A stretch of 58,135 nucleotides of DNA from an uncultured Actinomycetes bacterium. GTDB taxonomy: Bacteria > Actinomycetota > Actinomycetes > Nanopelagicales > Nanopelagicaceae. Both the position numbers and the translations under genes were made by a program. The DNA lies in NCBI GenBank assembly GCA_903836945.1, contig CAILSO010000036.1, positions 1 to 58,135 on the forward strand, written 5' to 3'. Each line of letters starts with the position of its first letter. Position 1 is the first letter of the stretch. Shown one piece after another: positions 1 through 58,135 of the stretch. The notes under the pieces were generated by a model. That model was not told where the DNA came from and searched no databases. It was given only the letters and a program-made list of their open reading frames with translations.

Positions 1-115
1 CATCTGGGACACCAAACTGTGATGCCAATTCTGATATCGAAGCTCCTTGGTTATTCATGATCCAAGGAACCAGGTCCAACAATCTGGAAACCCGATCCAG
101 CGCATTTTCAGCCAT
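1..115 (-). CDS. pafC: PafC, WYL-domain regulator (N-terminal end only)
   Basis: Only the first 38 codons lie in the window; the gene runs off the left edge. The start ATG lies inside the end of pafB (8-base overlap), so the two are translationally coupled. The visible N-terminus reads as a winged-helix start (LDRVSRLLDLVPWIMNN) typical of PafC. In mycobacteria PafB and PafC act together as an activator of the RecA/LexA-independent DNA damage response. The assignment rests on this short stretch and on the position after pafB, so the family is likely but the rest of the protein is unseen. Confidence 0.75.
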   Translation of the reverse strand, partial: MAENALDRVSRLLDLVPWIMNNQGASISELASQFGVPD

Positions 116-1034
116 TAGAAACCTTCTTCAAATTTGATATGAGTTCTTCTCGCAATTCAAGCGGCTCAATTAATTCAACACTTGAACCATGCCAGAGAAT
201 TCTTGCAAAGAGAGATTTCTTGGAGTCATATGGAAGGTCAAAATATTCCCAAATTCCATCTTCGTGAATAAATGTTGCGCCCTCTCTCAGTAGATATGCT
301 TGATCGAGTTTGATTCGTATTCTTACGATCTGAGAATTCTCTAAGGTTTTCGGCAGATAATTTCTAATATCAAAATCGAGCGGAATTTCGAAGCTTCCAG
401 AGTTCTTAACCCTCACCTCTCCATCTATTCGATTCAGCCTAAAGACCCTTATTGCCTCTTTGTTCAGATCAAATCCGGCCACATACCAATAGCCGTTCCA
501 AAGTATTAGACGGTAAGGGTTTATCTCCCGAGCTCTACCATCGCCATATTTAAAACCTACTGCTTGCCGTTCCCTGATCGCTCCACGAATTAAATCAACC
601 TCTCGATCGCGACCCTCGGGCCGATATTGGACTCTGGCATCTTGAAAGTCATTTGAATTAGATTCCACTCCGCCAAGCTTTCTGCGAATGGAATCTGACT
701 TAACAAATGAGCCAGAGTTACGCCACAAATGAACGGCGGAATTTAAAATCGCAAACTCTTCAGTAGAAAGATTGGGCAATTCAATAGAGTAATCGGTGTC
801 AAATATCCGGTATCCAGGCTCATCGTCAAATAGCGGATCGATATCCCCTACTGAGATTTCAATCCCAATCATTCGCAAGTCAGATTTATCTCGTTCAAAC
901 ATTCGATCCATCGAATCTGCTGGGCCGGAATAACCCTCAACCACCCGAAATATTTCACTCTTTTTCAGAAATCGCTTTGCCGCCAAGAGCGCTAGGGTGA
1001 GATTTATTAAGCGCTCGGTCTTCTGGTCAGCCAC
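108..1034 (-). CDS. pafB: PafB, WYL-domain transcriptional regulator
   Basis: The 308-residue protein has an N-terminal winged helix-turn-helix (about residues 1-65) and a WYL domain (about 145-205) with the motif NPYRLILWNGYWYVAG followed by RVFRLNRI. The length fits PafB. With PafC it should form the DNA-damage-response activator known from mycobacteria. The start is GTG, placed exactly 6 bases after a TAAAGT box, so the mRNA is probably leaderless. The gene is followed without a gap by pafC. The usual upstream neighbours pafA and the proteasome genes are missing; a divergent FKBP gene lies upstream instead. Confidence 0.85.
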   Translation of the reverse strand: MADQKTERLINLTLALLAAKRFLKKSEIFRVVEGYSGPADSMDRMFERDKSDLRMIGIEISVGDIDPLFDDEPGYRIFDTDYSIELPNLSTEEFAILNSAVHLWRNSGSFVKSDSIRRKLGGVESNSNDFQDARVQYRPEGRDREVDLIRGAIRERQAVGFKYGDGRAREINPYRLILWNGYWYVAGFDLNKEAIRVFRLNRIDGEVRVKNSGSFEIPLDFDIRNYLPKTLENSQIVRIRIKLDQAYLLREGATFIHEDGIWEYFDLPYDSKKSLFARILWHGSSVELIEPLELREELISNLKKVSNG

Positions 1035-1040
1035 ATTGGT

Positions 1041-1046
1041 ACTTTA
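1041..1046 (-). promoter_or_regulatory. -10 box of pafB (leaderless)
   Basis: TAAAGT lies 6 bases before the pafB GTG. This spacing puts the transcription start on the start codon. No -35 consensus is evident. Confidence 0.6.
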
Positions 1047-1139
1047 ATGGAATCTCTCTATTCCGAATGGAATTTTGGTAATCTAGCCCCAGGATTCATC
1101 AAACTGGCTTTAATCACCAATCTTGGAACGGGAAATTTT

Positions 1140-1670
1140 ATGCTGAAGAAAATGGGCAAGATCCAAAAAATTTCGATATTTGCATTTGCAGCGCTTGCCT
1201 TGACTGGTTGCACCACAAATGGCGGCATATCTAATTCAGCGAAGGGAAATACTGCTATGTCTACTGCTAGTTCTTCTACAAACTCTCCAATTTCCGTTTC
1301 GGCCGATTCTGGCCATGAGCCAAAAATTGGGCAACCTTCAGGAAGTGCACCAACAACTTTGGTTAGCCACGATGTCATAGTTGGCAAGGGCGCGGTAGCC
1401 CTCTCAACTTCAACTTTGACAGTCCATTATGTTCTTATGTCTTGGTCAACCGGAAAGGTAATCCAGAGTTCCTGGACTACTGGAAGCCCTGCAACATTTC
1501 CACTTGCTCAAGTAATTCCAGGATGGCAACAAGGGATGCCTGGAATGCATGAGGGCGGACGCCGTCTCTTGATAATTCCGCCAGCACTTGGTTACGGAGC
1601 TAATGGCGCAGGTCCAATCGGACCTAACGAGACCCTAGTTTTTGTTGTTGATCTAATTAAGGTTGCTTAA
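1140..1670 (+). CDS. FKBP-type peptidyl-prolyl isomerase lipoprotein
   Basis: The protein has a lysine-rich, hydrophobic signal peptide ending in the lipobox ALTGC (Cys about residue 24), a Ser/Thr-rich linker, and a C-terminal FKBP domain (about residues 75-176). The domain shows PGWQQGMPGMHEGGRR, IPPALGYG and LVFVVDLIKV, the usual FKBP core. It should be an exported, lipid-anchored prolyl isomerase that assists folding outside the membrane. An in-frame upstream ATG at 1047 would bury the signal peptide, so the ATG at 1140 was chosen; ATG at 1152 is also possible. In Streptomyces, FKBP genes sit beside pafA, so this gene may be a remnant of that locus. Its stop overlaps the trmI stop. Confidence 0.88.
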   Translation: MLKKMGKIQKISIFAFAALALTGCTTNGGISNSAKGNTAMSTASSSTNSPISVSADSGHEPKIGQPSGSAPTTLVSHDVIVGKGAVALSTSTLTVHYVLMSWSTGKVIQSSWTTGSPATFPLAQVIPGWQQGMPGMHEGGRRLLIIPPALGYGANGAGPIGPNETLVFVVDLIKVA

Positions 1671-2545
1671 GCTTCGCTTTCATTTATTCCGTAGGCGCCT
1701 TTAGAAGGTCTTCTCCGTCTTGCTGGTGCAATTACACCGGGAGCTAACCTACGGGCAAAGATGAGAAATGCAGTGTGACCGATCATCCTATGTTGAGGTC
1801 TTACCGCCAGACCCTCGTGATGCCAGCCGCGTACGATAAGTTCGCTGCTTTCGGGTTCAGTGAATTTGCCGGACTCTTTTATCTTTTCAGCGATGGCAGA
1901 TAGTTGTGTAGTTGTTGCGACATAACACAGAAAGACTCCGCCTGGTTGTAGAACATCCGCGGCCATATCTACACATTCCCATGGAGCTAGCATGTCCAAG
2001 ATAACTCGATCAAATTTAGAATCGATTTCGATCTCTTGAACCGCGCCAATAGTCAATTTCCAATTATCTGGGGTTTGCCCGAAATAGTTTTTGATGTTTT
2101 TGCTTGCGATATCTGCGAATTCATCACGCTTCTCAAAGGAATGAAGGTATCCAGTAGGTCCAATCGCCCGAAGAAGTGAGATCGCCAACGCACCGGATCC
2201 AACGCCCGCCTCCAAGACTCTAGACCCCGGTTTAACATCAGCCATTCCCAAAATTGCAGCACTATCTTTTGGATAAATAATTGTGGCCCCGCGAGGCATG
2301 CTTAAAACGTAATCGGATAAGAGGGGCTTGAAGGCGAGGAACTTGAGCCCACCGGTGGTCTCAACAACACTTCCTTCGGGCAGACCGATGATTTCATTAT
2401 GAACTAACCAGCCATTATGCGTATGCCACTCTTGATTTGATTGAAGGGTAATCGTGTGAATTTTTCCCTTTGCATCGGTCAACTGAACGCGATCCCCCAA
2501 TTGAAAAAGCGAAGAATCTTTTGCGCTTTCTGATGCAGTATTCAT
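1667..2545 (-). CDS. trmI: tRNA (adenine-58-N1)-methyltransferase TrmI
   Basis: This 292-residue protein methylates A58 in the T-loop of tRNAs using S-adenosylmethionine. The N-terminal beta domain is followed by a Rossmann fold with motif I VLEAGVGSGAL (about 110-120) and the catalytic-region motif ILDMLAPWE (about 182-190). YPKDSAAI before motif I is typical of bacterial TrmI. The basic C-terminal tail (ARRRRPSKG) is common in actinobacterial members. In most actinobacteria trmI sits directly upstream of the proteasomal ATPase gene; here the next gene is the convergent FKBP gene. The ATG lies 6 bases after TAGTAT, so it is probably leaderless. Confidence 0.92.
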   Translation of the reverse strand: MNTASESAKDSSLFQLGDRVQLTDAKGKIHTITLQSNQEWHTHNGWLVHNEIIGLPEGSVVETTGGLKFLAFKPLLSDYVLSMPRGATIIYPKDSAAILGMADVKPGSRVLEAGVGSGALAISLLRAIGPTGYLHSFEKRDEFADIASKNIKNYFGQTPDNWKLTIGAVQEIEIDSKFDRVILDMLAPWECVDMAADVLQPGGVFLCYVATTTQLSAIAEKIKESGKFTEPESSELIVRGWHHEGLAVRPQHRMIGHTAFLIFARRLAPGVIAPARRRRPSKGAYGINESEA

Positions 2546-2551
2546 GTAGCA

Positions 2552-2557
2552 ATACTA
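2552..2557 (-). promoter_or_regulatory. -10 box of trmI, overlapping the HAD stop codon
   Basis: TAGTAT lies 6 bases before the trmI ATG. Its first three bases are the TAG stop of the upstream HAD gene. Confidence 0.6.
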
Positions 2558-3199
2558 ATGTAGTTGAAATAGTTCTTCGACGCTGAGATCTTTCAGCGTG
2601 GTAATTATCGAAGTCCGCTCATTGCCTTCAATTTCGGAAAGATGCGGGATCGCGACCACCTTCGCCCCGCTGGCCTGTGCCGATTTTACTCCCGTTGCCG
2701 AATCTTCCAGAATTAAAGAATTTTGAATATCAACATTAAGTAAGGATGCCGCTGTTAAATAGCAATCTGGAGCCGGTTTAGTATTGATGACATCGTCGGA
2801 GCAAACAACGACATCGAAAAAACCATCTCCTATGAAGGAAATGGCACTATCGACAAGCTGCTTAGGACTCGCTGTTACTAAACCAATTGGTATTCCGCTC
2901 TCTTTGACGGACGTTGCAAGTTCGCGGGCTCCTGGCATAAATTCCAGTGAGGTTGCAAACTTTAATGCAACCAAATCAACTAGCCGCTCTATGAAATATT
3001 CCGATGTGTTTAGCCAATCATTGCATGCGCTCATATGGGCGCCTACTTTTGACAAGGGGCCACCTACGGTAAATGTTGCATCCTTCATGCTCCATTCATA
3101 ACCGAATTCCGCCATGATCTCTGTTTGTGCGGCATGCCAGATTGGCTCAGAATTTATGAACGTTCCATCCATATCAAAAAATACGGCCGAAGGGATCAT
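2555..3199 (-). CDS. HAD-superfamily phosphatase (beta-phosphoglucomutase-like)
   Basis: A 214-residue HAD hydrolase. Motif I is FFDMDGTFINSEP (nucleophile and acid Asp at residues 9 and 11), motif II lies in GLVTASPK, and motif III/IV in KPAPDCY and LEDSATGVKSA. A helical cap sits between motifs I and II, as in the beta-phosphoglucomutase subfamily. The substrate cannot be told from sequence. The start ATG overlaps the metH stop (ATGA), so it is translated after metH in one transcript. HAD genes in this place next to metH are common in actinobacteria. Confidence 0.88.
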   Translation of the reverse strand: MIPSAVFFDMDGTFINSEPIWHAAQTEIMAEFGYEWSMKDATFTVGGPLSKVGAHMSACNDWLNTSEYFIERLVDLVALKFATSLEFMPGARELATSVKESGIPIGLVTASPKQLVDSAISFIGDGFFDVVVCSDDVINTKPAPDCYLTAASLLNVDIQNSLILEDSATGVKSAQASGAKVVAIPHLSEIEGNERTSIITTLKDLSVEELFQLH

Positions 3200-6100
3200 G
3201 TAGCGTTGAAGTACTTAGCCTCAGGATGATGAACGATTATTGCCGAAGTTGATTGTTCTGGATGCAATTGAAATTCTTCAGAGAGATTTACGCCAATTCG
3301 ATCTGGCTCCAATAGTTGGCATAGTTCGACCTGTTGTTCAAGATTTGGACAGGCCGGATAACCAAAGGAATAGCGCGAGCCACGGTATCCCTGGTCGAGT
3401 ATTTCGCCTATCTCTTTAGAATCTGAACTAGCGAAGCCCATCTCCTCTCTTATGCGAGCGTGCCAATGTTCCGCCAAAGCTTCAGTCAACTGCACCGAGA
3501 GGCCATGAAGCTCTAAATATTCTCGATAGCGATTCTCGGAAAATAACTTGGCAGTAGCTTCACTGACACTCTCACCCATTGTTACAACATGAAATGCGAC
3601 GGTATCAATCTCGCCACTCTCTTTACTTCTGAAAAAATCACTTAAACAAAGTCTTCTATCACGTGACTGTCTTGGGAAGGTAAAACGCAATCTCTCTTTA
3701 CCCTTTTCATCACCTTCATGATGCAAAATCACAAGGTCATTCCCCTCGCTGTAACACGGGAAATATCCATAAACGACAGCTGCATTTAGCCAAGAATTGG
3801 ATTGAATTTCATTTAATAACGCGCGCAATCTTGGGCGACCTTCTTCTTCGACCATCTTTTCATATTCACCCTTTTTGCCTTGCATTCCCCATTGACCTAC
3901 AAATAGAGCGCGCTCATCTAACATGTGTAAATACGAAGCCAAAGCGATGCCCTTGACGATTCGTGAACCATAGAAAGGAACAGTTGGGAGTGAGTTGTCT
4001 GTAACAACATCCGAGCGAGTGGTATCTAAGTTTTCAACCCTATTTAAACGAGTATTTGGCGTTCGACGTTCCCTGATCGGTGGCAAAGCAGCTCCCGGCT
4101 CATTTCTCTTTACCGCCATCATTGAATCCATCAAAGAAAGGCCTTCGAACGCATCACGCGCATAGCGTACGGTGCCGGCGAATTGCGAGGCTAGATCTTG
4201 TTCAACGAATGTACGCGTTAGTGCGGCACCGCCAAGAATTACCGGCCACTTATCATTCAAATTCCGATTGGTTAATTCTTCCAAGTTCTCTTTCATAATC
4301 ACGGTGGATTTGACGAGAAGTCCAGACATTCCGATTACATCCACTTGCGATTCGGTCGCGGCATCAATTATTTGATTAATCGTCTGCTTGATTCCGATAT
4401 TCACCGTCGTATAACCATTGTTAGTAAGAATAATATCCACGAGATTCTTGCCGATATCGTGAACATCTCCCTTTACCGTCGCCAACAATATTTTGCCTTT
4501 ACCGGCATCATCACTCTTTGGCATTAGGGGCTCAAGAATTGCAACGGCTGCCTTCATTACCTCGGCGGATTGAAGAACGAATGGAAGTTGCATCTCCCCC
4601 TTACCAAATCGTTCGCCGACAATCTTCATTCCCGCCAATAGGTGATCGTTAATGATCGAAAGTGGTGGAATACCTTCGTTGATGGCCTGTATTAGATCGG
4701 GTTCTAGGCCTACTTTCTCACCATCAATAATTCTGCGTTCTAAACGATCTCGTATGGGAAGTCCAGCCAACTCGGCTGCTCGAGTCAACTTATCTGATTT
4801 CGTCTCAACTCCATCAAAGAGCTCAAGGAAAACTTGCAACGGATCGTAAGTGCACTCCCCTTGTTCGTCGAATGTTCGACGGTCATGGATCAAATCGAGT
4901 GCGACTTCCTTCGCTCGTTCATCAATTCGTGCCATTGGCGTAATCTTTGATGGATGAACAATTGCTGAATCCAGACCGGCTTTGACTGCTTCAGCCAAAA
5001 AGACCGAGTTCAAAACAATTCTTGCCGCTGGATTTAGGCCAAAAGAAATATTGCTGACGCCTAAAGTTGTCTGTACATCTGGATAAGCCTCTTTAAGAGC
5101 TTTGATGGCGGATAAAGTTTCGATTCCGTCTCGACGAGTTTCCTCTTGTCCAGTAGCGATAGGAAAGGTCAGGGTATCTATCATGATGTCACAAACCCGC
5201 ATCTGCCAGTTTGAAGTTAAGTCATCGATTAGACGCTTGGCAACCGAGAACTTCCATTCACTCGTTCTGGCTTGGCCCTGTTCATCAATAGTCAGAGCAA
5301 CTACGGCCGCTCCGTGTTCTTTTACTAACGGCATAATTTTGGCAAAGCGCGAGTTCGGCCCATCTCCATCTTCGTAGTTGACCGAGTTGATAACACTTCG
5401 ACCACCTAGATGTTCAAGCCCTGCCTTTAGAACAGCTGGTTCGGTGGAATCAAGCATGATCGGAAGTGTTGAAGATGTCGCAAAACGAGATGCCAATTCC
5501 TTCATATCTTTAACGCCATCTCGGCCAACATAGTCGACCGATAGATCTAGCATGTGGGCGCCATCGCGGATCTGATCTCGCGCGATCTCAACGCAACTCT
5601 GCCAATCTTCTTGAAGTAGCGCTTCTCTAAAAGCCTTAGACCCATTTGCATTCGTGCGTTCACCTATCGCAAGGTAGGTCAAATCTTGGCGGAAAGGTAC
5701 GAATTGATAGAGTGAAGATGCGCCAATTTCGTGTTCGATTTTTCGATCCACAATTTTGTGATTGTGCAACTTCTTTACAACTTCCTTCAAATGTTCCGGA
5801 GTGGTACCACAGCAGCCACCTACAAGTGTTAATCCGTAGGAATCTACGAAATCCCCAAGATAATTTGCTAATTCCAATGGTGAAAGTGGATAGCTGGCTC
5901 CGCCATCAGTAAGGACGGGAAGGCCTGCATTTGGCATAACTGAAATACCAGATGTGGAATTTTTGCTTAGTACTCGAAGGTGCTCGCTCATTTCAGCAGG
6001 CCCGGTAGCGCAATTCAAACCAATAAGATCAATATCGAGTGGCTCTAATGCATTTAAGGCGGCCCCGATTTCAGAACCCATAAGCATGGTCCCGGTAGTT

Positions 6101-6702
6101 TCAACGGTTACCTGCGCAATTAAAACAATGTCGCGCGAAGACTTATCTATAGCTTCACGAGCACCGTTAATAGCAGCTTTTGCCTGAAGTAAATCTTGTG
6201 TAGTTTCAATTAGAAGCGCATCAACACCAGCATCTATCAAGCCACTTGAGGCGGTGAGATAGGCGCTCTTAAGATTTTGATATTCCGTATGGCCGAGTGT
6301 TGGTAATTTTGTGCCAGGTCCCAAGGAGCCCAAAACCCATCTAGGTCGATCATTTGTAGAGAACTCAACTGCGACTTCCTTAGCGAGTACTCCTCCGGCA
6401 TATGCGAGTTCATAGATTCGATCTTCGATTCCGTACTCAGCAAGGTTCGCCCAGTTAGCCCCAAAGGTATTTGTTTCTACGGCATCCACACCTACTTCGA
6501 AATAGGCGCGGTGAACGCTCTTTACGATGTCGGGCCGAGTTACATTCAGGATTTCGTTGCAGCCTTCTAAGCCCTCAAAATCAGCTAAGGAAGGATCAGC
6601 GGCCTGCAGCATGGTTCCCATTGCACCATCGGCGATTATCACTCGCTCTGCCATTACGCGGCGAAGTGAATTCGGCGGCTTACCATCTCGAATCGGGTGC
6701 AT
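3196..6702 (-). CDS. metH: Cobalamin-dependent methionine synthase MetH
   Basis: At 1168 residues this is a full four-module enzyme that moves the methyl group of methyltetrahydrofolate to homocysteine through cobalamin. The order is: homocysteine-binding domain (about 15-320, zinc ligands in GGCCGTT near residue 300), pterin-binding domain (about 340-610), cobalamin-binding domain with the His ligand motif GDVHDIGKNLV (about 744-754), and the C-terminal reactivation domain (about 900-1160). No cobalamin riboswitch or cobalamin synthesis gene is visible in the window, so the cofactor is probably taken up. TAGCCT lies 7 bases before the ATG. Product flux joins metK further along the window. 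Confidence 0.97.
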   Translation of the reverse strand: MHPIRDGKPPNSLRRVMAERVIIADGAMGTMLQAADPSLADFEGLEGCNEILNVTRPDIVKSVHRAYFEVGVDAVETNTFGANWANLAEYGIEDRIYELAYAGGVLAKEVAVEFSTNDRPRWVLGSLGPGTKLPTLGHTEYQNLKSAYLTASSGLIDAGVDALLIETTQDLLQAKAAINGAREAIDKSSRDIVLIAQVTVETTGTMLMGSEIGAALNALEPLDIDLIGLNCATGPAEMSEHLRVLSKNSTSGISVMPNAGLPVLTDGGASYPLSPLELANYLGDFVDSYGLTLVGGCCGTTPEHLKEVVKKLHNHKIVDRKIEHEIGASSLYQFVPFRQDLTYLAIGERTNANGSKAFREALLQEDWQSCVEIARDQIRDGAHMLDLSVDYVGRDGVKDMKELASRFATSSTLPIMLDSTEPAVLKAGLEHLGGRSVINSVNYEDGDGPNSRFAKIMPLVKEHGAAVVALTIDEQGQARTSEWKFSVAKRLIDDLTSNWQMRVCDIMIDTLTFPIATGQEETRRDGIETLSAIKALKEAYPDVQTTLGVSNISFGLNPAARIVLNSVFLAEAVKAGLDSAIVHPSKITPMARIDERAKEVALDLIHDRRTFDEQGECTYDPLQVFLELFDGVETKSDKLTRAAELAGLPIRDRLERRIIDGEKVGLEPDLIQAINEGIPPLSIINDHLLAGMKIVGERFGKGEMQLPFVLQSAEVMKAAVAILEPLMPKSDDAGKGKILLATVKGDVHDIGKNLVDIILTNNGYTTVNIGIKQTINQIIDAATESQVDVIGMSGLLVKSTVIMKENLEELTNRNLNDKWPVILGGAALTRTFVEQDLASQFAGTVRYARDAFEGLSLMDSMMAVKRNEPGAALPPIRERRTPNTRLNRVENLDTTRSDVVTDNSLPTVPFYGSRIVKGIALASYLHMLDERALFVGQWGMQGKKGEYEKMVEEEGRPRLRALLNEIQSNSWLNAAVVYGYFPCYSEGNDLVILHHEGDEKGKERLRFTFPRQSRDRRLCLSDFFRSKESGEIDTVAFHVVTMGESVSEATAKLFSENRYREYLELHGLSVQLTEALAEHWHARIREEMGFASSDSKEIGEILDQGYRGSRYSFGYPACPNLEQQVELCQLLEPDRIGVNLSEEFQLHPEQSTSAIIVHHPEAKYFNAT

Positions 6703-6709
6703 AGGAAGA

Positions 6710-6715
6710 AGGCTA
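6710..6715 (-). promoter_or_regulatory. Possible -10 box of metH
   Basis: TAGCCT lies 7 bases before the metH ATG; an overlapping TAAGGT that includes the mshC stop codon is an alternative. Read-through from mshC is also possible. Confidence 0.4.
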
Positions 6716-6717
6716 CC

Positions 6718-7998
6718 TTAGAGCGCTAAACCAAATAGTGAATCAATAAATCTAGAGATCTCGCCAGGTGAAGCATTGGAAATCTCGCCGATATCCAACT
6801 TTGATAACTCTTCAATGGCTAGCTCTTCTGAAAGAAGGTTTGCTAGGGCCCACTTCTCCAATATTTCAAGCGCACCTTTAGTATCTAACCCATGGCTATA
6901 TTTCAAAAGCAGGTGATTTAGAAAATTTGAACCAGTGAAAACTTCTACCTTAGATAAGGTGCTTCGAAGATTTGCAACCTTAATCTCTGCATCTTCTAAA
7001 ATTACCTTACTCCACATCCGATCCTCATTGAAATTCGAATTGATTAGTGCGTAGCGAAGCGCCATTGGATCTATGCCCTGCGCTAATAACTTTGAGACAA
7101 AGACCAAATTACCCTTGGACTTACTCATTTTTTCACCATCTAGGCCAACCATTCCGGTATGAATGTAGGCCGAAGCAAAATCAATTCCAACTAAGGCCTT
7201 GCCAAGCGCGGCGCTCATAAAGTGGTGCGGAAAAATTAGATCACTACCACCGCCTTGTAGATCCAATGAGGCTGCGCGCTTCTCATGGAGCGATAGATAG
7301 TCCTCGCCGACTAAAGTCATTAGCGCGATAACCGAGCACTCAATATGCCAACCGGGCCTACCGTGCCCGAGCGATGAAGGCCAACCTGGCTCCCCTGGCC
7401 GGTTTGCCAACCAGAGAAGTGGATCTAAAGGATTCTCTTTTCCTATTCGATCCGGATCGCCCCCGCGCTCGGAAAATATTTTGAGAGCGTCTTCTAATGC
7501 AAGCGGCAAGGAATCTAAGAATGGAGTTATCTTGAAATATAAGTCCCCATCGATTTTGTAGGTATAGCCCTTAGCTACCAAAGCCTCCAAGGCACTTATG
7601 AGTTGGGGAATAGTTTCCGTCACTGGAACAAAATGTTCCGGTGGCAATACGCGTAAGCCCTGCATATCTCTAGCGAAGAGATCGATCTGATCATCTGCCA
7701 ATGTTTTCCACTCTTGACCATCTCGATTTGCTCGTTCTAGAAGCGGATCGTCGATATCCGTAATATTTTCCGAAAAATGAACTGTGGCTCCCCGCAATTT
7801 TTGATAGCGATTTATCAAGTCAAAATTAAGATAAGTAGCGGCGTGCCCGAGATGGGTTGCGTCGTATGGCGTGATGCCACAAACGTACATGCGCCAATCA
7901 CTACTTACATCGGTCATTTTTCCTGACGAGCATTTGATCTTTAGTGGTGGCAAATTCAAAGCCACGGATGGAAGATCGATCGCTGGCCATGAGTGCAT
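6718..7998 (-). CDS. mshC: Mycothiol ligase MshC (cysteine:GlcN-Ins ligase)
   Basis: MshC joins cysteine to the amine of glucosaminyl-inositol with ATP, the penultimate chemical step of mycothiol synthesis. The 426-residue protein is a class I cysteinyl-tRNA-synthetase relative with a HIGH-type motif HLGHAATY (about 49-56), a KMSKSKGN loop near residue 290, and likely zinc ligands at Cys40 (YVCGITPYD), the Cys of WHIECS and the His pair of FPHH. It lacks the tRNA-binding tail of CysS. Phrases such as MVGLDGEKMSKSKGN favour MshC over CysS. It marks the host as an actinobacterium using mycothiol. TAAGAT lies 6 bases before the ATG. Confidence 0.93.
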   Translation of the reverse strand: MHSWPAIDLPSVALNLPPLKIKCSSGKMTDVSSDWRMYVCGITPYDATHLGHAATYLNFDLINRYQKLRGATVHFSENITDIDDPLLERANRDGQEWKTLADDQIDLFARDMQGLRVLPPEHFVPVTETIPQLISALEALVAKGYTYKIDGDLYFKITPFLDSLPLALEDALKIFSERGGDPDRIGKENPLDPLLWLANRPGEPGWPSSLGHGRPGWHIECSVIALMTLVGEDYLSLHEKRAASLDLQGGGSDLIFPHHFMSAALGKALVGIDFASAYIHTGMVGLDGEKMSKSKGNLVFVSKLLAQGIDPMALRYALINSNFNEDRMWSKVILEDAEIKVANLRSTLSKVEVFTGSNFLNHLLLKYSHGLDTKGALEILEKWALANLLSEELAIEELSKLDIGEISNASPGEISRFIDSLFGLAL

Positions 7999-8004
7999 GG
8001 AGTT

Positions 8005-8010
8005 ATCTTA
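8005..8010 (-). promoter_or_regulatory. -10 box of mshC, overlapping the upstream stop codon
   Basis: TAAGAT lies 6 bases before the mshC ATG, and its TAA is the stop of the SCO1664-like gene. Confidence 0.6.
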
Positions 8011-8706
8011 ATATGGAGGGTAAGGAACCGCAGGCCAATCTTGAGCCGGCTCGGGCAGAACTCCGGTTTCAAGAATTCTGTTTATTCGCACTTCCATTGC
8101 TTTAATCTCCTGTGATTCCAAATAGTCAGCCAGGCCAGAATCAGGTATCAGCGATTTTAAACTTTCCAAACACTCAGTTTCTGACGATGTGATCTTTTCT
8201 CCAGCCCATTGCCATAAAACAGTTCGCAACTTGTCATCCGAGTGAAAACAAACTCCATGGTCACATCCATAAAGCTCGCCCTCTCTCGAGATAAGCAAAT
8301 GGCCAAACTTTCTATCCGTATTGTTGATAATTGCATCAAATAGGACCATCTGTCGAAGTCTTTCATCTTGGGAAGTCCCAAACTTAACAACATCGATACC
8401 TTCATCGATATCAATCCAACGTTGGACGGCTCCCTTACCGAATGGCCCTTCGCGCAATACGGTGGCTGGAACAAGGTTGAAACCACCTAATTGGCTTAAT
8501 TCAAAAGCTGCGACTTCGCGCCCGGCCAGACTTCCAGATTTGAAATCCCACAATGGCCGCTCCCCCGCGATCGGCTTATAAATTACCTGCAAGCCATTTT
8601 TCAATTTGCAAAGAAGAGAGGCATTACTTGCATCGATTAATCGCCCAACAACTTCCAAGTCGCCACCCCGCAACAGGGAAACATCAAAGTTATCTCCGGT
8701 AGCCAT
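8008..8706 (-). CDS. SCO1664-family kinase-like protein
   Basis: A protein of about 232 residues of the SCO1664 family, distantly related to phosphatidylinositol 3/4-kinases. Visible kinase-like features are the Lys in QVIYKP, GREVAAFELSQL, NNTDRKFGHLL (catalytic-loop-like Asn-Asp) and YGCDHGVCF (DxG-like). Substrate and role are not established. Two starts are possible: ATG at 8730 (41-base overlap with DUF3090) or ATG at 8706 (17-base overlap). The shorter was chosen because the kinase-like region begins after it. The gene sits between DUF3090 and mshC, an arrangement widely shared in actinobacteria, which suggests a linked but unknown job. Confidence 0.8.
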   Translation of the reverse strand: MATGDNFDVSLLRGGDLEVVGRLIDASNASLLCKLKNGLQVIYKPIAGERPLWDFKSGSLAGREVAAFELSQLGGFNLVPATVLREGPFGKGAVQRWIDIDEGIDVVKFGTSQDERLRQMVLFDAIINNTDRKFGHLLISREGELYGCDHGVCFHSDDKLRTVLWQWAGEKITSSETECLESLKSLIPDSGLADYLESQEIKAMEVRINRILETGVLPEPAQDWPAVPYPPY

Positions 8707-9253
8707 TGGACCTCGGACATAGGTGACCATTTTGATCGATCGGTAAGGCGCAAAATGGGCAAGGTTGCCGACCGGAATTAACCAGAGACTTAGCTCGTTC
8801 TATGAATCCACGCGCTTGATAAATTCTGATCGTAAATTTTACAAGATCGGGCGCATCTTCTATATCAATCTCATCTTCCGGAACAATTTCTTCGATATAT
8901 TCATCGCCTAAGCCTTGAATCTCTATCGCTATTAAATTTCTGGCTGAATCCCAGGCAATAGCCATAATTCCGGCTCTAAAATCCTCATCAATTGGAAATT
9001 CAAGTGGTGCGTTATCTACTTCTTTAGCCAAACCAAGTTCGTCCAAACTGGCGAGCTGACCTCTTCGAACTTCAGCAATAAGTTCATTTAACCGCTCGGC
9101 TAAAGCAAGTACTTGTGTCTTTTCAACCGCAACGCTTGTGAGACCAAATACTGATGAAATCTGGAGAAAGAAAGCGCGCTCACCGGGGACACCAACCGTT
9201 CCCACGACGAAACGATTTGCGGGTTCATGTTTATAAATGATTCGGCTTCCCAT
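8690..9253 (-). CDS. DUF3090 family protein
   Basis: The 187-residue protein belongs to the actinobacterial DUF3090 family. The C-terminus carries CPFCALPI and GHLCPRSNGYRR, a two-pair Cys/His arrangement that resembles a small zinc ribbon. The centre is acidic (EEIVPEDEIDIEDAPD). No catalytic motif is recognised and no function is known. The ATG follows the stop of the histidine phosphatase gene directly (TAAATG), so the two are co-translated. It is one of three conserved genes beside mshC. Confidence 0.85.
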   Translation of the reverse strand: MGSRIIYKHEPANRFVVGTVGVPGERAFFLQISSVFGLTSVAVEKTQVLALAERLNELIAEVRRGQLASLDELGLAKEVDNAPLEFPIDEDFRAGIMAIAWDSARNLIAIEIQGLGDEYIEEIVPEDEIDIEDAPDLVKFTIRIYQARGFIERAKSLVNSGRQPCPFCALPIDQNGHLCPRSNGYRR

Positions 9254-9952
9254 TTAGTTTCCAGAACCCCCACCTAATTGAAAGATTCCAGCACTCCTAC
9301 TTTGAAAAAGATTTCTCTTTCCCGAGGAGAGATGATAAGTACTATTGACCGAACTTACTTGGATTGACCTTCCTTGGCGCGAAAATTCGATAGTGCTGAT
9401 CGAAGCTGGGTTGATTCTGATTCTCTGAAATGCATCCAATTTGCTCCCAAGAAGGTTTGCAATCATCATCTTTATAAGATCGCCATGACTTACTATTACC
9501 GCATTCTCGCCAAACTCAATAAAATTTTGAATTTCCAACGAAACTCTCTTTTGCATTTGACGAAAGCTCTCCCCGTTGGGAAATCTAAAAGAGCTTGGAT
9601 TGCTTTGAATCTGCGACCACTCCTTCTTCTTTGAAAGTTTGCTCAGCTTTTGACCGGACCAACTCCCATAATCCATCTCCTGAAGATTCTCCTTAACTTG
9701 CACCGGAAGATTTAGGGCTTGAGATATGGGCTCTGCGGTCTCTAGGCACCGATAAATAGGACTTGCGAAAATAGATTTGATCTCTTCGCCCTTTAGCTTC
9801 TTGGCGGTTTCTTTAGCCTGGCGTCTTCCGATCTCGCTAAGCGAAACGGAATTATCACGACCAGCCAAGATGCCATCTTGATTAGCGGTAGATAGGCCGT
9901 GGCGAACCAGATAGAGACGGAAAGGTTTTTCATCGATCCTCGAGGCGCGCAC
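9254..9952 (-). CDS. Histidine phosphatase family protein (MSMEG_4193-like)
   Basis: The 232-residue protein is a branch-1 histidine phosphatase. The phosphohistidine motif is LVRHGLSTAN (His about residue 18), with the second Arg in SPIYRCLET, a Glu in LQEMDYG and the second catalytic His in VIVSHGDL. This is the complete catalytic set. Mycobacterial homologues carry the MSMEG_4193 name; the substrate is unknown. It heads the operon with DUF3090 and the SCO1664-like gene. The GTG start lies 6 bases after TAACCT, so the mRNA is probably leaderless. The first 10 residues are not conserved by eye. Confidence 0.88.
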   Translation of the reverse strand: MRASRIDEKPFRLYLVRHGLSTANQDGILAGRDNSVSLSEIGRRQAKETAKKLKGEEIKSIFASPIYRCLETAEPISQALNLPVQVKENLQEMDYGSWSGQKLSKLSKKKEWSQIQSNPSSFRFPNGESFRQMQKRVSLEIQNFIEFGENAVIVSHGDLIKMMIANLLGSKLDAFQRIRINPASISTIEFSRQGRSIQVSSVNSTYHLSSGKRNLFQSRSAGIFQLGGGSGN

Positions 9953-9958
9953 AGGAGA

Positions 9959-9964
9959 AGGTTA
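9959..9964 (-). promoter_or_regulatory. -10 box of the histidine phosphatase operon
   Basis: TAACCT lies 6 bases before the GTG start. The divergent aldo/keto reductase box is only 24 bases away. Confidence 0.55.
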
Positions 9965-9988
9965 CCCAGATAATCAATAGGTTATTGC

Positions 9989-9994
9989 TAAGGT
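9989..9994 (+). promoter_or_regulatory. -10 box of the aldo/keto reductase gene
   Basis: TAAGGT lies 6 bases before the ATG at 10001, giving a leaderless transcript. Confidence 0.6.
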
Positions 9995-10000
9995 TTTGAA

Positions 10001-10954
10001 ATGGAATTGCGAACCTTAGGATCCTCCGGCTTGCGTGTAAGCCGCGTAGGACTGGGCACCATGACCTGGGGTCGAGATACCGACGAGCACGAAGCCGCCG
10101 ATCAACTAAAAACCTATTTAGATCGCGGCGGAAACTTTCTCGACACAGCTGCAGTTTATGGTGATGGTGACAGCGAAAGGGTAATTGGCGGTTTTCTAGG
10201 AACCTTGGTCAATCGAGATGATTTGATCATCGCGACTAAGGCTGGAATCTCATTTAGCACCGGCGAACGAAAAGTGAATAACTCAAGGTCTTCGCTGTTG
10301 AGCGAATTAGACAAGTCTCTAAATCGCCTCGGAGTTTCAAGCGTTGACTTGTGGCAGATACATACCTGGGATCAAAATATTCCTCTTGAGGAGACGCTTT
10401 CTGCAATTGATATTGCAGTCAATTCTGGTCGTGCGAGATATGTAGGCGTTTCAAATTTCTCTGGCTGGCAATTGGCTCGAGCGGCAACCCTTCAAAACCC
10501 ACTCTTTGGTAAACCTGCAATCATCTCCATTCAATCGGAATATTCTCTTTTAAATCGAGAGATCGAAGCAGAAGTTATGCCAGCAGCGACTGAACTAGGC
10601 ATTGGGGTTCTCGCCTGGTCACCACTTGGTCGTGGCGTGTTGACCGGAAAATATCGTAATGGCAAGCCATCGGATTCACGCGCCGCTAGTCCTCACTTCT
10701 CCGGCTTTGTTGCGCCATATTTGAATGAGCGTTCATCTCGAATAGTTGATGCCGTTTGTGTCGCCGCTGATGGGCTGGGTTACTCCCCGATAGAAGTAGC
10801 TGCCTCATGGGTAAGGGATGCAATTGGAATATCAAGTGCAATCGTAGGAGCTCGAACCGCCGCACAACTTCGCGGAGTACTTACTGTCGAGGAGATTTCA
10901 CTTCCACAAGAAGTTCGTGTTGCACTAGATGAAGTCTCGGCAATCGCCAATTAG
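10001..10954 (+). CDS. Aldo/keto reductase
   Basis: A 317-residue NADPH-dependent oxidoreductase of the AKR superfamily. The catalytic tetrad is visible: Asp and Tyr in NFLDTAAVYGDG (about 46-57), Lys in ATKAG (about 80) and His in WQIHTWD (about 122). The C-terminal cofactor region includes the conserved SAIVGARTAAQL. The family reduces sugar or carbonyl compounds; the substrate is not predictable. It is a single-gene unit, divergent from the histidine phosphatase operon and convergent with the M20 gene, 10 bases from its stop. Confidence 0.92.
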   Translation: MELRTLGSSGLRVSRVGLGTMTWGRDTDEHEAADQLKTYLDRGGNFLDTAAVYGDGDSERVIGGFLGTLVNRDDLIIATKAGISFSTGERKVNNSRSSLLSELDKSLNRLGVSSVDLWQIHTWDQNIPLEETLSAIDIAVNSGRARYVGVSNFSGWQLARAATLQNPLFGKPAIISIQSEYSLLNREIEAEVMPAATELGIGVLAWSPLGRGVLTGKYRNGKPSDSRAASPHFSGFVAPYLNERSSRIVDAVCVAADGLGYSPIEVAASWVRDAIGISSAIVGARTAAQLRGVLTVEEISLPQEVRVALDEVSAIAN

Positions 10955-10964
10955 AGCTAAAGAT

Positions 10965-12293
10965 TTAAGCATTTTGAAGGAAGTGATTTAGCGTCTTAAC
11001 TCCAAAACGCAATCCTTCAATTGGGATACGTTCATCAACACCATGAAATAGCGCAAAGAAATCTAGATCCGGAGGTAATAGAACCGGACTAAATCCGTAT
11101 CCAACAATTCCCAAATCTGAAAGCGCCTTATTATCAGTTCCACCACTCATCAAATATGGAACCGGTATTCCTTCTGGGTCGAATTCCTTGATCGCTGCGA
11201 TCATTGCATCAACTAATGGGCCTTCAAAATCAACTTCAAGAGCCTTATCGCGAACAAGGACGCTAACCTCAATATCTTCTCCAGCAAGATTTCTTATCGT
11301 TTCTAAGAGTTCATCCTCAAAGCCTGGCAAGAACCTACCGTCTACAACGGCAGTCGCCGACTGTGGAATCACATTTGCCTTGTAACCGGCATTTAACATC
11401 GTTGGATTAGCTGTATTTTGAATTGTCGCGCCCATCATGCGTGCTGCTGGTCCAATATGTTTAAGGAGCGGTTTCACATTGCTTGGGTCATACTTTTCGC
11501 CAACCAATTCAGAAATTTTACGGAAAAACTTTCCACCAGTCTTAGTCTCACGCTCTGGCCAAGTGTGGTTGCCGATTCGTGATATCGCAGCAGTCAACTT
11601 AGTGATCGCATTCTCGTTATTAATGAACGAACCGTGACCGGCCGAGCCTTTTGCCTTGAGCTCAAGCCAGTTGATTCCTTTCTGGGCTCCTTCAATAAAG
11701 TAGAGACGATGACCGCTTGAAATAGTTACCGAAAAACCACCTACTTCAGAAATCGCTTCGCTATATCCCTCAAAAATTTCAGGTCGGTTCTTAACCAACC
11801 ATCTTGAGCCATATTCACTTCCCGCCTCTTCATCTGCAAAGAAAACCAGAAGAATATTGCGACGGGGAATTAAACCCTTTCTCTTCCAGGCACGAACTAC
11901 GGCGAGGATCATGGCATCCATATCCTTCATATCAACTGCGCCTCTACCCCAAATGAATCCATCCTTTATTTCAGCGGCGAATGGATCCACACTCCAATCT
12001 TTGGCATCTGCTGGAACAACATCCAAATGTCCGTGAAGTACTAGTCCGGGAAGGGTTTGATCGGCACCTTTAACAGTTGCTACAACATTCACTCGGTTCT
12101 CTCCGGTGACGATTAGTTCCGATTCGATTCCTACTTCACTCAATTTCTTAGCAACATACTCGGCGATTGCTCTTTCATCGCCCTTTCCTTCGCCCCAGTT
12201 AACACTTGGGATCTGAATCATCTCGCGACAAATTTCGATGCAGTCTTCCTCGAGGTTCTTTACTTCAATCGGAGTTAGCGAATTTGTCGTCAT
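10965..12293 (-). CDS. M20/M25/M40 family metallopeptidase
   Basis: The 442-residue enzyme shows the co-catalytic di-zinc signature of family M20: HGHLDVVPAD (first His and Asp, about 90-98), GRGAVDMKD (bridging Asp), FFADEEAGSEYG (catalytic Glu and metal Glu) and a C-terminal His in ALFHGVDERI. A dimerisation (lid) domain with KAKGSAGHGS sits between. It resembles the actinobacterial carboxypeptidase and succinyl-diaminopimelate desuccinylase relatives, but is not clearly DapE. The ATG lies 6 bases after TAGAAT. Confidence 0.9.
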   Translation of the reverse strand: MTTNSLTPIEVKNLEEDCIEICREMIQIPSVNWGEGKGDERAIAEYVAKKLSEVGIESELIVTGENRVNVVATVKGADQTLPGLVLHGHLDVVPADAKDWSVDPFAAEIKDGFIWGRGAVDMKDMDAMILAVVRAWKRKGLIPRRNILLVFFADEEAGSEYGSRWLVKNRPEIFEGYSEAISEVGGFSVTISSGHRLYFIEGAQKGINWLELKAKGSAGHGSFINNENAITKLTAAISRIGNHTWPERETKTGGKFFRKISELVGEKYDPSNVKPLLKHIGPAARMMGATIQNTANPTMLNAGYKANVIPQSATAVVDGRFLPGFEDELLETIRNLAGEDIEVSVLVRDKALEVDFEGPLVDAMIAAIKEFDPEGIPVPYLMSGGTDNKALSDLGIVGYGFSPVLLPPDLDFFALFHGVDERIPIEGLRFGVKTLNHFLQNA

Positions 12294-12299
12294 GGCTCA

Positions 12300-12305
12300 A
12301 TTCTA
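12300..12305 (-). promoter_or_regulatory. -10 box of the M20 peptidase gene
   Basis: TAGAAT lies 6 bases before the ATG, the best match to TATAAT in this set. Confidence 0.6.
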
Positions 12306-12355
12306 TTGAGCCTTTGGCGCTTGATACCGCGATTAAAATCCGAAAAAGCAGCAAA

Positions 12356-12384
12356 TTGTGCCAGCGAACCCTGATTGCTATCCT
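12356..12384 (+). promoter_or_regulatory. Promoter of tRNA-Leu
   Basis: TTGTGC (-35, 12356-12361) and TATCCT (-10, 12379-12384) are separated by 17 bases. The predicted transcription start is about 6 bases before the mature tRNA. Unlike most protein-gene promoters in the window, it has a recognisable -35. Confidence 0.6.
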
Positions 12385-12396
12385 TACCAATCACCG

Positions 12397-12480
12397 GTCC
12401 GGGTGGCGGAATTGGCAGACGCGCTAGCTTGAGGTGTTAGTTCCCGCAAGGGATTAGGGGTTCAAGTCCCCTCTCGGACA
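12397..12480 (+). tRNA. tRNA-Leu (anticodon GAG)
   Basis: The cloverleaf can be drawn by hand. The acceptor stem is GTCCGGG with CTCGGAC (one G-T pair). The D arm closes GCG/CGC around AATTGGCAGA-type bases. The anticodon stem CTAGC/GTTAG holds the loop TTGAGGT with anticodon GAG at 12431-12433. A long class II variable arm follows (TTCCCGCAAGGGA), then the T arm AGGGG-TTCAAGT-CCCCT and discriminator A. The anticodon reads CUC and CUU. The CCA end is not encoded, so it is added after transcription. Confidence 0.95.
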
Positions 12481-12498
12481 CGTTTGAAAATAGAAACC

Positions 12499-12527
12499 GC
12501 TAGCAACTCGGGAAGTCCGAAGCTAGC
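12499..12527 (+). other. Inverted repeat between tRNA-Leu and the thymidine kinase gene
   Basis: GCTAGC (12499-12504) pairs with GCTAGC (12522-12527), and inside it CGG pairs with CCG. No T-run follows, so a classical terminator is not clear. It may be a 3' processing or termination signal for the tRNA. Confidence 0.4.
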
Positions 12528-12547
12528 CAACATGGCAGTATGTCCCC

Positions 12548-13186
12548 GTGGCTCAACTGACTTTCTACTGCGGAACTATGGATAGTGGCAAATCAACCCT
12601 TGCCCTTCAAACAGTCCATAACCATAAGAGTCGTGGCCGAAGTGGTCTAATTTTTACATCTCAAGACCGATCAGGGTATGCGCAGATCTCTTCGCGCCTT
12701 GGTCTGCAAAGCGATGCGATTGAGGTAACAACAGATTTAGAGATACACAAAGCTGTAGTCGATCGACTATCCAATGGCGAAAGAATCGAATTCGTCATTT
12801 GCGATGAAGCACAGTTTTACACGCCAGATCAAATCGAACAGCTTGCTCGAATTGTCGATGGTTTGGGTATCGATGTTTTTGCCTTTGGGATCCTTACTGA
12901 TTTTAAGACTAGATTATTCCCAGGTTCTGCCAGATTGGTAGAACTAGCTGATCGAGTCAATACCCTTCAAGTAGAGGCGCTCTGTTGGTGTGGCGAAAGA
13001 GGAACTCATAATGCCCGCACTATCTCAGGAGTAATGGTTACCGAAGGCGAACAGGTTCTAATTGGTGATATCTCCTCCGATTCTCAAGTAAATTACGAGG
13101 TCTTATGTCGCAGACACCACATGCGAAAAGTTACTTCCAAGGCATCAAGGTCGGCAATATTTGACCCCTTACCATTTAATCAATGA
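12548..13186 (+). CDS. tdk: Thymidine kinase (type II)
   Basis: The 212-residue enzyme phosphorylates thymidine with ATP for nucleoside salvage. It has the P-loop GTMDSGKST (residues 9-17), the Asp-Glu motif VICDEAQFY, the lid region with FKTRLFPGS, and zinc ligands in ALCWCGERG and LCRRHH. The length is normal. The start is GTG; the ATG eight bases upstream is out of frame. CAGTAT stands 6 bases before the GTG and may be a weak leaderless -10. It lies just after tRNA-Leu on the same strand. Confidence 0.93.
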   Translation: MAQLTFYCGTMDSGKSTLALQTVHNHKSRGRSGLIFTSQDRSGYAQISSRLGLQSDAIEVTTDLEIHKAVVDRLSNGERIEFVICDEAQFYTPDQIEQLARIVDGLGIDVFAFGILTDFKTRLFPGSARLVELADRVNTLQVEALCWCGERGTHNARTISGVMVTEGEQVLIGDISSDSQVNYEVLCRRHHMRKVTSKASRSAIFDPLPFNQ

Positions 13187-13238
13187 TCTAAAGAAATTTT
13201 TTTGAACATTCCAAACAACAAAAAGAAAAGGACGAATA

Positions 13239-14279
13239 ATGGAGACAAAAGGTTATGCAGTTCTAAAGGCCAGCGAGGATCTAGTTCCCTTTGTCTTCCA
13301 GCGCCGTGACTTACGCCCAAATGATGTCGCCTTGGATATTCACTATGCCGGGATCTGTCACTCAGATATCCATCAGGCCCGTGAGGAGTGGGGTCCAGCT
13401 CTGTTCCCAATGGTGCCGGGACACGAAATAGCCGGGATCGTTACTCAAGTTGGTCCAGGTGTTACCAAGTTCAAAGTTGGAGACCGCATCGGAGTTGGTG
13501 TCTTCATAGATTCCTGTCGCAACTGCAAGGCCTGCAAAGCTGGTCTACAACAATATTGTTCAGAAGGTATGACCGGAACTTACAACGGGTATGAACGTGA
13601 TGGAAAGACTATTGCGCAAGGCGGATACAGCAATAAGTTCGTAGTTGATCAAGATTACGCAGTCAAAATCCCAGACAATCTTGATCTTTCAGGAGTTGCC
13701 CCGCTTCTCTGTGCCGGAATTACTCTTTACTCGCCGCTTAAGAATTGGGGCGCCGGAAAGGGCAAAAAAGTGGGCGTGATGGGTCTCGGTGGACTTGGTC
13801 ATATGGGAGTGAAATTCGCTGCTGCGCTTGGTGCTGAGGTTACGGTATTTTCACATTCAGCAAATAAGGAAGGTGATGCGAAAGCAATGGGAGCACATCA
13901 CTTCATCGTAACCAAGGATGAAAATTGGAAAGCAACTGCTCCGAAAGACTTTGATCTAATTCTTAACACCATCTCAGCTGAGATCAATATCGAGGACTAC
14001 CTTCAACTCTTAACATTGGATGGGACCCTAGTGGTTATTGGACTTCCAGGAAAACCATATTCAGTTAACGTTCCGACGTTACTAGGGCAAAGAAGGTCGC
14101 TTGCCGGATCAATGATTGGTGGCATTCCGCAAACACAAGAGATGCTCGATTTTTGCGGTGAACACAACATCCTCAGCGATGTTGAAGTTATTGAACCTTC
14201 TTACATCAACGAAGCTTACGAGCGCACTGTAAAGAGTGATGTTAAGTATCGCTTCGTTATTGATGCAAAAAAGTTCTAA
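13239..14279 (+). CDS. Zinc-dependent alcohol dehydrogenase (CAD/YahK-like)
   Basis: The 346-residue protein is a medium-chain dehydrogenase of the cinnamyl-alcohol dehydrogenase group. Catalytic zinc ligands lie in GICHSD (Cys about 39) and GHEIAG (His-Glu about 61-62); structural zinc Cys lie in SCRNCKACKAGLQQYC. The Rossmann motif is GLGGLGHMG. The FSHSANKEGD stretch after the second beta strand favours NADP(H). The physiological aldehyde or alcohol is unknown. A Shine-Dalgarno-like AAAGGA stands before the ATG, unlike most neighbours. A 13-base tandem repeat begins at its last codons. Confidence 0.92.
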   Translation: METKGYAVLKASEDLVPFVFQRRDLRPNDVALDIHYAGICHSDIHQAREEWGPALFPMVPGHEIAGIVTQVGPGVTKFKVGDRIGVGVFIDSCRNCKACKAGLQQYCSEGMTGTYNGYERDGKTIAQGGYSNKFVVDQDYAVKIPDNLDLSGVAPLLCAGITLYSPLKNWGAGKGKKVGVMGLGGLGHMGVKFAAALGAEVTVFSHSANKEGDAKAMGAHHFIVTKDENWKATAPKDFDLILNTISAEINIEDYLQLLTLDGTLVVIGLPGKPYSVNVPTLLGQRRSLAGSMIGGIPQTQEMLDFCGEHNILSDVEVIEPSYINEAYERTVKSDVKYRFVIDAKKF

Positions 14280-14309
14280 GACAAAGTTCTAAGACAAAGT
14301 TCTAGGACA
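14271..14309. repeat. Three tandem 13-base repeats at a convergent gene end
   Basis: AAGTTCTAAGACA occurs at 14271-14283 and 14284-14296, and as AAGTTCTAGGACA at 14297-14309. The first copy holds the alcohol dehydrogenase stop TAA; the third holds the DUF554 stop on the other strand. It looks like a recent slippage duplication. Confidence 0.85.
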
Positions 14310-15039
14310 TAAATAGATTTGCTAGCCTCGCAATTAGCGGGGCTAGAAATAGCGCTGGCAAGAAATCTGCAACTGGAATTTGTCGTATCTTTAGAAGTCT
14401 AAAAGCTATACCAAGTAGCAGCAATCCACCTGTAGTAGTCATTGCCAAGATCTGATAATGCGGCAAAACGGATCCTAGAAATACTCCAACTAAGGTCCAT
14501 CCCATTTGGTAGATACCTACCGGAAGAGCCGAAAGAGCAACTCCCCAACCGAGGGATGCCGCAAAGGCTACTGAAGTTATTCCATCCAAAATACTCTTAA
14601 GGGATAACTGCGAAATTCCAGTTCCCATACCATCGCTGATTGATCCAAGAATTGCCATTGGTCCAATAACAAACAGAAGACTTGAACTTACAAATCCTTC
14701 AACAAACGGTGATTTCGAATCTCGGTCGAATCTGGCTTTGAGCCTTATTCCCCAACGATCTAACATCTCCTCGATACCTAAGCGAATCCCAATAAGAGTT
14801 CCAAGCAGCATACTAAATAAGATAACTAGAATGGTCCAACCTTTGGGAACGGATCTAATGAAATCACTAGCCCATAAATTCTTAATGCAATCAGCGGCTG
14901 CTAAAAGGGTGATGAATCCCATGGCTGTTGTCATGGTTTCTCGAGTTTGCTCTTTGAACTTTCCGCCCAGAAAAACGCCAAGGGTGGCACCCAAAATAAT
15001 TGCAAATACATTTATCAAGGTTCCCAGTCCGATAAACAT
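14302..15039 (-). CDS. DUF554 family membrane protein
   Basis: The 245-residue hydrophobic protein belongs to the DUF554 (YdfK/YqgA-like) family. It begins with a membrane helix FIGLGTLINVFAIILGATLG and has several further segments (for example WTILVILFSMLLGTLIGIRLG and IGPMAILGSISDG), about six to seven in total. Function is unknown; a transport role is assumed for the family. The ATG is preceded by GGGGTGAT, a good Shine-Dalgarno, and TACCAT upstream may be the -10. It is transcribed away from the YczE-like gene. Confidence 0.85.
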   Translation of the reverse strand: MFIGLGTLINVFAIILGATLGVFLGGKFKEQTRETMTTAMGFITLLAAADCIKNLWASDFIRSVPKGWTILVILFSMLLGTLIGIRLGIEEMLDRWGIRLKARFDRDSKSPFVEGFVSSSLLFVIGPMAILGSISDGMGTGISQLSLKSILDGITSVAFAASLGWGVALSALPVGIYQMGWTLVGVFLGSVLPHYQILAMTTTGGLLLLGIAFRLLKIRQIPVADFLPALFLAPLIARLANLFMS

Positions 15040-15090
15040 ATCACCCCGTTTTCTAATGGTATTGCGCGACTCATTCGCTGCAACGGTAGG

Positions 15091-15096
15091 TATACT
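15091..15096 (+). promoter_or_regulatory. -10 box of the YczE-like gene
   Basis: TATACT lies exactly 6 bases before GTG at 15103 and decides that start over the upstream and downstream ATG codons. Confidence 0.6.
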
Positions 15097-15102
15097 TTAA
15101 CA

Positions 15103-15792
15103 GTGTCCGCGAATCCGATAATCTCAAAAATGAAGAATTTCTTCGCTCCAGCAAAGACTATTCCGCGTACTCCTTGGACCGCCAATAACTTGTGGTCCTT
15201 TGAATACCGCAGGTTTTTTATCTTAACTTTTGGATTAATAATCTTTGGATTTGGCGATTCATTCCTAATAAATTCTCACATAGGAAATGCACCGTGGTCA
15301 GTGCTTGCTCAAGGTCTTTCAAAGCATCTACCTATAAGCATCGGAATGTGCACCTTTTTTATAAGTACCCTCGTCCTACTTTTATGGATTCCATTGCGAG
15401 AGCGTCCAGGACTCGGAACGGTTCTCAACATTTTATTGATCGCTTCGGCAATTCAAGTCGGCGTCGATTATTTCCCAAAGCTAGATAACAGATTTCTTCT
15501 TCAAGTCACCTACGTCCTACTTGGCATCTATCTTGTTGGAATCGGTTCAGCCCTATACATCACATGTGGCCTTGGACCGGGACCTAGAGATGGCTTAATG
15601 ACCGCTTTGCATAAGCGAACCGGGGTAAGAGTCTCCAGAGTTCGATTGGGAATTGAAGTTTTCGTCTTAATTTCCGGAGCGCTTTTAGGTGGACGAGTTG
15701 GAATCGGAACGGCACTATTTGCGCTACTCATCGGGCTATCTGTTGCACTAAATTTAACATTTGTTGGGAAGCTAGTTCAGAAAGTCAATTAA
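15103..15792 (+). CDS. YczE/YitT-like membrane protein
   Basis: About 229 residues with five to six predicted membrane segments, for example FILTFGLIIFGFGDSF, MCTFFISTLVLLLWI, VTYVLLGIYLVGIGSALYI and LFALLIGLSVALNLTFV. GLGPGPRDGLM after the fourth segment is a family signature of the YczE/YyaS/YitT proteins. Function is unknown. The reading frame is open further upstream over the DUF554 start, but a GTG 6 bases after TATACT fits a leaderless start; ATG at 15130 is the alternative. Its stop codon shares TTAA with the convergent ABC gene. Confidence 0.85.
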   Translation: MSANPIISKMKNFFAPAKTIPRTPWTANNLWSFEYRRFFILTFGLIIFGFGDSFLINSHIGNAPWSVLAQGLSKHLPISIGMCTFFISTLVLLLWIPLRERPGLGTVLNILLIASAIQVGVDYFPKLDNRFLLQVTYVLLGIYLVGIGSALYITCGLGPGPRDGLMTALHKRTGVRVSRVRLGIEVFVLISGALLGGRVGIGTALFALLIGLSVALNLTFVGKLVQKVN

Positions 15793-16571
15793 ATAGCACT
15801 TCCAGTAAATCTATTACCGATCTTCGTGACTTGAACTGGTAGATCATATGCAGTGGTCAGAAATTTCGAAGTCAGAACATCATCAATTCTTCCACTTGCT
15901 ACCACTTCCCCAGCCTTAAGTAACATGGCATGGGTAGACCCGGCTGGAATCTCCTCGATGTGGTGGGTAATCATTAGCGTCGCCGGAGAATTTGCATCTA
16001 GCGCTAAATTTTCAAAGCGTTTCAGTAAATCTTCACGGCCTCCTAAATCCAATCCCGAGGCTGGTTCATCAAGTAGGAGGAGTTCTGGATCGGACATCAA
16101 TGCGCGAGCAATTAAGACTCGCTTCTTCTCTCCATCACTCAATGTAAAGAATGATCGCTGTGCCAATTCTCGAACTCCCAGGGTTGTGAGAAGCCCAACA
16201 GCTCTAGATTCATCCCAGAGCTCATATTTTTCATTCCAACGCGCTGTCATTCCATAGGCGGCTGTTAGAACAACATCAATAACCTTCTCTTCATCTGGGA
16301 AAAAATTGAGCAAGGTGCTTCCCATCAAGCCAATCCTTGGGCGCAGTTCGAAAATATCAACTCTGCCCAGCCTTGATCCCAAGATATCGACAGTTCCGGA
16401 AGTCGGGTGCATCTGTGTGGCAGCTAATTGAAAAAGTGTTGTCTTGCCTGCTCCGTTAGGCCCAAGCACTACCCAGCGCTCTCCTATATTCACATCCCAA
16501 TTAACCGGTCCGAGTATGCGTTTATCCCCGCGAATTACAGATACACCGCTAAAGGATAGAACTTCGCCCAT
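15789..16571 (-). CDS. ABC transporter ATP-binding protein
   Basis: A 260-residue single ABC ATPase. Walker A is GPNGAGKTT (about 37-45), the signature is LSDGEKKRVLIARAL, Walker B is ELLLLDEPASGLD, and the switch His is in MITHHIEE. The signature Ser-Asp-Gly replaces the usual Ser-Gly-Gly. No permease gene is adjacent, so the membrane partner or whether it is a transporter at all is unknown; it resembles YlmA-type stand-alone ATPases found in actinobacteria. The ATG lies 6 bases after TATCTT. Confidence 0.88.
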   Translation of the reverse strand: MGEVLSFSGVSVIRGDKRILGPVNWDVNIGERWVVLGPNGAGKTTLFQLAATQMHPTSGTVDILGSRLGRVDIFELRPRIGLMGSTLLNFFPDEEKVIDVVLTAAYGMTARWNEKYELWDESRAVGLLTTLGVRELAQRSFFTLSDGEKKRVLIARALMSDPELLLLDEPASGLDLGGREDLLKRFENLALDANSPATLMITHHIEEIPAGSTHAMLLKAGEVVASGRIDDVLTSKFLTTAYDLPVQVTKIGNRFTGSAI

Positions 16572-16577
16572 GTCGCA

Positions 16578-16583
16578 AAGATA
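16578..16583 (-). promoter_or_regulatory. -10 box of the ABC ATPase gene
   Basis: TATCTT lies 6 bases before the ATG. Confidence 0.6.
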
Positions 16584-16617
16584 CTAGGTGGCTGGGCCTG
16601 ATCGTTGCATCTACCGA

Positions 16618-16623
16618 TAATCT
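16618..16623 (+). promoter_or_regulatory. -10 box of serB
   Basis: TAATCT abuts the first ATG (16624), which would be outside the transcript, but lies exactly 6 bases before the next in-frame ATG at 16630. Confidence 0.6.
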
Positions 16624-16629
16624 ATGCCC

Positions 16630-17832
16630 ATGAGTCAATTTACCGGCCTAGTACTTCTAGCGGGAAAGGACTCTCCAGGCATCACGGTTTCGCTATATGA
16701 AACCTTGTCACAATTTGCAGTAAAAATTCTCGATATCGAGCAAGTCGTAATACGTGATCGATTGATACTCACTACTTTAATTTCTTTAGACCCCGCCCAT
16801 GCCAGTGCAATCGAAGGGGATCTCTTGGAAATGGCGAATTCCAAAGAATTGGATTTGGCAATAGATTTTTCCGATCTCGATGCAACTCCATCAAAAGACG
16901 GAAACACAGTTCATATATCGGTACTCTCAAAGCAACTTCTACCGAGCCAAATAGCTGCGGTCGCAAAGGAAATTGCCACTCTGGGTGGAAATATAGAGAA
17001 GATCCAAAGAACAACAAATTATCCAATTACCGCCGTGAATCTTGAAGTGGCCTTTCCAGACGAATATGCGAATGAGAATTTAATCGCAAAACTTCGCCGA
17101 GCCATTGGTCAGGTCGCCAAGTCTGAAAAAATTGATGTTGCCGTTGAAAGCAGTGGACTTTTGCGCAAATCCAAGCGAATAGTAATGCTCGATATGGACT
17201 CAACGCTCATCAAGCAAGAAGTGATAGATCTGCTGGCTGAGAAAGCAGGAGTGGGTGATCAAGTCGAAAAGATCACCGAACGGGCTATGAATGGTGAACT
17301 TGATTTCACGGCATCACTAAAAGAACGTGTAGCTCTACTTCAAGGACTCTCCGTTGAGGCTATCGCGCAGGTTGCTACCGAAATTGAATTGACCGCAGGT
17401 GCCAGGACCCTTATTCGAACGCTTCACAAAGTCGGGCATAAAGTAGGAGTTGTCTCCGGTGGATTCCTAAATGTTATCGAACCACTTTTAAAGGATTTAC
17501 AGATTGATTTCTACCGAGCCAATGAACTTGAGATTGTGAATGGAGTCCTAACTGGCCGCACAGTAGGTCAAGTTATTGATAGGGACGCAAAGGCCACAGC
17601 ACTTTTGGATTTTGCCAGAAAAGAAGGCGTTGATCTTGCGCAATCTATTGCAATCGGTGATGGCGCAAATGATCTGGGGATGATTGAAATCGCAGGATTG
17701 GGAATTGCTTTCAATGCTAAAACAAAGGTCTCGGAAGTTGCTGATAGTTCGATCACCTCTCCCTATTTGGATTCCGTACTCTATCTAATTGGAATCAGCG
17801 AGGAAGAAGTTAGGGAAGCGAACAGAGTTTAA
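16630..17832 (+). CDS. serB: Phosphoserine phosphatase SerB
   Basis: About 400 residues: two N-terminal ACT domains (about 1-165) and a C-terminal HAD phosphatase domain. Motif I is MLDMDSTLIKQEV (nucleophile Asp about residue 187), motif II is VVSGGF, and motif III/IV is IAIGDGANDLGMIEIAG. It performs the last step of serine synthesis; serine binding to ACT domains controls related enzymes. The start was moved to the second ATG because the -10 box leaves only that codon in the transcript. The gene is convergent with hisG and shares its TTAA stop overlap. Confidence 0.95.
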   Translation: MSQFTGLVLLAGKDSPGITVSLYETLSQFAVKILDIEQVVIRDRLILTTLISLDPAHASAIEGDLLEMANSKELDLAIDFSDLDATPSKDGNTVHISVLSKQLLPSQIAAVAKEIATLGGNIEKIQRTTNYPITAVNLEVAFPDEYANENLIAKLRRAIGQVAKSEKIDVAVESSGLLRKSKRIVMLDMDSTLIKQEVIDLLAEKAGVGDQVEKITERAMNGELDFTASLKERVALLQGLSVEAIAQVATEIELTAGARTLIRTLHKVGHKVGVVSGGFLNVIEPLLKDLQIDFYRANELEIVNGVLTGRTVGQVIDRDAKATALLDFARKEGVDLAQSIAIGDGANDLGMIEIAGLGIAFNAKTKVSEVADSSITSPYLDSVLYLIGISEEEVREANRV

Positions 17833-18677
17833 AGACGGCAAGCGTGGATATCGGTTACCAGGATTCCCCGAGCACCAATGGCCCAGAGTTCATCCATAAT
17901 TCGATTTACATCCCTCTTTAATACCATTGCTCTCACAGCGCTCCATTCACTCTTTTGTAAAGGTGAAATAGTCGGTGATTCAATTCCTGGAGTCAAGGCG
18001 CAGGCCTTTTCCAAATCTTTGCTCTTAACGTCATAGTCAACTAAAACATATTGACGAGCGATCACAACGCCATTGAGTCGATGAGTAAGAGTCTCAAGGT
18101 GCTTATTCTCTGAAGAATCACTCCTAGAAATTAGAATCGCTTCACTTTGCAATAAGACATCACCGAAGGTTGCAAGGCCGGCCTGTCTTAGCGTTCCACC
18201 AGTAGAAACGACATCGGCAATGGCATCTGCTACTCCAAGACGTACTGAACTTTCAACTGCGCCATCTAACGCAACAATTTTTGCCGCGATCTTCTTCTCT
18301 TGGAGAAATCTTTCAAGCAAGCCAGGGTATGCCGTAGCTACCCGCAGACCAGAGAGACCGTCTACAGATAAATTCTTTTCAACTGGCGCTGCGAACCGAA
18401 AGGTGGATCGACCAAAATCCAAAGCAAGAATTTCAAGTGCTTTAGCTCCGCTATCGATTAAAAGATCGCGCCCAGTAATTCCGGCATCGAGTTCACCACT
18501 TCCAACATAAATGGCAATATCTCTCGGACGTAAATAATAGAACTCAACAGCATTTTCAGGATCGATAAAGATCAAATCTCTTGAATCAATTCTCTGTCGA
18601 TAACCGGCTTCCTTTAACATAGCCATTGCACTTTCAGAAAGTGAACCCTTATTTGGAACCGCAATTTTTAAAGTCAT
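17829..18677 (-). CDS. hisG: ATP phosphoribosyltransferase HisG (long form)
   Basis: HisG condenses ATP with PRPP in the first step of histidine synthesis. At 282 residues it is the long form with a C-terminal regulatory ACT-like domain (about 205-282), so it should be feedback-inhibited by histidine and need no HisZ. The N-terminal half shows LKIAVPNKGSLSESA, GELDAGITGRDLL and ADAIADVVSTGGTLRQAGL. The gene follows hisE with a 6-base gap. A purine-rich AAGGAG lies at the end of hisE, 12 bases upstream of the ATG. Confidence 0.95.
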   Translation of the reverse strand: MTLKIAVPNKGSLSESAMAMLKEAGYRQRIDSRDLIFIDPENAVEFYYLRPRDIAIYVGSGELDAGITGRDLLIDSGAKALEILALDFGRSTFRFAAPVEKNLSVDGLSGLRVATAYPGLLERFLQEKKIAAKIVALDGAVESSVRLGVADAIADVVSTGGTLRQAGLATFGDVLLQSEAILISRSDSSENKHLETLTHRLNGVVIARQYVLVDYDVKSKDLEKACALTPGIESPTISPLQKSEWSAVRAMVLKRDVNRIMDELWAIGARGILVTDIHACRL

Positions 18678-18683
18678 TGAAAG

Positions 18684-18947
18684 TTATAGCTCCTTGCAAA
18701 CTTGATCCATGGAAATATTACGAGCGAGCATTAAAACTTGGAGATGGTAAAGCAATTGGCTTATCTCTAAGGCAAGCTGTTCATCACTCTGATATTCAGC
18801 AGCCAGCCAAACTTCGCCAGCCTCCTCAATGATCTTCTTTCCGATCTGGTGGATTCCCGCATCAAGTTCAGCAACTGTTTTAGAACCTGCGGGCCTAGAA
18901 GCCGCCTTCTGCGATAACTCAAGCCACAACTGATCAAAGCTTTTCAT
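18684..18947 (-). CDS. hisE: Phosphoribosyl-ATP pyrophosphatase HisE
   Basis: The 87-residue all-helical enzyme releases pyrophosphate from phosphoribosyl-ATP, the second step of histidine synthesis. It belongs to the MazG/HisE fold, with the metal-binding series [14 protein letters not shown] and the later [19 protein letters not shown]. As in other actinobacteria it is separate from HisI and sits just upstream of hisG. The ATG lies 6 bases after TAAAAT. Confidence 0.93.
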
Positions 18948-18953
18948 ATGTGA

Positions 18954-18959
18954 ATTTTA
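18954..18959 (-). promoter_or_regulatory. -10 box of hisE-hisG
   Basis: TAAAAT lies 6 bases before the hisE ATG, in the 45-base gap after rpe. Confidence 0.6.
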
Positions 18960-18992
18960 ACGCAGATCGGATTCTCCCGTGGCTAAATAACT

Positions 18993-19649
18993 TTATCTAC
19001 TGGCAATAGCTCGCAACTCCCGACAAACTGCAGCCGGATCGGGCGATTTGTAAATGGCACTTCCTGCAACAAAGGTATCAGCCCCAGCCTGCGCTGCCCG
19101 AGCAATCGTCTCTAGGGAAATCCCGCCATCAACTTGTAACCAAATATCCTTCAAGGCGTGCTCGCCAATATATTTACGGGCTTGTTCGACCTTTGGCATC
19201 ATGCTTTCCATAAAACTCTGCCCGCCAAAACCGGGTTCGACAGTCATAATCAACAACATATCCAAATAATTCATAAATTCAGCGACTTCTGAAAAATCGG
19301 AATCCGGCTTGAGCGCTACGCCTGCTCTGGCTCCAGAATCTTTGATGCATTTAATTGTGATTTCTGGTTTAGAACTAGCCTCTAAATGAAAGGAAACGCT
19401 TTTGCTGCCAGCCTTCGCATATTCAACGGCTACTTCATCTGGATTAATAACCATCAAGTGAGTATCGACCGGAAGCGGGCTGCTCCCAATAATTTCCTTC
19501 GCTTGCGTTAACGAGAAGGTCATATTTGGTACGAAAATATTATCCATAATATCTAGGTGAATTAGATCAGCATCTGTCGAAACAATTGCCATTTCGCCAG
19601 GCAAATCCTGATGATTTGCATTGAGAATGCTCGGACAAATTCTGATCAT
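18993..19649 (-). CDS. rpe: Ribulose-phosphate 3-epimerase
   Basis: Rpe interconverts ribulose 5-phosphate and xylulose 5-phosphate in the pentose phosphate pathway. The TIM-barrel protein of about 218 residues shows ICPSIL, the metal/catalytic HLDIMDNIFVPN, THLMV, the phosphate loop VEPGFGGQSF and LQVDGGI. Three start codons are stacked (GTG-ATG-ATG). The third ATG, with GGAG five bases before it and family-typical MIRICPSIL, is preferred. The rsmB stop overlaps this region, so translation is coupled. Confidence 0.93.
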   Translation of the reverse strand: MIRICPSILNANHQDLPGEMAIVSTDADLIHLDIMDNIFVPNMTFSLTQAKEIIGSSPLPVDTHLMVINPDEVAVEYAKAGSKSVSFHLEASSKPEITIKCIKDSGARAGVALKPDSDFSEVAEFMNYLDMLLIMTVEPGFGGQSFMESMMPKVEQARKYIGEHALKDIWLQVDGGISLETIARAAQAGADTFVAGSAIYKSPDPAAVCRELRAIASR

Positions 19650-19651
19650 CA

Positions 19652-21037
19652 TCACTCCGGTTTCTGGAAAAGAGCCAGGAACATCGAATCACTTTTTTGC
19701 ACATGTGTCCACAACTGCATATTTCCATCGGAATTTATAGCACCTTCAATTCCGGTATCAGCAATCGAGATGGATATTTGAGTCGCCTCTTTATGCCGAT
19801 GGGCAAAATCCAAAACCTGACCTTTTGTCTCTAATAGGTGTGGACTACAAGTTGCGTAGCCAACAATTCCACCAGGTTTTAGTAGCGTATAGGCAGAATC
19901 TAGAAGATCGCGCTGAAGCTCAATTAATCCCTTGAGGTCGGATAAATTTTTACGCCATCTAGCTTCGGGTCTGCGGCGCAGCGCCCCCAGCCCACTACAT
20001 GGAGCATCGACCAAGATTCGATCATATTTTCCTGGAAATTCTGAGGCGTTGCGTCCATCGAGTGAAATTACATTCTCTAGATTAACTACCGATTGAACCA
20101 ACTTTGCCCGGTGCTCTGAAGGTTCGTTTGCAGTAAATGTGTCACTTGAACGTTCTGTCGAGATAAGAGCCTGCAAATAAGCGGCCTTGCCGCCAGGTCC
20201 GGCACATAAATCCAACCAATCAAGGTTACGAGAGTTGATCTCCTTTGCCGTTTCGAAAAAAATCTCAGTAAGCAGTTGCGAGCCGCAATCTTGAACTCCC
20301 GCTCTTCGTTCACGGATCGCGGGATATTCCGTTGGCATTCGATCGGCGAGTATCGAGCTTCTTCCAATTTTCAATGCACTGCCACCAAGAGATAAGAGTT
20401 CCTCTCTCGTTGATTTACCGGGCCAGGCTATTAGATTTGGTGCAACTGGCTCATTGTTGGCCGCTAACGCCTTTTCAACCGAGCCCCAATTTTTAAGCAG
20501 ATCAAAGAAGGCAGACACAATCCACTCTGGGTGGGAATACAAAATGGATAGTGCGTACTTTGGATTAGACTCAATCTTAGATCTCACATCATCAAAGAGA
20601 GTGCTATCTGAACTCACTTTACGAAGAATCGCGTTGATATAAGTTGCCTTTGACTCCCCTGCTACTGCCCTAGCAAGTTCAACCGTTTCACTTACTGCAG
20701 CATGATCACTTACCCGCATCTCGGTAAGTTGATGAACCCCTAGGCGCAAAAGATCCAGAACAGAACTATCAAGTTGCGATATATCTCTATCAATAAATTT
20801 TGAGATTGCGTAATCATGCTTACCTTGCATTCGTAGGGTTCCGTATGCCAACTCCGTAACAAAAGATCTATCTCGTTGGTCAAGAGTCGAGTCCGATAGC
20901 AATTGCGGTAACCGCAAATTTGCATATGCACCTTCGCGATTGACCTGTGTTACCAAGGCAAAAGCTATCCGCCTAGCTTCTCCAGGATTAGGTTTCTTGT
21001 AAATCCGCTTAATCGGCGAATCACTCAAATTTCTCAC
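19652..21037 (-). CDS. rsmB: 16S rRNA m5C967 methyltransferase RsmB
   Basis: RsmB (Fmu/Sun) methylates cytosine 967 of 16S rRNA with S-adenosylmethionine. The protein of about 461 residues has an N-terminal NusB-like RNA-binding domain (about 20-150) and a Rossmann methyltransferase domain. The latter shows LDLCAGPGGKAAYLQ, ILVDAPCSGLGALRRRPE (catalytic Cys pair member) and VGYATCSPHLLE (catalytic Cys). The frame opens with TTG at 21040 then GTG at 21037, both inside fmt; the GTG is preferred but the exact start is uncertain. Confidence 0.93.
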   Translation of the reverse strand: MRNLSDSPIKRIYKKPNPGEARRIAFALVTQVNREGAYANLRLPQLLSDSTLDQRDRSFVTELAYGTLRMQGKHDYAISKFIDRDISQLDSSVLDLLRLGVHQLTEMRVSDHAAVSETVELARAVAGESKATYINAILRKVSSDSTLFDDVRSKIESNPKYALSILYSHPEWIVSAFFDLLKNWGSVEKALAANNEPVAPNLIAWPGKSTREELLSLGGSALKIGRSSILADRMPTEYPAIRERRAGVQDCGSQLLTEIFFETAKEINSRNLDWLDLCAGPGGKAAYLQALISTERSSDTFTANEPSEHRAKLVQSVVNLENVISLDGRNASEFPGKYDRILVDAPCSGLGALRRRPEARWRKNLSDLKGLIELQRDLLDSAYTLLKPGGIVGYATCSPHLLETKGQVLDFAHRHKEATQISISIADTGIEGAINSDGNMQLWTHVQKSDSMFLALFQKPE

Positions 21038-21938
21038 CAATTTTCAATCGAGCACCGCGAGCAAAATCCATACCAGACATTCGCTTCTTTCCAGCAGGTG
21101 TCACATCCAAAATTTTCAAAATACTATCCTTGGTTCGCACGATTAAAGCATCCCCACTAGCAGCAACTTCACCTGCAAGCTTTAGATCATTTTCAATAAA
21201 ACTTTCTTCAACCCCATGAACGACGACTCTTTCGCCGCGAAAAACCGTCCAGATTCCTGGATTGCTAGCTAGAGCGCGGTCCAACCTCAAAATTTTGTCG
21301 GTTGGTGAATCCCACAATATTTGGGCTTCTTCTTTTGAAATCTTAGGAGCTAAAGAGATTCCTTGTGCGGTTTGCGGCGTTGCCTTTGTTTTGCCGATCA
21401 CCTTTAACAGCTCAAGCAAATCTAGAATTGCCAAATTTGTAAGTTTTGCAAGTAAATCCTCAGTTCGATCAGAGTCTTGTAAATCAATCTCTTTCATAAC
21501 ATAAAAGGGACCAGTGTCCATTCCCTTGTCCAACTTAAAGATCGTAAACCCAGTCTTACTTTCGCCATTAAGTATTGCTCGTTGCACCGGCGCTGCTCCT
21601 CGATAACTTGGGAGAAGTGAGAAGTGAATATTGATCCAACCAAATCGCGGTCCATGGAGTAGTTCAACTGGAATTATTCGACCGTAGGCAATCGTTACGA
21701 TTAATTGAGGTTGCGCTGAAAGTAAATGACGATTCAACTCTGAACTATCTGCGGGTTTGGCCACAGGCAACCCTTGCTCACTGGCCCAGTGGGCAAGCTC
21801 ATTGGGTACCACAACCTTGCCTCGCCCAGTGGCCTTGTCCGGATTTGTAATGATCGAAACTAACTCATGTTCACTATTTTTTATCGCTTCGATAACTGGG
21901 ATTGAGACCAGTGAGGAACTTGCAACTGAGATCTGCAA
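21021..21938 (-). CDS. fmt: Methionyl-tRNA formyltransferase Fmt
   Basis: Fmt formylates initiator Met-tRNA using 10-formyltetrahydrofolate. The 305-residue protein has the formyltransferase signature with catalytic Asn and His in INIHFSLLPSYRGAAPVQ (about 108-125) and Asp in LDKGMDTGPF. A C-terminal OB-like domain starts near 205. The usual N-terminal phrase GTPxFA is replaced by ASSSLVSIP, a mild departure. The start is TTG, 2 bases after the def stop; TAGGTT 7 bases before it could be a -10, but co-translation from def is simpler. Confidence 0.94.
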   Translation of the reverse strand: MQISVASSSLVSIPVIEAIKNSEHELVSIITNPDKATGRGKVVVPNELAHWASEQGLPVAKPADSSELNRHLLSAQPQLIVTIAYGRIIPVELLHGPRFGWINIHFSLLPSYRGAAPVQRAILNGESKTGFTIFKLDKGMDTGPFYVMKEIDLQDSDRTEDLLAKLTNLAILDLLELLKVIGKTKATPQTAQGISLAPKISKEEAQILWDSPTDKILRLDRALASNPGIWTVFRGERVVVHGVEESFIENDLKLAGEVAASGDALIVRTKDSILKILDVTPAGKKRMSGMDFARGARLKIGEKFE

Positions 21939-21940
21939 CT

Positions 21941-22501
21941 CTAAAAACCTAGACCGTTTGTAGTGTGTGGACTAATTTTAATTCTCGGCTCGAGACCACT
22001 TTGGATGGCCGAACCAAACCAATCCGAATTCCTAATGTCAGCCATTGCGCGTTTTCTCTCTTCGGTGACCAAGCGATCAATAAAGACTATTCCATCCAAA
22101 TGATCAGTTTCATGTTGTAGGCATCTGGCCAACAATTCACTACCTTCGATCGTTACCGGTTCGCCATGCATATTGAAACCCTTTGCGACCGCTCGCATGG
22201 CTCTTGGTGTTTCGTAGAGCAAACCAGGGAAACTTAGACAACCCTCTTCTCCATCTTGCATATCCGAGCTCAAATCAAGTGTGGGATTAATCAAATGACC
22301 CAAATTGTCATCAACATCCCAAACAAAAACACGAAGTGAGACTCCAATTTGCGGCGCTGCTAAACCAGCTCCCGGAGCATCGTGCATAGTTTCGGTTAGA
22401 TCGGAGACCAGTGTTCGGAGTTCCTTATCAAAAACTGAAACTTCTAGGGCCGGTGTAGTTAATACCGGATCGCCAAACAATCGAATACTTTGAATAGGCA
22501 C
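21941..22501 (-). CDS. def: Peptide deformylase
   Basis: The 186-residue metalloenzyme removes the formyl group from new proteins and is paired with fmt. All three motifs are present: GAGLAAPQIGV, EEGCLSFPG (metal Cys) and LQHETDHLDG (metal His pair and catalytic Glu). The length fits type 1 actinobacterial enzymes. The GTG start lies 6 bases after TAGAAT, suggesting that def-fmt-rsmB-rpe has its own leaderless promoter. Confidence 0.96.
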   Translation of the reverse strand: MPIQSIRLFGDPVLTTPALEVSVFDKELRTLVSDLTETMHDAPGAGLAAPQIGVSLRVFVWDVDDNLGHLINPTLDLSSDMQDGEEGCLSFPGLLYETPRAMRAVAKGFNMHGEPVTIEGSELLARCLQHETDHLDGIVFIDRLVTEERKRAMADIRNSDWFGSAIQSGLEPRIKISPHTTNGLGF

Positions 22502-22507
22502 CTACCT

Positions 22508-22513
22508 ATTCTA
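22508..22513 (-). promoter_or_regulatory. -10 box of def
   Basis: TAGAAT lies 6 bases before the def GTG, in the 32-base gap after priA. Confidence 0.6.
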
Positions 22514-22533
22514 AAGGTATCTTGCCAAAGTTA

Positions 22534-24393
22534 CTAAATTAGATACGGATCTAGCCGAATATTGACCTTTACAAGATTTTTTAGAGAACGATATCTACTT
22601 AACTGAAGGAAGAACTCAGAAAATTCCTCACTCCTTTCAACTAAGCCCTTAACGATCAACTCCGATTCAATAGAAGTTTTTGCCCGGATTACCAGGGGCT
22701 TGATGAAAAGATCGTTATCGCTCATTCGCTCTCTCAAAGACATTAACTCCCTACTCTCCCCAGTAATTACCGCTACCCGAGTAAATGGAGGGAGATTGGC
22801 TTCTTTGCGACTTTCGAGTTCTAACTCCAAGTCCCTCATGAAGTTTCCGCTCAATTGCCCTTGAATAAATGGATGCTCTTTCGGCAAGTCCAGGTATATC
22901 TCCCCGCCATCTTGGAGCATGAGGAAATTACTAACTAATTGATTCCTAGCGATTTCATAACTTCGCAGCTTTGTACTATTGAAGAGGAAATCGCAATTCA
23001 ATGCGATGTAGCTTGCATATTTTCCATCTGGTTCGCAACCGTATGTAGAAATTACTAATCTAGATTTATCATCATCTGGAAGTGAATCGATCCTATTTTG
23101 CGATTTTGAGAAAACTATGAGTACATTTGGGATATTTGAAGCTATCTCCTCGGCAAATCGCTTCGCCCCCAACTTTGCTATGGCGGGTTGCCTTCCCTGG
23201 CAATATTCACATTGCCAATCTGGGAATTTTGAATCGCAGATGACACAGTTTGGGATCGCGTTAGAACTTTGCATGGCCAAACGCCCCCCACAGGAACACT
23301 TTGCAAGATTTCGGCATTTCGCACAGGTAAGAGCCGTGATGTAGCCAGGTTCAACGAGGTTGACTAGAACATTACCCTTCAAGATTCCCTCTTTTATGGC
23401 CGATATGTGAGTTCTACTCTCTCGCGGGAAAGAAATTTGCAACTTTTTCGCCTGCACAATGCCGCGATTTTCTGATTCTTTGATCCAACCAATATCGATT
23501 AGACGTTTTACTTCTAAAGATGGCGTTGCGCCTACAAAATTGATATTAGAGGTTTTAGAGCGGATAATTGCAACATCTCGGACGTTCCATCCAGGATAGT
23601 GTCTCTCGTAAGAAGATTCATCGATCTCTGACAATATAAAGATCTCAGATGCAGATTTTAAGGGTGTGAATATCGCTGAACGATTTCCAACTATAAGCCG
23701 CGGACTCTCCAAAACGGTTTGGAGATAATTCTGGTATCGCTCGGATTTAGATAACTTACTTGATAACGTTAAGAAGTCTAAGTCGCCAAGTCTCTTCGAG
23801 AGAATCAAGAGATCTCGCTCGTCTGGGAGAACAACCAAGATTTGACCAGAAAAAGTCTGATCCTCGTAAATTTTGCGGATTGAGAGAGCAAATTGACTTG
23901 AATTCGTCAGAGCGAAAAAGTTTAGTTGGTGTCTATTACTATCTTCAGCTAAATCCGATACTTGAACTGTAACTTTCGAATCAACGAGTTTTTCACAACT
24001 TCCCACTCTCGCCGGAATGGCGCTTCGAAAAACGCTAAAAAAATCAGAGGCATACCTATGTGCTACTTCTCGAACGAGCTCTATCTGCGCCCCCGTAGCG
24101 ATTGGGAAGAGAGAAATTGCGCGATTTATGTAGCGCAACTCCCCCGCTGCTCTTTGATTCGATGAACGATCTATGACAAGAGCGCTGCAGATTTGGTTAC
24201 CGAACGGCACTTCTACGAGTGTGCCAATCTCCACCGGCGACGTAATTGATTGTGGCAAAAGGTACTCAAAAGGATCACTCAGATGTGAAATTGAATTATC
24301 GACAAGAACCTGTAGGTACGGGCGCTCATTTGCAATAAGAGACTTATCCGAATAAGTCTCTCTTCTTAATTTAAGTGGCTTTACAATTGCCAC
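22534..24393 (-). CDS. priA: PriA primosomal protein, helicase-dead actinobacterial type
   Basis: The 619-residue protein keeps the PriA N-terminal 3'-DNA-binding domain (LQVLVDNSISHLSDPFEYLLP) and the Cys-rich zinc region (CAKCRNLAKCSCGG, CVICDSKFPDWQCEYC). It has no Walker A GxGKT; the matching area reads FFALTNSSQFALSI. The DEEH box is replaced by LSEIDESSYERHYPGW. Known actinobacterial PriA proteins also lack helicase motifs, so a structural role in replication restart is expected. The GTG start follows metK by 6 bases with no clear ribosome binding site. A 10-base-pair hairpin lies in the first codons. Confidence 0.88.
   Translation of the reverse strand: MAIVKPLKLRRETYSDKSLIANERPYLQVLVDNSISHLSDPFEYLLPQSITSPVEIGTLVEVPFGNQICSALVIDRSSNQRAAGELRYINRAISLFPIATGAQIELVREVAHRYASDFFSVFRSAIPARVGSCEKLVDSKVTVQVSDLAEDSNRHQLNFFALTNSSQFALSIRKIYEDQTFSGQILVVLPDERDLLILSKRLGDLDFLTLSSKLSKSERYQNYLQTVLESPRLIVGNRSAIFTPLKSASEIFILSEIDESSYERHYPGWNVRDVAIIRSKTSNINFVGATPSLEVKRLIDIGWIKESENRGIVQAKKLQISFPRESRTHISAIKEGILKGNVLVNLVEPGYITALTCAKCRNLAKCSCGGRLAMQSSNAIPNCVICDSKFPDWQCEYCQGRQPAIAKLGAKRFAEEIASNIPNVLIVFSKSQNRIDSLPDDDKSRLVISTYGCEPDGKYASYIALNCDFLFNSTKLRSYEIARNQLVSNFLMLQDGGEIYLDLPKEHPFIQGQLSGNFMRDLELELESRKEANLPPFTRVAVITGESRELMSLRERMSDNDLFIKPLVIRAKTSIESELIVKGLVERSEEFSEFFLQLSRYRSLKNLVKVNIRLDPYLI
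24338..24361 (-). other. Perfect inverted repeat in the priA 5' coding region
   Basis: AGAGACTTAT and ATAAGTCTCT form a 10-base-pair stem with a 4-base loop, within about codons 11-19 of priA. As mRNA it would be a stable hairpin just after the start. No T-run follows. Confidence 0.6.
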
Positions 24394-24399
24394 GTCTAG

Positions 24400-25593
24400 T
24401 TAGCGAGAAGCAGCGCTTTTTAAAGCTGCAGCTCGATCCGTCTTTTCCCAAGTGAAATTAGGTAGCTCTCGACCAAAGTGACCATATGAAGCTGTCGCTG
24501 AATAAATTGGTCGCAGTAGATCTAGATCCCGAATAATTGCAGCTGGGCGTAAATCAAAAACTTCCAATACTGCATCACTAATTTTGGATACTGGAACAAT
24601 TTCGGTGCCAAATGTTTCAATGAAAAGGCCAACAGGTTGAGCCTTGCCGATGGCATATGCAACTTGCACTTCACAACGTGTAGCCAGACCAGCAGCTACT
24701 ACATTTTTAGCCACCCATCGCATGGCGTAAGCAGCGCTGCGATCAACCTTGGAAGGATCCTTACCGGAGAAAGCTCCACCTCCATGTCTAGCCATCCCAC
24801 CATATGTATCGACAATGATCTTTCGCCCGGTTAAACCAGCATCTCCCATTGGACCACCGATTACAAATCGACCTGTTGGATTTATGAGGACACGAAGATC
24901 GTCGGTTGAAATTTTTAGTTCGCTTATTATCGGATCAATAACCAACTTCTTAAGATCTGGAGCCAAGGTCTTTTCGAGATCAACATGAGCAGCATGTTGG
25001 GTTGAGATAACAATGGTATTTAGGGCAACGGCCTTATCTTTGTCATATTCAATTGTTACCTGAGTCTTGCCATCGGGACGAAGGTAATCCAACTCCCCGC
25101 TCTTTCGTACCTTTGACAGTTGTAATGAAAGTTGATGTGCCAAGTGGATTGGAAGCGGCATAAGTTCTGGCGTGTCATCACAGGCGTAGCCAAACATTAA
25201 TCCTTGGTCTCCAGCGCCCTGAAGATCGAGCGGGTCGCCAGAAGCAGCTACGCGCTTTTCGAATGCGCTATCTACCCCCTGAGCAATATCTTGGGATTGC
25301 TGACCGATTGAAAGTGATACACCGCAAGAATTTCCATCAAAACCCTTGTCAGAGGAGTCATAACCAATATTCAAAACGGTATCGCGAACGATGTTCATCA
25401 CATCGGCGTATCCATTAGTGGTGACTTCACCGGCAACGTGTACTTGACCAGTAGTAATTAAGGTTTCAACAGCTACTCGGCTCTTTGCATCTTGTCCCAA
25501 TAAGGAATCTAGAATTGCATCCGAGATCTGATCTGCCATCTTATCTGGATGACCCTCGGTTACTGATTCAGAGGTAAAAAGTCGTTTGCTCAT
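24400..25593 (-). CDS. metK: S-adenosylmethionine synthetase
   Basis: MetK makes S-adenosylmethionine from ATP and methionine. The 397-residue protein has the N-terminal [16 protein letters not shown], the ATP-binding [12 protein letters not shown] and the P-loop-like [19 protein letters not shown]. The length and motifs are standard. It supplies the methyl donor for TrmI and RsmB encoded nearby. The ATG lies 6 bases after TAGGTT, so although it follows coaBC by 4 bases it probably also has its own start site. Confidence 0.97.
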
Positions 25594-25597
25594 TGGA

Positions 25598-26788
25598 TTA
25601 ACCTAACTTATTTAGGGCCAGATTTAATAACTCATCTGCCAGCGTGTCCTTCGGGAGATCATTGATTGCTTTATGCAATCCGTGGCGATCTAGAATCAAA
25701 CCACTTGTGAGGCGACTTCCGAATATTGCCCCATTAGAAACGTTGTTTACGTAGATCAAATCCGCGCCTTTTGCGAATAATTTGCGCTTGCCTTCTGCCT
25801 CAAGGTCATCCATAGTTTCGGCAGCAAAAGCAACAACTACTTGTTTATCGGATTTGGTCTGCGAAATTGAAGCCAAGATATCTTCGTTTTCAACCAGTGT
25901 GATTGCATTAAGTGATCCCTTTTTGATTTTCAGATCAGATAGTTCAGCTGGTCTAGCGTCAGCAACAGCTGCTGCCATCAACAGGATGTCGGCTTTTGAG
26001 AACTTCCTTTTCATCACCTCGTATAGATCAGTTGCCGATTCAACTTTTATGATCTCGATTCCAGGGATTGAAGCCAATTCAACATTTGCGCTAATTAAAG
26101 TAACATCCGCACCACGTTCATAGGCCCGCTTGGCGATCGCATAACCTTGTTTTCCACTTGAACGATTACCAATAAACCGAACTGGATCAATCGCCTCGCG
26201 AGTTCCACCAGCGGTTATCAATATGCTTTTACCTTTGAGATCAAATTCAAAATTTAGATGTGTCGATATGGATTCAATTAGACCTGAAACTTCCGGATAG
26301 CGTCCAATTCCAACATCTTCTCCGGTCATCTTTCCAAATTCCGGTTCAATAACAATCACGCCACGGGCACGCAATTTTTCAACATTTTCCTGATTCGCTT
26401 GATTTAACCACATCTCCGTATGCATTGCTGGAACCAATATAAGTTGGGCAGTGCTAGCCGCAACAATATTGGTTAAGAGATCGTTGGCAATTCCGTTAGC
26501 GATTTTCCCGATTAAATCAAAGGTGGTCGGCGCGATGATGATCGCACTTGCCTGCCGAGCCATACTTATATGTGCAACCTCGTGGGTGTTATTCCAGAGA
26601 TTTGTTGGGACTTCTCGACCACTTAGGGCTTGCCATGTTGCCACACCAACGAAATTCAAACTAGCTTGGGTTGGGACAACAGTTACATTGAAGCCCTTAT
26701 CCTGCAAACGTCTTAGAAGTTCGGCCGACTTATAGGCCGAAATCCCACCGCCAACGCCAAGAATGATCTCTCGACTATTGAAAGTCAT
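25598..26788 (-). CDS. coaBC: Bifunctional CoaBC (phosphopantothenoylcysteine decarboxylase/synthetase)
   Basis: CoaBC adds cysteine to 4'-phosphopantothenate and decarboxylates the product in coenzyme A synthesis. The 396-residue protein has an FMN-binding CoaC half (about 1-175) with [33 protein letters not shown] and PAMHTEMW, and a CoaB half (about 188-396) starting [27 protein letters not shown]. The substrate-flap region reads [11 protein letters not shown] without the Cys of the E. coli enzyme, as far as I recall a trait shared with mycobacterial CoaBC. The gene follows rpoZ by 14 bases. Confidence 0.95.
25600..25605 (-). promoter_or_regulatory. -10 box of metK
   Basis: TAGGTT lies 6 bases before the metK ATG and touches the coaBC stop codon by one base. 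Confidence 0.55.
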
Positions 26789-26802
26789 TTCTTTGATCAG
26801 GT

Positions 26803-27075
26803 TTAAGCAGAAACTTCAGGTGTAACGGGTTCCAAATTTTCAATAGTTAAAAGCCCACCGTTGATTTCACGCAATGCGATAGATAACGGCTTCTCATGGA
26901 CATAAGTCTCGACAAGTGGTCCAACGTATTCAAGAAGACCTTCGCCTAATTGAGAGTAGTAAGCGTTGATTTGACGAGCACGCTTAGCGGCATAAAGCAC
27001 CAAGCTGTATTTGGATCCAGCAGCATCTAGTAATTCATCAATCGGAGGATTAGTTATGCCATCCATTGCTGTCAT
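26803..27075 (-). CDS. rpoZ: RNA polymerase omega subunit
   Basis: The 90-residue omega subunit helps fold and assemble the beta' subunit of RNA polymerase. It shows [29 protein letters not shown] and, near the end, [15 protein letters not shown]. The length is slightly below the usual actinobacterial size. Unlike its neighbours it has a strong Shine-Dalgarno (AAGGGG, 5 bases before ATG) in a 51-base gap after gmk, where TATCTA or TAGATT could act as a -10. rpoZ between gmk and coaBC is the common actinobacterial order. Confidence 0.95.
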
Positions 27076-27126
27076 TTGAACCCCTTACGAAAATCTAGAT
27101 AGCTTCTATGGCTACTTTTGTTCAGA

Positions 27127-28011
27127 TCAATGCCTCTTGGCAGAGGCCAAGGATAGCAGTTGCTCGGCAACGCCTTCTACCGAGTGATTAACGAGGATAT
27201 GATCAAAATCGCCTGCGGCCGCCATCTCCTCTTCCGCAAGGGCCAATCTGGCCGCTCTGCGCTCTGGCGAATCCGTCCCACGGTTTTCTAATCGATTCAC
27301 AAGCTCTTCCCACGAGGGCGGTGAGATAAAGACTAAAACTGACTCAGGGCTCTTACTTCGAACCTGTCTAGCTCCCGCAATCTCGATTTCCAACAAAACG
27401 TTCTTGCCAAGATTGCGCGCATGTTCGACTGGTTCGCGTGGAGTTCCGTACCGATTACCCGCAAATTCCGCCCATTCCAAAAATTTATCTGCGGCGATCA
27501 TTTGATCAAACTTTTCATCCGTTAGAAAGAAGTAATCAATACCTTCACGCTCGTTCTCGCGCGGTTGCCTTGTTGTTGCCGAAACACTCACCCAGATACT
27601 TGGGTTATCACGAAGATGGTTAGTGATCGTACTTTTGCCAACACCACCAGGTCCACTCATCACAATTAGCGAACCAACTCCTGGCTCAAGTTTGTTCAAA
27701 ATAAACTCTTCTCTAAGTGCTGCGATTTGATTAGGTCCTAGTCCCCCAATTCTACGCCCTTCCGATATCTTCAATTTCTCCATCAATAAGAAAGTTCGAC
27801 GGGTTCCAACTCCGGGCACGGCTGCTAAAAGCTCGCTAACTCGCATCCTTTGAATTCCCTGACGGGGATCGTTTATTGCATCGAAGATGGTTTTTGTTCT
27901 GTTAGCGATATCAATTTTCATCGAAGCCCGATCGCGCCTTGCAGCTATCGCCCTTTGACCGGCTTGGATTCGTTCACTATCGCTCAAGTTTGGCGGAGGA
28001 TTTTTTGGCAT
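27127..28011 (-). CDS. gmk: Fusion of actinobacterial IHF and guanylate kinase
   Basis: The 294-residue protein joins two families usually encoded by adjacent genes. Residues 1-103 match the actinobacterial integration host factor (mIHF/sIHF): basic RQ-type helices (AIAARRDRASMK), then the helix-two-turn-helix VPGVGTRRTFLLMEKLKISE and GRRIGGLGPNQIAAL. Residues 112-294 are guanylate kinase, which makes GDP from GMP: P-loop GPGGVGKST (120-128), TRQPRENEREGIDYFF and FISPPSWEEL. There is no stop codon between them. The domain junction is short (ILNKLEPGVGS). The gene follows pyrF by 12 bases. Confidence 0.93.
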   Translation of the reverse strand: MPKNPPPNLSDSERIQAGQRAIAARRDRASMKIDIANRTKTIFDAINDPRQGIQRMRVSELLAAVPGVGTRRTFLLMEKLKISEGRRIGGLGPNQIAALREEFILNKLEPGVGSLIVMSGPGGVGKSTITNHLRDNPSIWVSVSATTRQPRENEREGIDYFFLTDEKFDQMIAADKFLEWAEFAGNRYGTPREPVEHARNLGKNVLLEIEIAGARQVRSKSPESVLVFISPPSWEELVNRLENRGTDSPERRAARLALAEEEMAAAGDFDHILVNHSVEGVAEQLLSLASAKRH

Positions 28012-28023
28012 TTTTAACCCGAA

Positions 28024-28716
28024 TTAGAGAGATTGTGAAATTTGAGCTGCAACCAACTTCATTTCCTCAAGCGATTTCTTTGCGTGTTCGGTTATCGGTC
28101 GACCAATTACAAGGTAATTTGCTCCTGCGGCAAGTGCCTCCTGCGGCGTCATTACTCGTTTTTGATCTCCGAGATCAGCTCCAGCCGGACGAACACCAGG
28201 CGTTATTAGAATGATATTTGGTCCAACGGCTGCTCTAATTGCATTCACTTCAAAAGGCGAACAAACAATTGAAGTAGCTCCGGCGGCGACCGCAACCTTT
28301 GCTAACCCGACTGCCGTATCAAGTGGAGATTTAGCGAAACCGATTTCAACTACATCATTTGAATCTAACGAGGTCAAAATAGTCACCGCCGTGATCGAGA
28401 TATCGGGATCAACATCAACTGCTGATCGAACCATCGCTCTACCACCACTCGCATGGACCGTTAAAAATTTAGGCTTCAAAAAAGCGACCGATTTGGTGGC
28501 AGCCTTAACTGTATTGGGAATATCGTGCAATTTTAAATCGAGAAAGAGCTCGACTCCGTGCCTGTTCTTTATTTCAAGTAGCCCAGTCGAGCCAAATTTT
28601 AAGAAGAATTCCAGACCGATTTTATAAAAAGCAATACTCTCCTTGGTTGCAGCGACCCAATCATGCGCAGTCTCTAAATTATCAGTATCTAGCGCGAGGA
28701 TAATCTTTTTGCTCAT
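28024..28716 (-). CDS. pyrF: Orotidine 5'-phosphate decarboxylase
   Basis: PyrF converts OMP to UMP, the last step of de novo pyrimidine synthesis. The 230-residue TIM-barrel protein has ILALDTDNLETA, the catalytic LFLDLKLHDIPNTV (Lys-Asp-Lys type array) and the phosphate-binding VTPGVRPAG-like region ITPGVRPAGADLGDQ and YLVIGRPI. It is the E. coli/Bacillus type rather than the longer mycobacterial type. The ATG overlaps the pyrD stop (ATGA). Confidence 0.96.
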   Translation of the reverse strand: MSKKIILALDTDNLETAHDWVAATKESIAFYKIGLEFFLKFGSTGLLEIKNRHGVELFLDLKLHDIPNTVKAATKSVAFLKPKFLTVHASGGRAMVRSAVDVDPDISITAVTILTSLDSNDVVEIGFAKSPLDTAVGLAKVAVAAGATSIVCSPFEVNAIRAAVGPNIILITPGVRPAGADLGDQKRVMTPQEALAAGANYLVIGRPITEHAKKSLEEMKLVAAQISQSL

Positions 28717-29648
28717 GGCAGATCCAATCTATGGGCATAGCCAACCGCTTCTTGCAGGGAATTAAATCCTCTAGAAATCAAAAGTCGCTCTAACCCTTCT
28801 TTGACCAAAATTGTGGCGCGTGGATTACCGAAATTTGCGGTTCCGATAGATATTGCACTTGCACCAGCGAGAACTAACTCAAGTGCGTCGTGTCCATTTG
28901 AAACCCCACCCATTCCTAAGATCTTTACATTAGGCATAGCGGCGTGAACTTGGTAAATCGCACGAACCGCTATTGGGCGAATAGCAGGGCCAGAAAGGCC
29001 GCCAGTTTTTCCGGCAAGTTTCGGACGCATCGTTTTCGTGTCGATAACCATTCCAAGAACTGTATTGATAAGCGCAAGCGCATCGGCTCCAGCAGCAACA
29101 ACTTCCCTTGCGATTTCAACAATATCTGTAACATCAGGAGAAAGTTTGGCGATTATCGGAAGCTCTCCCCCGATATTACGTCGAACCGCCTCGATTGCTG
29201 CTCTAGCAGTAACCGGATTGCAGGCAAAAACCATGCCACGGTTTTCTACGTTAGGACATGAAATGTTGACCTCTAGCGCCTTGATGCCAGAAACGTTACG
29301 GAGCTTTCGAGCGAGCACTGCGTAATCCTCAACGCTTTCCCCGGCAATACTTACAACCGTAGGTACTCCTTGCTCTTGCAGCCAAGGAATATCATTTTCA
29401 AGAAATAGATCGATCCCGGGGCCCTGCAAACCGATTGAATTCAGCATTCCGCTTGCAGTTTCGGCCATACGCGGGGTTGCTCTACCGGAACGAGCCTTGA
29501 TCATTATTGATTTAGTAACCAAAGCTCCAAGTTCGCGGAGATCAAAAAATTGCGATAGCTCCTTGCCACTACTTGCACATCCACTAGCTGTGAAAATTGG
29601 ATTCGCAAAATTGGCGCTGCCGAGTTGAGTGCTGAAGTCAAAATTCAT
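28713..29648 (-). CDS. pyrD: Dihydroorotate dehydrogenase, class 1B catalytic subunit
   Basis: The protein of about 311 residues oxidises dihydroorotate to orotate on FMN. The catalytic base is a Cys in VNISCPNVE, which marks class 1; the adjacent pyrK gene makes it class 1B, using NAD+ through PyrK. Other features are NPIFTASGC, KSIMIKARSG, GMLNSIGLQGPG and ILGMGGVSNG. The ATG at 29648 overlaps the pyrK stop (TAATG) and gives the family-typical start; an in-frame codon 12 bases upstream is less likely. Confidence 0.95.
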   Translation of the reverse strand: MNFDFSTQLGSANFANPIFTASGCASSGKELSQFFDLRELGALVTKSIMIKARSGRATPRMAETASGMLNSIGLQGPGIDLFLENDIPWLQEQGVPTVVSIAGESVEDYAVLARKLRNVSGIKALEVNISCPNVENRGMVFACNPVTARAAIEAVRRNIGGELPIIAKLSPDVTDIVEIAREVVAAGADALALINTVLGMVIDTKTMRPKLAGKTGGLSGPAIRPIAVRAIYQVHAAMPNVKILGMGGVSNGHDALELVLAGASAISIGTANFGNPRATILVKEGLERLLISRGFNSLQEAVGYAHRLDLP

Positions 29649-30493
29649 TAAGCGCCCCAAGTACCTTCTGGAATCTTACGATTGCTATCCCAGACAACTC
29701 TCTCGCCATCAACCACTGGCCCTTCGATGCATGAACGAACCATTCGGATAAGTCCGGAATCATCCTTTATTGGAAGGACACAAGTCATGCAAATACCAAT
29801 TCCGCAAGCCATGGATTCCTCTATGGCACACTGATGCATTACCTCTTTTTCCTGCGTAATTTCTGTAATAACTTGAAGCATTCCCATCGGCCCGCAGGAA
29901 TAGACAATATCGATTTGATTCTCGTCAATGATTTCACGGAGTACATCGCTAACCTTGCCAGCGATACCGGCGCTTCCATCATCGGTCGTGATCGTTAAGC
30001 TGTTAACAGATCGCTTTCCTTCAAGTGGCGCATAAATTTTCATAGCAGTAGATGCACCCAGCACCATATCTATTCGATTGCCACGAGATTTCAAAACTTC
30101 AGAGAGTCCAAAGAGTGGTGCACTTCCATATCCCCCACCAACTAGTAACGCCCGCACTGGCTGGGTCGGGATTCCGAAAGCGGTTCCAAGTGGCCCAACC
30201 AAATCAATCAAAGCACCAGGTTGTTGCGCGGTAAGCCAAGTACTTCCTTTGCCGTGAGGTGCTACGACCAATTCAATGTAGCCAAGACCATTTTCTCGAT
30301 CGCTTGCCCGATAAATGGCAAATGCCCGGCGAAGAACCATGGATGATCCTTCCCCACCAACTGCGATAGCAACAAAATTACCTGGACGTGCGTGTGCGGC
30401 TATATCCCCAACCGAAAGAACCAAGTGATGATAGGCGCCGACTTTCTTATTACTTAATAATTCAGATTCAATCTGTGCTGCAAACTTATTCAT
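29648..30493 (-). CDS. pyrK: Dihydroorotate dehydrogenase electron-transfer subunit PyrK
   Basis: PyrK carries FAD and a [2Fe-2S] cluster and passes electrons from PyrD to NAD+. The 281-residue protein has the FAD-binding RRAFAIYR, the NAD-binding [14 protein letters not shown] and CGPMGML, and a C-terminal iron-sulfur motif [10 protein letters not shown] followed by a fourth Cys in RSCIEG. All four Cys are present. Its start overlaps the carB stop by 8 bases. Confidence 0.95.
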
Positions 30494-33400
30494 TTACCGC
30501 CAGCCACTCTTGAATAGATTTGATCGCATAGCGCTTACCGGAAAGCTCTGTGATACCGGCTACTGCTGCCTTAAATCCCGCAATGGTTGTGATGCATGGA
30601 ACCGAACGACTGACCGCGGCAGTTCGGATTAACCAACCATCTTGCCTGGTGCCACGACCGAGCGGTGTATTAATAACCAATCCGACTTCGCCGGTTGAGA
30701 CTAATTCAACAGCGGTCTTCTGTTCACCATTGCTACCTTCTGAATGCTTTCTTACTAAAGAACTCTCGATTCCCTTAGCAGCAAAGAAGTCATGAGTGCC
30801 TTGCGTTGTGAAAATTTTAAAACCCAACTTAATCAATTCGCGCGCCGGCTCAACCGCACTCTGCTTATGTCGATCCGAAAGTGAGATAAAGACTGCGCCA
30901 TCCTTAGGAAGAGTTCCAAATGAGGCGGTCTGACTCTTTGAAAATGCCTCGCCAAAACTATGAGCGATACCCATCACTTCGCCGGTCGAACGCATCTCTG
31001 GGCCAAGAATTGAATCCACTCCAGAGCCATCGATTCTTCTGAAGCGATTCCAAGGAAGCACCGCTTCCTTTACCGAAACACCAGAGGCAATTCCATCGCC
31101 GGAGGTTGGAAGCAAGCCCTCGGTTCGCAATTGCGCAATATTGCTTCCAGAAGAAATCAGAGCTGCTGACTTTGCCAGCGGATTACCAGTTGCCTTACTA
31201 ACAAATGGTACTGTTCTTGAAGCACGTGGATTTGCTTCGATAATATAAAGTTTCTGATCAACGCTGGCATTTGCGGCTATGGCAAATTGAATATTTATCA
31301 ATCCCCGAACGCCTATTCCCCTAGCTAACTTAAAAGTTGCCTCGCGGATTTCCTTCAATAGGGTTGAATCAATTGAGAAACTTGGGAGCACGCAAGCAGA
31401 ATCCCCTGAGTGAACTCCGGCTTCCTCAATATGCTCCATGACACCAGCAAGAAATAGTTCTTCACCATCAAAAAGCGCATCGACATCAATCTCGATCGCA
31501 TCCTCTAAGAATTTATCGATTAAAACTGGATGATTTGGCGTTATCTCTGTCGCCTTCTCAATAAAGCCTTTGAGAGATTGCGGATCGTAAACAATTTCCA
31601 TGCCTCTGCCGCCGAGAACGAAGGATGGTCGAACTAGAACTGGATAACCGATCTTCTCCGCGATAGTTACGGCCTCTTCATAGGTATTAGCCATTCCCGA
31701 ATCTGGTGCCTTAAGGCCATTTGCTTCCAGCAATTCACCAAATAAGCCACGATCTTCCGCGAGATCGATGGCATCTGGCGAAGTCCCTAGGATCTTTATG
31801 CCGGCATCTTGCAAGCCGCGCGCCAAACCAAGCGGCGTCTGACCACCAAGTTGGGCAATAACACCAAGTACTGGTCCGGCCAGGGTCTCCGCATGAATTA
31901 CTTCAAGGACATCTTCTAAAGAGAGCGGTTCAAAGTAGAGCCGATCTGAGGTGTCGTAGTCCGTTGAAACTGTTTCTGGGTTGCAATTGATCATGATCGT
32001 TTCGTAACCAGCTTGCTTTAGGGCGAAGGCGGCATGAACACAGGAATAGTCGAATTCAACCCCTTGCCCAATTCGATTTGGTCCACTGCCAAGAATTATT
32101 ACAGCTGGCTTCTCTCTTGGTGCAACTTCCGACTGAAGATCATAAGAAGAATAGTAATAAGGAGTGAATGCTTCAAACTCCGCGGCACAGGTGTCAACTG
32201 TTTTGTAAACTGGTCGCAGACCAATTCTCTGCCGCCAAGTTGTTATTTCGGCGGGGCTTTGATCGAGAATTTCTGCGATCTGCAAATCAGAAAAACCAAA
32301 TTTCTTAGCTTTCAAAAGCACCTGATCGATATCAATCGAGGCCCTTGTCAATTCCTTAGCGACATCATTAATAGAGATGATTTGGGCCAGGAACCAAGGA
32401 TCGAATTTAGTAATTTCATGCACCTGTTCGATATTTGCACCTAGGAATAGAGCTTGTTGAATCTGTTGCAAACGTCTTTCCGTAGGAGTTGCCATACTTC
32501 TTAAGAGTTCAGGTAGCTCACTTACATCTACCCTCCAAGAAAAACTTGTCCCCGCTTTTTCAACCGAACGGAGGGCTTTCTGCAAGGCCTCTGGGAAAGA
32601 TCTACCAATAGCCATCGCCTCGCCAACACTCTTCATTGTTGTCGTAAGGCGATTATCCGCTTCGGGGAATTTTTCAAAGGCAAATCTGGGGACCTTAACC
32701 ACTATGTAATCTAGAGTGGGTTCAAACGATGCCGGTGTTGATTTAGTGATGTCGTTTTGAATTTCATCTAACGTATACCCAATAGCAAGTTTGGTAGCAA
32801 TCTTGGCTATTGGAAAACCAGTAGCTTTTGATGCCAATGCGGAAGATCTTGAAACTCGCGGATTCATTTCAATAACAATAATTCGGCCATTTGCTGGATT
32901 TACCGCAAATTGAATATTGCACCCTCCGGTTGCTACCCCAACCTCACGAATTATTTCAATACTTAGGTCACGCAATCGTTGGTACTCAACATCTGTAAGA
33001 GTTAGCGCCGGAGCCACAGTGATTGAATCTCCCGTGTGCACTCCCATTGGGTCGATATTTTCGATACTACAAACAATCACCACGTTATCTACGTGGTCGC
33101 GCATAACTTCTAATTCAAATTCTTTCCAACCAATAATAGATTCCTCTAAAAGAACTTCTGTTGTTGGACTGTGACGTAAACCAGCACCCGCAATTAATTC
33201 GAGTTCGGTTCGGTCGTAGGCGATTCCAGATCCAAGTCCACCCATTGTGAAGGAAGGTCGAACTACTACCGGATAATTGAGTTCAGTTGCGGCCTTAAAA
33301 CATTCATCCAAGGTATGACAAATGACCGACTTCGCGGATTCGCCACCGATCTTCGCCACAATCTCTCGAAAACTCTCCCGATCCTCCCCGCGCTTGATCG

Positions 33401-33764
33401 CCGGAATATCTGCTCCGATTAATTTAATTCCATATTTTTCGAGGATACCCGCTTCGAATAAGCCAATGGCTGCGTTGAGCGCGGTCTGCCCTCCTAACGT
33501 AGCTAGGATCGCATCAGGTCGTTCCTTGATAATTATCTGCTCAATAATTTCTGACGTTATTGGTTCGATGTACGTTGCATCAGCAAATTCTGGATCGGTC
33601 ATAATTGTTGCTGGGTTGGAATTAATAAGAACTACGCGAATACCCTCGCTTCGAAGGACTCGACATGCTTGTGTACCGGAATAGTCGAACTCGCAAGCTT
33701 GGCCAATAACAATTGGACCACTTCCAATTACGAGAACACTTTTAATCGAAGTATCTAATGGCAT
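30486..33764 (-). CDS. carB: Carbamoyl-phosphate synthase large subunit
   Basis: CarB makes carbamoyl phosphate from bicarbonate, ATP and ammonia supplied by CarA. The 1092-residue protein contains two homologous ATP-grasp halves: the first begins [22 protein letters not shown] and the second (about residue 555) [20 protein letters not shown]. Both have the glycine-rich PSFxxGGxG loops ([21 protein letters not shown]). The C-terminal allosteric MGS-like domain is about residues 935-1092. Product feeds PyrB and arginine synthesis. The start overlaps the carA stop (TAATG). Confidence 0.97.
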
Positions 33765-34876
33765 TAGACCCTCGCTGAATTCATAAGCGAAGCAAAATTA
33801 TCGAATAAATACGCGGCATCATGCGGTCCTGCGGCTGCTTCGGGGTGATACTGGACGCTAAATGCTGGAGTCTCCAATAGTTCTAATCCTTCAACGACAT
33901 CGTCATTTAGGCAGATGTGGGAAACAAAGCCCGCACCATAAATTGTGTTGAAATTTCCTTGAGTTGGCGCCGAGACCGCAAAGCCGTGATTATGCGCAGT
34001 GATCTCAACCCGACCACTCTTAAGATTCTTAACTGGTTGATTTATTCCGCGGTGACCATAAGGGAGTTTGTAAGTTTCAAATCCAAGTGCGCGTCCAATA
34101 ATTTGATGACCGAAACAAATTCCAAAGATAGGAATTTTGGCACCAAGAATCTCTCTAACAAGTGCGACAACGCCAGTCATCGTGGCTGGATCCCCAGGAC
34201 CATTCGAGAGAAAAACCCCATCGGGTTTTAATTCTAAAATTTCTTCAAATGTTGTGGTTGATGGCATGACGTGAACTTCGATTCCGCGTTCTGACATAAG
34301 TCGCGGAGTTGCGCCCTTAATGCCCAAATCTATTGCGGCAACTCGATACTTCATCTCACCAACTGCAGGAATAACATAACTTTCCTTAGTTGAGACGTCG
34401 TCAGCCAAGAAGGCGCCGCTCATTTGAGGAACTTTACGGACCTTAATGACCATCTCTTCACGGGATAAATCGGCATTTGAGAAAATACCTACGCGCATCG
34501 CTCCCCGTTCACGCAGGTGTCTGGTAATTGCGCGAGTATCTACTCCTTGAATCCCCACAACCCCGTTGGCGATTAAATCACTTTCCAAGGATCGATCAGA
34601 ACGCCAATTTGAAACAATCGGTGAAGGATTTCTGACGACGAAACCACTCACCCAAATTTTTTTGGATTCCTCATCTGATCCATTCATTCCAGTATTCCCA
34701 ATGTGTGGGGCGGTCATGATTACGATCTGTTTGTGATACGAAGGATCAGTTAAAGTTTCCTGATATCCAGTCATACCGGTAGAAAAGACCGCTTCGCCAA
34801 AAGTTTCACCTTCACAAGCCCAACTTTCGCCTTCGAAAATGGCGCCGTCATCTAGTACCAAGAAAGCTTTTGGCAT
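33764..34876 (-). CDS. carA: Carbamoyl-phosphate synthase small subunit
   Basis: CarA is the glutaminase subunit. The 370-residue protein has the N-terminal CPSase domain ([32 protein letters not shown]) and a class I glutamine amidotransferase domain. The latter has nucleophile Cys in IFGICFGHQ and His-Glu in [12 protein letters not shown], with LSNGPGDPA forming the oxyanion region. It is translationally coupled to pyrC upstream and carB downstream, each by TAATG. Confidence 0.97.
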
Positions 34877-36162
34877 TACTTCCCCTCGTTTAGATCATGA
34901 ACAAGACGACCATTGAAGAAGGTCATCTGAACAAGTGCAGGAAGTTGCATCCCATGAAATGGGGTGTTCTTGCTCTTGGAAGCCATCTTATTACGATCGA
35001 CCTGCCAAGTCCCTGAGGTGTCGATCACTGCCAAGTTCGCTGTGCTACCAACGGCGATCTCGTGGCCGTGCCCGGCATACCCCGCAATTCGCGCTGGATT
35101 GGTCGACATTCGACTTACAACGCCCGCCCAATCCAGAAGCCCAGTCTCAACCATAGATTTCACTACGACCGATAAAGCTGTTTCTAAACCGATCATTCCA
35201 AAGGCCGCTGCTTGCCATTCACAATCCTTATCCTCAGAAGGATGAGGAGCGTGATCGGTTGCCACAATATCTATAGTCCCATCGGCCAAACCAGCTCGAA
35301 GTGCCAAGACATCGCTCTGAGTGCGAAGTGGTGGATTAACCTTAAAAACTGGATCGTAATTAGTGACTAGATCATCTGTCAGCAGCAAATGGTGTGGCGT
35401 TACTTCAGCGCTCACTCGAACCCCACGAGCCTTAGCAATCCTTACCAAGTCAACGCCGCCAGCGGTAGTCAGGTGACAGATATGCAATCTGGCACCAACA
35501 TGTTCGGCAAGCAAAATATCACGAGCGATAATCGCCTCTTCGGCGACTGCCGGCCAACCAGTTAGCCCAAGTTTTGAGGAAACCTCACCCTCATTCATTT
35601 GCGCGTTAACGGTCAACCTGGGTTCTTGGGCATGCTGAGCAATAATGCCGTCAAAACTCTTCACATATTCCAATGCACGTCGCATTAACAAAGGATCAAA
35701 GACACACTTTCCATCATCACTGAAAATTCGTACCGCAGCTTTGCTCTTTGCCATTGCCATTAATTCAGCTAGATGTTCACCATGTAAACCTTCAGTAACT
35801 GCGCCGATCGGGAAGACATCACAGAGATTTGCCTCTTGACCAAGGCGAAATACCTGCTCTACAACGCCAGCGGTATCGGCTACCGGAAAAGTGTTGGCCA
35901 TTGGTGAGATAGCTGTGTAGCCACCTCGAATCGCAGCTAGCGATCCAGTTGCAACTGTCTCGCTATCTTCACGTCCGGGTTCCCGCAGGTGGGTATGTAG
36001 ATCTACAAAGCCCGGGATCAACAAGTTCTTCTCAAGATCGTAAGTAACAACGTCTTTATCTTTAGCCACGATGGAGGATGAAATCTCAGCTATTTTTCCG
36101 TCACTCAAACGCAGATCTACTACTGAATCGTCGAGCAAGCGGGCGGATTTCAAGATAGTCAT
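34876..36162 (-). CDS. pyrC: Dihydroorotase
   Basis: PyrC cyclises carbamoyl aspartate to dihydroorotate. The 428-residue class I amidohydrolase has the metal motif [16 protein letters not shown] (about 54-69), metal His in IAQHAQEP and LHICHLTT, and the catalytic Asp in IVATDHAPH. The Lys that is normally carboxylated is not obvious; in class I enzymes an Asp takes that place (FSDDGKCV). The start overlaps the pyrB stop (TAATG). Confidence 0.95.
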
Positions 36163-37109
36163 TACATCCTCATTTCAGAGTTTTGGTCAGCAGCCAAAAG
36201 TTGATACAGCGTCGCCATTCGGACCAAGACGCCATTACTTACTTGTGCAAGGACAACTGAATTACCAGCATCTGCACTATCTGCTGAAATTTCCAGGCCA
36301 CGATTCATTGGACCCGGATGCATGATGATCGCGTTCTTTTTTAACATATTCAATCGAACACTATCGAGACCAAAACTACGTGAATATTCTCTGGCGCTCG
36401 GAAAATATGAATCATTCATTCGCTCACCTTGAATTCGAAGCATCATCACTACATTGCTCTTGACTAGCGTTTGATCGAAATCATACGAGATCGACACTCC
36501 CCAACTTTCAACGCCAACCGGCAGAAGTGTTGGTGGAGCAACTAGCGTTACATTTGCTCCCAACTTCTTTAGAAGAAGCACATTTGAGCGAGCTACTCGT
36601 GAGTGCAAGATATCTCCAACAATGGCAACTTCCAGCCCTTGGAAATCTCCCTGCAATTCTGAAAAGCGATCACGAATGGTGTAAGCATCTAAGAGCGCTT
36701 GAGTGGGATGTTCGTGCGTACCATCGCCGGCATTAATAACAGATGCGCTGATCCACCCCGAATCTGCCAATCGTTGCGCCGCACCACTTGCCCCATGTCG
36801 GATAACTACTGCATCGGCACCCATTGCTTGCAGAGTCTGCGCCGTATCTTTAAGCGACTCCCCCTTGCTGACACTGGAACCTTTAGCTGAAAAATTAATA
36901 ACATCTGCAGATAGTCGCTTTGCTGCGCTCTCAAATGAGATACGAGTTCTAGTTGAGTCTTCGAAAAAGAGATTCACAATAGTTCGTCCGCGAAGGGTTG
37001 GTAGTTTCTTCATAGCTCCATCTGAAACTTTAGATAATTCCTTCGCCGTATCCAAGATTGAGATGGCTTGATCTGCGGTGAGATCGTTAATGCTTAGTAG
37101 GTGCTTCAC
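36162..37109 (-). CDS. pyrB: Aspartate carbamoyltransferase catalytic chain
   Basis: PyrB joins carbamoyl phosphate to aspartate. The 315-residue protein has the carbamoyl-phosphate motif [13 protein letters not shown] (about 49-61), [23 protein letters not shown] and MHPGPMNRG. No regulatory chain gene (pyrI) is present, as in other actinobacteria. The start is GTG and overlaps the pyrR stop (GTGA), so translation depends on pyrR. Confidence 0.96.
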
Positions 37110-37633
37110 TTGCCACCGACAATCTCAACGCTATCTATTCCGTCGATTTCCGATAAGTTAACCTTCACTGATTCATTAGATGAGGTCGGGATATTTTTCC
37201 CAACATAGTCAGCTCGGATAGGCAATTCACGATGTCCGCGATCTACCAAAACTGCGAGTTGAACTGTCTTTGGTCTACCAATTTCACCGATTGCATCTAG
37301 AGCTGCTCGAATTGTGCGCCCAGAGAATAAGACATCATCAATTAGGACTACGTTCTTACCTTCGATACCCCCAGTTGGGATTACCGTTGGAAGTAAAGGG
37401 CGTGGCGGGCGAAGTCGCAGATCATCGCGATGAAGCGTTATATCTAAAGTCCCAGTAGCGACTGGACTTTCAATCTCCTCCAAGAACTTGGCTATACGTG
37501 CGGCAAGATATGCGCCTCGCGTAGGAATTCCAAGGAGAACAATCTGCGAGACCCCGTGATTTTTTTCAACTATTTCATGAGAAATGCGCTTAAGGGCCCG
37601 GGAGATATCACCGGTATCTAGGACAGCGGCCAT
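37106..37633 (-). CDS. pyrR: PyrR pyrimidine regulatory protein / uracil phosphoribosyltransferase
   Basis: PyrR binds pyr mRNA in response to UMP or UTP and, in many bacteria, also has uracil phosphoribosyltransferase activity. The 175-residue protein has the PRPP-binding motif [19 protein letters not shown] (about 95-113) and [10 protein letters not shown], and RPPRPLLPT, a basic loop near the RNA-binding face. It is first in the operon. A Shine-Dalgarno GAAGGAG stands 7 bases before the ATG and lies within a PyrR-type hairpin, so it probably controls its own translation and that of the genes coupled to it. Confidence 0.95.
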
Positions 37634-37640
37634 CTATAAA

Positions 37641-37680
37641 CTCCTTCGCCGCCTCTCTGGACGGATCGTTAAAGGACTTT
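37641..37680 (-). promoter_or_regulatory. PyrR-binding hairpin in the pyrR leader
   Basis: In the mRNA sense, CCGTCCAGAGAGGCGG gives a CCG/CGG stem around a loop with TCCAGAGAGG, matching the PyrR-binding loop consensus of pyr operons (ARUCCNGNGAGGYU). A lower CG/CG pair and a 2-base bulge extend the stem. Outside it, TCCTT pairs with AAGGA of the ribosome binding site. PyrR bound to the loop would stabilise a structure that hides the ribosome binding site, as proposed for mycobacterial pyrR. No terminator is seen, so control should be at translation. Confidence 0.8.
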
Positions 37681-37698
37681 CAAACTTCTAACCTGCAA

Positions 37699-37704
37699 AA
37701 GATA
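37699..37704 (-). promoter_or_regulatory. Possible -10 box of the pyr operon
   Basis: TATCTT would give a leader of about 60 bases holding the PyrR hairpin. The -35 is unclear. Confidence 0.35.
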
Positions 37705-37756
37705 GCACCTGTGGATATCCCAAGGCCAATCAGGACTCGCCGATATACCCTCAAGC

Positions 37757-38239
37757 ATGAGAGAAAATACAGAAAGGTCCCTAGAAGAGATTGCCGCATC
37801 AATTCGTGCTATCCGCAAACAACGAGGAATGACCTTGAAAGATGTCGAGCTTGCCTCAAATGGAATTTGGAAGGCGGTAGTCGTTGGTTCATACGAACGC
37901 TGCGACCGTGCACTTTCACTTAAAAAAGCGATCGCCCTCGCCCATTTCTATCAAGTTCCGCTAGATCAACTACTCGGCCTTGAGACAAGTGGCTTGGCCC
38001 CAAGCGTAAAACGAATGACGATTGATCTACGTCGCGTTTTGGCAAGCAACGATTCACAGCCAATAATCAATATTCTTCAAACTTTCCTAACCCTAATCTG
38101 TGCCAAACGACGGGACTGGAATGGCGAAGTACTCTCACTTCGAGCAGGTGATATTGAAAACCTATCTCTAGTTTCAAATATGAAAGAAGAAGAGCTGGTG
38201 AATTGGCTAATCACAAACTCATATGCAATTACGCGCTGA
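37757..38239 (+). CDS. bldD: BldD-like transcriptional regulator
   Basis: The 160-residue protein has an N-terminal XRE-type helix-turn-helix (about 12-72) with the BldD hallmark WKAVVVGSYERCDRALSLKKA, and a C-terminal domain (about 85-160). In Streptomyces, BldD represses development genes when dimerised by cyclic di-GMP through RGD-x8-RQDD. Here that signature reads RRD (118-120), eight residues, RAGD (129-132), so it is partly lost. The gene is divergent from pyrR, as in Streptomyces. TATACC stands 7-8 bases before the ATG but is a poor -10. Confidence 0.85.
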   Translation: MRENTERSLEEIAASIRAIRKQRGMTLKDVELASNGIWKAVVVGSYERCDRALSLKKAIALAHFYQVPLDQLLGLETSGLAPSVKRMTIDLRRVLASNDSQPIINILQTFLTLICAKRRDWNGEVLSLRAGDIENLSLVSNMKEEELVNWLITNSYAITR

Positions 38240-38636
38240 TTACCGGCTTAAGAACAATAATTCGGCCCAAAACACCATTCACATATTTGGCGGATTCATC
38301 AGTCGACAGAGTCTGTGCCAGCTCGACAGCTTGCGCCGCGGCTACTTGATCATCAACTTCCGGATTCCAAATGATTTCATAGATTGCTAGTCGCAAAATA
38401 TTTCGATCAATAACTGGCATTCGATCCATCTCCCAGCCCTGGGCGTAGGTGATGATTAATTCATCAATTTTTTCGCGATGTTCAGAAACCCCACGTAGTA
38501 ATTGATTTACATAGTTAGCTTCGGATAACTCAGTGACCGGTCGATTGGCCAAAAGCTCCAAGACATTTAACGCCCGCTGATCTGCCTCGTATAAATAATC
38601 AATTGCTTTCTTTCGGGCTTTACCTCTTGCACTCAC
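38229..38636 (-). CDS. nusB: Transcription antitermination factor NusB
   Basis: NusB binds boxA RNA with NusE (S10) in rRNA antitermination. The 135-residue all-helical protein begins RGKARKKAIDYLYEADQRA (Arg-rich N-terminus) and ends with the typical NGVLGRIIV; the central WEMDRMPVIDRNILRLAIYEI is the family signature. The start is GTG, 10 bases after efp. It overlaps the end of bldD by 11 bases on the other strand. Confidence 0.95.
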   Translation of the reverse strand: MSARGKARKKAIDYLYEADQRALNVLELLANRPVTELSEANYVNQLLRGVSEHREKIDELIITYAQGWEMDRMPVIDRNILRLAIYEIIWNPEVDDQVAAAQAVELAQTLSTDESAKYVNGVLGRIIVLKPVISA

Positions 38637-38646
38637 CGGCTAAGAC

Positions 38647-39210
38647 TCACGAATTGGCGCGACCGAGGTAATCCCCAGTTCGAGTGTCAACCAAAATACG
38701 TTCATCTTGCTTAATGAACAATGGAACTTGAATGGTGATTCCGGTATCAATGGTCGCCGGCTTGGTTCCGCCCGAAGAGCGATCGCCTTGGAGACCCGGT
38801 TCGGTATAGGTGACAGTCATTTCAACTGAGGCTGGAAGTTCAACATACAAAGGATTTCCTTCGTGAACCGCTACGTTAGCCTTGCAATTTTCCAACATGT
38901 AATTGACCGCTTCGCCTACTACGGCTTCGGAAATATTCATTTGATCAAATGTGGTGTCATCCATAAATACAAAGTCATCGCCATCTCGATATAAGTAAGT
39001 CATGTCGCGCTTTTCCAAGATTGCAACTTCAACCTTTACTCCGGCATTGAAAGTTCGGTCCACAACTTTGCCAGTCATTACTGACTTCAACTTGGTTCGA
39101 ACGAAAGCCGGACCCTTACCTGGCTTTACATGTTGAAATTCGACGACGTTCCATAATTGACCCTCGATATCTAGGGTCATTCCATTCTTAAGATCATTTG
39201 TTGTGGCCAT
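38647..39210 (-). CDS. efp: Elongation factor P
   Basis: EF-P relieves ribosome stalling at proline runs. The 187-residue protein has three beta-barrel domains; the tip loop reads [11 protein letters not shown] with the functional Lys at residue 32. The C-terminal signature [18 protein letters not shown] and [20 protein letters not shown] are standard. The PGKGPAF loop matches the actinobacterial type in which the Lys is generally thought to be unmodified. The ATG lies 6 bases after TATTCT, so efp-nusB likely starts its own leaderless mRNA. Confidence 0.97.
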
Positions 39211-39216
39211 TGGAGA

Positions 39217-39222
39217 AGAATA
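39217..39222 (-). promoter_or_regulatory. -10 box of efp
   Basis: TATTCT lies 6 bases before the efp ATG in the 33-base gap after aroQ. Confidence 0.6.
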
Positions 39223-39243
39223 CCTGAAGAAATCAGTTGACTA

Positions 39244-39675
39244 TTACTTAAGCAGATTCGCCATAGCAATTAGGGATAGGCGATAGGAATCTGGGCCAAA
39301 TCCTGCGATGGTCCCGCTGGCTATTCCAGAGATAACGGAGGTATGACGAAATTCCTCTCTCGCCAAAGGATTTGAGAGATGAACCTCAATAAGTGGAGCA
39401 GTGACCATATCGGCGGCATCTCGAATCGCATAGGAGTAATGCGTAAAGGCGGCGGGATTAATAATTACTGGGAGTTTTGCATCGGCAGCTTCATGTAGCC
39501 AAGAAATGATCTCAACTTCACTATCGCTCTGTCTCACATCGCATTGAAAACCCAACTTCTCTCCTTCGGAAGAGATCAGATCCTTAAGTTGAGTGAAATT
39601 TAGGTTTCCATAGAGCTTGCTATCGCGTAGATCTAATCGACCTAAGTTAGGGCCATTGAGAACCAAGATTTTCAT
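39244..39675 (-). CDS. aroQ: 3-dehydroquinate dehydratase, type II
   Basis: AroQ dehydrates 3-dehydroquinate to 3-dehydroshikimate. The 143-residue protein has VLNGPNLGRLDLRDSKLYG with the catalytic Tyr, NPAAFTHYSYAIRDA with the catalytic His, and VHLSNPLAREEFRHTSV with the substrate-binding Arg. The type II dodecamer-forming fold is indicated by length. The ATG overlaps the aroB stop (ATGA). Confidence 0.95.
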   Translation of the reverse strand: MKILVLNGPNLGRLDLRDSKLYGNLNFTQLKDLISSEGEKLGFQCDVRQSDSEVEIISWLHEAADAKLPVIINPAAFTHYSYAIRDAADMVTAPLIEVHLSNPLAREEFRHTSVISGIASGTIAGFGPDSYRLSLIAMANLLK

Positions 39676-40703
39676 TTAGCAATCCTCTCATAGGCCAACT
39701 TGAGTTGGTCGACATTTACGCTCTCGAGCCATACCGGCCTGCCGGGCTTGGCCAGCCCAATAAAACGTATTTGGTTATCTCTGCTCTTCTTATCATTACC
39801 CATCAAAGCCAACAACTTTTCAAATGATTTCATGGGATAAGTAATTTCAAGCCCTGCAATTCCAAGAAGATCGCGATGAAGTTTCACATTCTCCTGACTT
39901 AGACTCGCCTCCAAGTGACTTAATTCTGCGGCAAAAACCAATCCAATCGCAACAGCTTCGCCATGACGCATTGAATACTTTTCCATCTTTTCAATTGCAT
40001 GAGCCAGGGTATGTCCGTAATTCAGAATCTCACGAAGCTTGCCCTCTCGCAAATCTTTACTAACAACCTTGGCTTTAACGGCAATTGACCTTGTGACCAG
40101 TTCCGGCAAATTACTTTTATAAGACTCAGACAATCGAAGTATCTTGGTATCTGCGATAAAACCGCTCTTAATAACTTCTGCCATACCTGCGCTCAAATCA
40201 CGAGCTGGTAGCGAATCCAGGAATGAATAATCTACATAAACCGCTCTTGGAGAATGAAATGCTCCTACCAAGTTCTTCCCATGGCTGGTGTTAATTCCAG
40301 TCTTTCCACCAATTGCAGCATCAACCATTCCGGCAAGAGATGTAGGAATCGCATACCAATCGATACCGCGGAGCCAAGATGCTGCAGCAAAACCGGTTAC
40401 ATCTGTGGTGGCGCCACCACCAATCGCAACCATGGCATCCTTGCGGCCTAAATTGATATCTCCTGAGGCTTTCCAAATCTTAGATAGAACTTGAAGATCT
40501 TTCTGCTTCTCAGCTCCCGGGAGAGTAAAGAGCGTGAAATTCTTTGGATACTTGAATCCTTTTAACTTCTTTATTTTCAAATCCTCTGAAACCAGCACCA
40601 AAACCTTGTTGTATTTTGTGGATATTTCACTTATTGCATTTGTGAAATTCGCATCTAGGTGTATTGAATAATTGTGTTCTGCCTTCACGCCAATCTCATT
40701 CAT
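39672..40703 (-). CDS. aroB: 3-dehydroquinate synthase
   Basis: AroB makes 3-dehydroquinate from DAHP with NAD+ and a metal ion. The 343-residue protein has AIGGGATTDVTGFAAASWLRG, PTSLAGMVDAAIGGKTGIN, the metal ligand region RHGEAVAIGL and ILNYGHTLAHAIE. The usual PTTLLAMVD is PTSLAGMVD. It overlaps aroK upstream and aroQ downstream, each by ATGA. Confidence 0.96.
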   Translation of the reverse strand: MNEIGVKAEHNYSIHLDANFTNAISEISTKYNKVLVLVSEDLKIKKLKGFKYPKNFTLFTLPGAEKQKDLQVLSKIWKASGDINLGRKDAMVAIGGGATTDVTGFAAASWLRGIDWYAIPTSLAGMVDAAIGGKTGINTSHGKNLVGAFHSPRAVYVDYSFLDSLPARDLSAGMAEVIKSGFIADTKILRLSESYKSNLPELVTRSIAVKAKVVSKDLREGKLREILNYGHTLAHAIEKMEKYSMRHGEAVAIGLVFAAELSHLEASLSQENVKLHRDLLGIAGLEITYPMKSFEKLLALMGNDKKSRDNQIRFIGLAKPGRPVWLESVNVDQLKLAYERIAK

Positions 40704-41212
40704 TTTCGTACTCCAAGTATTTCGGCTATCTTCAATGCGACTTCCTGCGGTTTCTGATCATCGGTGGAAAGAGTATGGGTTGCTAGTGATTCGTAGACTG
40801 GCCGACGTTTCTCCATTAAGGAGAGCCACTGCTGCCTTGGGTTTATGGTGAGTAGCGGTCGATCTCTATTAAAACCAACGCGAGATGCTGCATTTGCTAT
40901 ACCGACATCTAGGAAAACTACGAGAGCTCTTGATTTGGCTAGCTCTAGCGCAACTTCCTCGTTCATAACTGAGCCACCCCCCAATGAGAGCACCCCCGCT
41001 TCTTGCTTTAATTCGGCAAGAACTACCTCTTTCTCAATATTTCGAAAGTGGGCTTCGCCATCTTCAATAAATATATCCGAGATCTTCTTCCCTGATTTTG
41101 CCTCGATTAGCTGGTCAGTATCTCTATTTGGTAGATCAATGAGCTTGCCAAGAGCACGTGCGACTGAAGATTTACCAGCGCCCGGTGGACCGATCAAGAC
41201 AATAAGCGGCAC
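40700..41212 (-). CDS. aroK: Shikimate kinase
   Basis: AroK phosphorylates shikimate at the 3-position. The 170-residue P-loop kinase has GPPGAGKSSVARAL (about 7-20), the substrate-binding RDTDQLIE and HFRNIE, LSLGGGSVMNEE and the lid Arg in NRDRPLL. The start is GTG and directly follows the aroC stop with no gap. Confidence 0.96.
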   Translation of the reverse strand: MPLIVLIGPPGAGKSSVARALGKLIDLPNRDTDQLIEAKSGKKISDIFIEDGEAHFRNIEKEVVLAELKQEAGVLSLGGGSVMNEEVALELAKSRALVVFLDVGIANAASRVGFNRDRPLLTINPRQQWLSLMEKRRPVYESLATHTLSTDDQKPQEVALKIAEILGVRK

Positions 41213-42397
41213 TTAACTAATTTTCATATTCGCAAGATAGTTTTGGAAATTACGGCGAACTTCACCAACGCTATCGCCGCCAAATTTTTCCAAGACAACA
41301 TCTGCTAGGACCAAAGCGACCATTGCTTCGGCAACGATTCCTGCCGCTGGAACCGCACAAACATCTGAGCGTTGATTAATAGCCTTCGCACTCTCCCCGG
41401 TCTTAACATCGATTGTGTCTAACGCCTTTGGCACAGTCGAGATTGGCTTCATCGCGGCACGTACCCTAAGTAATTCACCATTCGAGATGCCGCCTTCAGT
41501 TCCACCAGCTCGACCACTTCTTCTAACAATCTTTCCTGACGAATCTTTTTCTATCTCGTCATGAGCGATAGAGCCGCGTCTTTTGGCGGTCTCAAAGCCG
41601 TCGCCTAATTCAACGCCCTTGATGGCTTGAATTCCCATAAGCGCTGCCGCTAATTTTGAATCTAGTCGACGATCCCAATGAGTATGTGAACCAAGCCCGA
41701 CCGGAAGATTTGTTGCTATTACTTCAACGACGCCACCTAAGGTGTCGCCATCGGAGTGAGCCGATTCGATCTCCGTAATCATTTTTGCACTCAAAGCTGG
41801 ATCACAACAACGAACTGGATCAGCATCAATCGCCGCACGCTCACTGATGACTGGAATTCGAGAACCAAGTGGTGCGCTCACTTGCCCAATTGAAACAACA
41901 TGGCTAAAAATTTCTATGCCGATTGATTGTTTTAAAAATGCCCGAGCAACTGCGCCAAGTGCAACGCGCGCCGCTGTTTCTCTAGCACTCGCCCGTTCTA
42001 AAATTGGTCTAGCATCATCAAAGTCATATTTCTGCATTCCTGCTAAATCCGCATGACCTGGCCTTGGCCTACTAAGTGGCGCATTGCGCGCAAGCTCTGC
42101 CAATTGGGCAGGATCTACCTGCTCAGGTGACATTACCTTCGACCATTTTGGCCATTCTGAATTGGCAATTTCAATTGCGATTGGTCCGCCTTGACTTACT
42201 CCATGACGGATTCCACCCAAAATACTGACTGCATCCGCTTCAAAATTCTGTCTAGCGCCACGTCCAAAACCCAAACGACGACGACGCAGATCGATATCAA
42301 TTGCCTCTTTGGTGATTTCGATTTGCGAAGGCATGCCTTCAAGAATCGCGCTTAGGGCTGGGCCATGCGATTCACCTGCGGTTAACCATCGGATCAA
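41213..42397 (-). CDS. aroC: Chorismate synthase
   Basis: AroC removes phosphate from EPSP to form chorismate using reduced FMN. The 394-residue protein has [54 protein letters not shown] and [12 protein letters not shown]. The start is TTG, giving the family N-terminus IRWLTAGE, with GGGAG 6 bases before it. A TATCTT stands just upstream in the 75-base gap to the prepilin peptidase gene and may be a promoter. Confidence 0.96.
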
Positions 42398-42472
42398 GTT
42401 CTTCTCCCACCAAGATATCTAGAGGGATATTCTCTCAGAACTGCAGTGCTTTTTTCACACAATTAAAGTTGG

Positions 42473-42889
42473 CTAGAGTGAAAGTTTCGCCACGCCTGAT
42501 CGCGAGGTTACGAGAAGGAAACCGATCGAAATTGCCGGGGCAAATCTGATGGAATCTTTAAGGTCGACACCCGCACTCATCTTTAACAAAACCTGCGGCA
42601 GGCAGGCAAATACAGCAAATAGCAACCCAATCAAGAAGACTCCAGAACTACTGGCGTAAATGGCCAAAACTGAGAGATATTTCGTATCGCCCATTCCTAG
42701 GTATCTCGCCAAAGCCATCCCAAAGATAAGAACAATTAGAGACAGAACTACATGGCTCGGATGGAGCAATGCAATTGGGAAGAAAAGAATGAAGAGCGAG
42801 ACTATTTCGAAATTTGGTATGACACCAAAATACGCGTCGTAGATAGAAATCCGAACGGCAAAGGTCAGGAAAATTAGATAGTAAAACAC
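42473..42889 (-). CDS. Small type IV prepilin peptidase (A24 family)
   Basis: The 138-residue membrane protein has four to five hydrophobic segments and both catalytic Asp of the A24 aspartyl prepilin peptidases: Asp18 in IYDAYFGVIPN and Asp68 in GMGDTKYL. It lacks the N-terminal methylase domain of PilD, like CpaA/TadV. It should cleave prepilin-like leader peptides, but no pilin gene lies in the window. It sits between aroE and aroC. The GTG start lies 6 bases after TAATGT. Confidence 0.85.
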   Translation of the reverse strand: MFYYLIFLTFAVRISIYDAYFGVIPNFEIVSLFILFFPIALLHPSHVVLSLIVLIFGMALARYLGMGDTKYLSVLAIYASSSGVFLIGLLFAVFACLPQVLLKMSAGVDLKDSIRFAPAISIGFLLVTSRSGVAKLSL

Positions 42890-42895
42890 TCCCCA

Positions 42896-42901
42896 ACATT
42901 A
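42896..42901 (-). promoter_or_regulatory. -10 box of the prepilin peptidase gene
   Basis: TAATGT lies 6 bases before the GTG start in the 20-base gap after aroE. Confidence 0.5.
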
Positions 42902-42909
42902 GGGATGAA

Positions 42910-43704
42910 CTAAATGAGCTGTTTTAATCCTGTGGATAGAAGGAGCTCGCGCATTGTGGCGAAGTCGTAATCAATGCCAGTGAATATAGATATCTGATAC
43001 AACGCCTGCTCCACCAAGAGATCCAAGCCCGATAACGTGCGACCCCCTAGGACCTGCCACTTTTTCAACAAATCCGTTGGGTAAGGTTTATATAGAGACT
43101 CTATAAGGAGCCCTTTTACCGAATTCAATTTCTCTGCGAGCAGATCTGTAACACCGGACGGAGTGGTTGCGATAACCAGGTCGTAGTTTGAGATATCCGA
43201 GTCAAGAGGAAGTCCTTTGATAGCAATACCATCCCCCGCTATTTTCAATGCAGAAAGCCGCTTTTGATCTCTGATTAGAAGATCTATACTCCCTACTCGC
43301 TTTGCTAGCGCTCCTACTGCCGCCCTTGCTGTACCGCCACCGCCGATAATCGCGACGCTCTCAAATTCGACCTTCTTTAATAAACTTTTAAAAGCCATCA
43401 AATCTGTGGAAGTGGCTTGAATACTTCCGGACTCTTTGTAGAGAGTATTGACAGAGTTAATTCTCCTAGAATCCTCATCAATAAAATCGGCAACACTTGA
43501 ACCAATCTCCTTGAGTGGCATTGTTAAAGAAAAGTTTGAAAAACCGAGATCGAGAAGTTCCTGTATCCGAATCGGAAAGCTCTCCTCATTAACCTCCAAC
43601 GCCTCATAACTTCCTGCAAAATTGAGTTTTTCATAGGCGGTTCTATGTAATAGCGGCGACAGTGAATGTGAAATAGGAGATCCAAGAACAGCAGCTTTCA
43701 TCAT
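42910..43704 (-). CDS. aroE: Shikimate dehydrogenase
   Basis: AroE reduces 3-dehydroshikimate to shikimate, normally with NADPH. The 264-residue protein has SPISHSLSPLLHRTAY (substrate Ser pair), SLTMPLKEI (catalytic Lys), the nucleotide-binding GGGGTARAAVGAL and a final LVEQALYQ. The residues after the second strand (LIRDQKRLS) place Arg where NADP(H) enzymes usually have it. It starts within the mltG stop (ATGATG). Confidence 0.93.
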   Translation of the reverse strand: MMKAAVLGSPISHSLSPLLHRTAYEKLNFAGSYEALEVNEESFPIRIQELLDLGFSNFSLTMPLKEIGSSVADFIDEDSRRINSVNTLYKESGSIQATSTDLMAFKSLLKKVEFESVAIIGGGGTARAAVGALAKRVGSIDLLIRDQKRLSALKIAGDGIAIKGLPLDSDISNYDLVIATTPSGVTDLLAEKLNSVKGLLIESLYKPYPTDLLKKWQVLGGRTLSGLDLLVEQALYQISIFTGIDYDFATMRELLLSTGLKQLI

Positions 43705-44705
43705 TTGAAGAGACCCTTAGTCAAGTTCTTATTAAACAAAGTTGTCCAGTTTTGAAATTCTTCAAACGATTTTGTAAATCTAGTATCACCGGGTGCGACC
43801 GTTATGAAATAGAGCCAATCACCATTCTCTGGATTAAGTGTGGCCTTAAGGGCGAATTCGGCTGGATTGCAGATCGGCGAAGGCGGAAGACCGAGATTCT
43901 TATAAGTGTTATATGGAGAATTCGTAAGTGTGGCGTTTTTGGATAATGCAATTTTGCCTCTTTGGCCGGTCGCATATTGAACCGTGGAATTCAACTGAAG
44001 TGGCATTCCAATCTTTAGTCGATTGTAGATAACCTGTGCCACCTTGCTTGCTGATGCCGGGTCCGCCTCAATTTGTATTAGAGATGCGATCGTTAGCAAT
44101 TGGTAAGAACTAAAACCCTTGTAGCCCTTTGCTAAAGTAGCATAGGCAGAACTTACCCGCGCCTTATCAATCATCTGCCTTATAGCTTGATCCGGTGAGG
44201 TCTTTGGCGCAAAGCTATAGTTTGCGGGATAAAGCGAGCCCTCCAGATAATTGTGAGGATTCGCAAACAGTGGCTTAATTGAATTCAAATCAATTTTCCT
44301 TTTCAAGAGCTCCTTGCTTGATCCCAATTCCTTGATCACATCACTCAGAGTGCTTCCCTCTTTGACGATGATTAAGTTTTCAATCCGCCCTTGATCAAGT
44401 AATTGCGTGACTGCAGTTTTGGTTGGGATGTGGGAATCTATTAGGTGGGTACCCGGGCTAATCCCTCTAGTTCTTGAGTGGGAGTTAAAATCAGAGATGA
44501 ATGTTTTAGCGGATTTTATTACCCCATTTTTAGCCAAGTCGGTCGCTATCTCAATTCCGGTTTCACCATTGGAAATGGTGATTGAAACAGCAGTTTTAGG
44601 TTGGTTTGGTGGGTAATCGGCTGGCTTGGTTATCAAAATATAAAATAGACCGATTGCTATCCCAAGAAGGACGATAAAAAGTGATCGAACTAGATTGCGC
44701 TTCAC
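43701..44705 (-). CDS. mltG: Endolytic transglycosylase MltG
   Basis: MltG (YceG) cuts nascent peptidoglycan strands at the membrane. The 334-residue protein has one N-terminal membrane anchor (LFIVLLGIAIGLFYILI), a LysM-like region (about 45-110) and the YceG catalytic core with Glu in SLIQIEADPA and the conserved AQVIYNRLKIGMPLQLNSTVQYA and SPYNTYKNLGLPPSPICNP. The last phrase is diagnostic. The start is GTG and overlaps the ruvX stop (GTGA). Confidence 0.95.
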   Translation of the reverse strand: MKRNLVRSLFIVLLGIAIGLFYILITKPADYPPNQPKTAVSITISNGETGIEIATDLAKNGVIKSAKTFISDFNSHSRTRGISPGTHLIDSHIPTKTAVTQLLDQGRIENLIIVKEGSTLSDVIKELGSSKELLKRKIDLNSIKPLFANPHNYLEGSLYPANYSFAPKTSPDQAIRQMIDKARVSSAYATLAKGYKGFSSYQLLTIASLIQIEADPASASKVAQVIYNRLKIGMPLQLNSTVQYATGQRGKIALSKNATLTNSPYNTYKNLGLPPSPICNPAEFALKATLNPENGDWLYFITVAPGDTRFTKSFEEFQNWTTLFNKNLTKGLFK

Positions 44706-45148
44706 AGCAATCTCTCTTTCGGCGATCCGGAAATTCGCTCCTGGTTTAAGGCGCTATCTAGGATTTCCGCGGCCGCATATGCATCAATCTCTGACTTAGA
44801 ACTCTTTGCATTCCCACCTCTATCGCGCAAGGTCCGGGCCGCGGATACGGTTGTAAGGCGTTCATCGATAGCATAAATCGGTACTTCGGTTAGTTCGCGC
44901 AACTTAGACACGAAATTCATCACAGATATTTCCTTCGCGCTCGCGCTACCTGACAAATGCTTTGGCACACCCACGGCGATATAGATAGGTTGATATTCGA
45001 GCAAATATTTAGATACTTCGGAACTAAGGGTTGATTCGACATTCGAGATTGCACCAATTGGGCTTGCCAGAAGGCCAGAAGGATCTGAAACCGCAATACC
45101 GATGCGAACATCGCCATAGTCAAAGGCGATTCGGCGACCGCTTAGCAT
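44702..45148 (-). CDS. ruvX: RuvX/YqgF-type RNase H-like nuclease
   Basis: The 148-residue RNase H-fold protein has the first acidic residue in IAFDYGDVRIGIAVSDP, a second in VGVPKHLSGS-adjacent strands, and the DERLTTVSA signature. The last acidic residue is in EIDAYAAAEILD. It is known for processing the 5' end of pre-16S rRNA in E. coli and as a Holliday-junction resolvase candidate. It overlaps alaS upstream (TAATG) and mltG downstream. Confidence 0.93.
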   Translation of the reverse strand: MLSGRRIAFDYGDVRIGIAVSDPSGLLASPIGAISNVESTLSSEVSKYLLEYQPIYIAVGVPKHLSGSASAKEISVMNFVSKLRELTEVPIYAIDERLTTVSAARTLRDRGGNAKSSKSEIDAYAAAEILDSALNQERISGSPKERLL

Positions 45149-47832
45149 TACTTAACCGCGCTCTCACCTATTGCTTTTGAGATAGCCCTTAATGATTCTG
45201 AGATTTTAGATTGATCACTACCACCACCTTGGGCGAAATCATCTTTTCCGCCACCTCCGCCACCAAGGATGGTGGAACCTATTTTCACAAGTTCGCCAGC
45301 CTTCACTCCCTTAGCTTTTGCGCCATCGCTTACGGCCACAACTAAAGTTGCGCGTTCGTTACCCTTTGAAACTAAAGCAACCACGCCATTTTGAAGCCGG
45401 TTTCGTAAATCCAAACCAATCCCGCGTAAATCTTCTCCCGTTAAATTGGATTCAGCTTCGATCGCCAATAATTCAACGCCTGAAACAATTTCTTTCTTAT
45501 CAAGATGAGTGAGGGCTGATGAGAGTGCCTTTGCAGCACGGAATTGACTCAATTCCTTATCAACGCTCTTTAATCTCTCCAATAGATCTGAAATCTTCTC
45601 TGGCAATTCTTCAACGCGCGTGCCTTTAAGGAGATCGGTCAGGGAGTTGAGCAAAAGATGCTCTCTCGCTAAGAATGAGTAAGCATCTGAGCCAACTAGG
45701 GCCTCTACTCTTCTAACTCCTGCTCCAATCGATGACTCGCTGAGCAACTTAACAATTCCCAATTCACCACTGTTACTGACATGGGTTCCGCCACAAAGTT
45801 CGTGAGCCCAATCTCCAACGCTCACAACTCGCACACTCTCACCATATTTCTCACCAAAGAGCGCCATCGCACCCATGGCCTTCGCCTCTGGTTGGGACAT
45901 GGTTTGTGCTGTTACTTTCAAATTTTCAATAAGTAGTGAATTGACTTTAGATTCAACATCGTTGAGGACGGAGGTTGGTACCGATCCATTTGCTGGAAAG
46001 TCGAAACGAAACTTGCCGGGTGAATTCTCAGAACCAGCTTGGGTTGCGGTCTCGCCCAACGCTTCACGGAATGCTTTATGAACCATGTGAGTAGCGGTAT
46101 GAGCTCTTGAAATCGCTAAACGTCTTTCACGATCAATTGATGCCAAAGTTGAATCTTTAACTTTCACACTTCCGGAAATAATCTGGCCTCGGTGCACATA
46201 AAGACCTGGAACTGGTGATTGAACATCATCAATTTCAATGACGGCGCCATTTGCCAAAGTGATGCGACCGCCGTCAGCGAGCTGACCGCCGCCCTCTGCA
46301 TAGAACGGAGTTCTTGCTAAGACAATTTCAACATCAGTATCAACATCGGCCTCAGGAACGTTCTTGCCATCAACCATGATCGCGTTGATAACGCTCTCTG
46401 AACTCATCTCTGAATAACCAGTAAATTCGGTCGGACCAGAATTATCTAAAATCTTACGATATTCGCTAACATCAGTATGTCCGGTTTTCTTAGCACGGGC
46501 ATCGGCTTTAGCCCGATCCTTTTGATCCTTCATTAATTTTCTAAAACCATCTTCATCAATTGAGAGGCCTTGTTCTGCCGCCATTTCAAGCGTTAAATCA
46601 AATGGGAAACCGTAAGTATCGTGAAGTTTAAAGACGGTATCGCCAGATAATTTCGTGGAGTTAACTTTCTTGACGGCGCCAGCGGCCGTATCAAAGATTT
46701 GAGTGCCAGATTTAAGCGTCTGCAGGAATGATTCTTCTTCATTGACGGAGACTGAAATAATTCGGTTCGCTCCCTCAACTAACTCTGGGTATTGAGCTCC
46801 CATTGCACCTATCGAAGCCTTAACCAACTCTTCTGCCGTTGGGTCATTCGCCCCCAAGATTCGCATATTTCTGATGGTTCGTCGCATCATCCTTCGCAAG
46901 ACATATCCACGCCCCTCGTTTCCCGGAAGGACGCCATCGCCAATTAGCATCATGGAAGTGCGGGCGTGATCAGCAATAACTCTTAGCGCGATATCGCTCT
47001 TCTCGTTTGCGCCGTATTTAACACCGGTCAACTCTGTAGCCTTTTGCAAAATTTGCATCGTGGTATCAATTTCATAAATATTTTCCACGCCTTGCAGCAG
47101 CGCAGCAGTACGTTCTAAGCCAAGGCCAGTATCAATATTCTTAGCAGGGAGTTCACCAAGGATTGGATAATCTTCCTTGCTGGCGCCCTCGCCCCGCACG
47201 TTCTGCATAAATACCAAATTCCAAATTTCTAAATAACGATTCTCATCTGCAATCGGACCGCCATCAACTCCGTAGGCAGGACCTCTATCGAAATATATTT
47301 CCGAGCAAGGACCGCATGGGCCTGGAACACCCATAGACCAAAAATTATCGGCCATTCCTCTTCGTTGGATCCGATCCTTAGGAACACCAATTACCTTGTG
47401 CCAGATATCGGCAGCCTCATCATCATTTTGGAAAACTGTTACCCACAACTTTGATTCCGGAAAACCGTAACCCCCATCTGCGATTGGCTTTGTTAGAAGT
47501 TCCCAGGCCAAACGAATTGCACCCTCTTTAAAGTAATCACCAAAAGAGAAATTTCCACACATTTGAAAGAAGGAGGCATGCCTTGTTGTTTTACCAACTT
47601 CATCAATGTCTAAGGTACGGACGCATTTTTGAACCGAAGTCGCGCGATCAAACTTTGGTTTAATCTCACCAAGAAAATAAGGCTTGAACGGAACCATGCC
47701 GGCATTTACAAGTAAAAGATTTGGATCATCGGCGATAAGTGAGGCCGAAGGAACAACCGTGTGCTTTAAACCTAAGCTATTTCCTGATTCGAAAAAATTT
47801 AGCCAACGAGATCGAATATCTGCAGAATTCAC
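45148..47832 (-). CDS. alaS: Alanyl-tRNA synthetase
   Basis: The 894-residue enzyme charges tRNA-Ala. The class II core has [17 protein letters not shown] and the motif 3 region [13 protein letters not shown]. The editing domain has [14 protein letters not shown] and the zinc motif [15 protein letters not shown]. The C-Ala domain ends with [15 protein letters not shown]. All four expected parts are present. The start is GTG, 4 bases after the DUF948 stop. Confidence 0.97.
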
Positions 47833-47836
47833 GCGC

Positions 47837-48214
47837 TTACTCTGACTGCGACTTTGATTTACGTCTTGGCCGCGCCGCCGCTTTCTTCATCTTCGTCGCG
47901 CCTAGTAGTGCTCCTGCCACCTTCATAATCGTCTTATTGTTATCTACAAAACCCTCTGTGGTATCGGCTAATTTTGAGCTTATTCGCTCGGCTGACTTTG
48001 TGATGCGATTAAAAGATTCCAAGGGGCCATTTACGAGCTGAACCGTTGTGGTGACCTCTTCAATCAGTGGATTTACCTCACTTGAAATAGAAGCCAACGT
48101 CGCCTTTGCCTCATCCACCAATCGACCTAATCTAATAATCAAATAGGCGATAGAGATTGCGATAATTGCTAGCGCGCTAGCAGCGATAATTGTTGCGATT
48201 CCACCTGGACCCAT
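47837..48214 (-). CDS. DUF948 membrane-anchored protein
   Basis: The 125-residue protein has one N-terminal membrane helix ([26 protein letters not shown]), then a long helical segment with apolar heptads ([27 protein letters not shown]), and a basic tail ([14 protein letters not shown]). This is the DUF948 pattern common upstream of alaS in actinobacteria. Function is unknown. The ATG lies 6 bases after TAGGAT, so it likely opens the DUF948-alaS-ruvX-mltG-aroE transcript. Confidence 0.88.
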
Positions 48215-48220
48215 ACAAAT

Positions 48221-48226
48221 ATCCTA
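48221..48226 (-). promoter_or_regulatory. -10 box of the DUF948-alaS operon
   Basis: TAGGAT lies 6 bases before the ATG. Upstream, a GC-rich imperfect inverted repeat (about 48243-48269) may end the previous transcript, but no T-run follows. Confidence 0.55.
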
Positions 48227-48273
48227 CCTGAGGCAACGCGGCCAAGCGGCGATTTCGCCCTTTGGGCTTGCAA

Positions 48274-50526
48274 CTATTGAAAGCGTGGAATTTCTACATC
48301 AGGTTTCTTATGTTGGGCATGAGCCATCACCGCCGATTGGTGGTAGCGCTCGATCGCATCAATATTCTCGCTCTTAAGATATGGGGAACCATCAACCAAC
48401 GGCCCCGCCCCACCATTCATAACAGCAATTACATCTTCACCAGAAATTGTTTTGTAGATTTCAAGAGCATGAGCCAATGATAAGACTTTACTGCGATTCT
48501 CTTTCAAGATTCCTTCGGCCCTTGTGAGTAGCTCACTCAAATTGTTCTCAATACGATCAGCTAAAGCCATTCGAATAGTCGCCGCTGCATCCTCTTTGCC
48601 CTTGCCGCCACCGGGCGCGCCCACTTCGTTTCGACGATTAGATGCATGGGAAGAGATTGTTGATCCCATCCCCCAATGACCTTCCATAAAACTTGCGATC
48701 GTCGTGGCACTTTCGAGATCACCTGATACGCCAGAGGAATTATCGCCATTGAAAAACATTCTCTCCCCAGCCAAGGAAGCTAGCGATACAAGAATGTCCG
48801 CTTCGTATTCGGTACGCCATCTTGTGAATTGATCATCCGGCGGAATGCTCGCAACCATGCCAAGGTAATCAGAACCCTTCTCTATTGTTGCAAGATCTAT
48901 CGACATATGAGTTCGAACTAAGTAGGCCATCACTCCATGACAGGCCTCGTGTACCGCAACTGCATGACGCTCGCGTTCGATATATTCAACATCTTCTGCT
49001 GGGCCTAGATCCTTTAATTGCTTTGCCTTAATAACATCAGTCCAAGTTATTGATGTTCGGCCATTTCGAATCGCCATAATGAGAGCTTCATTAATCGTAT
49101 CTTTAATCGTTGCACCTGTTGCGTACGGTGTAATCGTCGCCAATTTTTCAATTTCTTCCCGAGAAAGTGAATGCGAAACCTTTGCCAGGTAACCCTCGTA
49201 TGTACGAACTCGACCAACCTTACTTGGATAACCAACTCGATACATTCGATCGATTCGACCTGGACGCAATAGCGCTTCATCTAAAGCTTCCGGCATATTT
49301 GTCGCCATCACAACCAAGATCCGATATTTAGGTGGATTCTTGGGGCGCATTCCCAAAGTTCTGCGCACTATTCGATTGAAAAAACCTCTTGGCTTTTTGA
49401 GGCCAGAAAGTTCGGTTAAAAGCGCTTGCAGCGTTCCCATTCCGCCACCGCCGGCGCCCATCGCTGTATTTGCGACAAACTTCTCATTTGCAAAATAGTT
49501 TCGAGTCAATAAATCTTTCGCGGCGCTGGAAAAGTATTCACCGCCATGACAAGGTGTAGTAAGTGCAGAAGATAAACTACGAGAGTTCGTGCCACCGACT
49601 GCGATACCGCGGTTACCCAAGGAATCTGCTTCGTCAAAGAAGACAACCACTCCGCCATATCGCAAAGCGAGCTTTCGCAACTTTCTAAATAGCGACTTAA
49701 CCTTCAAAACGCCAACGCCCATAAACATATTGTTGAATGCGCCTGGATCAACGAAAACAAATGGCTTACCAGTTTCACCAGCCATGGATTCGGCCATTAA
49801 AGTCTTACCGGTTCCCGGAGGTCCCCAGAGCAAGATTCCACCGGGAACATATCCCCCATGTTCTTCGATGGTTTGGGGTGATTCCAAGAAAAGAAGATTT
49901 TCTCGGATTCGGGCTAAGACATGGTCTTGACCCCAGACATCGGAGAATCTCGTACGAATGTCATCTGGGAAATAGGTATCAATTCCGCCGCGGCTTAAGA
50001 ACCAGAACATGGCAAAGAATTGAATCAATATAAAGAACACTGCGAAGATCAATTGACCGATAGTTGGAAGCGCACTCCAAAGAGCCTTTGGCGCCAAAAA
50101 TAGCGCTCGAACCGGGGTCTCCTTATAAATAGCGCCTAGTACTACTGCAATTAACACCAAGATCAAAAGCGCCTTAATCACTCGACTTAGTCGATAGCGA
50201 TTCCAGTCACTCAATCTATGAATTAGTCGATCTGAGAAGGCAAAATATTTCTGCCAAAAGCCGTGATACGGAGCAAGTAATTCTGAAAGCAAGAAATGCA
50301 GTTGGCGAACTATCTCAACACCAAGCAGAGCAAAGAGCCACCATCTCGATTTTGAAATTTGGATACAACCATCAGAGAAGGAAAGTAGTGGATTGTCAGC
50401 AAGTGCTGCCCAGACCAGAATTAAATAGACGCCGACAAACAAAAAGATAAATTTTGTCCGATCAAAGGCCGATAGATGAACTCGCACCTTTCGATCTGAA
50501 TCCCTCAATCTGCTCTGCTCGTTCAT
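48274..50526 (-). CDS. Divergent FtsH-like AAA/M41 membrane protease
   Basis: A 750-residue protein with four predicted membrane segments in the first 180 residues (about 27-45, 62-80, 112-132, 155-176) instead of the two of FtsH. The AAA module has Walker A GPPGTGKT (about 232), a pore-like MFMGVGVLKVKSLF, Walker B VVVFFDEADSLG (about 298) and a second region of homology ATNMPEALDEALLRPGRIDR (about 407). About 60 extra residues, partly Gly-rich, sit between Walker B and that region. The M41 zinc site is VHEACH (about 524) with a third ligand in SGDLESAT (about 601). It should be an active ATP-dependent membrane protease. The start overlaps the lipoprotein stop (TAATG). Confidence 0.85.
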   Translation of the reverse strand: MNEQSRLRDSDRKVRVHLSAFDRTKFIFLFVGVYLILVWAALADNPLLSFSDGCIQISKSRWWLFALLGVEIVRQLHFLLSELLAPYHGFWQKYFAFSDRLIHRLSDWNRYRLSRVIKALLILVLIAVVLGAIYKETPVRALFLAPKALWSALPTIGQLIFAVFFILIQFFAMFWFLSRGGIDTYFPDDIRTRFSDVWGQDHVLARIRENLLFLESPQTIEEHGGYVPGGILLWGPPGTGKTLMAESMAGETGKPFVFVDPGAFNNMFMGVGVLKVKSLFRKLRKLALRYGGVVVFFDEADSLGNRGIAVGGTNSRSLSSALTTPCHGGEYFSSAAKDLLTRNYFANEKFVANTAMGAGGGGMGTLQALLTELSGLKKPRGFFNRIVRRTLGMRPKNPPKYRILVVMATNMPEALDEALLRPGRIDRMYRVGYPSKVGRVRTYEGYLAKVSHSLSREEIEKLATITPYATGATIKDTINEALIMAIRNGRTSITWTDVIKAKQLKDLGPAEDVEYIERERHAVAVHEACHGVMAYLVRTHMSIDLATIEKGSDYLGMVASIPPDDQFTRWRTEYEADILVSLASLAGERMFFNGDNSSGVSGDLESATTIASFMEGHWGMGSTISSHASNRRNEVGAPGGGKGKEDAAATIRMALADRIENNLSELLTRAEGILKENRSKVLSLAHALEIYKTISGEDVIAVMNGGAGPLVDGSPYLKSENIDAIERYHQSAVMAHAQHKKPDVEIPRFQ

Positions 50527-51167
50527 TATGCGCCCTTCACGGTAAATGATTTTGAAATCTTTTTAAGCTGCGAGAGATGATTTTCGTAGTAACTTGCCGG
50601 GCAGCGAATCAGCAAGATGTATATGGTGCTCCGATCCGTGGAAACAAGTGCCGATTGATCGACGGTCTCCAAAACGCCATCCTTGCCCCGTACGTTGAAA
50701 ATGGACTCAACTCCGCGGGCGCCTGCCTGCACATTCTCCAGATCATCAATTAACTCAAATCCATTTACTGGGCTGCTAGCACTTAGCCAAGTCGTGATTG
50801 GGTAGATTAAATCTCGCAACCAATTGTATGAAACGGCATTCATTTCATCTCCGGTCAGCGCCCGCACTCGCAGGTAAACAATTGGCTTATCGGGCGTCTT
50901 TAGAGAGAGAACCTCTTCGGGTGAAATTTTGCTGGGCGAAAATGCACTTTCGTAAATTACCGAAGCAAGTTTTGCTTGCGAGGCTGCATCCTTGGCTTGA
51001 GCTTCGTAATTGCGCAACGCAAGCTGACTCAAACTCTGCCAATCTTTTGGAATAGTCGCATAGACACCGCTCTTTTTATCTCCAGCATAAATTTGCGATG
51101 AAGTGCATGCGCTCAAGCTGACTATCAAACTAGCGGCTGCCACCAATTTCATAAATCGCGAGAACAT
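50526..51167 (-). CDS. Lipoprotein of unknown function coupled to the FtsH-like protease
   Basis: About 213 residues with a signal peptide FMKLVAAASLIVSLSAC ending in a lipobox (LSAC). The mature part has no motif I recognise; it resembles substrate-free, soluble extracytoplasmic proteins with an alpha/beta pattern (YATIPKDWQSLSQLALRNYEA near the start, STIYILLIRCPASYY near the end). The frame is open for 29 codons upstream over the end of aspS, but the ATG just before the signal peptide is the sensible start; ATG at 51152 is the alternative. Its stop overlaps the start of the FtsH-like gene, pointing to a joint role at the membrane. Confidence 0.8.
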   Translation of the reverse strand: MFSRFMKLVAAASLIVSLSACTSSQIYAGDKKSGVYATIPKDWQSLSQLALRNYEAQAKDAASQAKLASVIYESAFSPSKISPEEVLSLKTPDKPIVYLRVRALTGDEMNAVSYNWLRDLIYPITTWLSASSPVNGFELIDDLENVQAGARGVESIFNVRGKDGVLETVDQSALVSTDRSTIYILLIRCPASYYENHLSQLKKISKSFTVKGA

Positions 51168-51183
51168 AGTTCGCGATTCTGCC

Positions 51184-52980
51184 TTATTTGTCGGCGCTTG
51201 TCTTTCCCTTATTCTCGCCAGATTTTTCCCCAGATTTTTCGGGAGTGAAATCAACGCCGGCTTCTTTGCGTTGGGCTGGTGTAATCGGCGTTGGTGCCCC
51301 AGTTAGTGGGTCGCCACCGCTAGCTGTCTTTGGAAAGGCGATAACTTCACGAATCGACTCCGCGCCAGCAAGTAACGCACACAGGCGATCCAATCCAAGA
51401 GCGATCCCACCATGAGGGGGTGGACCGTAATTAAATGCCTCAAGTAAGAATCCAAATTTGCTTTCGGCTTCTGCTTTAGAAAGTCCAATGGTGTCGAAGA
51501 CTCTAGATTGAACGTTCCGATCATGGATACGAATGGATCCACCGCCAAGTTCGGTTCCATTCAAGACAATGTCATAAGCGTAGGCAAGCGCCGCACCTGG
51601 ATCTTTATCAAAGCTCTCAAGGAATTCTGGCTTAGGCCCCGTGAATGGATGGTGAACCGCCGTCCAGCCACTGTTTGGATCAGCGCTATCTACTTGTTCA
51701 AACATTGGCGCATCAACAACCCAGAGAAACTTCCATTCATTATCTGGAATTAAATTACAGCGCTTTCCAATTTCAAGACGCACCGCTCCAAGCAGATTCA
51801 AAGATGAAATTCGATCCCCCGCTGCAAAGAAAATTGCATCGCCAGGCTTTGCGCTCATATGCGCGGCGATATTTGCTAATTCATTCTCCGATAAATTCTT
51901 AGCTACTGGTCCCGCTAGCGTTCCATCCTTCTCAACCAAGATGTAAGCCAAACCTTTAGCACCGCGAGCCTTTGCCCAGTCTTGCCATGCATCTAACTCG
52001 CGACGCGGTGAATCTGCGCCCCCAGGCATAACAACTCCACCAACATAGGCGGCTTGAAAGACTCTAAAGGTCGTATCCTTAAAGAAATCTGTTGCATCAA
52101 CGAGTTCATTTCCAAATCGCATATCCGGCTTATCTGAACCAAAGCGACGCATCGCCTCCCAATAGCTCATTCGCAAAATTGGTTGTGGGATTTCATAGCC
52201 GATAACCTTCGTAAATACCGAGGTAAGAATCTTTTCGGCTACCTTTAAAATATCTTCCTGATCAATAAATGACATTTCAATATCGAGTTGCGTGAACTCT
52301 GGTTGACGATCTGCACGGAAATCCTCATCGCGAAAACAACGAGCGATCTGGTAGTACTTTTCCATTCCTGCAACCATCAATAATTGTTTGAAGAGCTGTG
52401 GCGACTGCGGCAAGGCATACCAACTACCTGGTTGCAAACGAACCGGTACCAAGAAATCCCGGGCACCTTCGGGTGTAGAACGGGTCAAGTAAGGAGTTTC
52501 AATTTCTAGAAATTCTTCTTGATCCATTACTGAACGAATAACTGATGTGACCTTTGAACGTAGGCGTAAGTTCTTTGAAGGACCTTCGCGGCGCAGATCC
52601 AAATAGCGATACTTCAAGCGAATCTCTTCGCTGATCGTTGAGAGATCACCGCTATCCACCGGAAATGGCAGTGGCGCTGATTCACTTAAGACCTCAAGCT
52701 TTTCGCAGACAACTTCAATTTCGCCGGTAGCAATATTCTTATTTTGATTTCCATCTGGGCGAACTCTCACAGTTCCGGTAATCAATAAACACCATTCGGC
52801 ACGAAGTGAGCCAGCCAATGATTCATCGTTAATGACAACCTGACTTACGCCGGAGGCATCTCTGAAGTCGATAAAAGCAACTCCGCCATGATCGCGACGT
52901 CGGGCAACCCATCCGGCTAAGGTGACCTGCGAGCCAACATCTGCCTTAGTAAGTTCTCCTGCGCCATGCGTGCGAATCAT
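51184..52980 (-). CDS. aspS: Aspartyl-tRNA synthetase
   Basis: The 598-residue bacterial-type enzyme has an N-terminal OB-fold ([23 protein letters not shown]), the class II core with [42 protein letters not shown] and [13 protein letters not shown], and the GAD insertion (about 290-410). The tail is Lys/Glu-rich. Many actinobacterial AspRS enzymes also charge tRNA-Asn and need GatCAB; this cannot be decided by eye. GAGG stands 5 bases before the ATG. Confidence 0.97.
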
Positions 52981-52990
52981 AAAAACCTCG

Positions 52991-54250
52991 TTAAATTTCC
53001 TTGAGAGCCTGCGCTAATGAATCAATTCTAACTTCTTTTGTAACGCCAGATTTCATCTCCTTGAGAGTCAGCGAGCCTGAAGAAATTTCACTTTCGCCAA
53101 TGACGCAGGAGTACTTTGCCCCACTCTTATCGGCGGATTTCATCGCACCTTTCAAAGCCCGATCGCCGTATGACATGTCAGCAATTACCCCGGAATTGCG
53201 TAATTGATTTAAAAGATTGGTTACAAATTTAGTATTTTCACTTCCTAGTGGGATTAGGTAGATCTCCAACGAACTTGTCACCGCATCTGAACTAAAAATT
53301 CCCTCAGCCTCACATGCGAGAAGGATCCGATCGACGCCCAGCCCAAAACCAATTCCCGAGAGGTCTGCCCCACCAAGTTGCGACATTAGCCCGTCGTATC
53401 TACCACCACCGCCAATTCCAGATTGGGCGCCAAGCAATTCATGAACGAATTCAAAGGTAGTTCCCGTGTAATAATCCAAACCACGAACCATCCGAGGATT
53501 GATTTGATAAGCGATACCAAAATCTTCCAAAAGTGACTTCACTGATTCGAAACTCTTTCTGCTCTCCTCGGATAAATAATCTAGTAGTACTGGGGCCTTA
53601 GACATCGCAGACGAAATTTCTGGACGCTTATCATCAAATAGGCGAAGTGGGTTCAATTTCGCCCGAACCGCGGTCGCATCATCCAAATTAAGGCCTTCAA
53701 TGAATTTTATAAGGTCTACCCGATGAGCGGCCCGACTACTCGCATCGCCGAGGGAAGTTATATCCAAACGATATTTCTTTAAGCCAAGTTTCTTAAAAGC
53801 CCGATCTGCTATTGCTATTACTTCAACATCAATTTCTGGTTCTGATAATCCAATTGCCTCAACGCCTACCTGATAGAACTGACGATAGCGACCAGCCTGT
53901 GGTCGCTCGGCGCGGAAGAAAGCTCCGGAATACCAAATCTTTACTGGAAGCTGTCCCTTATCTAAATTGTTTTCAATTACCGAACGCATAACCCCAGCAG
54001 TTCCCTCGGGACGTAAAGTTATAGATCTGCCACCACGATCTTCAAAGGTATACATCTCCTTTGATACAACATCCGTTGATTCACCAACGCCGCGTTTAAA
54101 TAATTCGGTATCCTCGAAAACTGGAAGTTCGATTAATTGATAACCTGAAACCACAGCTTCGCCGATTAAAGTATTTCTCACAAATTCAAAATTCTGCGAA
54201 CGGGGTGGAAAATATTCACTCACGCCCTTCGGGGCGGCAAATTTGCTCAT
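52991..54250 (-). CDS. hisS: Histidyl-tRNA synthetase
   Basis: The class II enzyme of about 419 residues has motif 2 [16 protein letters not shown], the His-binding [13 protein letters not shown] and GGGRYDGL, motif 3 [10 protein letters not shown] and a C-terminal anticodon-binding domain (about 325-419). GTG (54253) and ATG (54250) are both in frame; the ATG has AAAGG at a better distance. The frame overlaps the MBL gene stop, so it is co-translated with it. Confidence 0.96.
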
Positions 54251-54951
54251 CACTCCCCCTTTCGTGGCGCACTGCTTAAGAAATCCGCTTGTAAATAGGG
54301 ATTTACTTTTCGTTCCCGGCCAATTGTAGTTTGCGGACCGTGTCCAGGAAGGACAATTAATTCATCCGGCATTGGCAAAATTTTGCCTTTTAAGGAGTCA
54401 CGCATAGCGCTTGCTGATCCGGTTGGCATATCTGTTCTGCCGATCGCCCCGGCGAAAAGGACATCGCCCGAGATTAGATACTCATCATTGACAGTAAATA
54501 GCGCCGATCCGGCAGTGTGACCCGGCGCGTGATCTACTTTGATATCAAAACCAGCTACTTCAAAAGAGAAGGAATCACTAACTTCGCGCACATCTTCTGG
54601 TTCAGCAAAATCGGTAACACCCAACTGCTCCATTATCTGCGCGCTCATGCCGCCGGCTTGCAGGGCTTTAAATGGATCAGCCAACAACTTGCGGTCAGTG
54701 CTATGAATATAAGTAGGAATTCCATATTCCTTTGCCAGCGGCAGAACCGTGAATGTATGATCTAAATGGCCGTGAGTTACTAGGATGCTAATCGGCTTCA
54801 AATTATATTTTCGTAGTACATCAATAATGGAGCTGAGCAAATTGGGGTTAGCGATACCCGGGTCAACGATGAAGCACTCAGAATTTCGAGTGGGGGCAAA
54901 GATCCAACAGTTGGTTTCAAAGTATGGGGCCACAACCGATTCCAAGATCAT
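54250..54951 (-). CDS. MBL-fold metallo-hydrolase (glyoxalase II-like)
   Basis: The protein of about 233 residues has the full metallo-beta-lactamase fold motif series: THGHLDHT, HAPGHTAGS, SGDVLFAGAIGRTD and LPGHGPQT. It resembles the glyoxalase II-like protein encoded between hisS and rel in mycobacteria (Rv2581c type). The substrate is unknown. A frame opens 29 codons earlier with TTG, but ATG with AAAGGGG five bases before it gives the normal N-terminus MILESVVAPYFETNCW. Confidence 0.9.
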   Translation of the reverse strand: MILESVVAPYFETNCWIFAPTRNSECFIVDPGIANPNLLSSIIDVLRKYNLKPISILVTHGHLDHTFTVLPLAKEYGIPTYIHSTDRKLLADPFKALQAGGMSAQIMEQLGVTDFAEPEDVREVSDSFSFEVAGFDIKVDHAPGHTAGSALFTVNDEYLISGDVLFAGAIGRTDMPTGSASAMRDSLKGKILPMPDELIVLPGHGPQTTIGRERKVNPYLQADFLSSAPRKGE

Positions 54952-55098
54952 TTTCGCCCCTTTACGCTTCAAATCAGGCGATCTCACCCGAAAACTTTTC
55001 CCAACTAAGGGGTTCAGGGTACCTTTATCCCGCTGCAAATTCTGGAATTCCCGAATTCGGCGAAGCTAAGAAACTAACGTCGGTAGGTTAAAACGTCA

Positions 55099-55117
55099 GA
55101 TTCGCACCCTGCGAATC
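55099..55117 (+). other. Hairpin in the leader of the DUF349 gene
   Basis: GATTCGC and GCGAATC form a perfect 7-base-pair stem with the loop ACCCT, 24 bases before the start codon. TAGGTT at 55084-55089 may be the -10, which would place the hairpin at the 5' end of the mRNA. Confidence 0.5.
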
Positions 55118-55141
55118 GATCGCGCAATGAAGGAGTATTAA

Positions 55142-56476
55142 ATGGATATAAAGCCAAATGAAGTTGCTGGAAATATTGGACAAGCAACTGAAAAGAATCT
55201 CAGTGCAGCTTCGGCCCTGATTGGTGATCCCGCTACCTTCGGTTATGTTGCGCCAGACGGAACTGTATATGTTCGAACTTCAACCGGTGAGCGTGCCGTT
55301 GGTTCTTATCCCGGAAAGAGCGCTGAGGAAGCCCTTGCATATTTCGTTAGAAAATTCGAAGCAGTAGCCTCCGAGGTCGCCCTATTAGCCGCCAGAATTA
55401 AGAGCGGCGCGATGGTCCCATCTGATGCTCAAGAAGCTGTGTCAAAATTAAAGCAACAAGTTGCCAACCTTAATGGCGTTGGTGATCTAGATACCTTGGC
55501 AAAATCGGTTGAACAAATCCCAGCACTAATCGAAGATCACCGTGCCGCCTATCAGGAACGCAAAGAGATCGAGAGTGCAGTCCGCGAAGCAAAGAAGGCC
55601 GCTGCGCTAGTTGCAAAAGAGAAATTGGTTGCCGAGGCAGAAAACCTGGCGCTATCTGAAAGCTGGAAGGTCACTAGCGAACGCCTAAAAGTATTGATGG
55701 ATGAGTGGAAGGCTGCCCCCCGTTTAGATAAGGCGACCGATGGCGAACTATGGAAGCGTTTCTCCTCATCAAGAAATAAGTTTGATAAGCGCCGTCGCAC
55801 CCACTTTGCCTCACTCGAATCAGTCAATAGTGAAGTAGCAATAAAGAAAGAAGCTATCGTTAAAGAAGCTGAAGCTCTGGCTAATTCAAAGGAGTGGTTG
55901 CCAACCGCACAACGTTTTAAGGCGCTTATGGATTCTTGGAAAGCTGCCGGACGTGGCAAGCAGGCATCTGACGCAAAACTTTGGGCAAGATTCAAGGCTG
56001 CACAAGATCAATTCTTTGCCGCAAAAAGCGCTGACTTAGAGAAGCGTGGTGTAACCATGGCTGCGAACCTGATTAAGCGCGAAGAGTTAATCGTTAAGTT
56101 CGAAGCACTACTTCCTATCTCCGATCTTCAAAGTGCCAAGAAGGAATTCCGTGCGCTAATGGAGCAATGGAGCAAGATTGGCATGACCGAACGTAGCAAG
56201 CGTGCCGCACTTGATGAGCGCTTAGCAAAAGTTGAAGATCAAATCCGCGAACTAACCGATGAGCAAAACCGCCGCACCGATCCAACTGCAATAGCTCGCG
56301 CAAATGATGTGGTTCGTGGTCTAGAAGAAGCGATAGCAAATTACGAAGCCCAAGCCGTAAAAGCCGAAGCTGCCGGTAATAGCGCAAAGGCGATGGTTGC
56401 TCGTGAGGCGGCCGAAGCTCGTCGCGGATGGCTGGCCGAAGCTAAAAAAGGCTTATCTGACTTTAAAACTAATTAA
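55142..56476 (+). CDS. DUF349 repeat protein
   Basis: The 444-residue acidic and helical protein has three DUF349 repeats: about 165-235 (LALSESWKVTSERLKVLMDE, WKRF), 240-306 (LANSKEWLPTAQRFKALMDS, WARF) and 312-380 (EALLPISDLQSAKKEFRALM). Coiled-coil-like segments link them. Residues 1-85 form a small beta-rich domain (AAPDG-like VAPDGTVYVRTSTGERAVGSYP). Function is unknown; members occur next to rel in actinobacteria. The start has a good Shine-Dalgarno (AAGGAG, 6 bases). The stop shares TTAA with rel. Confidence 0.9.
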   Translation: MDIKPNEVAGNIGQATEKNLSAASALIGDPATFGYVAPDGTVYVRTSTGERAVGSYPGKSAEEALAYFVRKFEAVASEVALLAARIKSGAMVPSDAQEAVSKLKQQVANLNGVGDLDTLAKSVEQIPALIEDHRAAYQERKEIESAVREAKKAAALVAKEKLVAEAENLALSESWKVTSERLKVLMDEWKAAPRLDKATDGELWKRFSSSRNKFDKRRRTHFASLESVNSEVAIKKEAIVKEAEALANSKEWLPTAQRFKALMDSWKAAGRGKQASDAKLWARFKAAQDQFFAAKSADLEKRGVTMAANLIKREELIVKFEALLPISDLQSAKKEFRALMEQWSKIGMTERSKRAALDERLAKVEDQIRELTDEQNRRTDPTAIARANDVVRGLEEAIANYEAQAVKAEAAGNSAKAMVAREAAEARRGWLAEAKKGLSDFKTN

Positions 56477-58135
56477 TTATTAGTTACTCGATAGACATCG
56501 TAAACGCCTTCAACGTTTCGAACTGAGGCCAGAACCGCATCTAGGTGCGAGGCATCGGCCATTTCGAAGGTAAAGCGGGAAAGCGCTGTGCGATCTTTAG
56601 ATGTACTTACTGATGCATTCAAAATATTTACATGTTGATCAGAAAGAGTTCGAGTCAGATCAGAAAGTAAACGAGCTCGATCTAAGGCTTCAACTTGTAT
56701 ATTTACAAGGAATAAGGTTTTCGCCGAAAGATTCCAGGAAACCTTCACCATACGTTCGCCTTGATGCTCAGTTAGATCACTGATATTGATGCAATCACTG
56801 CGATGAACCGAAACGCCACTTCCCCGTGTTATGAAGCCGATGATTTCGTCACCGGGTACCGGGGTGCAGCACCTAGCTAATTTCACGAGGACATCATCGG
56901 CTCCTTCAACATCAATACCCGAGGTGCTTCTGCGCGCTGGACTTTGTGCATGACCGGCTTGGATCAGGTCATCGATAGCAGTGTCGTTCGCCTCTACACC
57001 TGAAGTCGCCACCAACTTTTCAATAATTGTCTGAGCCGAGATATGTCCATTGCCAACCGCGGCATACATCGATTCAATATCGGGATAATGCAATTCATGT
57101 GAGAGCTCTAAAAAGGCTTGACCAGCAAAAATCTTTTGTAATGGTAAACCGGCTTTTCGCATCTGTCTTCCAATTGATTCGCGACCAGCCTCGATTGCCT
57201 CCTCTTTACGTTCCTTAGAAAACCAGGCTTTGATCTTGGATCTTGCCCTCGGTGAATGAACAAAATTGAGCCAATCCCTACTAGGTCCAGCAGTAGGACT
57301 CTTATTTGTAACTACCTCAACAACATCGCCATTGTTGAGCGTAGATTCAAGTGGAACTAACTTTCCATTTACCTTTGCACCAACGCAACGGTTTCCGACT
57401 TCAGTATGTACCGTATAAGCAAAATCCACAGGTGTTGAGCCAGATGGAAGTGCAATCACGCTCCCCTTGGGTGTGAAGACAAAGACCTCTGGAGTACGTA
57501 AGTCATAACGCAGGGTGTCCAAGAATTCACCTACATCAGAAGTCTCCTGCTGCCACTCATGAAGTTGTTTTAACCAGAGAACTTCTGGGTTCATAGCGGT
57601 TTGCTCTTTACCAGCACTCGCTTTGTACTTCCAGTGTGCGGCAATTCCATACTCCGCACGATTATGCATATCAAATGTTCGGATTTGAATTTCGACCGCT
57701 TTGCCATTTGGGCCAATGACGGTGGTGTGAAGTGATTGGTACAAATTGAATTTAGGCATTGCGATGTAATCCTTGAAGCGGCCAGGTATCGGGCTCCATC
57801 TGGCATGAATAGCGCCAAGAACTGCGTAACAATCTCTAACGCTTTCTACCAACACACGTACACCTACTAGATCATAGATTTCATCGAAATCTCGACCTCG
57901 TACAACCATCTTTTGATAAACCGAGTAGAGGTGCTTCTGTCTTCCCATAACTTGCGCGCTTATGGCTTCACTAGATAAATCTGACTCTAGCTGCACCAAA
58001 ACTTCCGAAGTTAAGGCAGCCCTCGATGGATTACGCTCTAGAACTAATCTCTCGATCTCTTCATATTTCTTGGGCTCTAAAGTTTTGAACGATAGATCCT
58101 CCAGCTCCCACTTAATAGCGCTCATACCTAATCGG
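56473..58135 (-). CDS. rel: Rel, bifunctional (p)ppGpp synthetase/hydrolase (C-terminal part)
   Basis: The frame runs to the right edge without a start; the last visible codons continue as RLGMSAIKWELEDL, so the N-terminal HD hydrolase domain lies outside. Present are the synthetase domain (RGRDFDEIYDLVGVRVLV, RFKDYIAMPKFNLYQSLHT, VEIQIRTFDMHNRAEYGIAAHWKYK in two parts), the TGS domain (VFVFTPKGSVIALPSGSTP), the Cys-rich conserved segment (LARCCTPVPGDEIIGF) and a C-terminal ACT domain (about the last 75 residues). It makes the stringent-response alarmone. An internal ATG at 58125 is not the start. Confidence 0.95.
   Translation of the reverse strand, partial: RLGMSAIKWELEDLSFKTLEPKKYEEIERLVLERNPSRAALTSEVLVQLESDLSSEAISAQVMGRQKHLYSVYQKMVVRGRDFDEIYDLVGVRVLVESVRDCYAVLGAIHARWSPIPGRFKDYIAMPKFNLYQSLHTTVIGPNGKAVEIQIRTFDMHNRAEYGIAAHWKYKASAGKEQTAMNPEVLWLKQLHEWQQETSDVGEFLDTLRYDLRTPEVFVFTPKGSVIALPSGSTPVDFAYTVHTEVGNRCVGAKVNGKLVPLESTLNNGDVVEVVTNKSPTAGPSRDWLNFVHSPRARSKIKAWFSKERKEEAIEAGRESIGRQMRKAGLPLQKIFAGQAFLELSHELHYPDIESMYAAVGNGHISAQTIIEKLVATSGVEANDTAIDDLIQAGHAQSPARRSTSGIDVEGADDVLVKLARCCTPVPGDEIIGFITRGSGVSVHRSDCINISDLTEHQGERMVKVSWNLSAKTLFLVNIQVEALDRARLLSDLTRTLSDQHVNILNASVSTSKDRTALSRFTFEMADASHLDAVLASVRNVEGVYDVYRVTNN

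Follow-up and report, generated by a model that had tools for sequence, protein, structure and literature searches.

A recurrent actinobacterial fusion of integration host factor and guanylate kinase with a putative conserved internal start for the kinase

The window, that is, the whole stretch of 58,135 nucleotides analysed here, encodes an actinobacterial integration host factor (IHF) and a guanylate kinase (Gmk) in one frame, and this IHF-Gmk fusion is recurrent in the phylum. The account that we favour, and consider fairly probable, is that the stop codon of the IHF gene or the frame between the two genes was lost, that the genus of the window (g1) and two further genera of its family (g4 and g5) keep the old gmk start so that the gene would yield both the fusion and a free Gmk, and that elsewhere the fusion would be made alone. 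Below, f1 denotes the family of the window and G000 its genome.

The preliminary description placed the gene correctly at 27127-28011 as one frame of 294 codons, leaving the strand unstated; across this interval the plus strand is riddled with stops, and the single ATG-to-stop frame lies on the minus strand (Table 1). Both NCBIfam profiles scored above their cut-offs, actino_IHF (NF041260) with 82.5 bits against 60 over residues 7-103 and guanyl_kin (TIGR03263) with 219 bits against 160.45 over residues 113-289. The Pfam families agreed, with 61 bits against 27 for the S13-like helix-two-turn-helix H2TH_5 (PF22525, residues 52-103) and 149.5 bits against 25.2 for Guanylate_kin, which bears out the proposal that the two domains share a frame, that both are intact and that the helix-two-turn-helix of IHF is kept. 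A linker of about 8 residues had been proposed, which is close to the roughly 9 residues (104-112) given by the domain borders.

Table 1. Features of the IHF-Gmk locus in the window.
Feature	Positions	Strand	Remarks
IHF-Gmk fusion gene	27127..28011	-	294 codons, ATG start at 28011
Actinobacterial IHF domain, residues 7-103	27703..27993	-	NF041260, 82.5 bits; same span in the genome search
Linker, residues 104-112 (~9 residues)	27676..27702	-	length and sequence differ between genera
Guanylate kinase domain, residues 113-289	27145..27675	-	TIGR03263, 219 bits; fold match to 1s4q/1znw
AGAGAAGAG, codons 100-102, putative weak ribosome-binding site of the internal start	27706..27714	-	
Putative internal start TTG, codon 105	27697..27699	-	TTG/GTG in 26/26 g1 genes
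Predicted second product, free Gmk of 190 residues from TTG105	27127..27699	-	inference
pyrF, upstream neighbour, same direction	28024..28716	-	OMPdecase PF00215
rpoZ (RNA polymerase omega), downstream neighbour, same direction	26803..27075	-	RNA_pol_Rpb6 PF01192

The elements that we take to be the P-loop (GPGGVGKS), SxTTRxPR, YGTP and the lid arginines all fall in invariant columns of a 46-row alignment, so the claim that every kinase motif is retained holds; the invariant kinase columns comprise G120, P121, K126, S142, T146, T147, R148, R151, Y160, E179, Y188, G189, T190, R240, R244 and R255, and Arg25, Arg28 and Arg87 of the IHF domain are almost invariant across the same rows. An AlphaFold2 model of the full fusion chain, computed from 46 aligned fusions, reached a mean pLDDT of 95.0 and a pTM of 0.87, with the IHF helices present and the linker at a pLDDT of about 88 or above. 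Its top fold matches in the PDB were the Mycobacterium tuberculosis Gmk structures 1s4q and 1znw, over about 180 columns (1s4q, E 3.1e-22), and the IHF part found 4itq/6bek and 6tob by sequence. Both domains would be expected to work as in their free relatives, with predicted DNA bending and GMP phosphorylation. The gene order pyrD-pyrF-ihf-gmk-rpoZ-coaBC is found in most loci of f1 whose flanks are covered and is identical for fused and unfused loci. Elsewhere in the window, a tRNA-Leu (gag) at 12397-12481 on the plus strand is its sole Rfam match and its sole tRNA.

The continuity of the frame is not an accident of one assembly. A fusion match was present in 26 of 27 same-genus genomes, the lone exception (G008) being 60% complete, and the junction was read through in frame in all 26; the gene falls on more than one contig in G005, G012 and G015, and one piece still covers the junction. 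The same in-frame junction occurs in single-contig genomes of other genera (for example G041, G037 and G047). An assembly or sequencing error masking a stop codon, which the preliminary description had named as its refutation, might be suspected because the genome of the window is an ~90% complete draft in 56 contigs; we give it practically no weight, since the same-genus matches keep the frame across the junction without exception and thereby rule out such an artefact. Many alignment rows carried an entry '1 TGA' or '1 TAA' that was considered as a junction stop and rejected, the junction DNA being free of any stop; these entries are taken as the gene's own stop met by the tail of the alignment.

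The draft genome of the window contains one Gmk match and one IHF match, and a profile search of G000 found no second IHF above the cut-off, which answers the earlier suggestion to look for a free copy. Among 39 genomes, NF041260 gave exactly one match above the cut-off in 36 and none above it in three; the fusion is therefore the only IHF seen in genomes with that single match. A further weak match to the IHF profile (E 0.001-0.05) occurred in nine genomes, none of the genus of the window, and these matches are taken as other H2TH proteins such as ribosomal S13. HU is encoded by a separate gene in all 15 genomes examined.

The preliminary description had contrasted the fusion with the usual separate genes and advised a survey of relatives. 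The survey does not support a peculiarity of this genome: the fusion is general in the genus and reaches into other families. Among 167 f1 loci, 142 are fused, 23 have the genes apart and 2 are without IHF in the stretch, a share of fused loci that is biased upwards, these loci being drawn from the best-scoring matches listed; six further loci of g6, g7, g8 and g11 are all unfused. Fused genera of f1 are g1, g2, g3, g4, g5, g9, g10, g12, g14 and g16; g7, g11, g13 and g15, together with g6 and g8, are unfused. Named members of f1 include Ca. Planktophila and IMCC26103. Two loci with 51 and 62% identity fall near f1 in records labelled Bifidobacterium breve (L260) and Ca. Fonsibacter lacus (L276), and these records are probably mislabelled or mixed metagenome bins.

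In a class survey of 394 genomes, the fusion was found, among the matches listed, in at least the families f1, f36, f34 and f38. In f36 it is present in 74 of 80 genomes, many of 3-4 Mb; the remainder comprises four with a Gmk without adjoining IHF, one out of frame and one without a match. The four Gmk genes with no detectable adjoining IHF (L331, L332, L333 and L334) belong to G673, G619, G678 and G622, three of about 1.3-1.5 Mb and one of 2.1 Mb, and in G619 and G622 the IHF model gave no match above the cut-off across the whole genome. Family f34 is mixed, with G435, G466, G723 and G725 fused and G482, of the same genus as G723 and G725, unfused, and f38 is fused in G710 and G716. The 80 named loci comprise 26 fused ones, 53 with separate genes (Streptomyces among them) and one lacking IHF; because all 15 named Microbacteriaceae loci are fused, f36 is taken as Microbacteriaceae.

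A FastTree phylogeny of five neighbour proteins, in which several inner branches are weak (support 16, 36 and 39) and from which g6 and g8 were excluded, implies at least three changes of fusion state within f1 and six or seven overall, gains and losses being lumped together; the tree gave seven with L229 scored as unfused, and hand correction for its actual fused state gives six or seven. By this tree the Microbacteriaceae fusion is placed as independent of that in the family of the window, because unfused lineages lie between them.

Unfused relatives suggest a route to the fusion. Where g7 and g11 keep the genes apart, the IHF stop and the gmk start have four bases in common (ATGA) at seven loci and one base (TAATG or TGATG) at four; five g7 loci carry both genes in the same frame, separated by one stop codon with a start directly after it (TAG-ATG in L056, L057, L060 and L061; TAA-GTG in L054). 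The ancestor would have carried adjoining, co-directional IHF and gmk genes, and loss of the IHF stop codon, or of the frame between the genes, would have given a bifunctional protein with IHF at its N-terminus and guanylate kinase at its C-terminus. Because unfused relatives abut or overlap, and the five g7 loci are one stop away from fusion, stop-codon loss is the likely route, and we infer that such a loss or a small frame change produced the fusion. Of the earlier suggestion of stop loss in a shrinking genome, the first part therefore agrees with the likely route, and the second is not supported, given that 74 of 80 f36 genomes, many of them larger, carry the fusion.

Within g1 the junction carries an unusual signature. 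An internal start near codon 112 had been raised as a possibility, which comes close: the conserved start codon is codon 105. This codon is a start codon in all 26 g1 genes (21 TTG, 5 GTG) where codon use predicts 5.8, and codon 102 is GAG in all 26, against a gene-wide GAG share of 46%. Measured over five genes (pyrD, pyrF, the fusion, rpoZ and coaBC), codon 105 tops 149 Leu/Val columns (runner-up 0.61), and the geometry of GAG, six nucleotides and a start at codons 102/105 stands out most strongly among 1212 codon columns (next 0.46 and 0.08), column 105, with the spacing of a ribosome-binding site, having been noticed before it was tested. The median g1 pair agrees at only about 33% of its fourfold-degenerate sites, so shared ancestry does not by itself account for the conservation at codons 105 and 102. 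Pairing with the anti-Shine-Dalgarno is less uniform: 14 of 26 g1 genes have a start at the junction whose pairing reaches -5 kcal/mol or better, and mean pairing upstream of codon 105 ranks 15 of 282.

Two other positions of the gene show start-like features. The runner-up geometry in g1 (0.46) lies at codon 260 of the same gene, where a GAG-spaced ATG occurs in the kinase lid (codons 260-263, about 27223-27234, minus strand; 0.56 in g5), and this geometry is probably a by-product of conserved residues. Near the gene end, codon 288 (about 27148-27150, minus strand) is a Leu/Val codon biased to TTG/GTG (0.84 in g5, 0.61 in g1), and 24 of 30 f36 genes have a paired start codon there.

Comparable starts occur in two other genera of the family. 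In g4, TTG105 or ATG106 is present in all 17 genes, with TTG105 in 8 of 8 genes lacking ATG106 and in 1 of 9 genes carrying it (Fisher 0.0004, without tree correction); on the g4 tree ATG106 changes five times and TTG105 four times, and tree-aware comparison leaves two independent pairs, on starred branches, of which one agrees and one shows no difference, making a sign test powerless. A start at codon 105 or 106 is found in 20 of 25 g5 genes and is missing from the other five. At the junction, 17/17 g4 and 20/25 g5 genes combine a start with pairing as strong as -5 kcal/mol or stronger. By mean pairing in front of codon 105, this site comes first among 282 positions in g5 and third among 273 in g4; the g5 geometry score of 0.64 at codons 102/105 is barely above the 0.56 of codon 260. 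Such paired starts are rare or absent in g2 (5/51), g3 (0/13), g10 (0/4), g9 (0/3) and f36 (2/30). A translational pause site was considered as the cause of the conserved GAG and set aside, initiation being preferred because TTG105 and ATG106 replace each other in g4. Farther downstream, codon 117 of f36 (L191-L220), just before the P-loop, is GTG in 29 of 30 genes against 13.5 expected; GTG117 in f36 and ATG118, also before the P-loop, were rejected as internal starts, as initiation there would be expected to remove the first kinase strand.

These patterns are best accommodated if selection retained the original gmk start at codon 105 or 106 (as TTG, GTG or ATG) in g1, g4 and most of g5, its GAG-containing ribosome-binding site lying in the last IHF helix. 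One gene would then give the full IHF-Gmk and, by internal initiation, Gmk on its own, with about 190 residues. From comparative sequence evidence we conclude that the ancestral start appears to be held by selection in these lineages, and its conservation together with that of GAG suggests that it is in use, so that both IHF-Gmk and free Gmk are probably made. Such a start is not seen in most of g2 and g3 or in f36, and in lineages without it the fusion is probably the sole product.

An alternative is that the gene makes a single IHF-Gmk protein, the stop having been lost neutrally and the GAG and TTG being kept for some other reason or as a remnant. In its favour, the ribosome site of the window itself pairs weakly (-2.9 kcal/mol, with pairing at least as good at 80 of 288 positions), and the fused genes of g2, g3 and f36 mostly lack a paired start at the junction, and a fusion-only state is accordingly viable elsewhere. 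IHF also tolerates a C-terminal partner: in the available text of PMC10028186, IHF is described as essential in mycobacteria, and M. smegmatis strains with msIHF-EGFP or msIHF-mNeonGreen grow like the wild type although msihf is essential, from which it follows, as far as that text goes, that IHF with a C-terminal partner can work. Against it stand the invariance of both start codon and GAG in the 26 g1 genes despite near-saturated synonymous divergence, and the pattern of replacement between TTG105 and ATG106 in g4, both of which are hard to explain without initiation. We regard production of the fusion alone as the less likely outcome, at well under even chances, and retain dual production as the preferred account.

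A different proposal, of which the preliminary description gave a version, concerns what the fusion is for. In some bacteria (p)ppGpp inhibits Gmk, and the fusion might have been selected for bringing to the chromosome a kinase that binds GMP and may respond to alarmones; the nucleotide state would then alter DNA bending, or GDP would be made at the nucleoid. The fusion recurs in separate lineages and is kept through whole genera, as such coupling would lead one to expect, and the predicted pTM of 0.87 and linker pLDDT of about 88 or above would suit a fixed domain arrangement; however, a high pTM is no proof of contact between domains, and fused genera differ widely in how long their linker is and in its sequence, which tells against any conserved coupling through the linker. 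Moreover, four of 80 f36 genomes have a Gmk without IHF alongside, and recurrence needs no advantage because genes that already overlap fuse readily. Selection for coupling is thus improbable in our judgement. Slightly more doubtful still is the extended version of a nucleoid-tethered GMP kinase in which binding of GMP, GDP or alarmone would alter DNA bending and the internal start would set the ratio of tethered to free enzyme; if it were true, chromosome shape and guanine-nucleotide supply would be tuned by one gene.

Residues 7-103 of the fusion belong to the same family (NF041260) as mIHF of Mycobacterium (Rv1388) and sIHF of Streptomyces (SCO1480), with which the IHF part shares the PDB relatives 4itq and 6tob. 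Free IHF has about 105 residues, whereas here it forms the N-terminal third of a 294-residue protein with no stop before gmk. The kinase is a full domain with the fold and nucleotide-binding motifs of Gmk (TIGR03263; M. tuberculosis 1znw/1s4q), and differs in carrying an N-terminal IHF domain and in that it may also be made alone from the internal start. The Microbacteriaceae IHF-Gmk has the same domain order in one frame, but is about 45% identical, has another linker and shows no trace of the conserved internal start (2/30 at -5 kcal/mol). According to the accessible part of one study (PMC6155035), the M. tuberculosis mIHF gene adjoins gmk and rpoZ, as at the fusion locus, and deletion of mihF needed gmk and rpoZ in trans owing to polar effects; on that account the three genes form one expression unit.

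Precedents exist for two products from one frame. AerR reportedly has a single frame that gives two products with a common C-terminus. In the available portions of the respective papers, an internal start yields a short second isoform of M. tuberculosis ClpB (PMC6168691) and of AerR (PMC6199135). The arrangement proposed here from sequence alone is likewise one frame with two products sharing a C-terminus, and differs in that the shorter product would correspond to a complete ancestral protein, namely the enzyme without its fusion partner. No description of an IHF-Gmk fusion was found in the open-access literature, subscription journals lying mostly outside the search. The IHF and Gmk domains and their neighbourhood are already known, the fused state is present in public genomes, and long 'guanylate kinases' must surely be on record in databases; as far as the literature searches go, a conserved internal start inside a fusion is undescribed.

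The fusion represents a natural, recurring case in which the ratio of a nucleoid protein to a nucleotide kinase is fixed, in very abundant freshwater bacteria and in Microbacteriaceae. It allows one to test directly whether IHF functions when an enzyme is attached to its C-terminus, and to test neutral against selected gene fusion in operons. If the internal start is used, it would be a clear case of a fused gene keeping the old inner gene alive.
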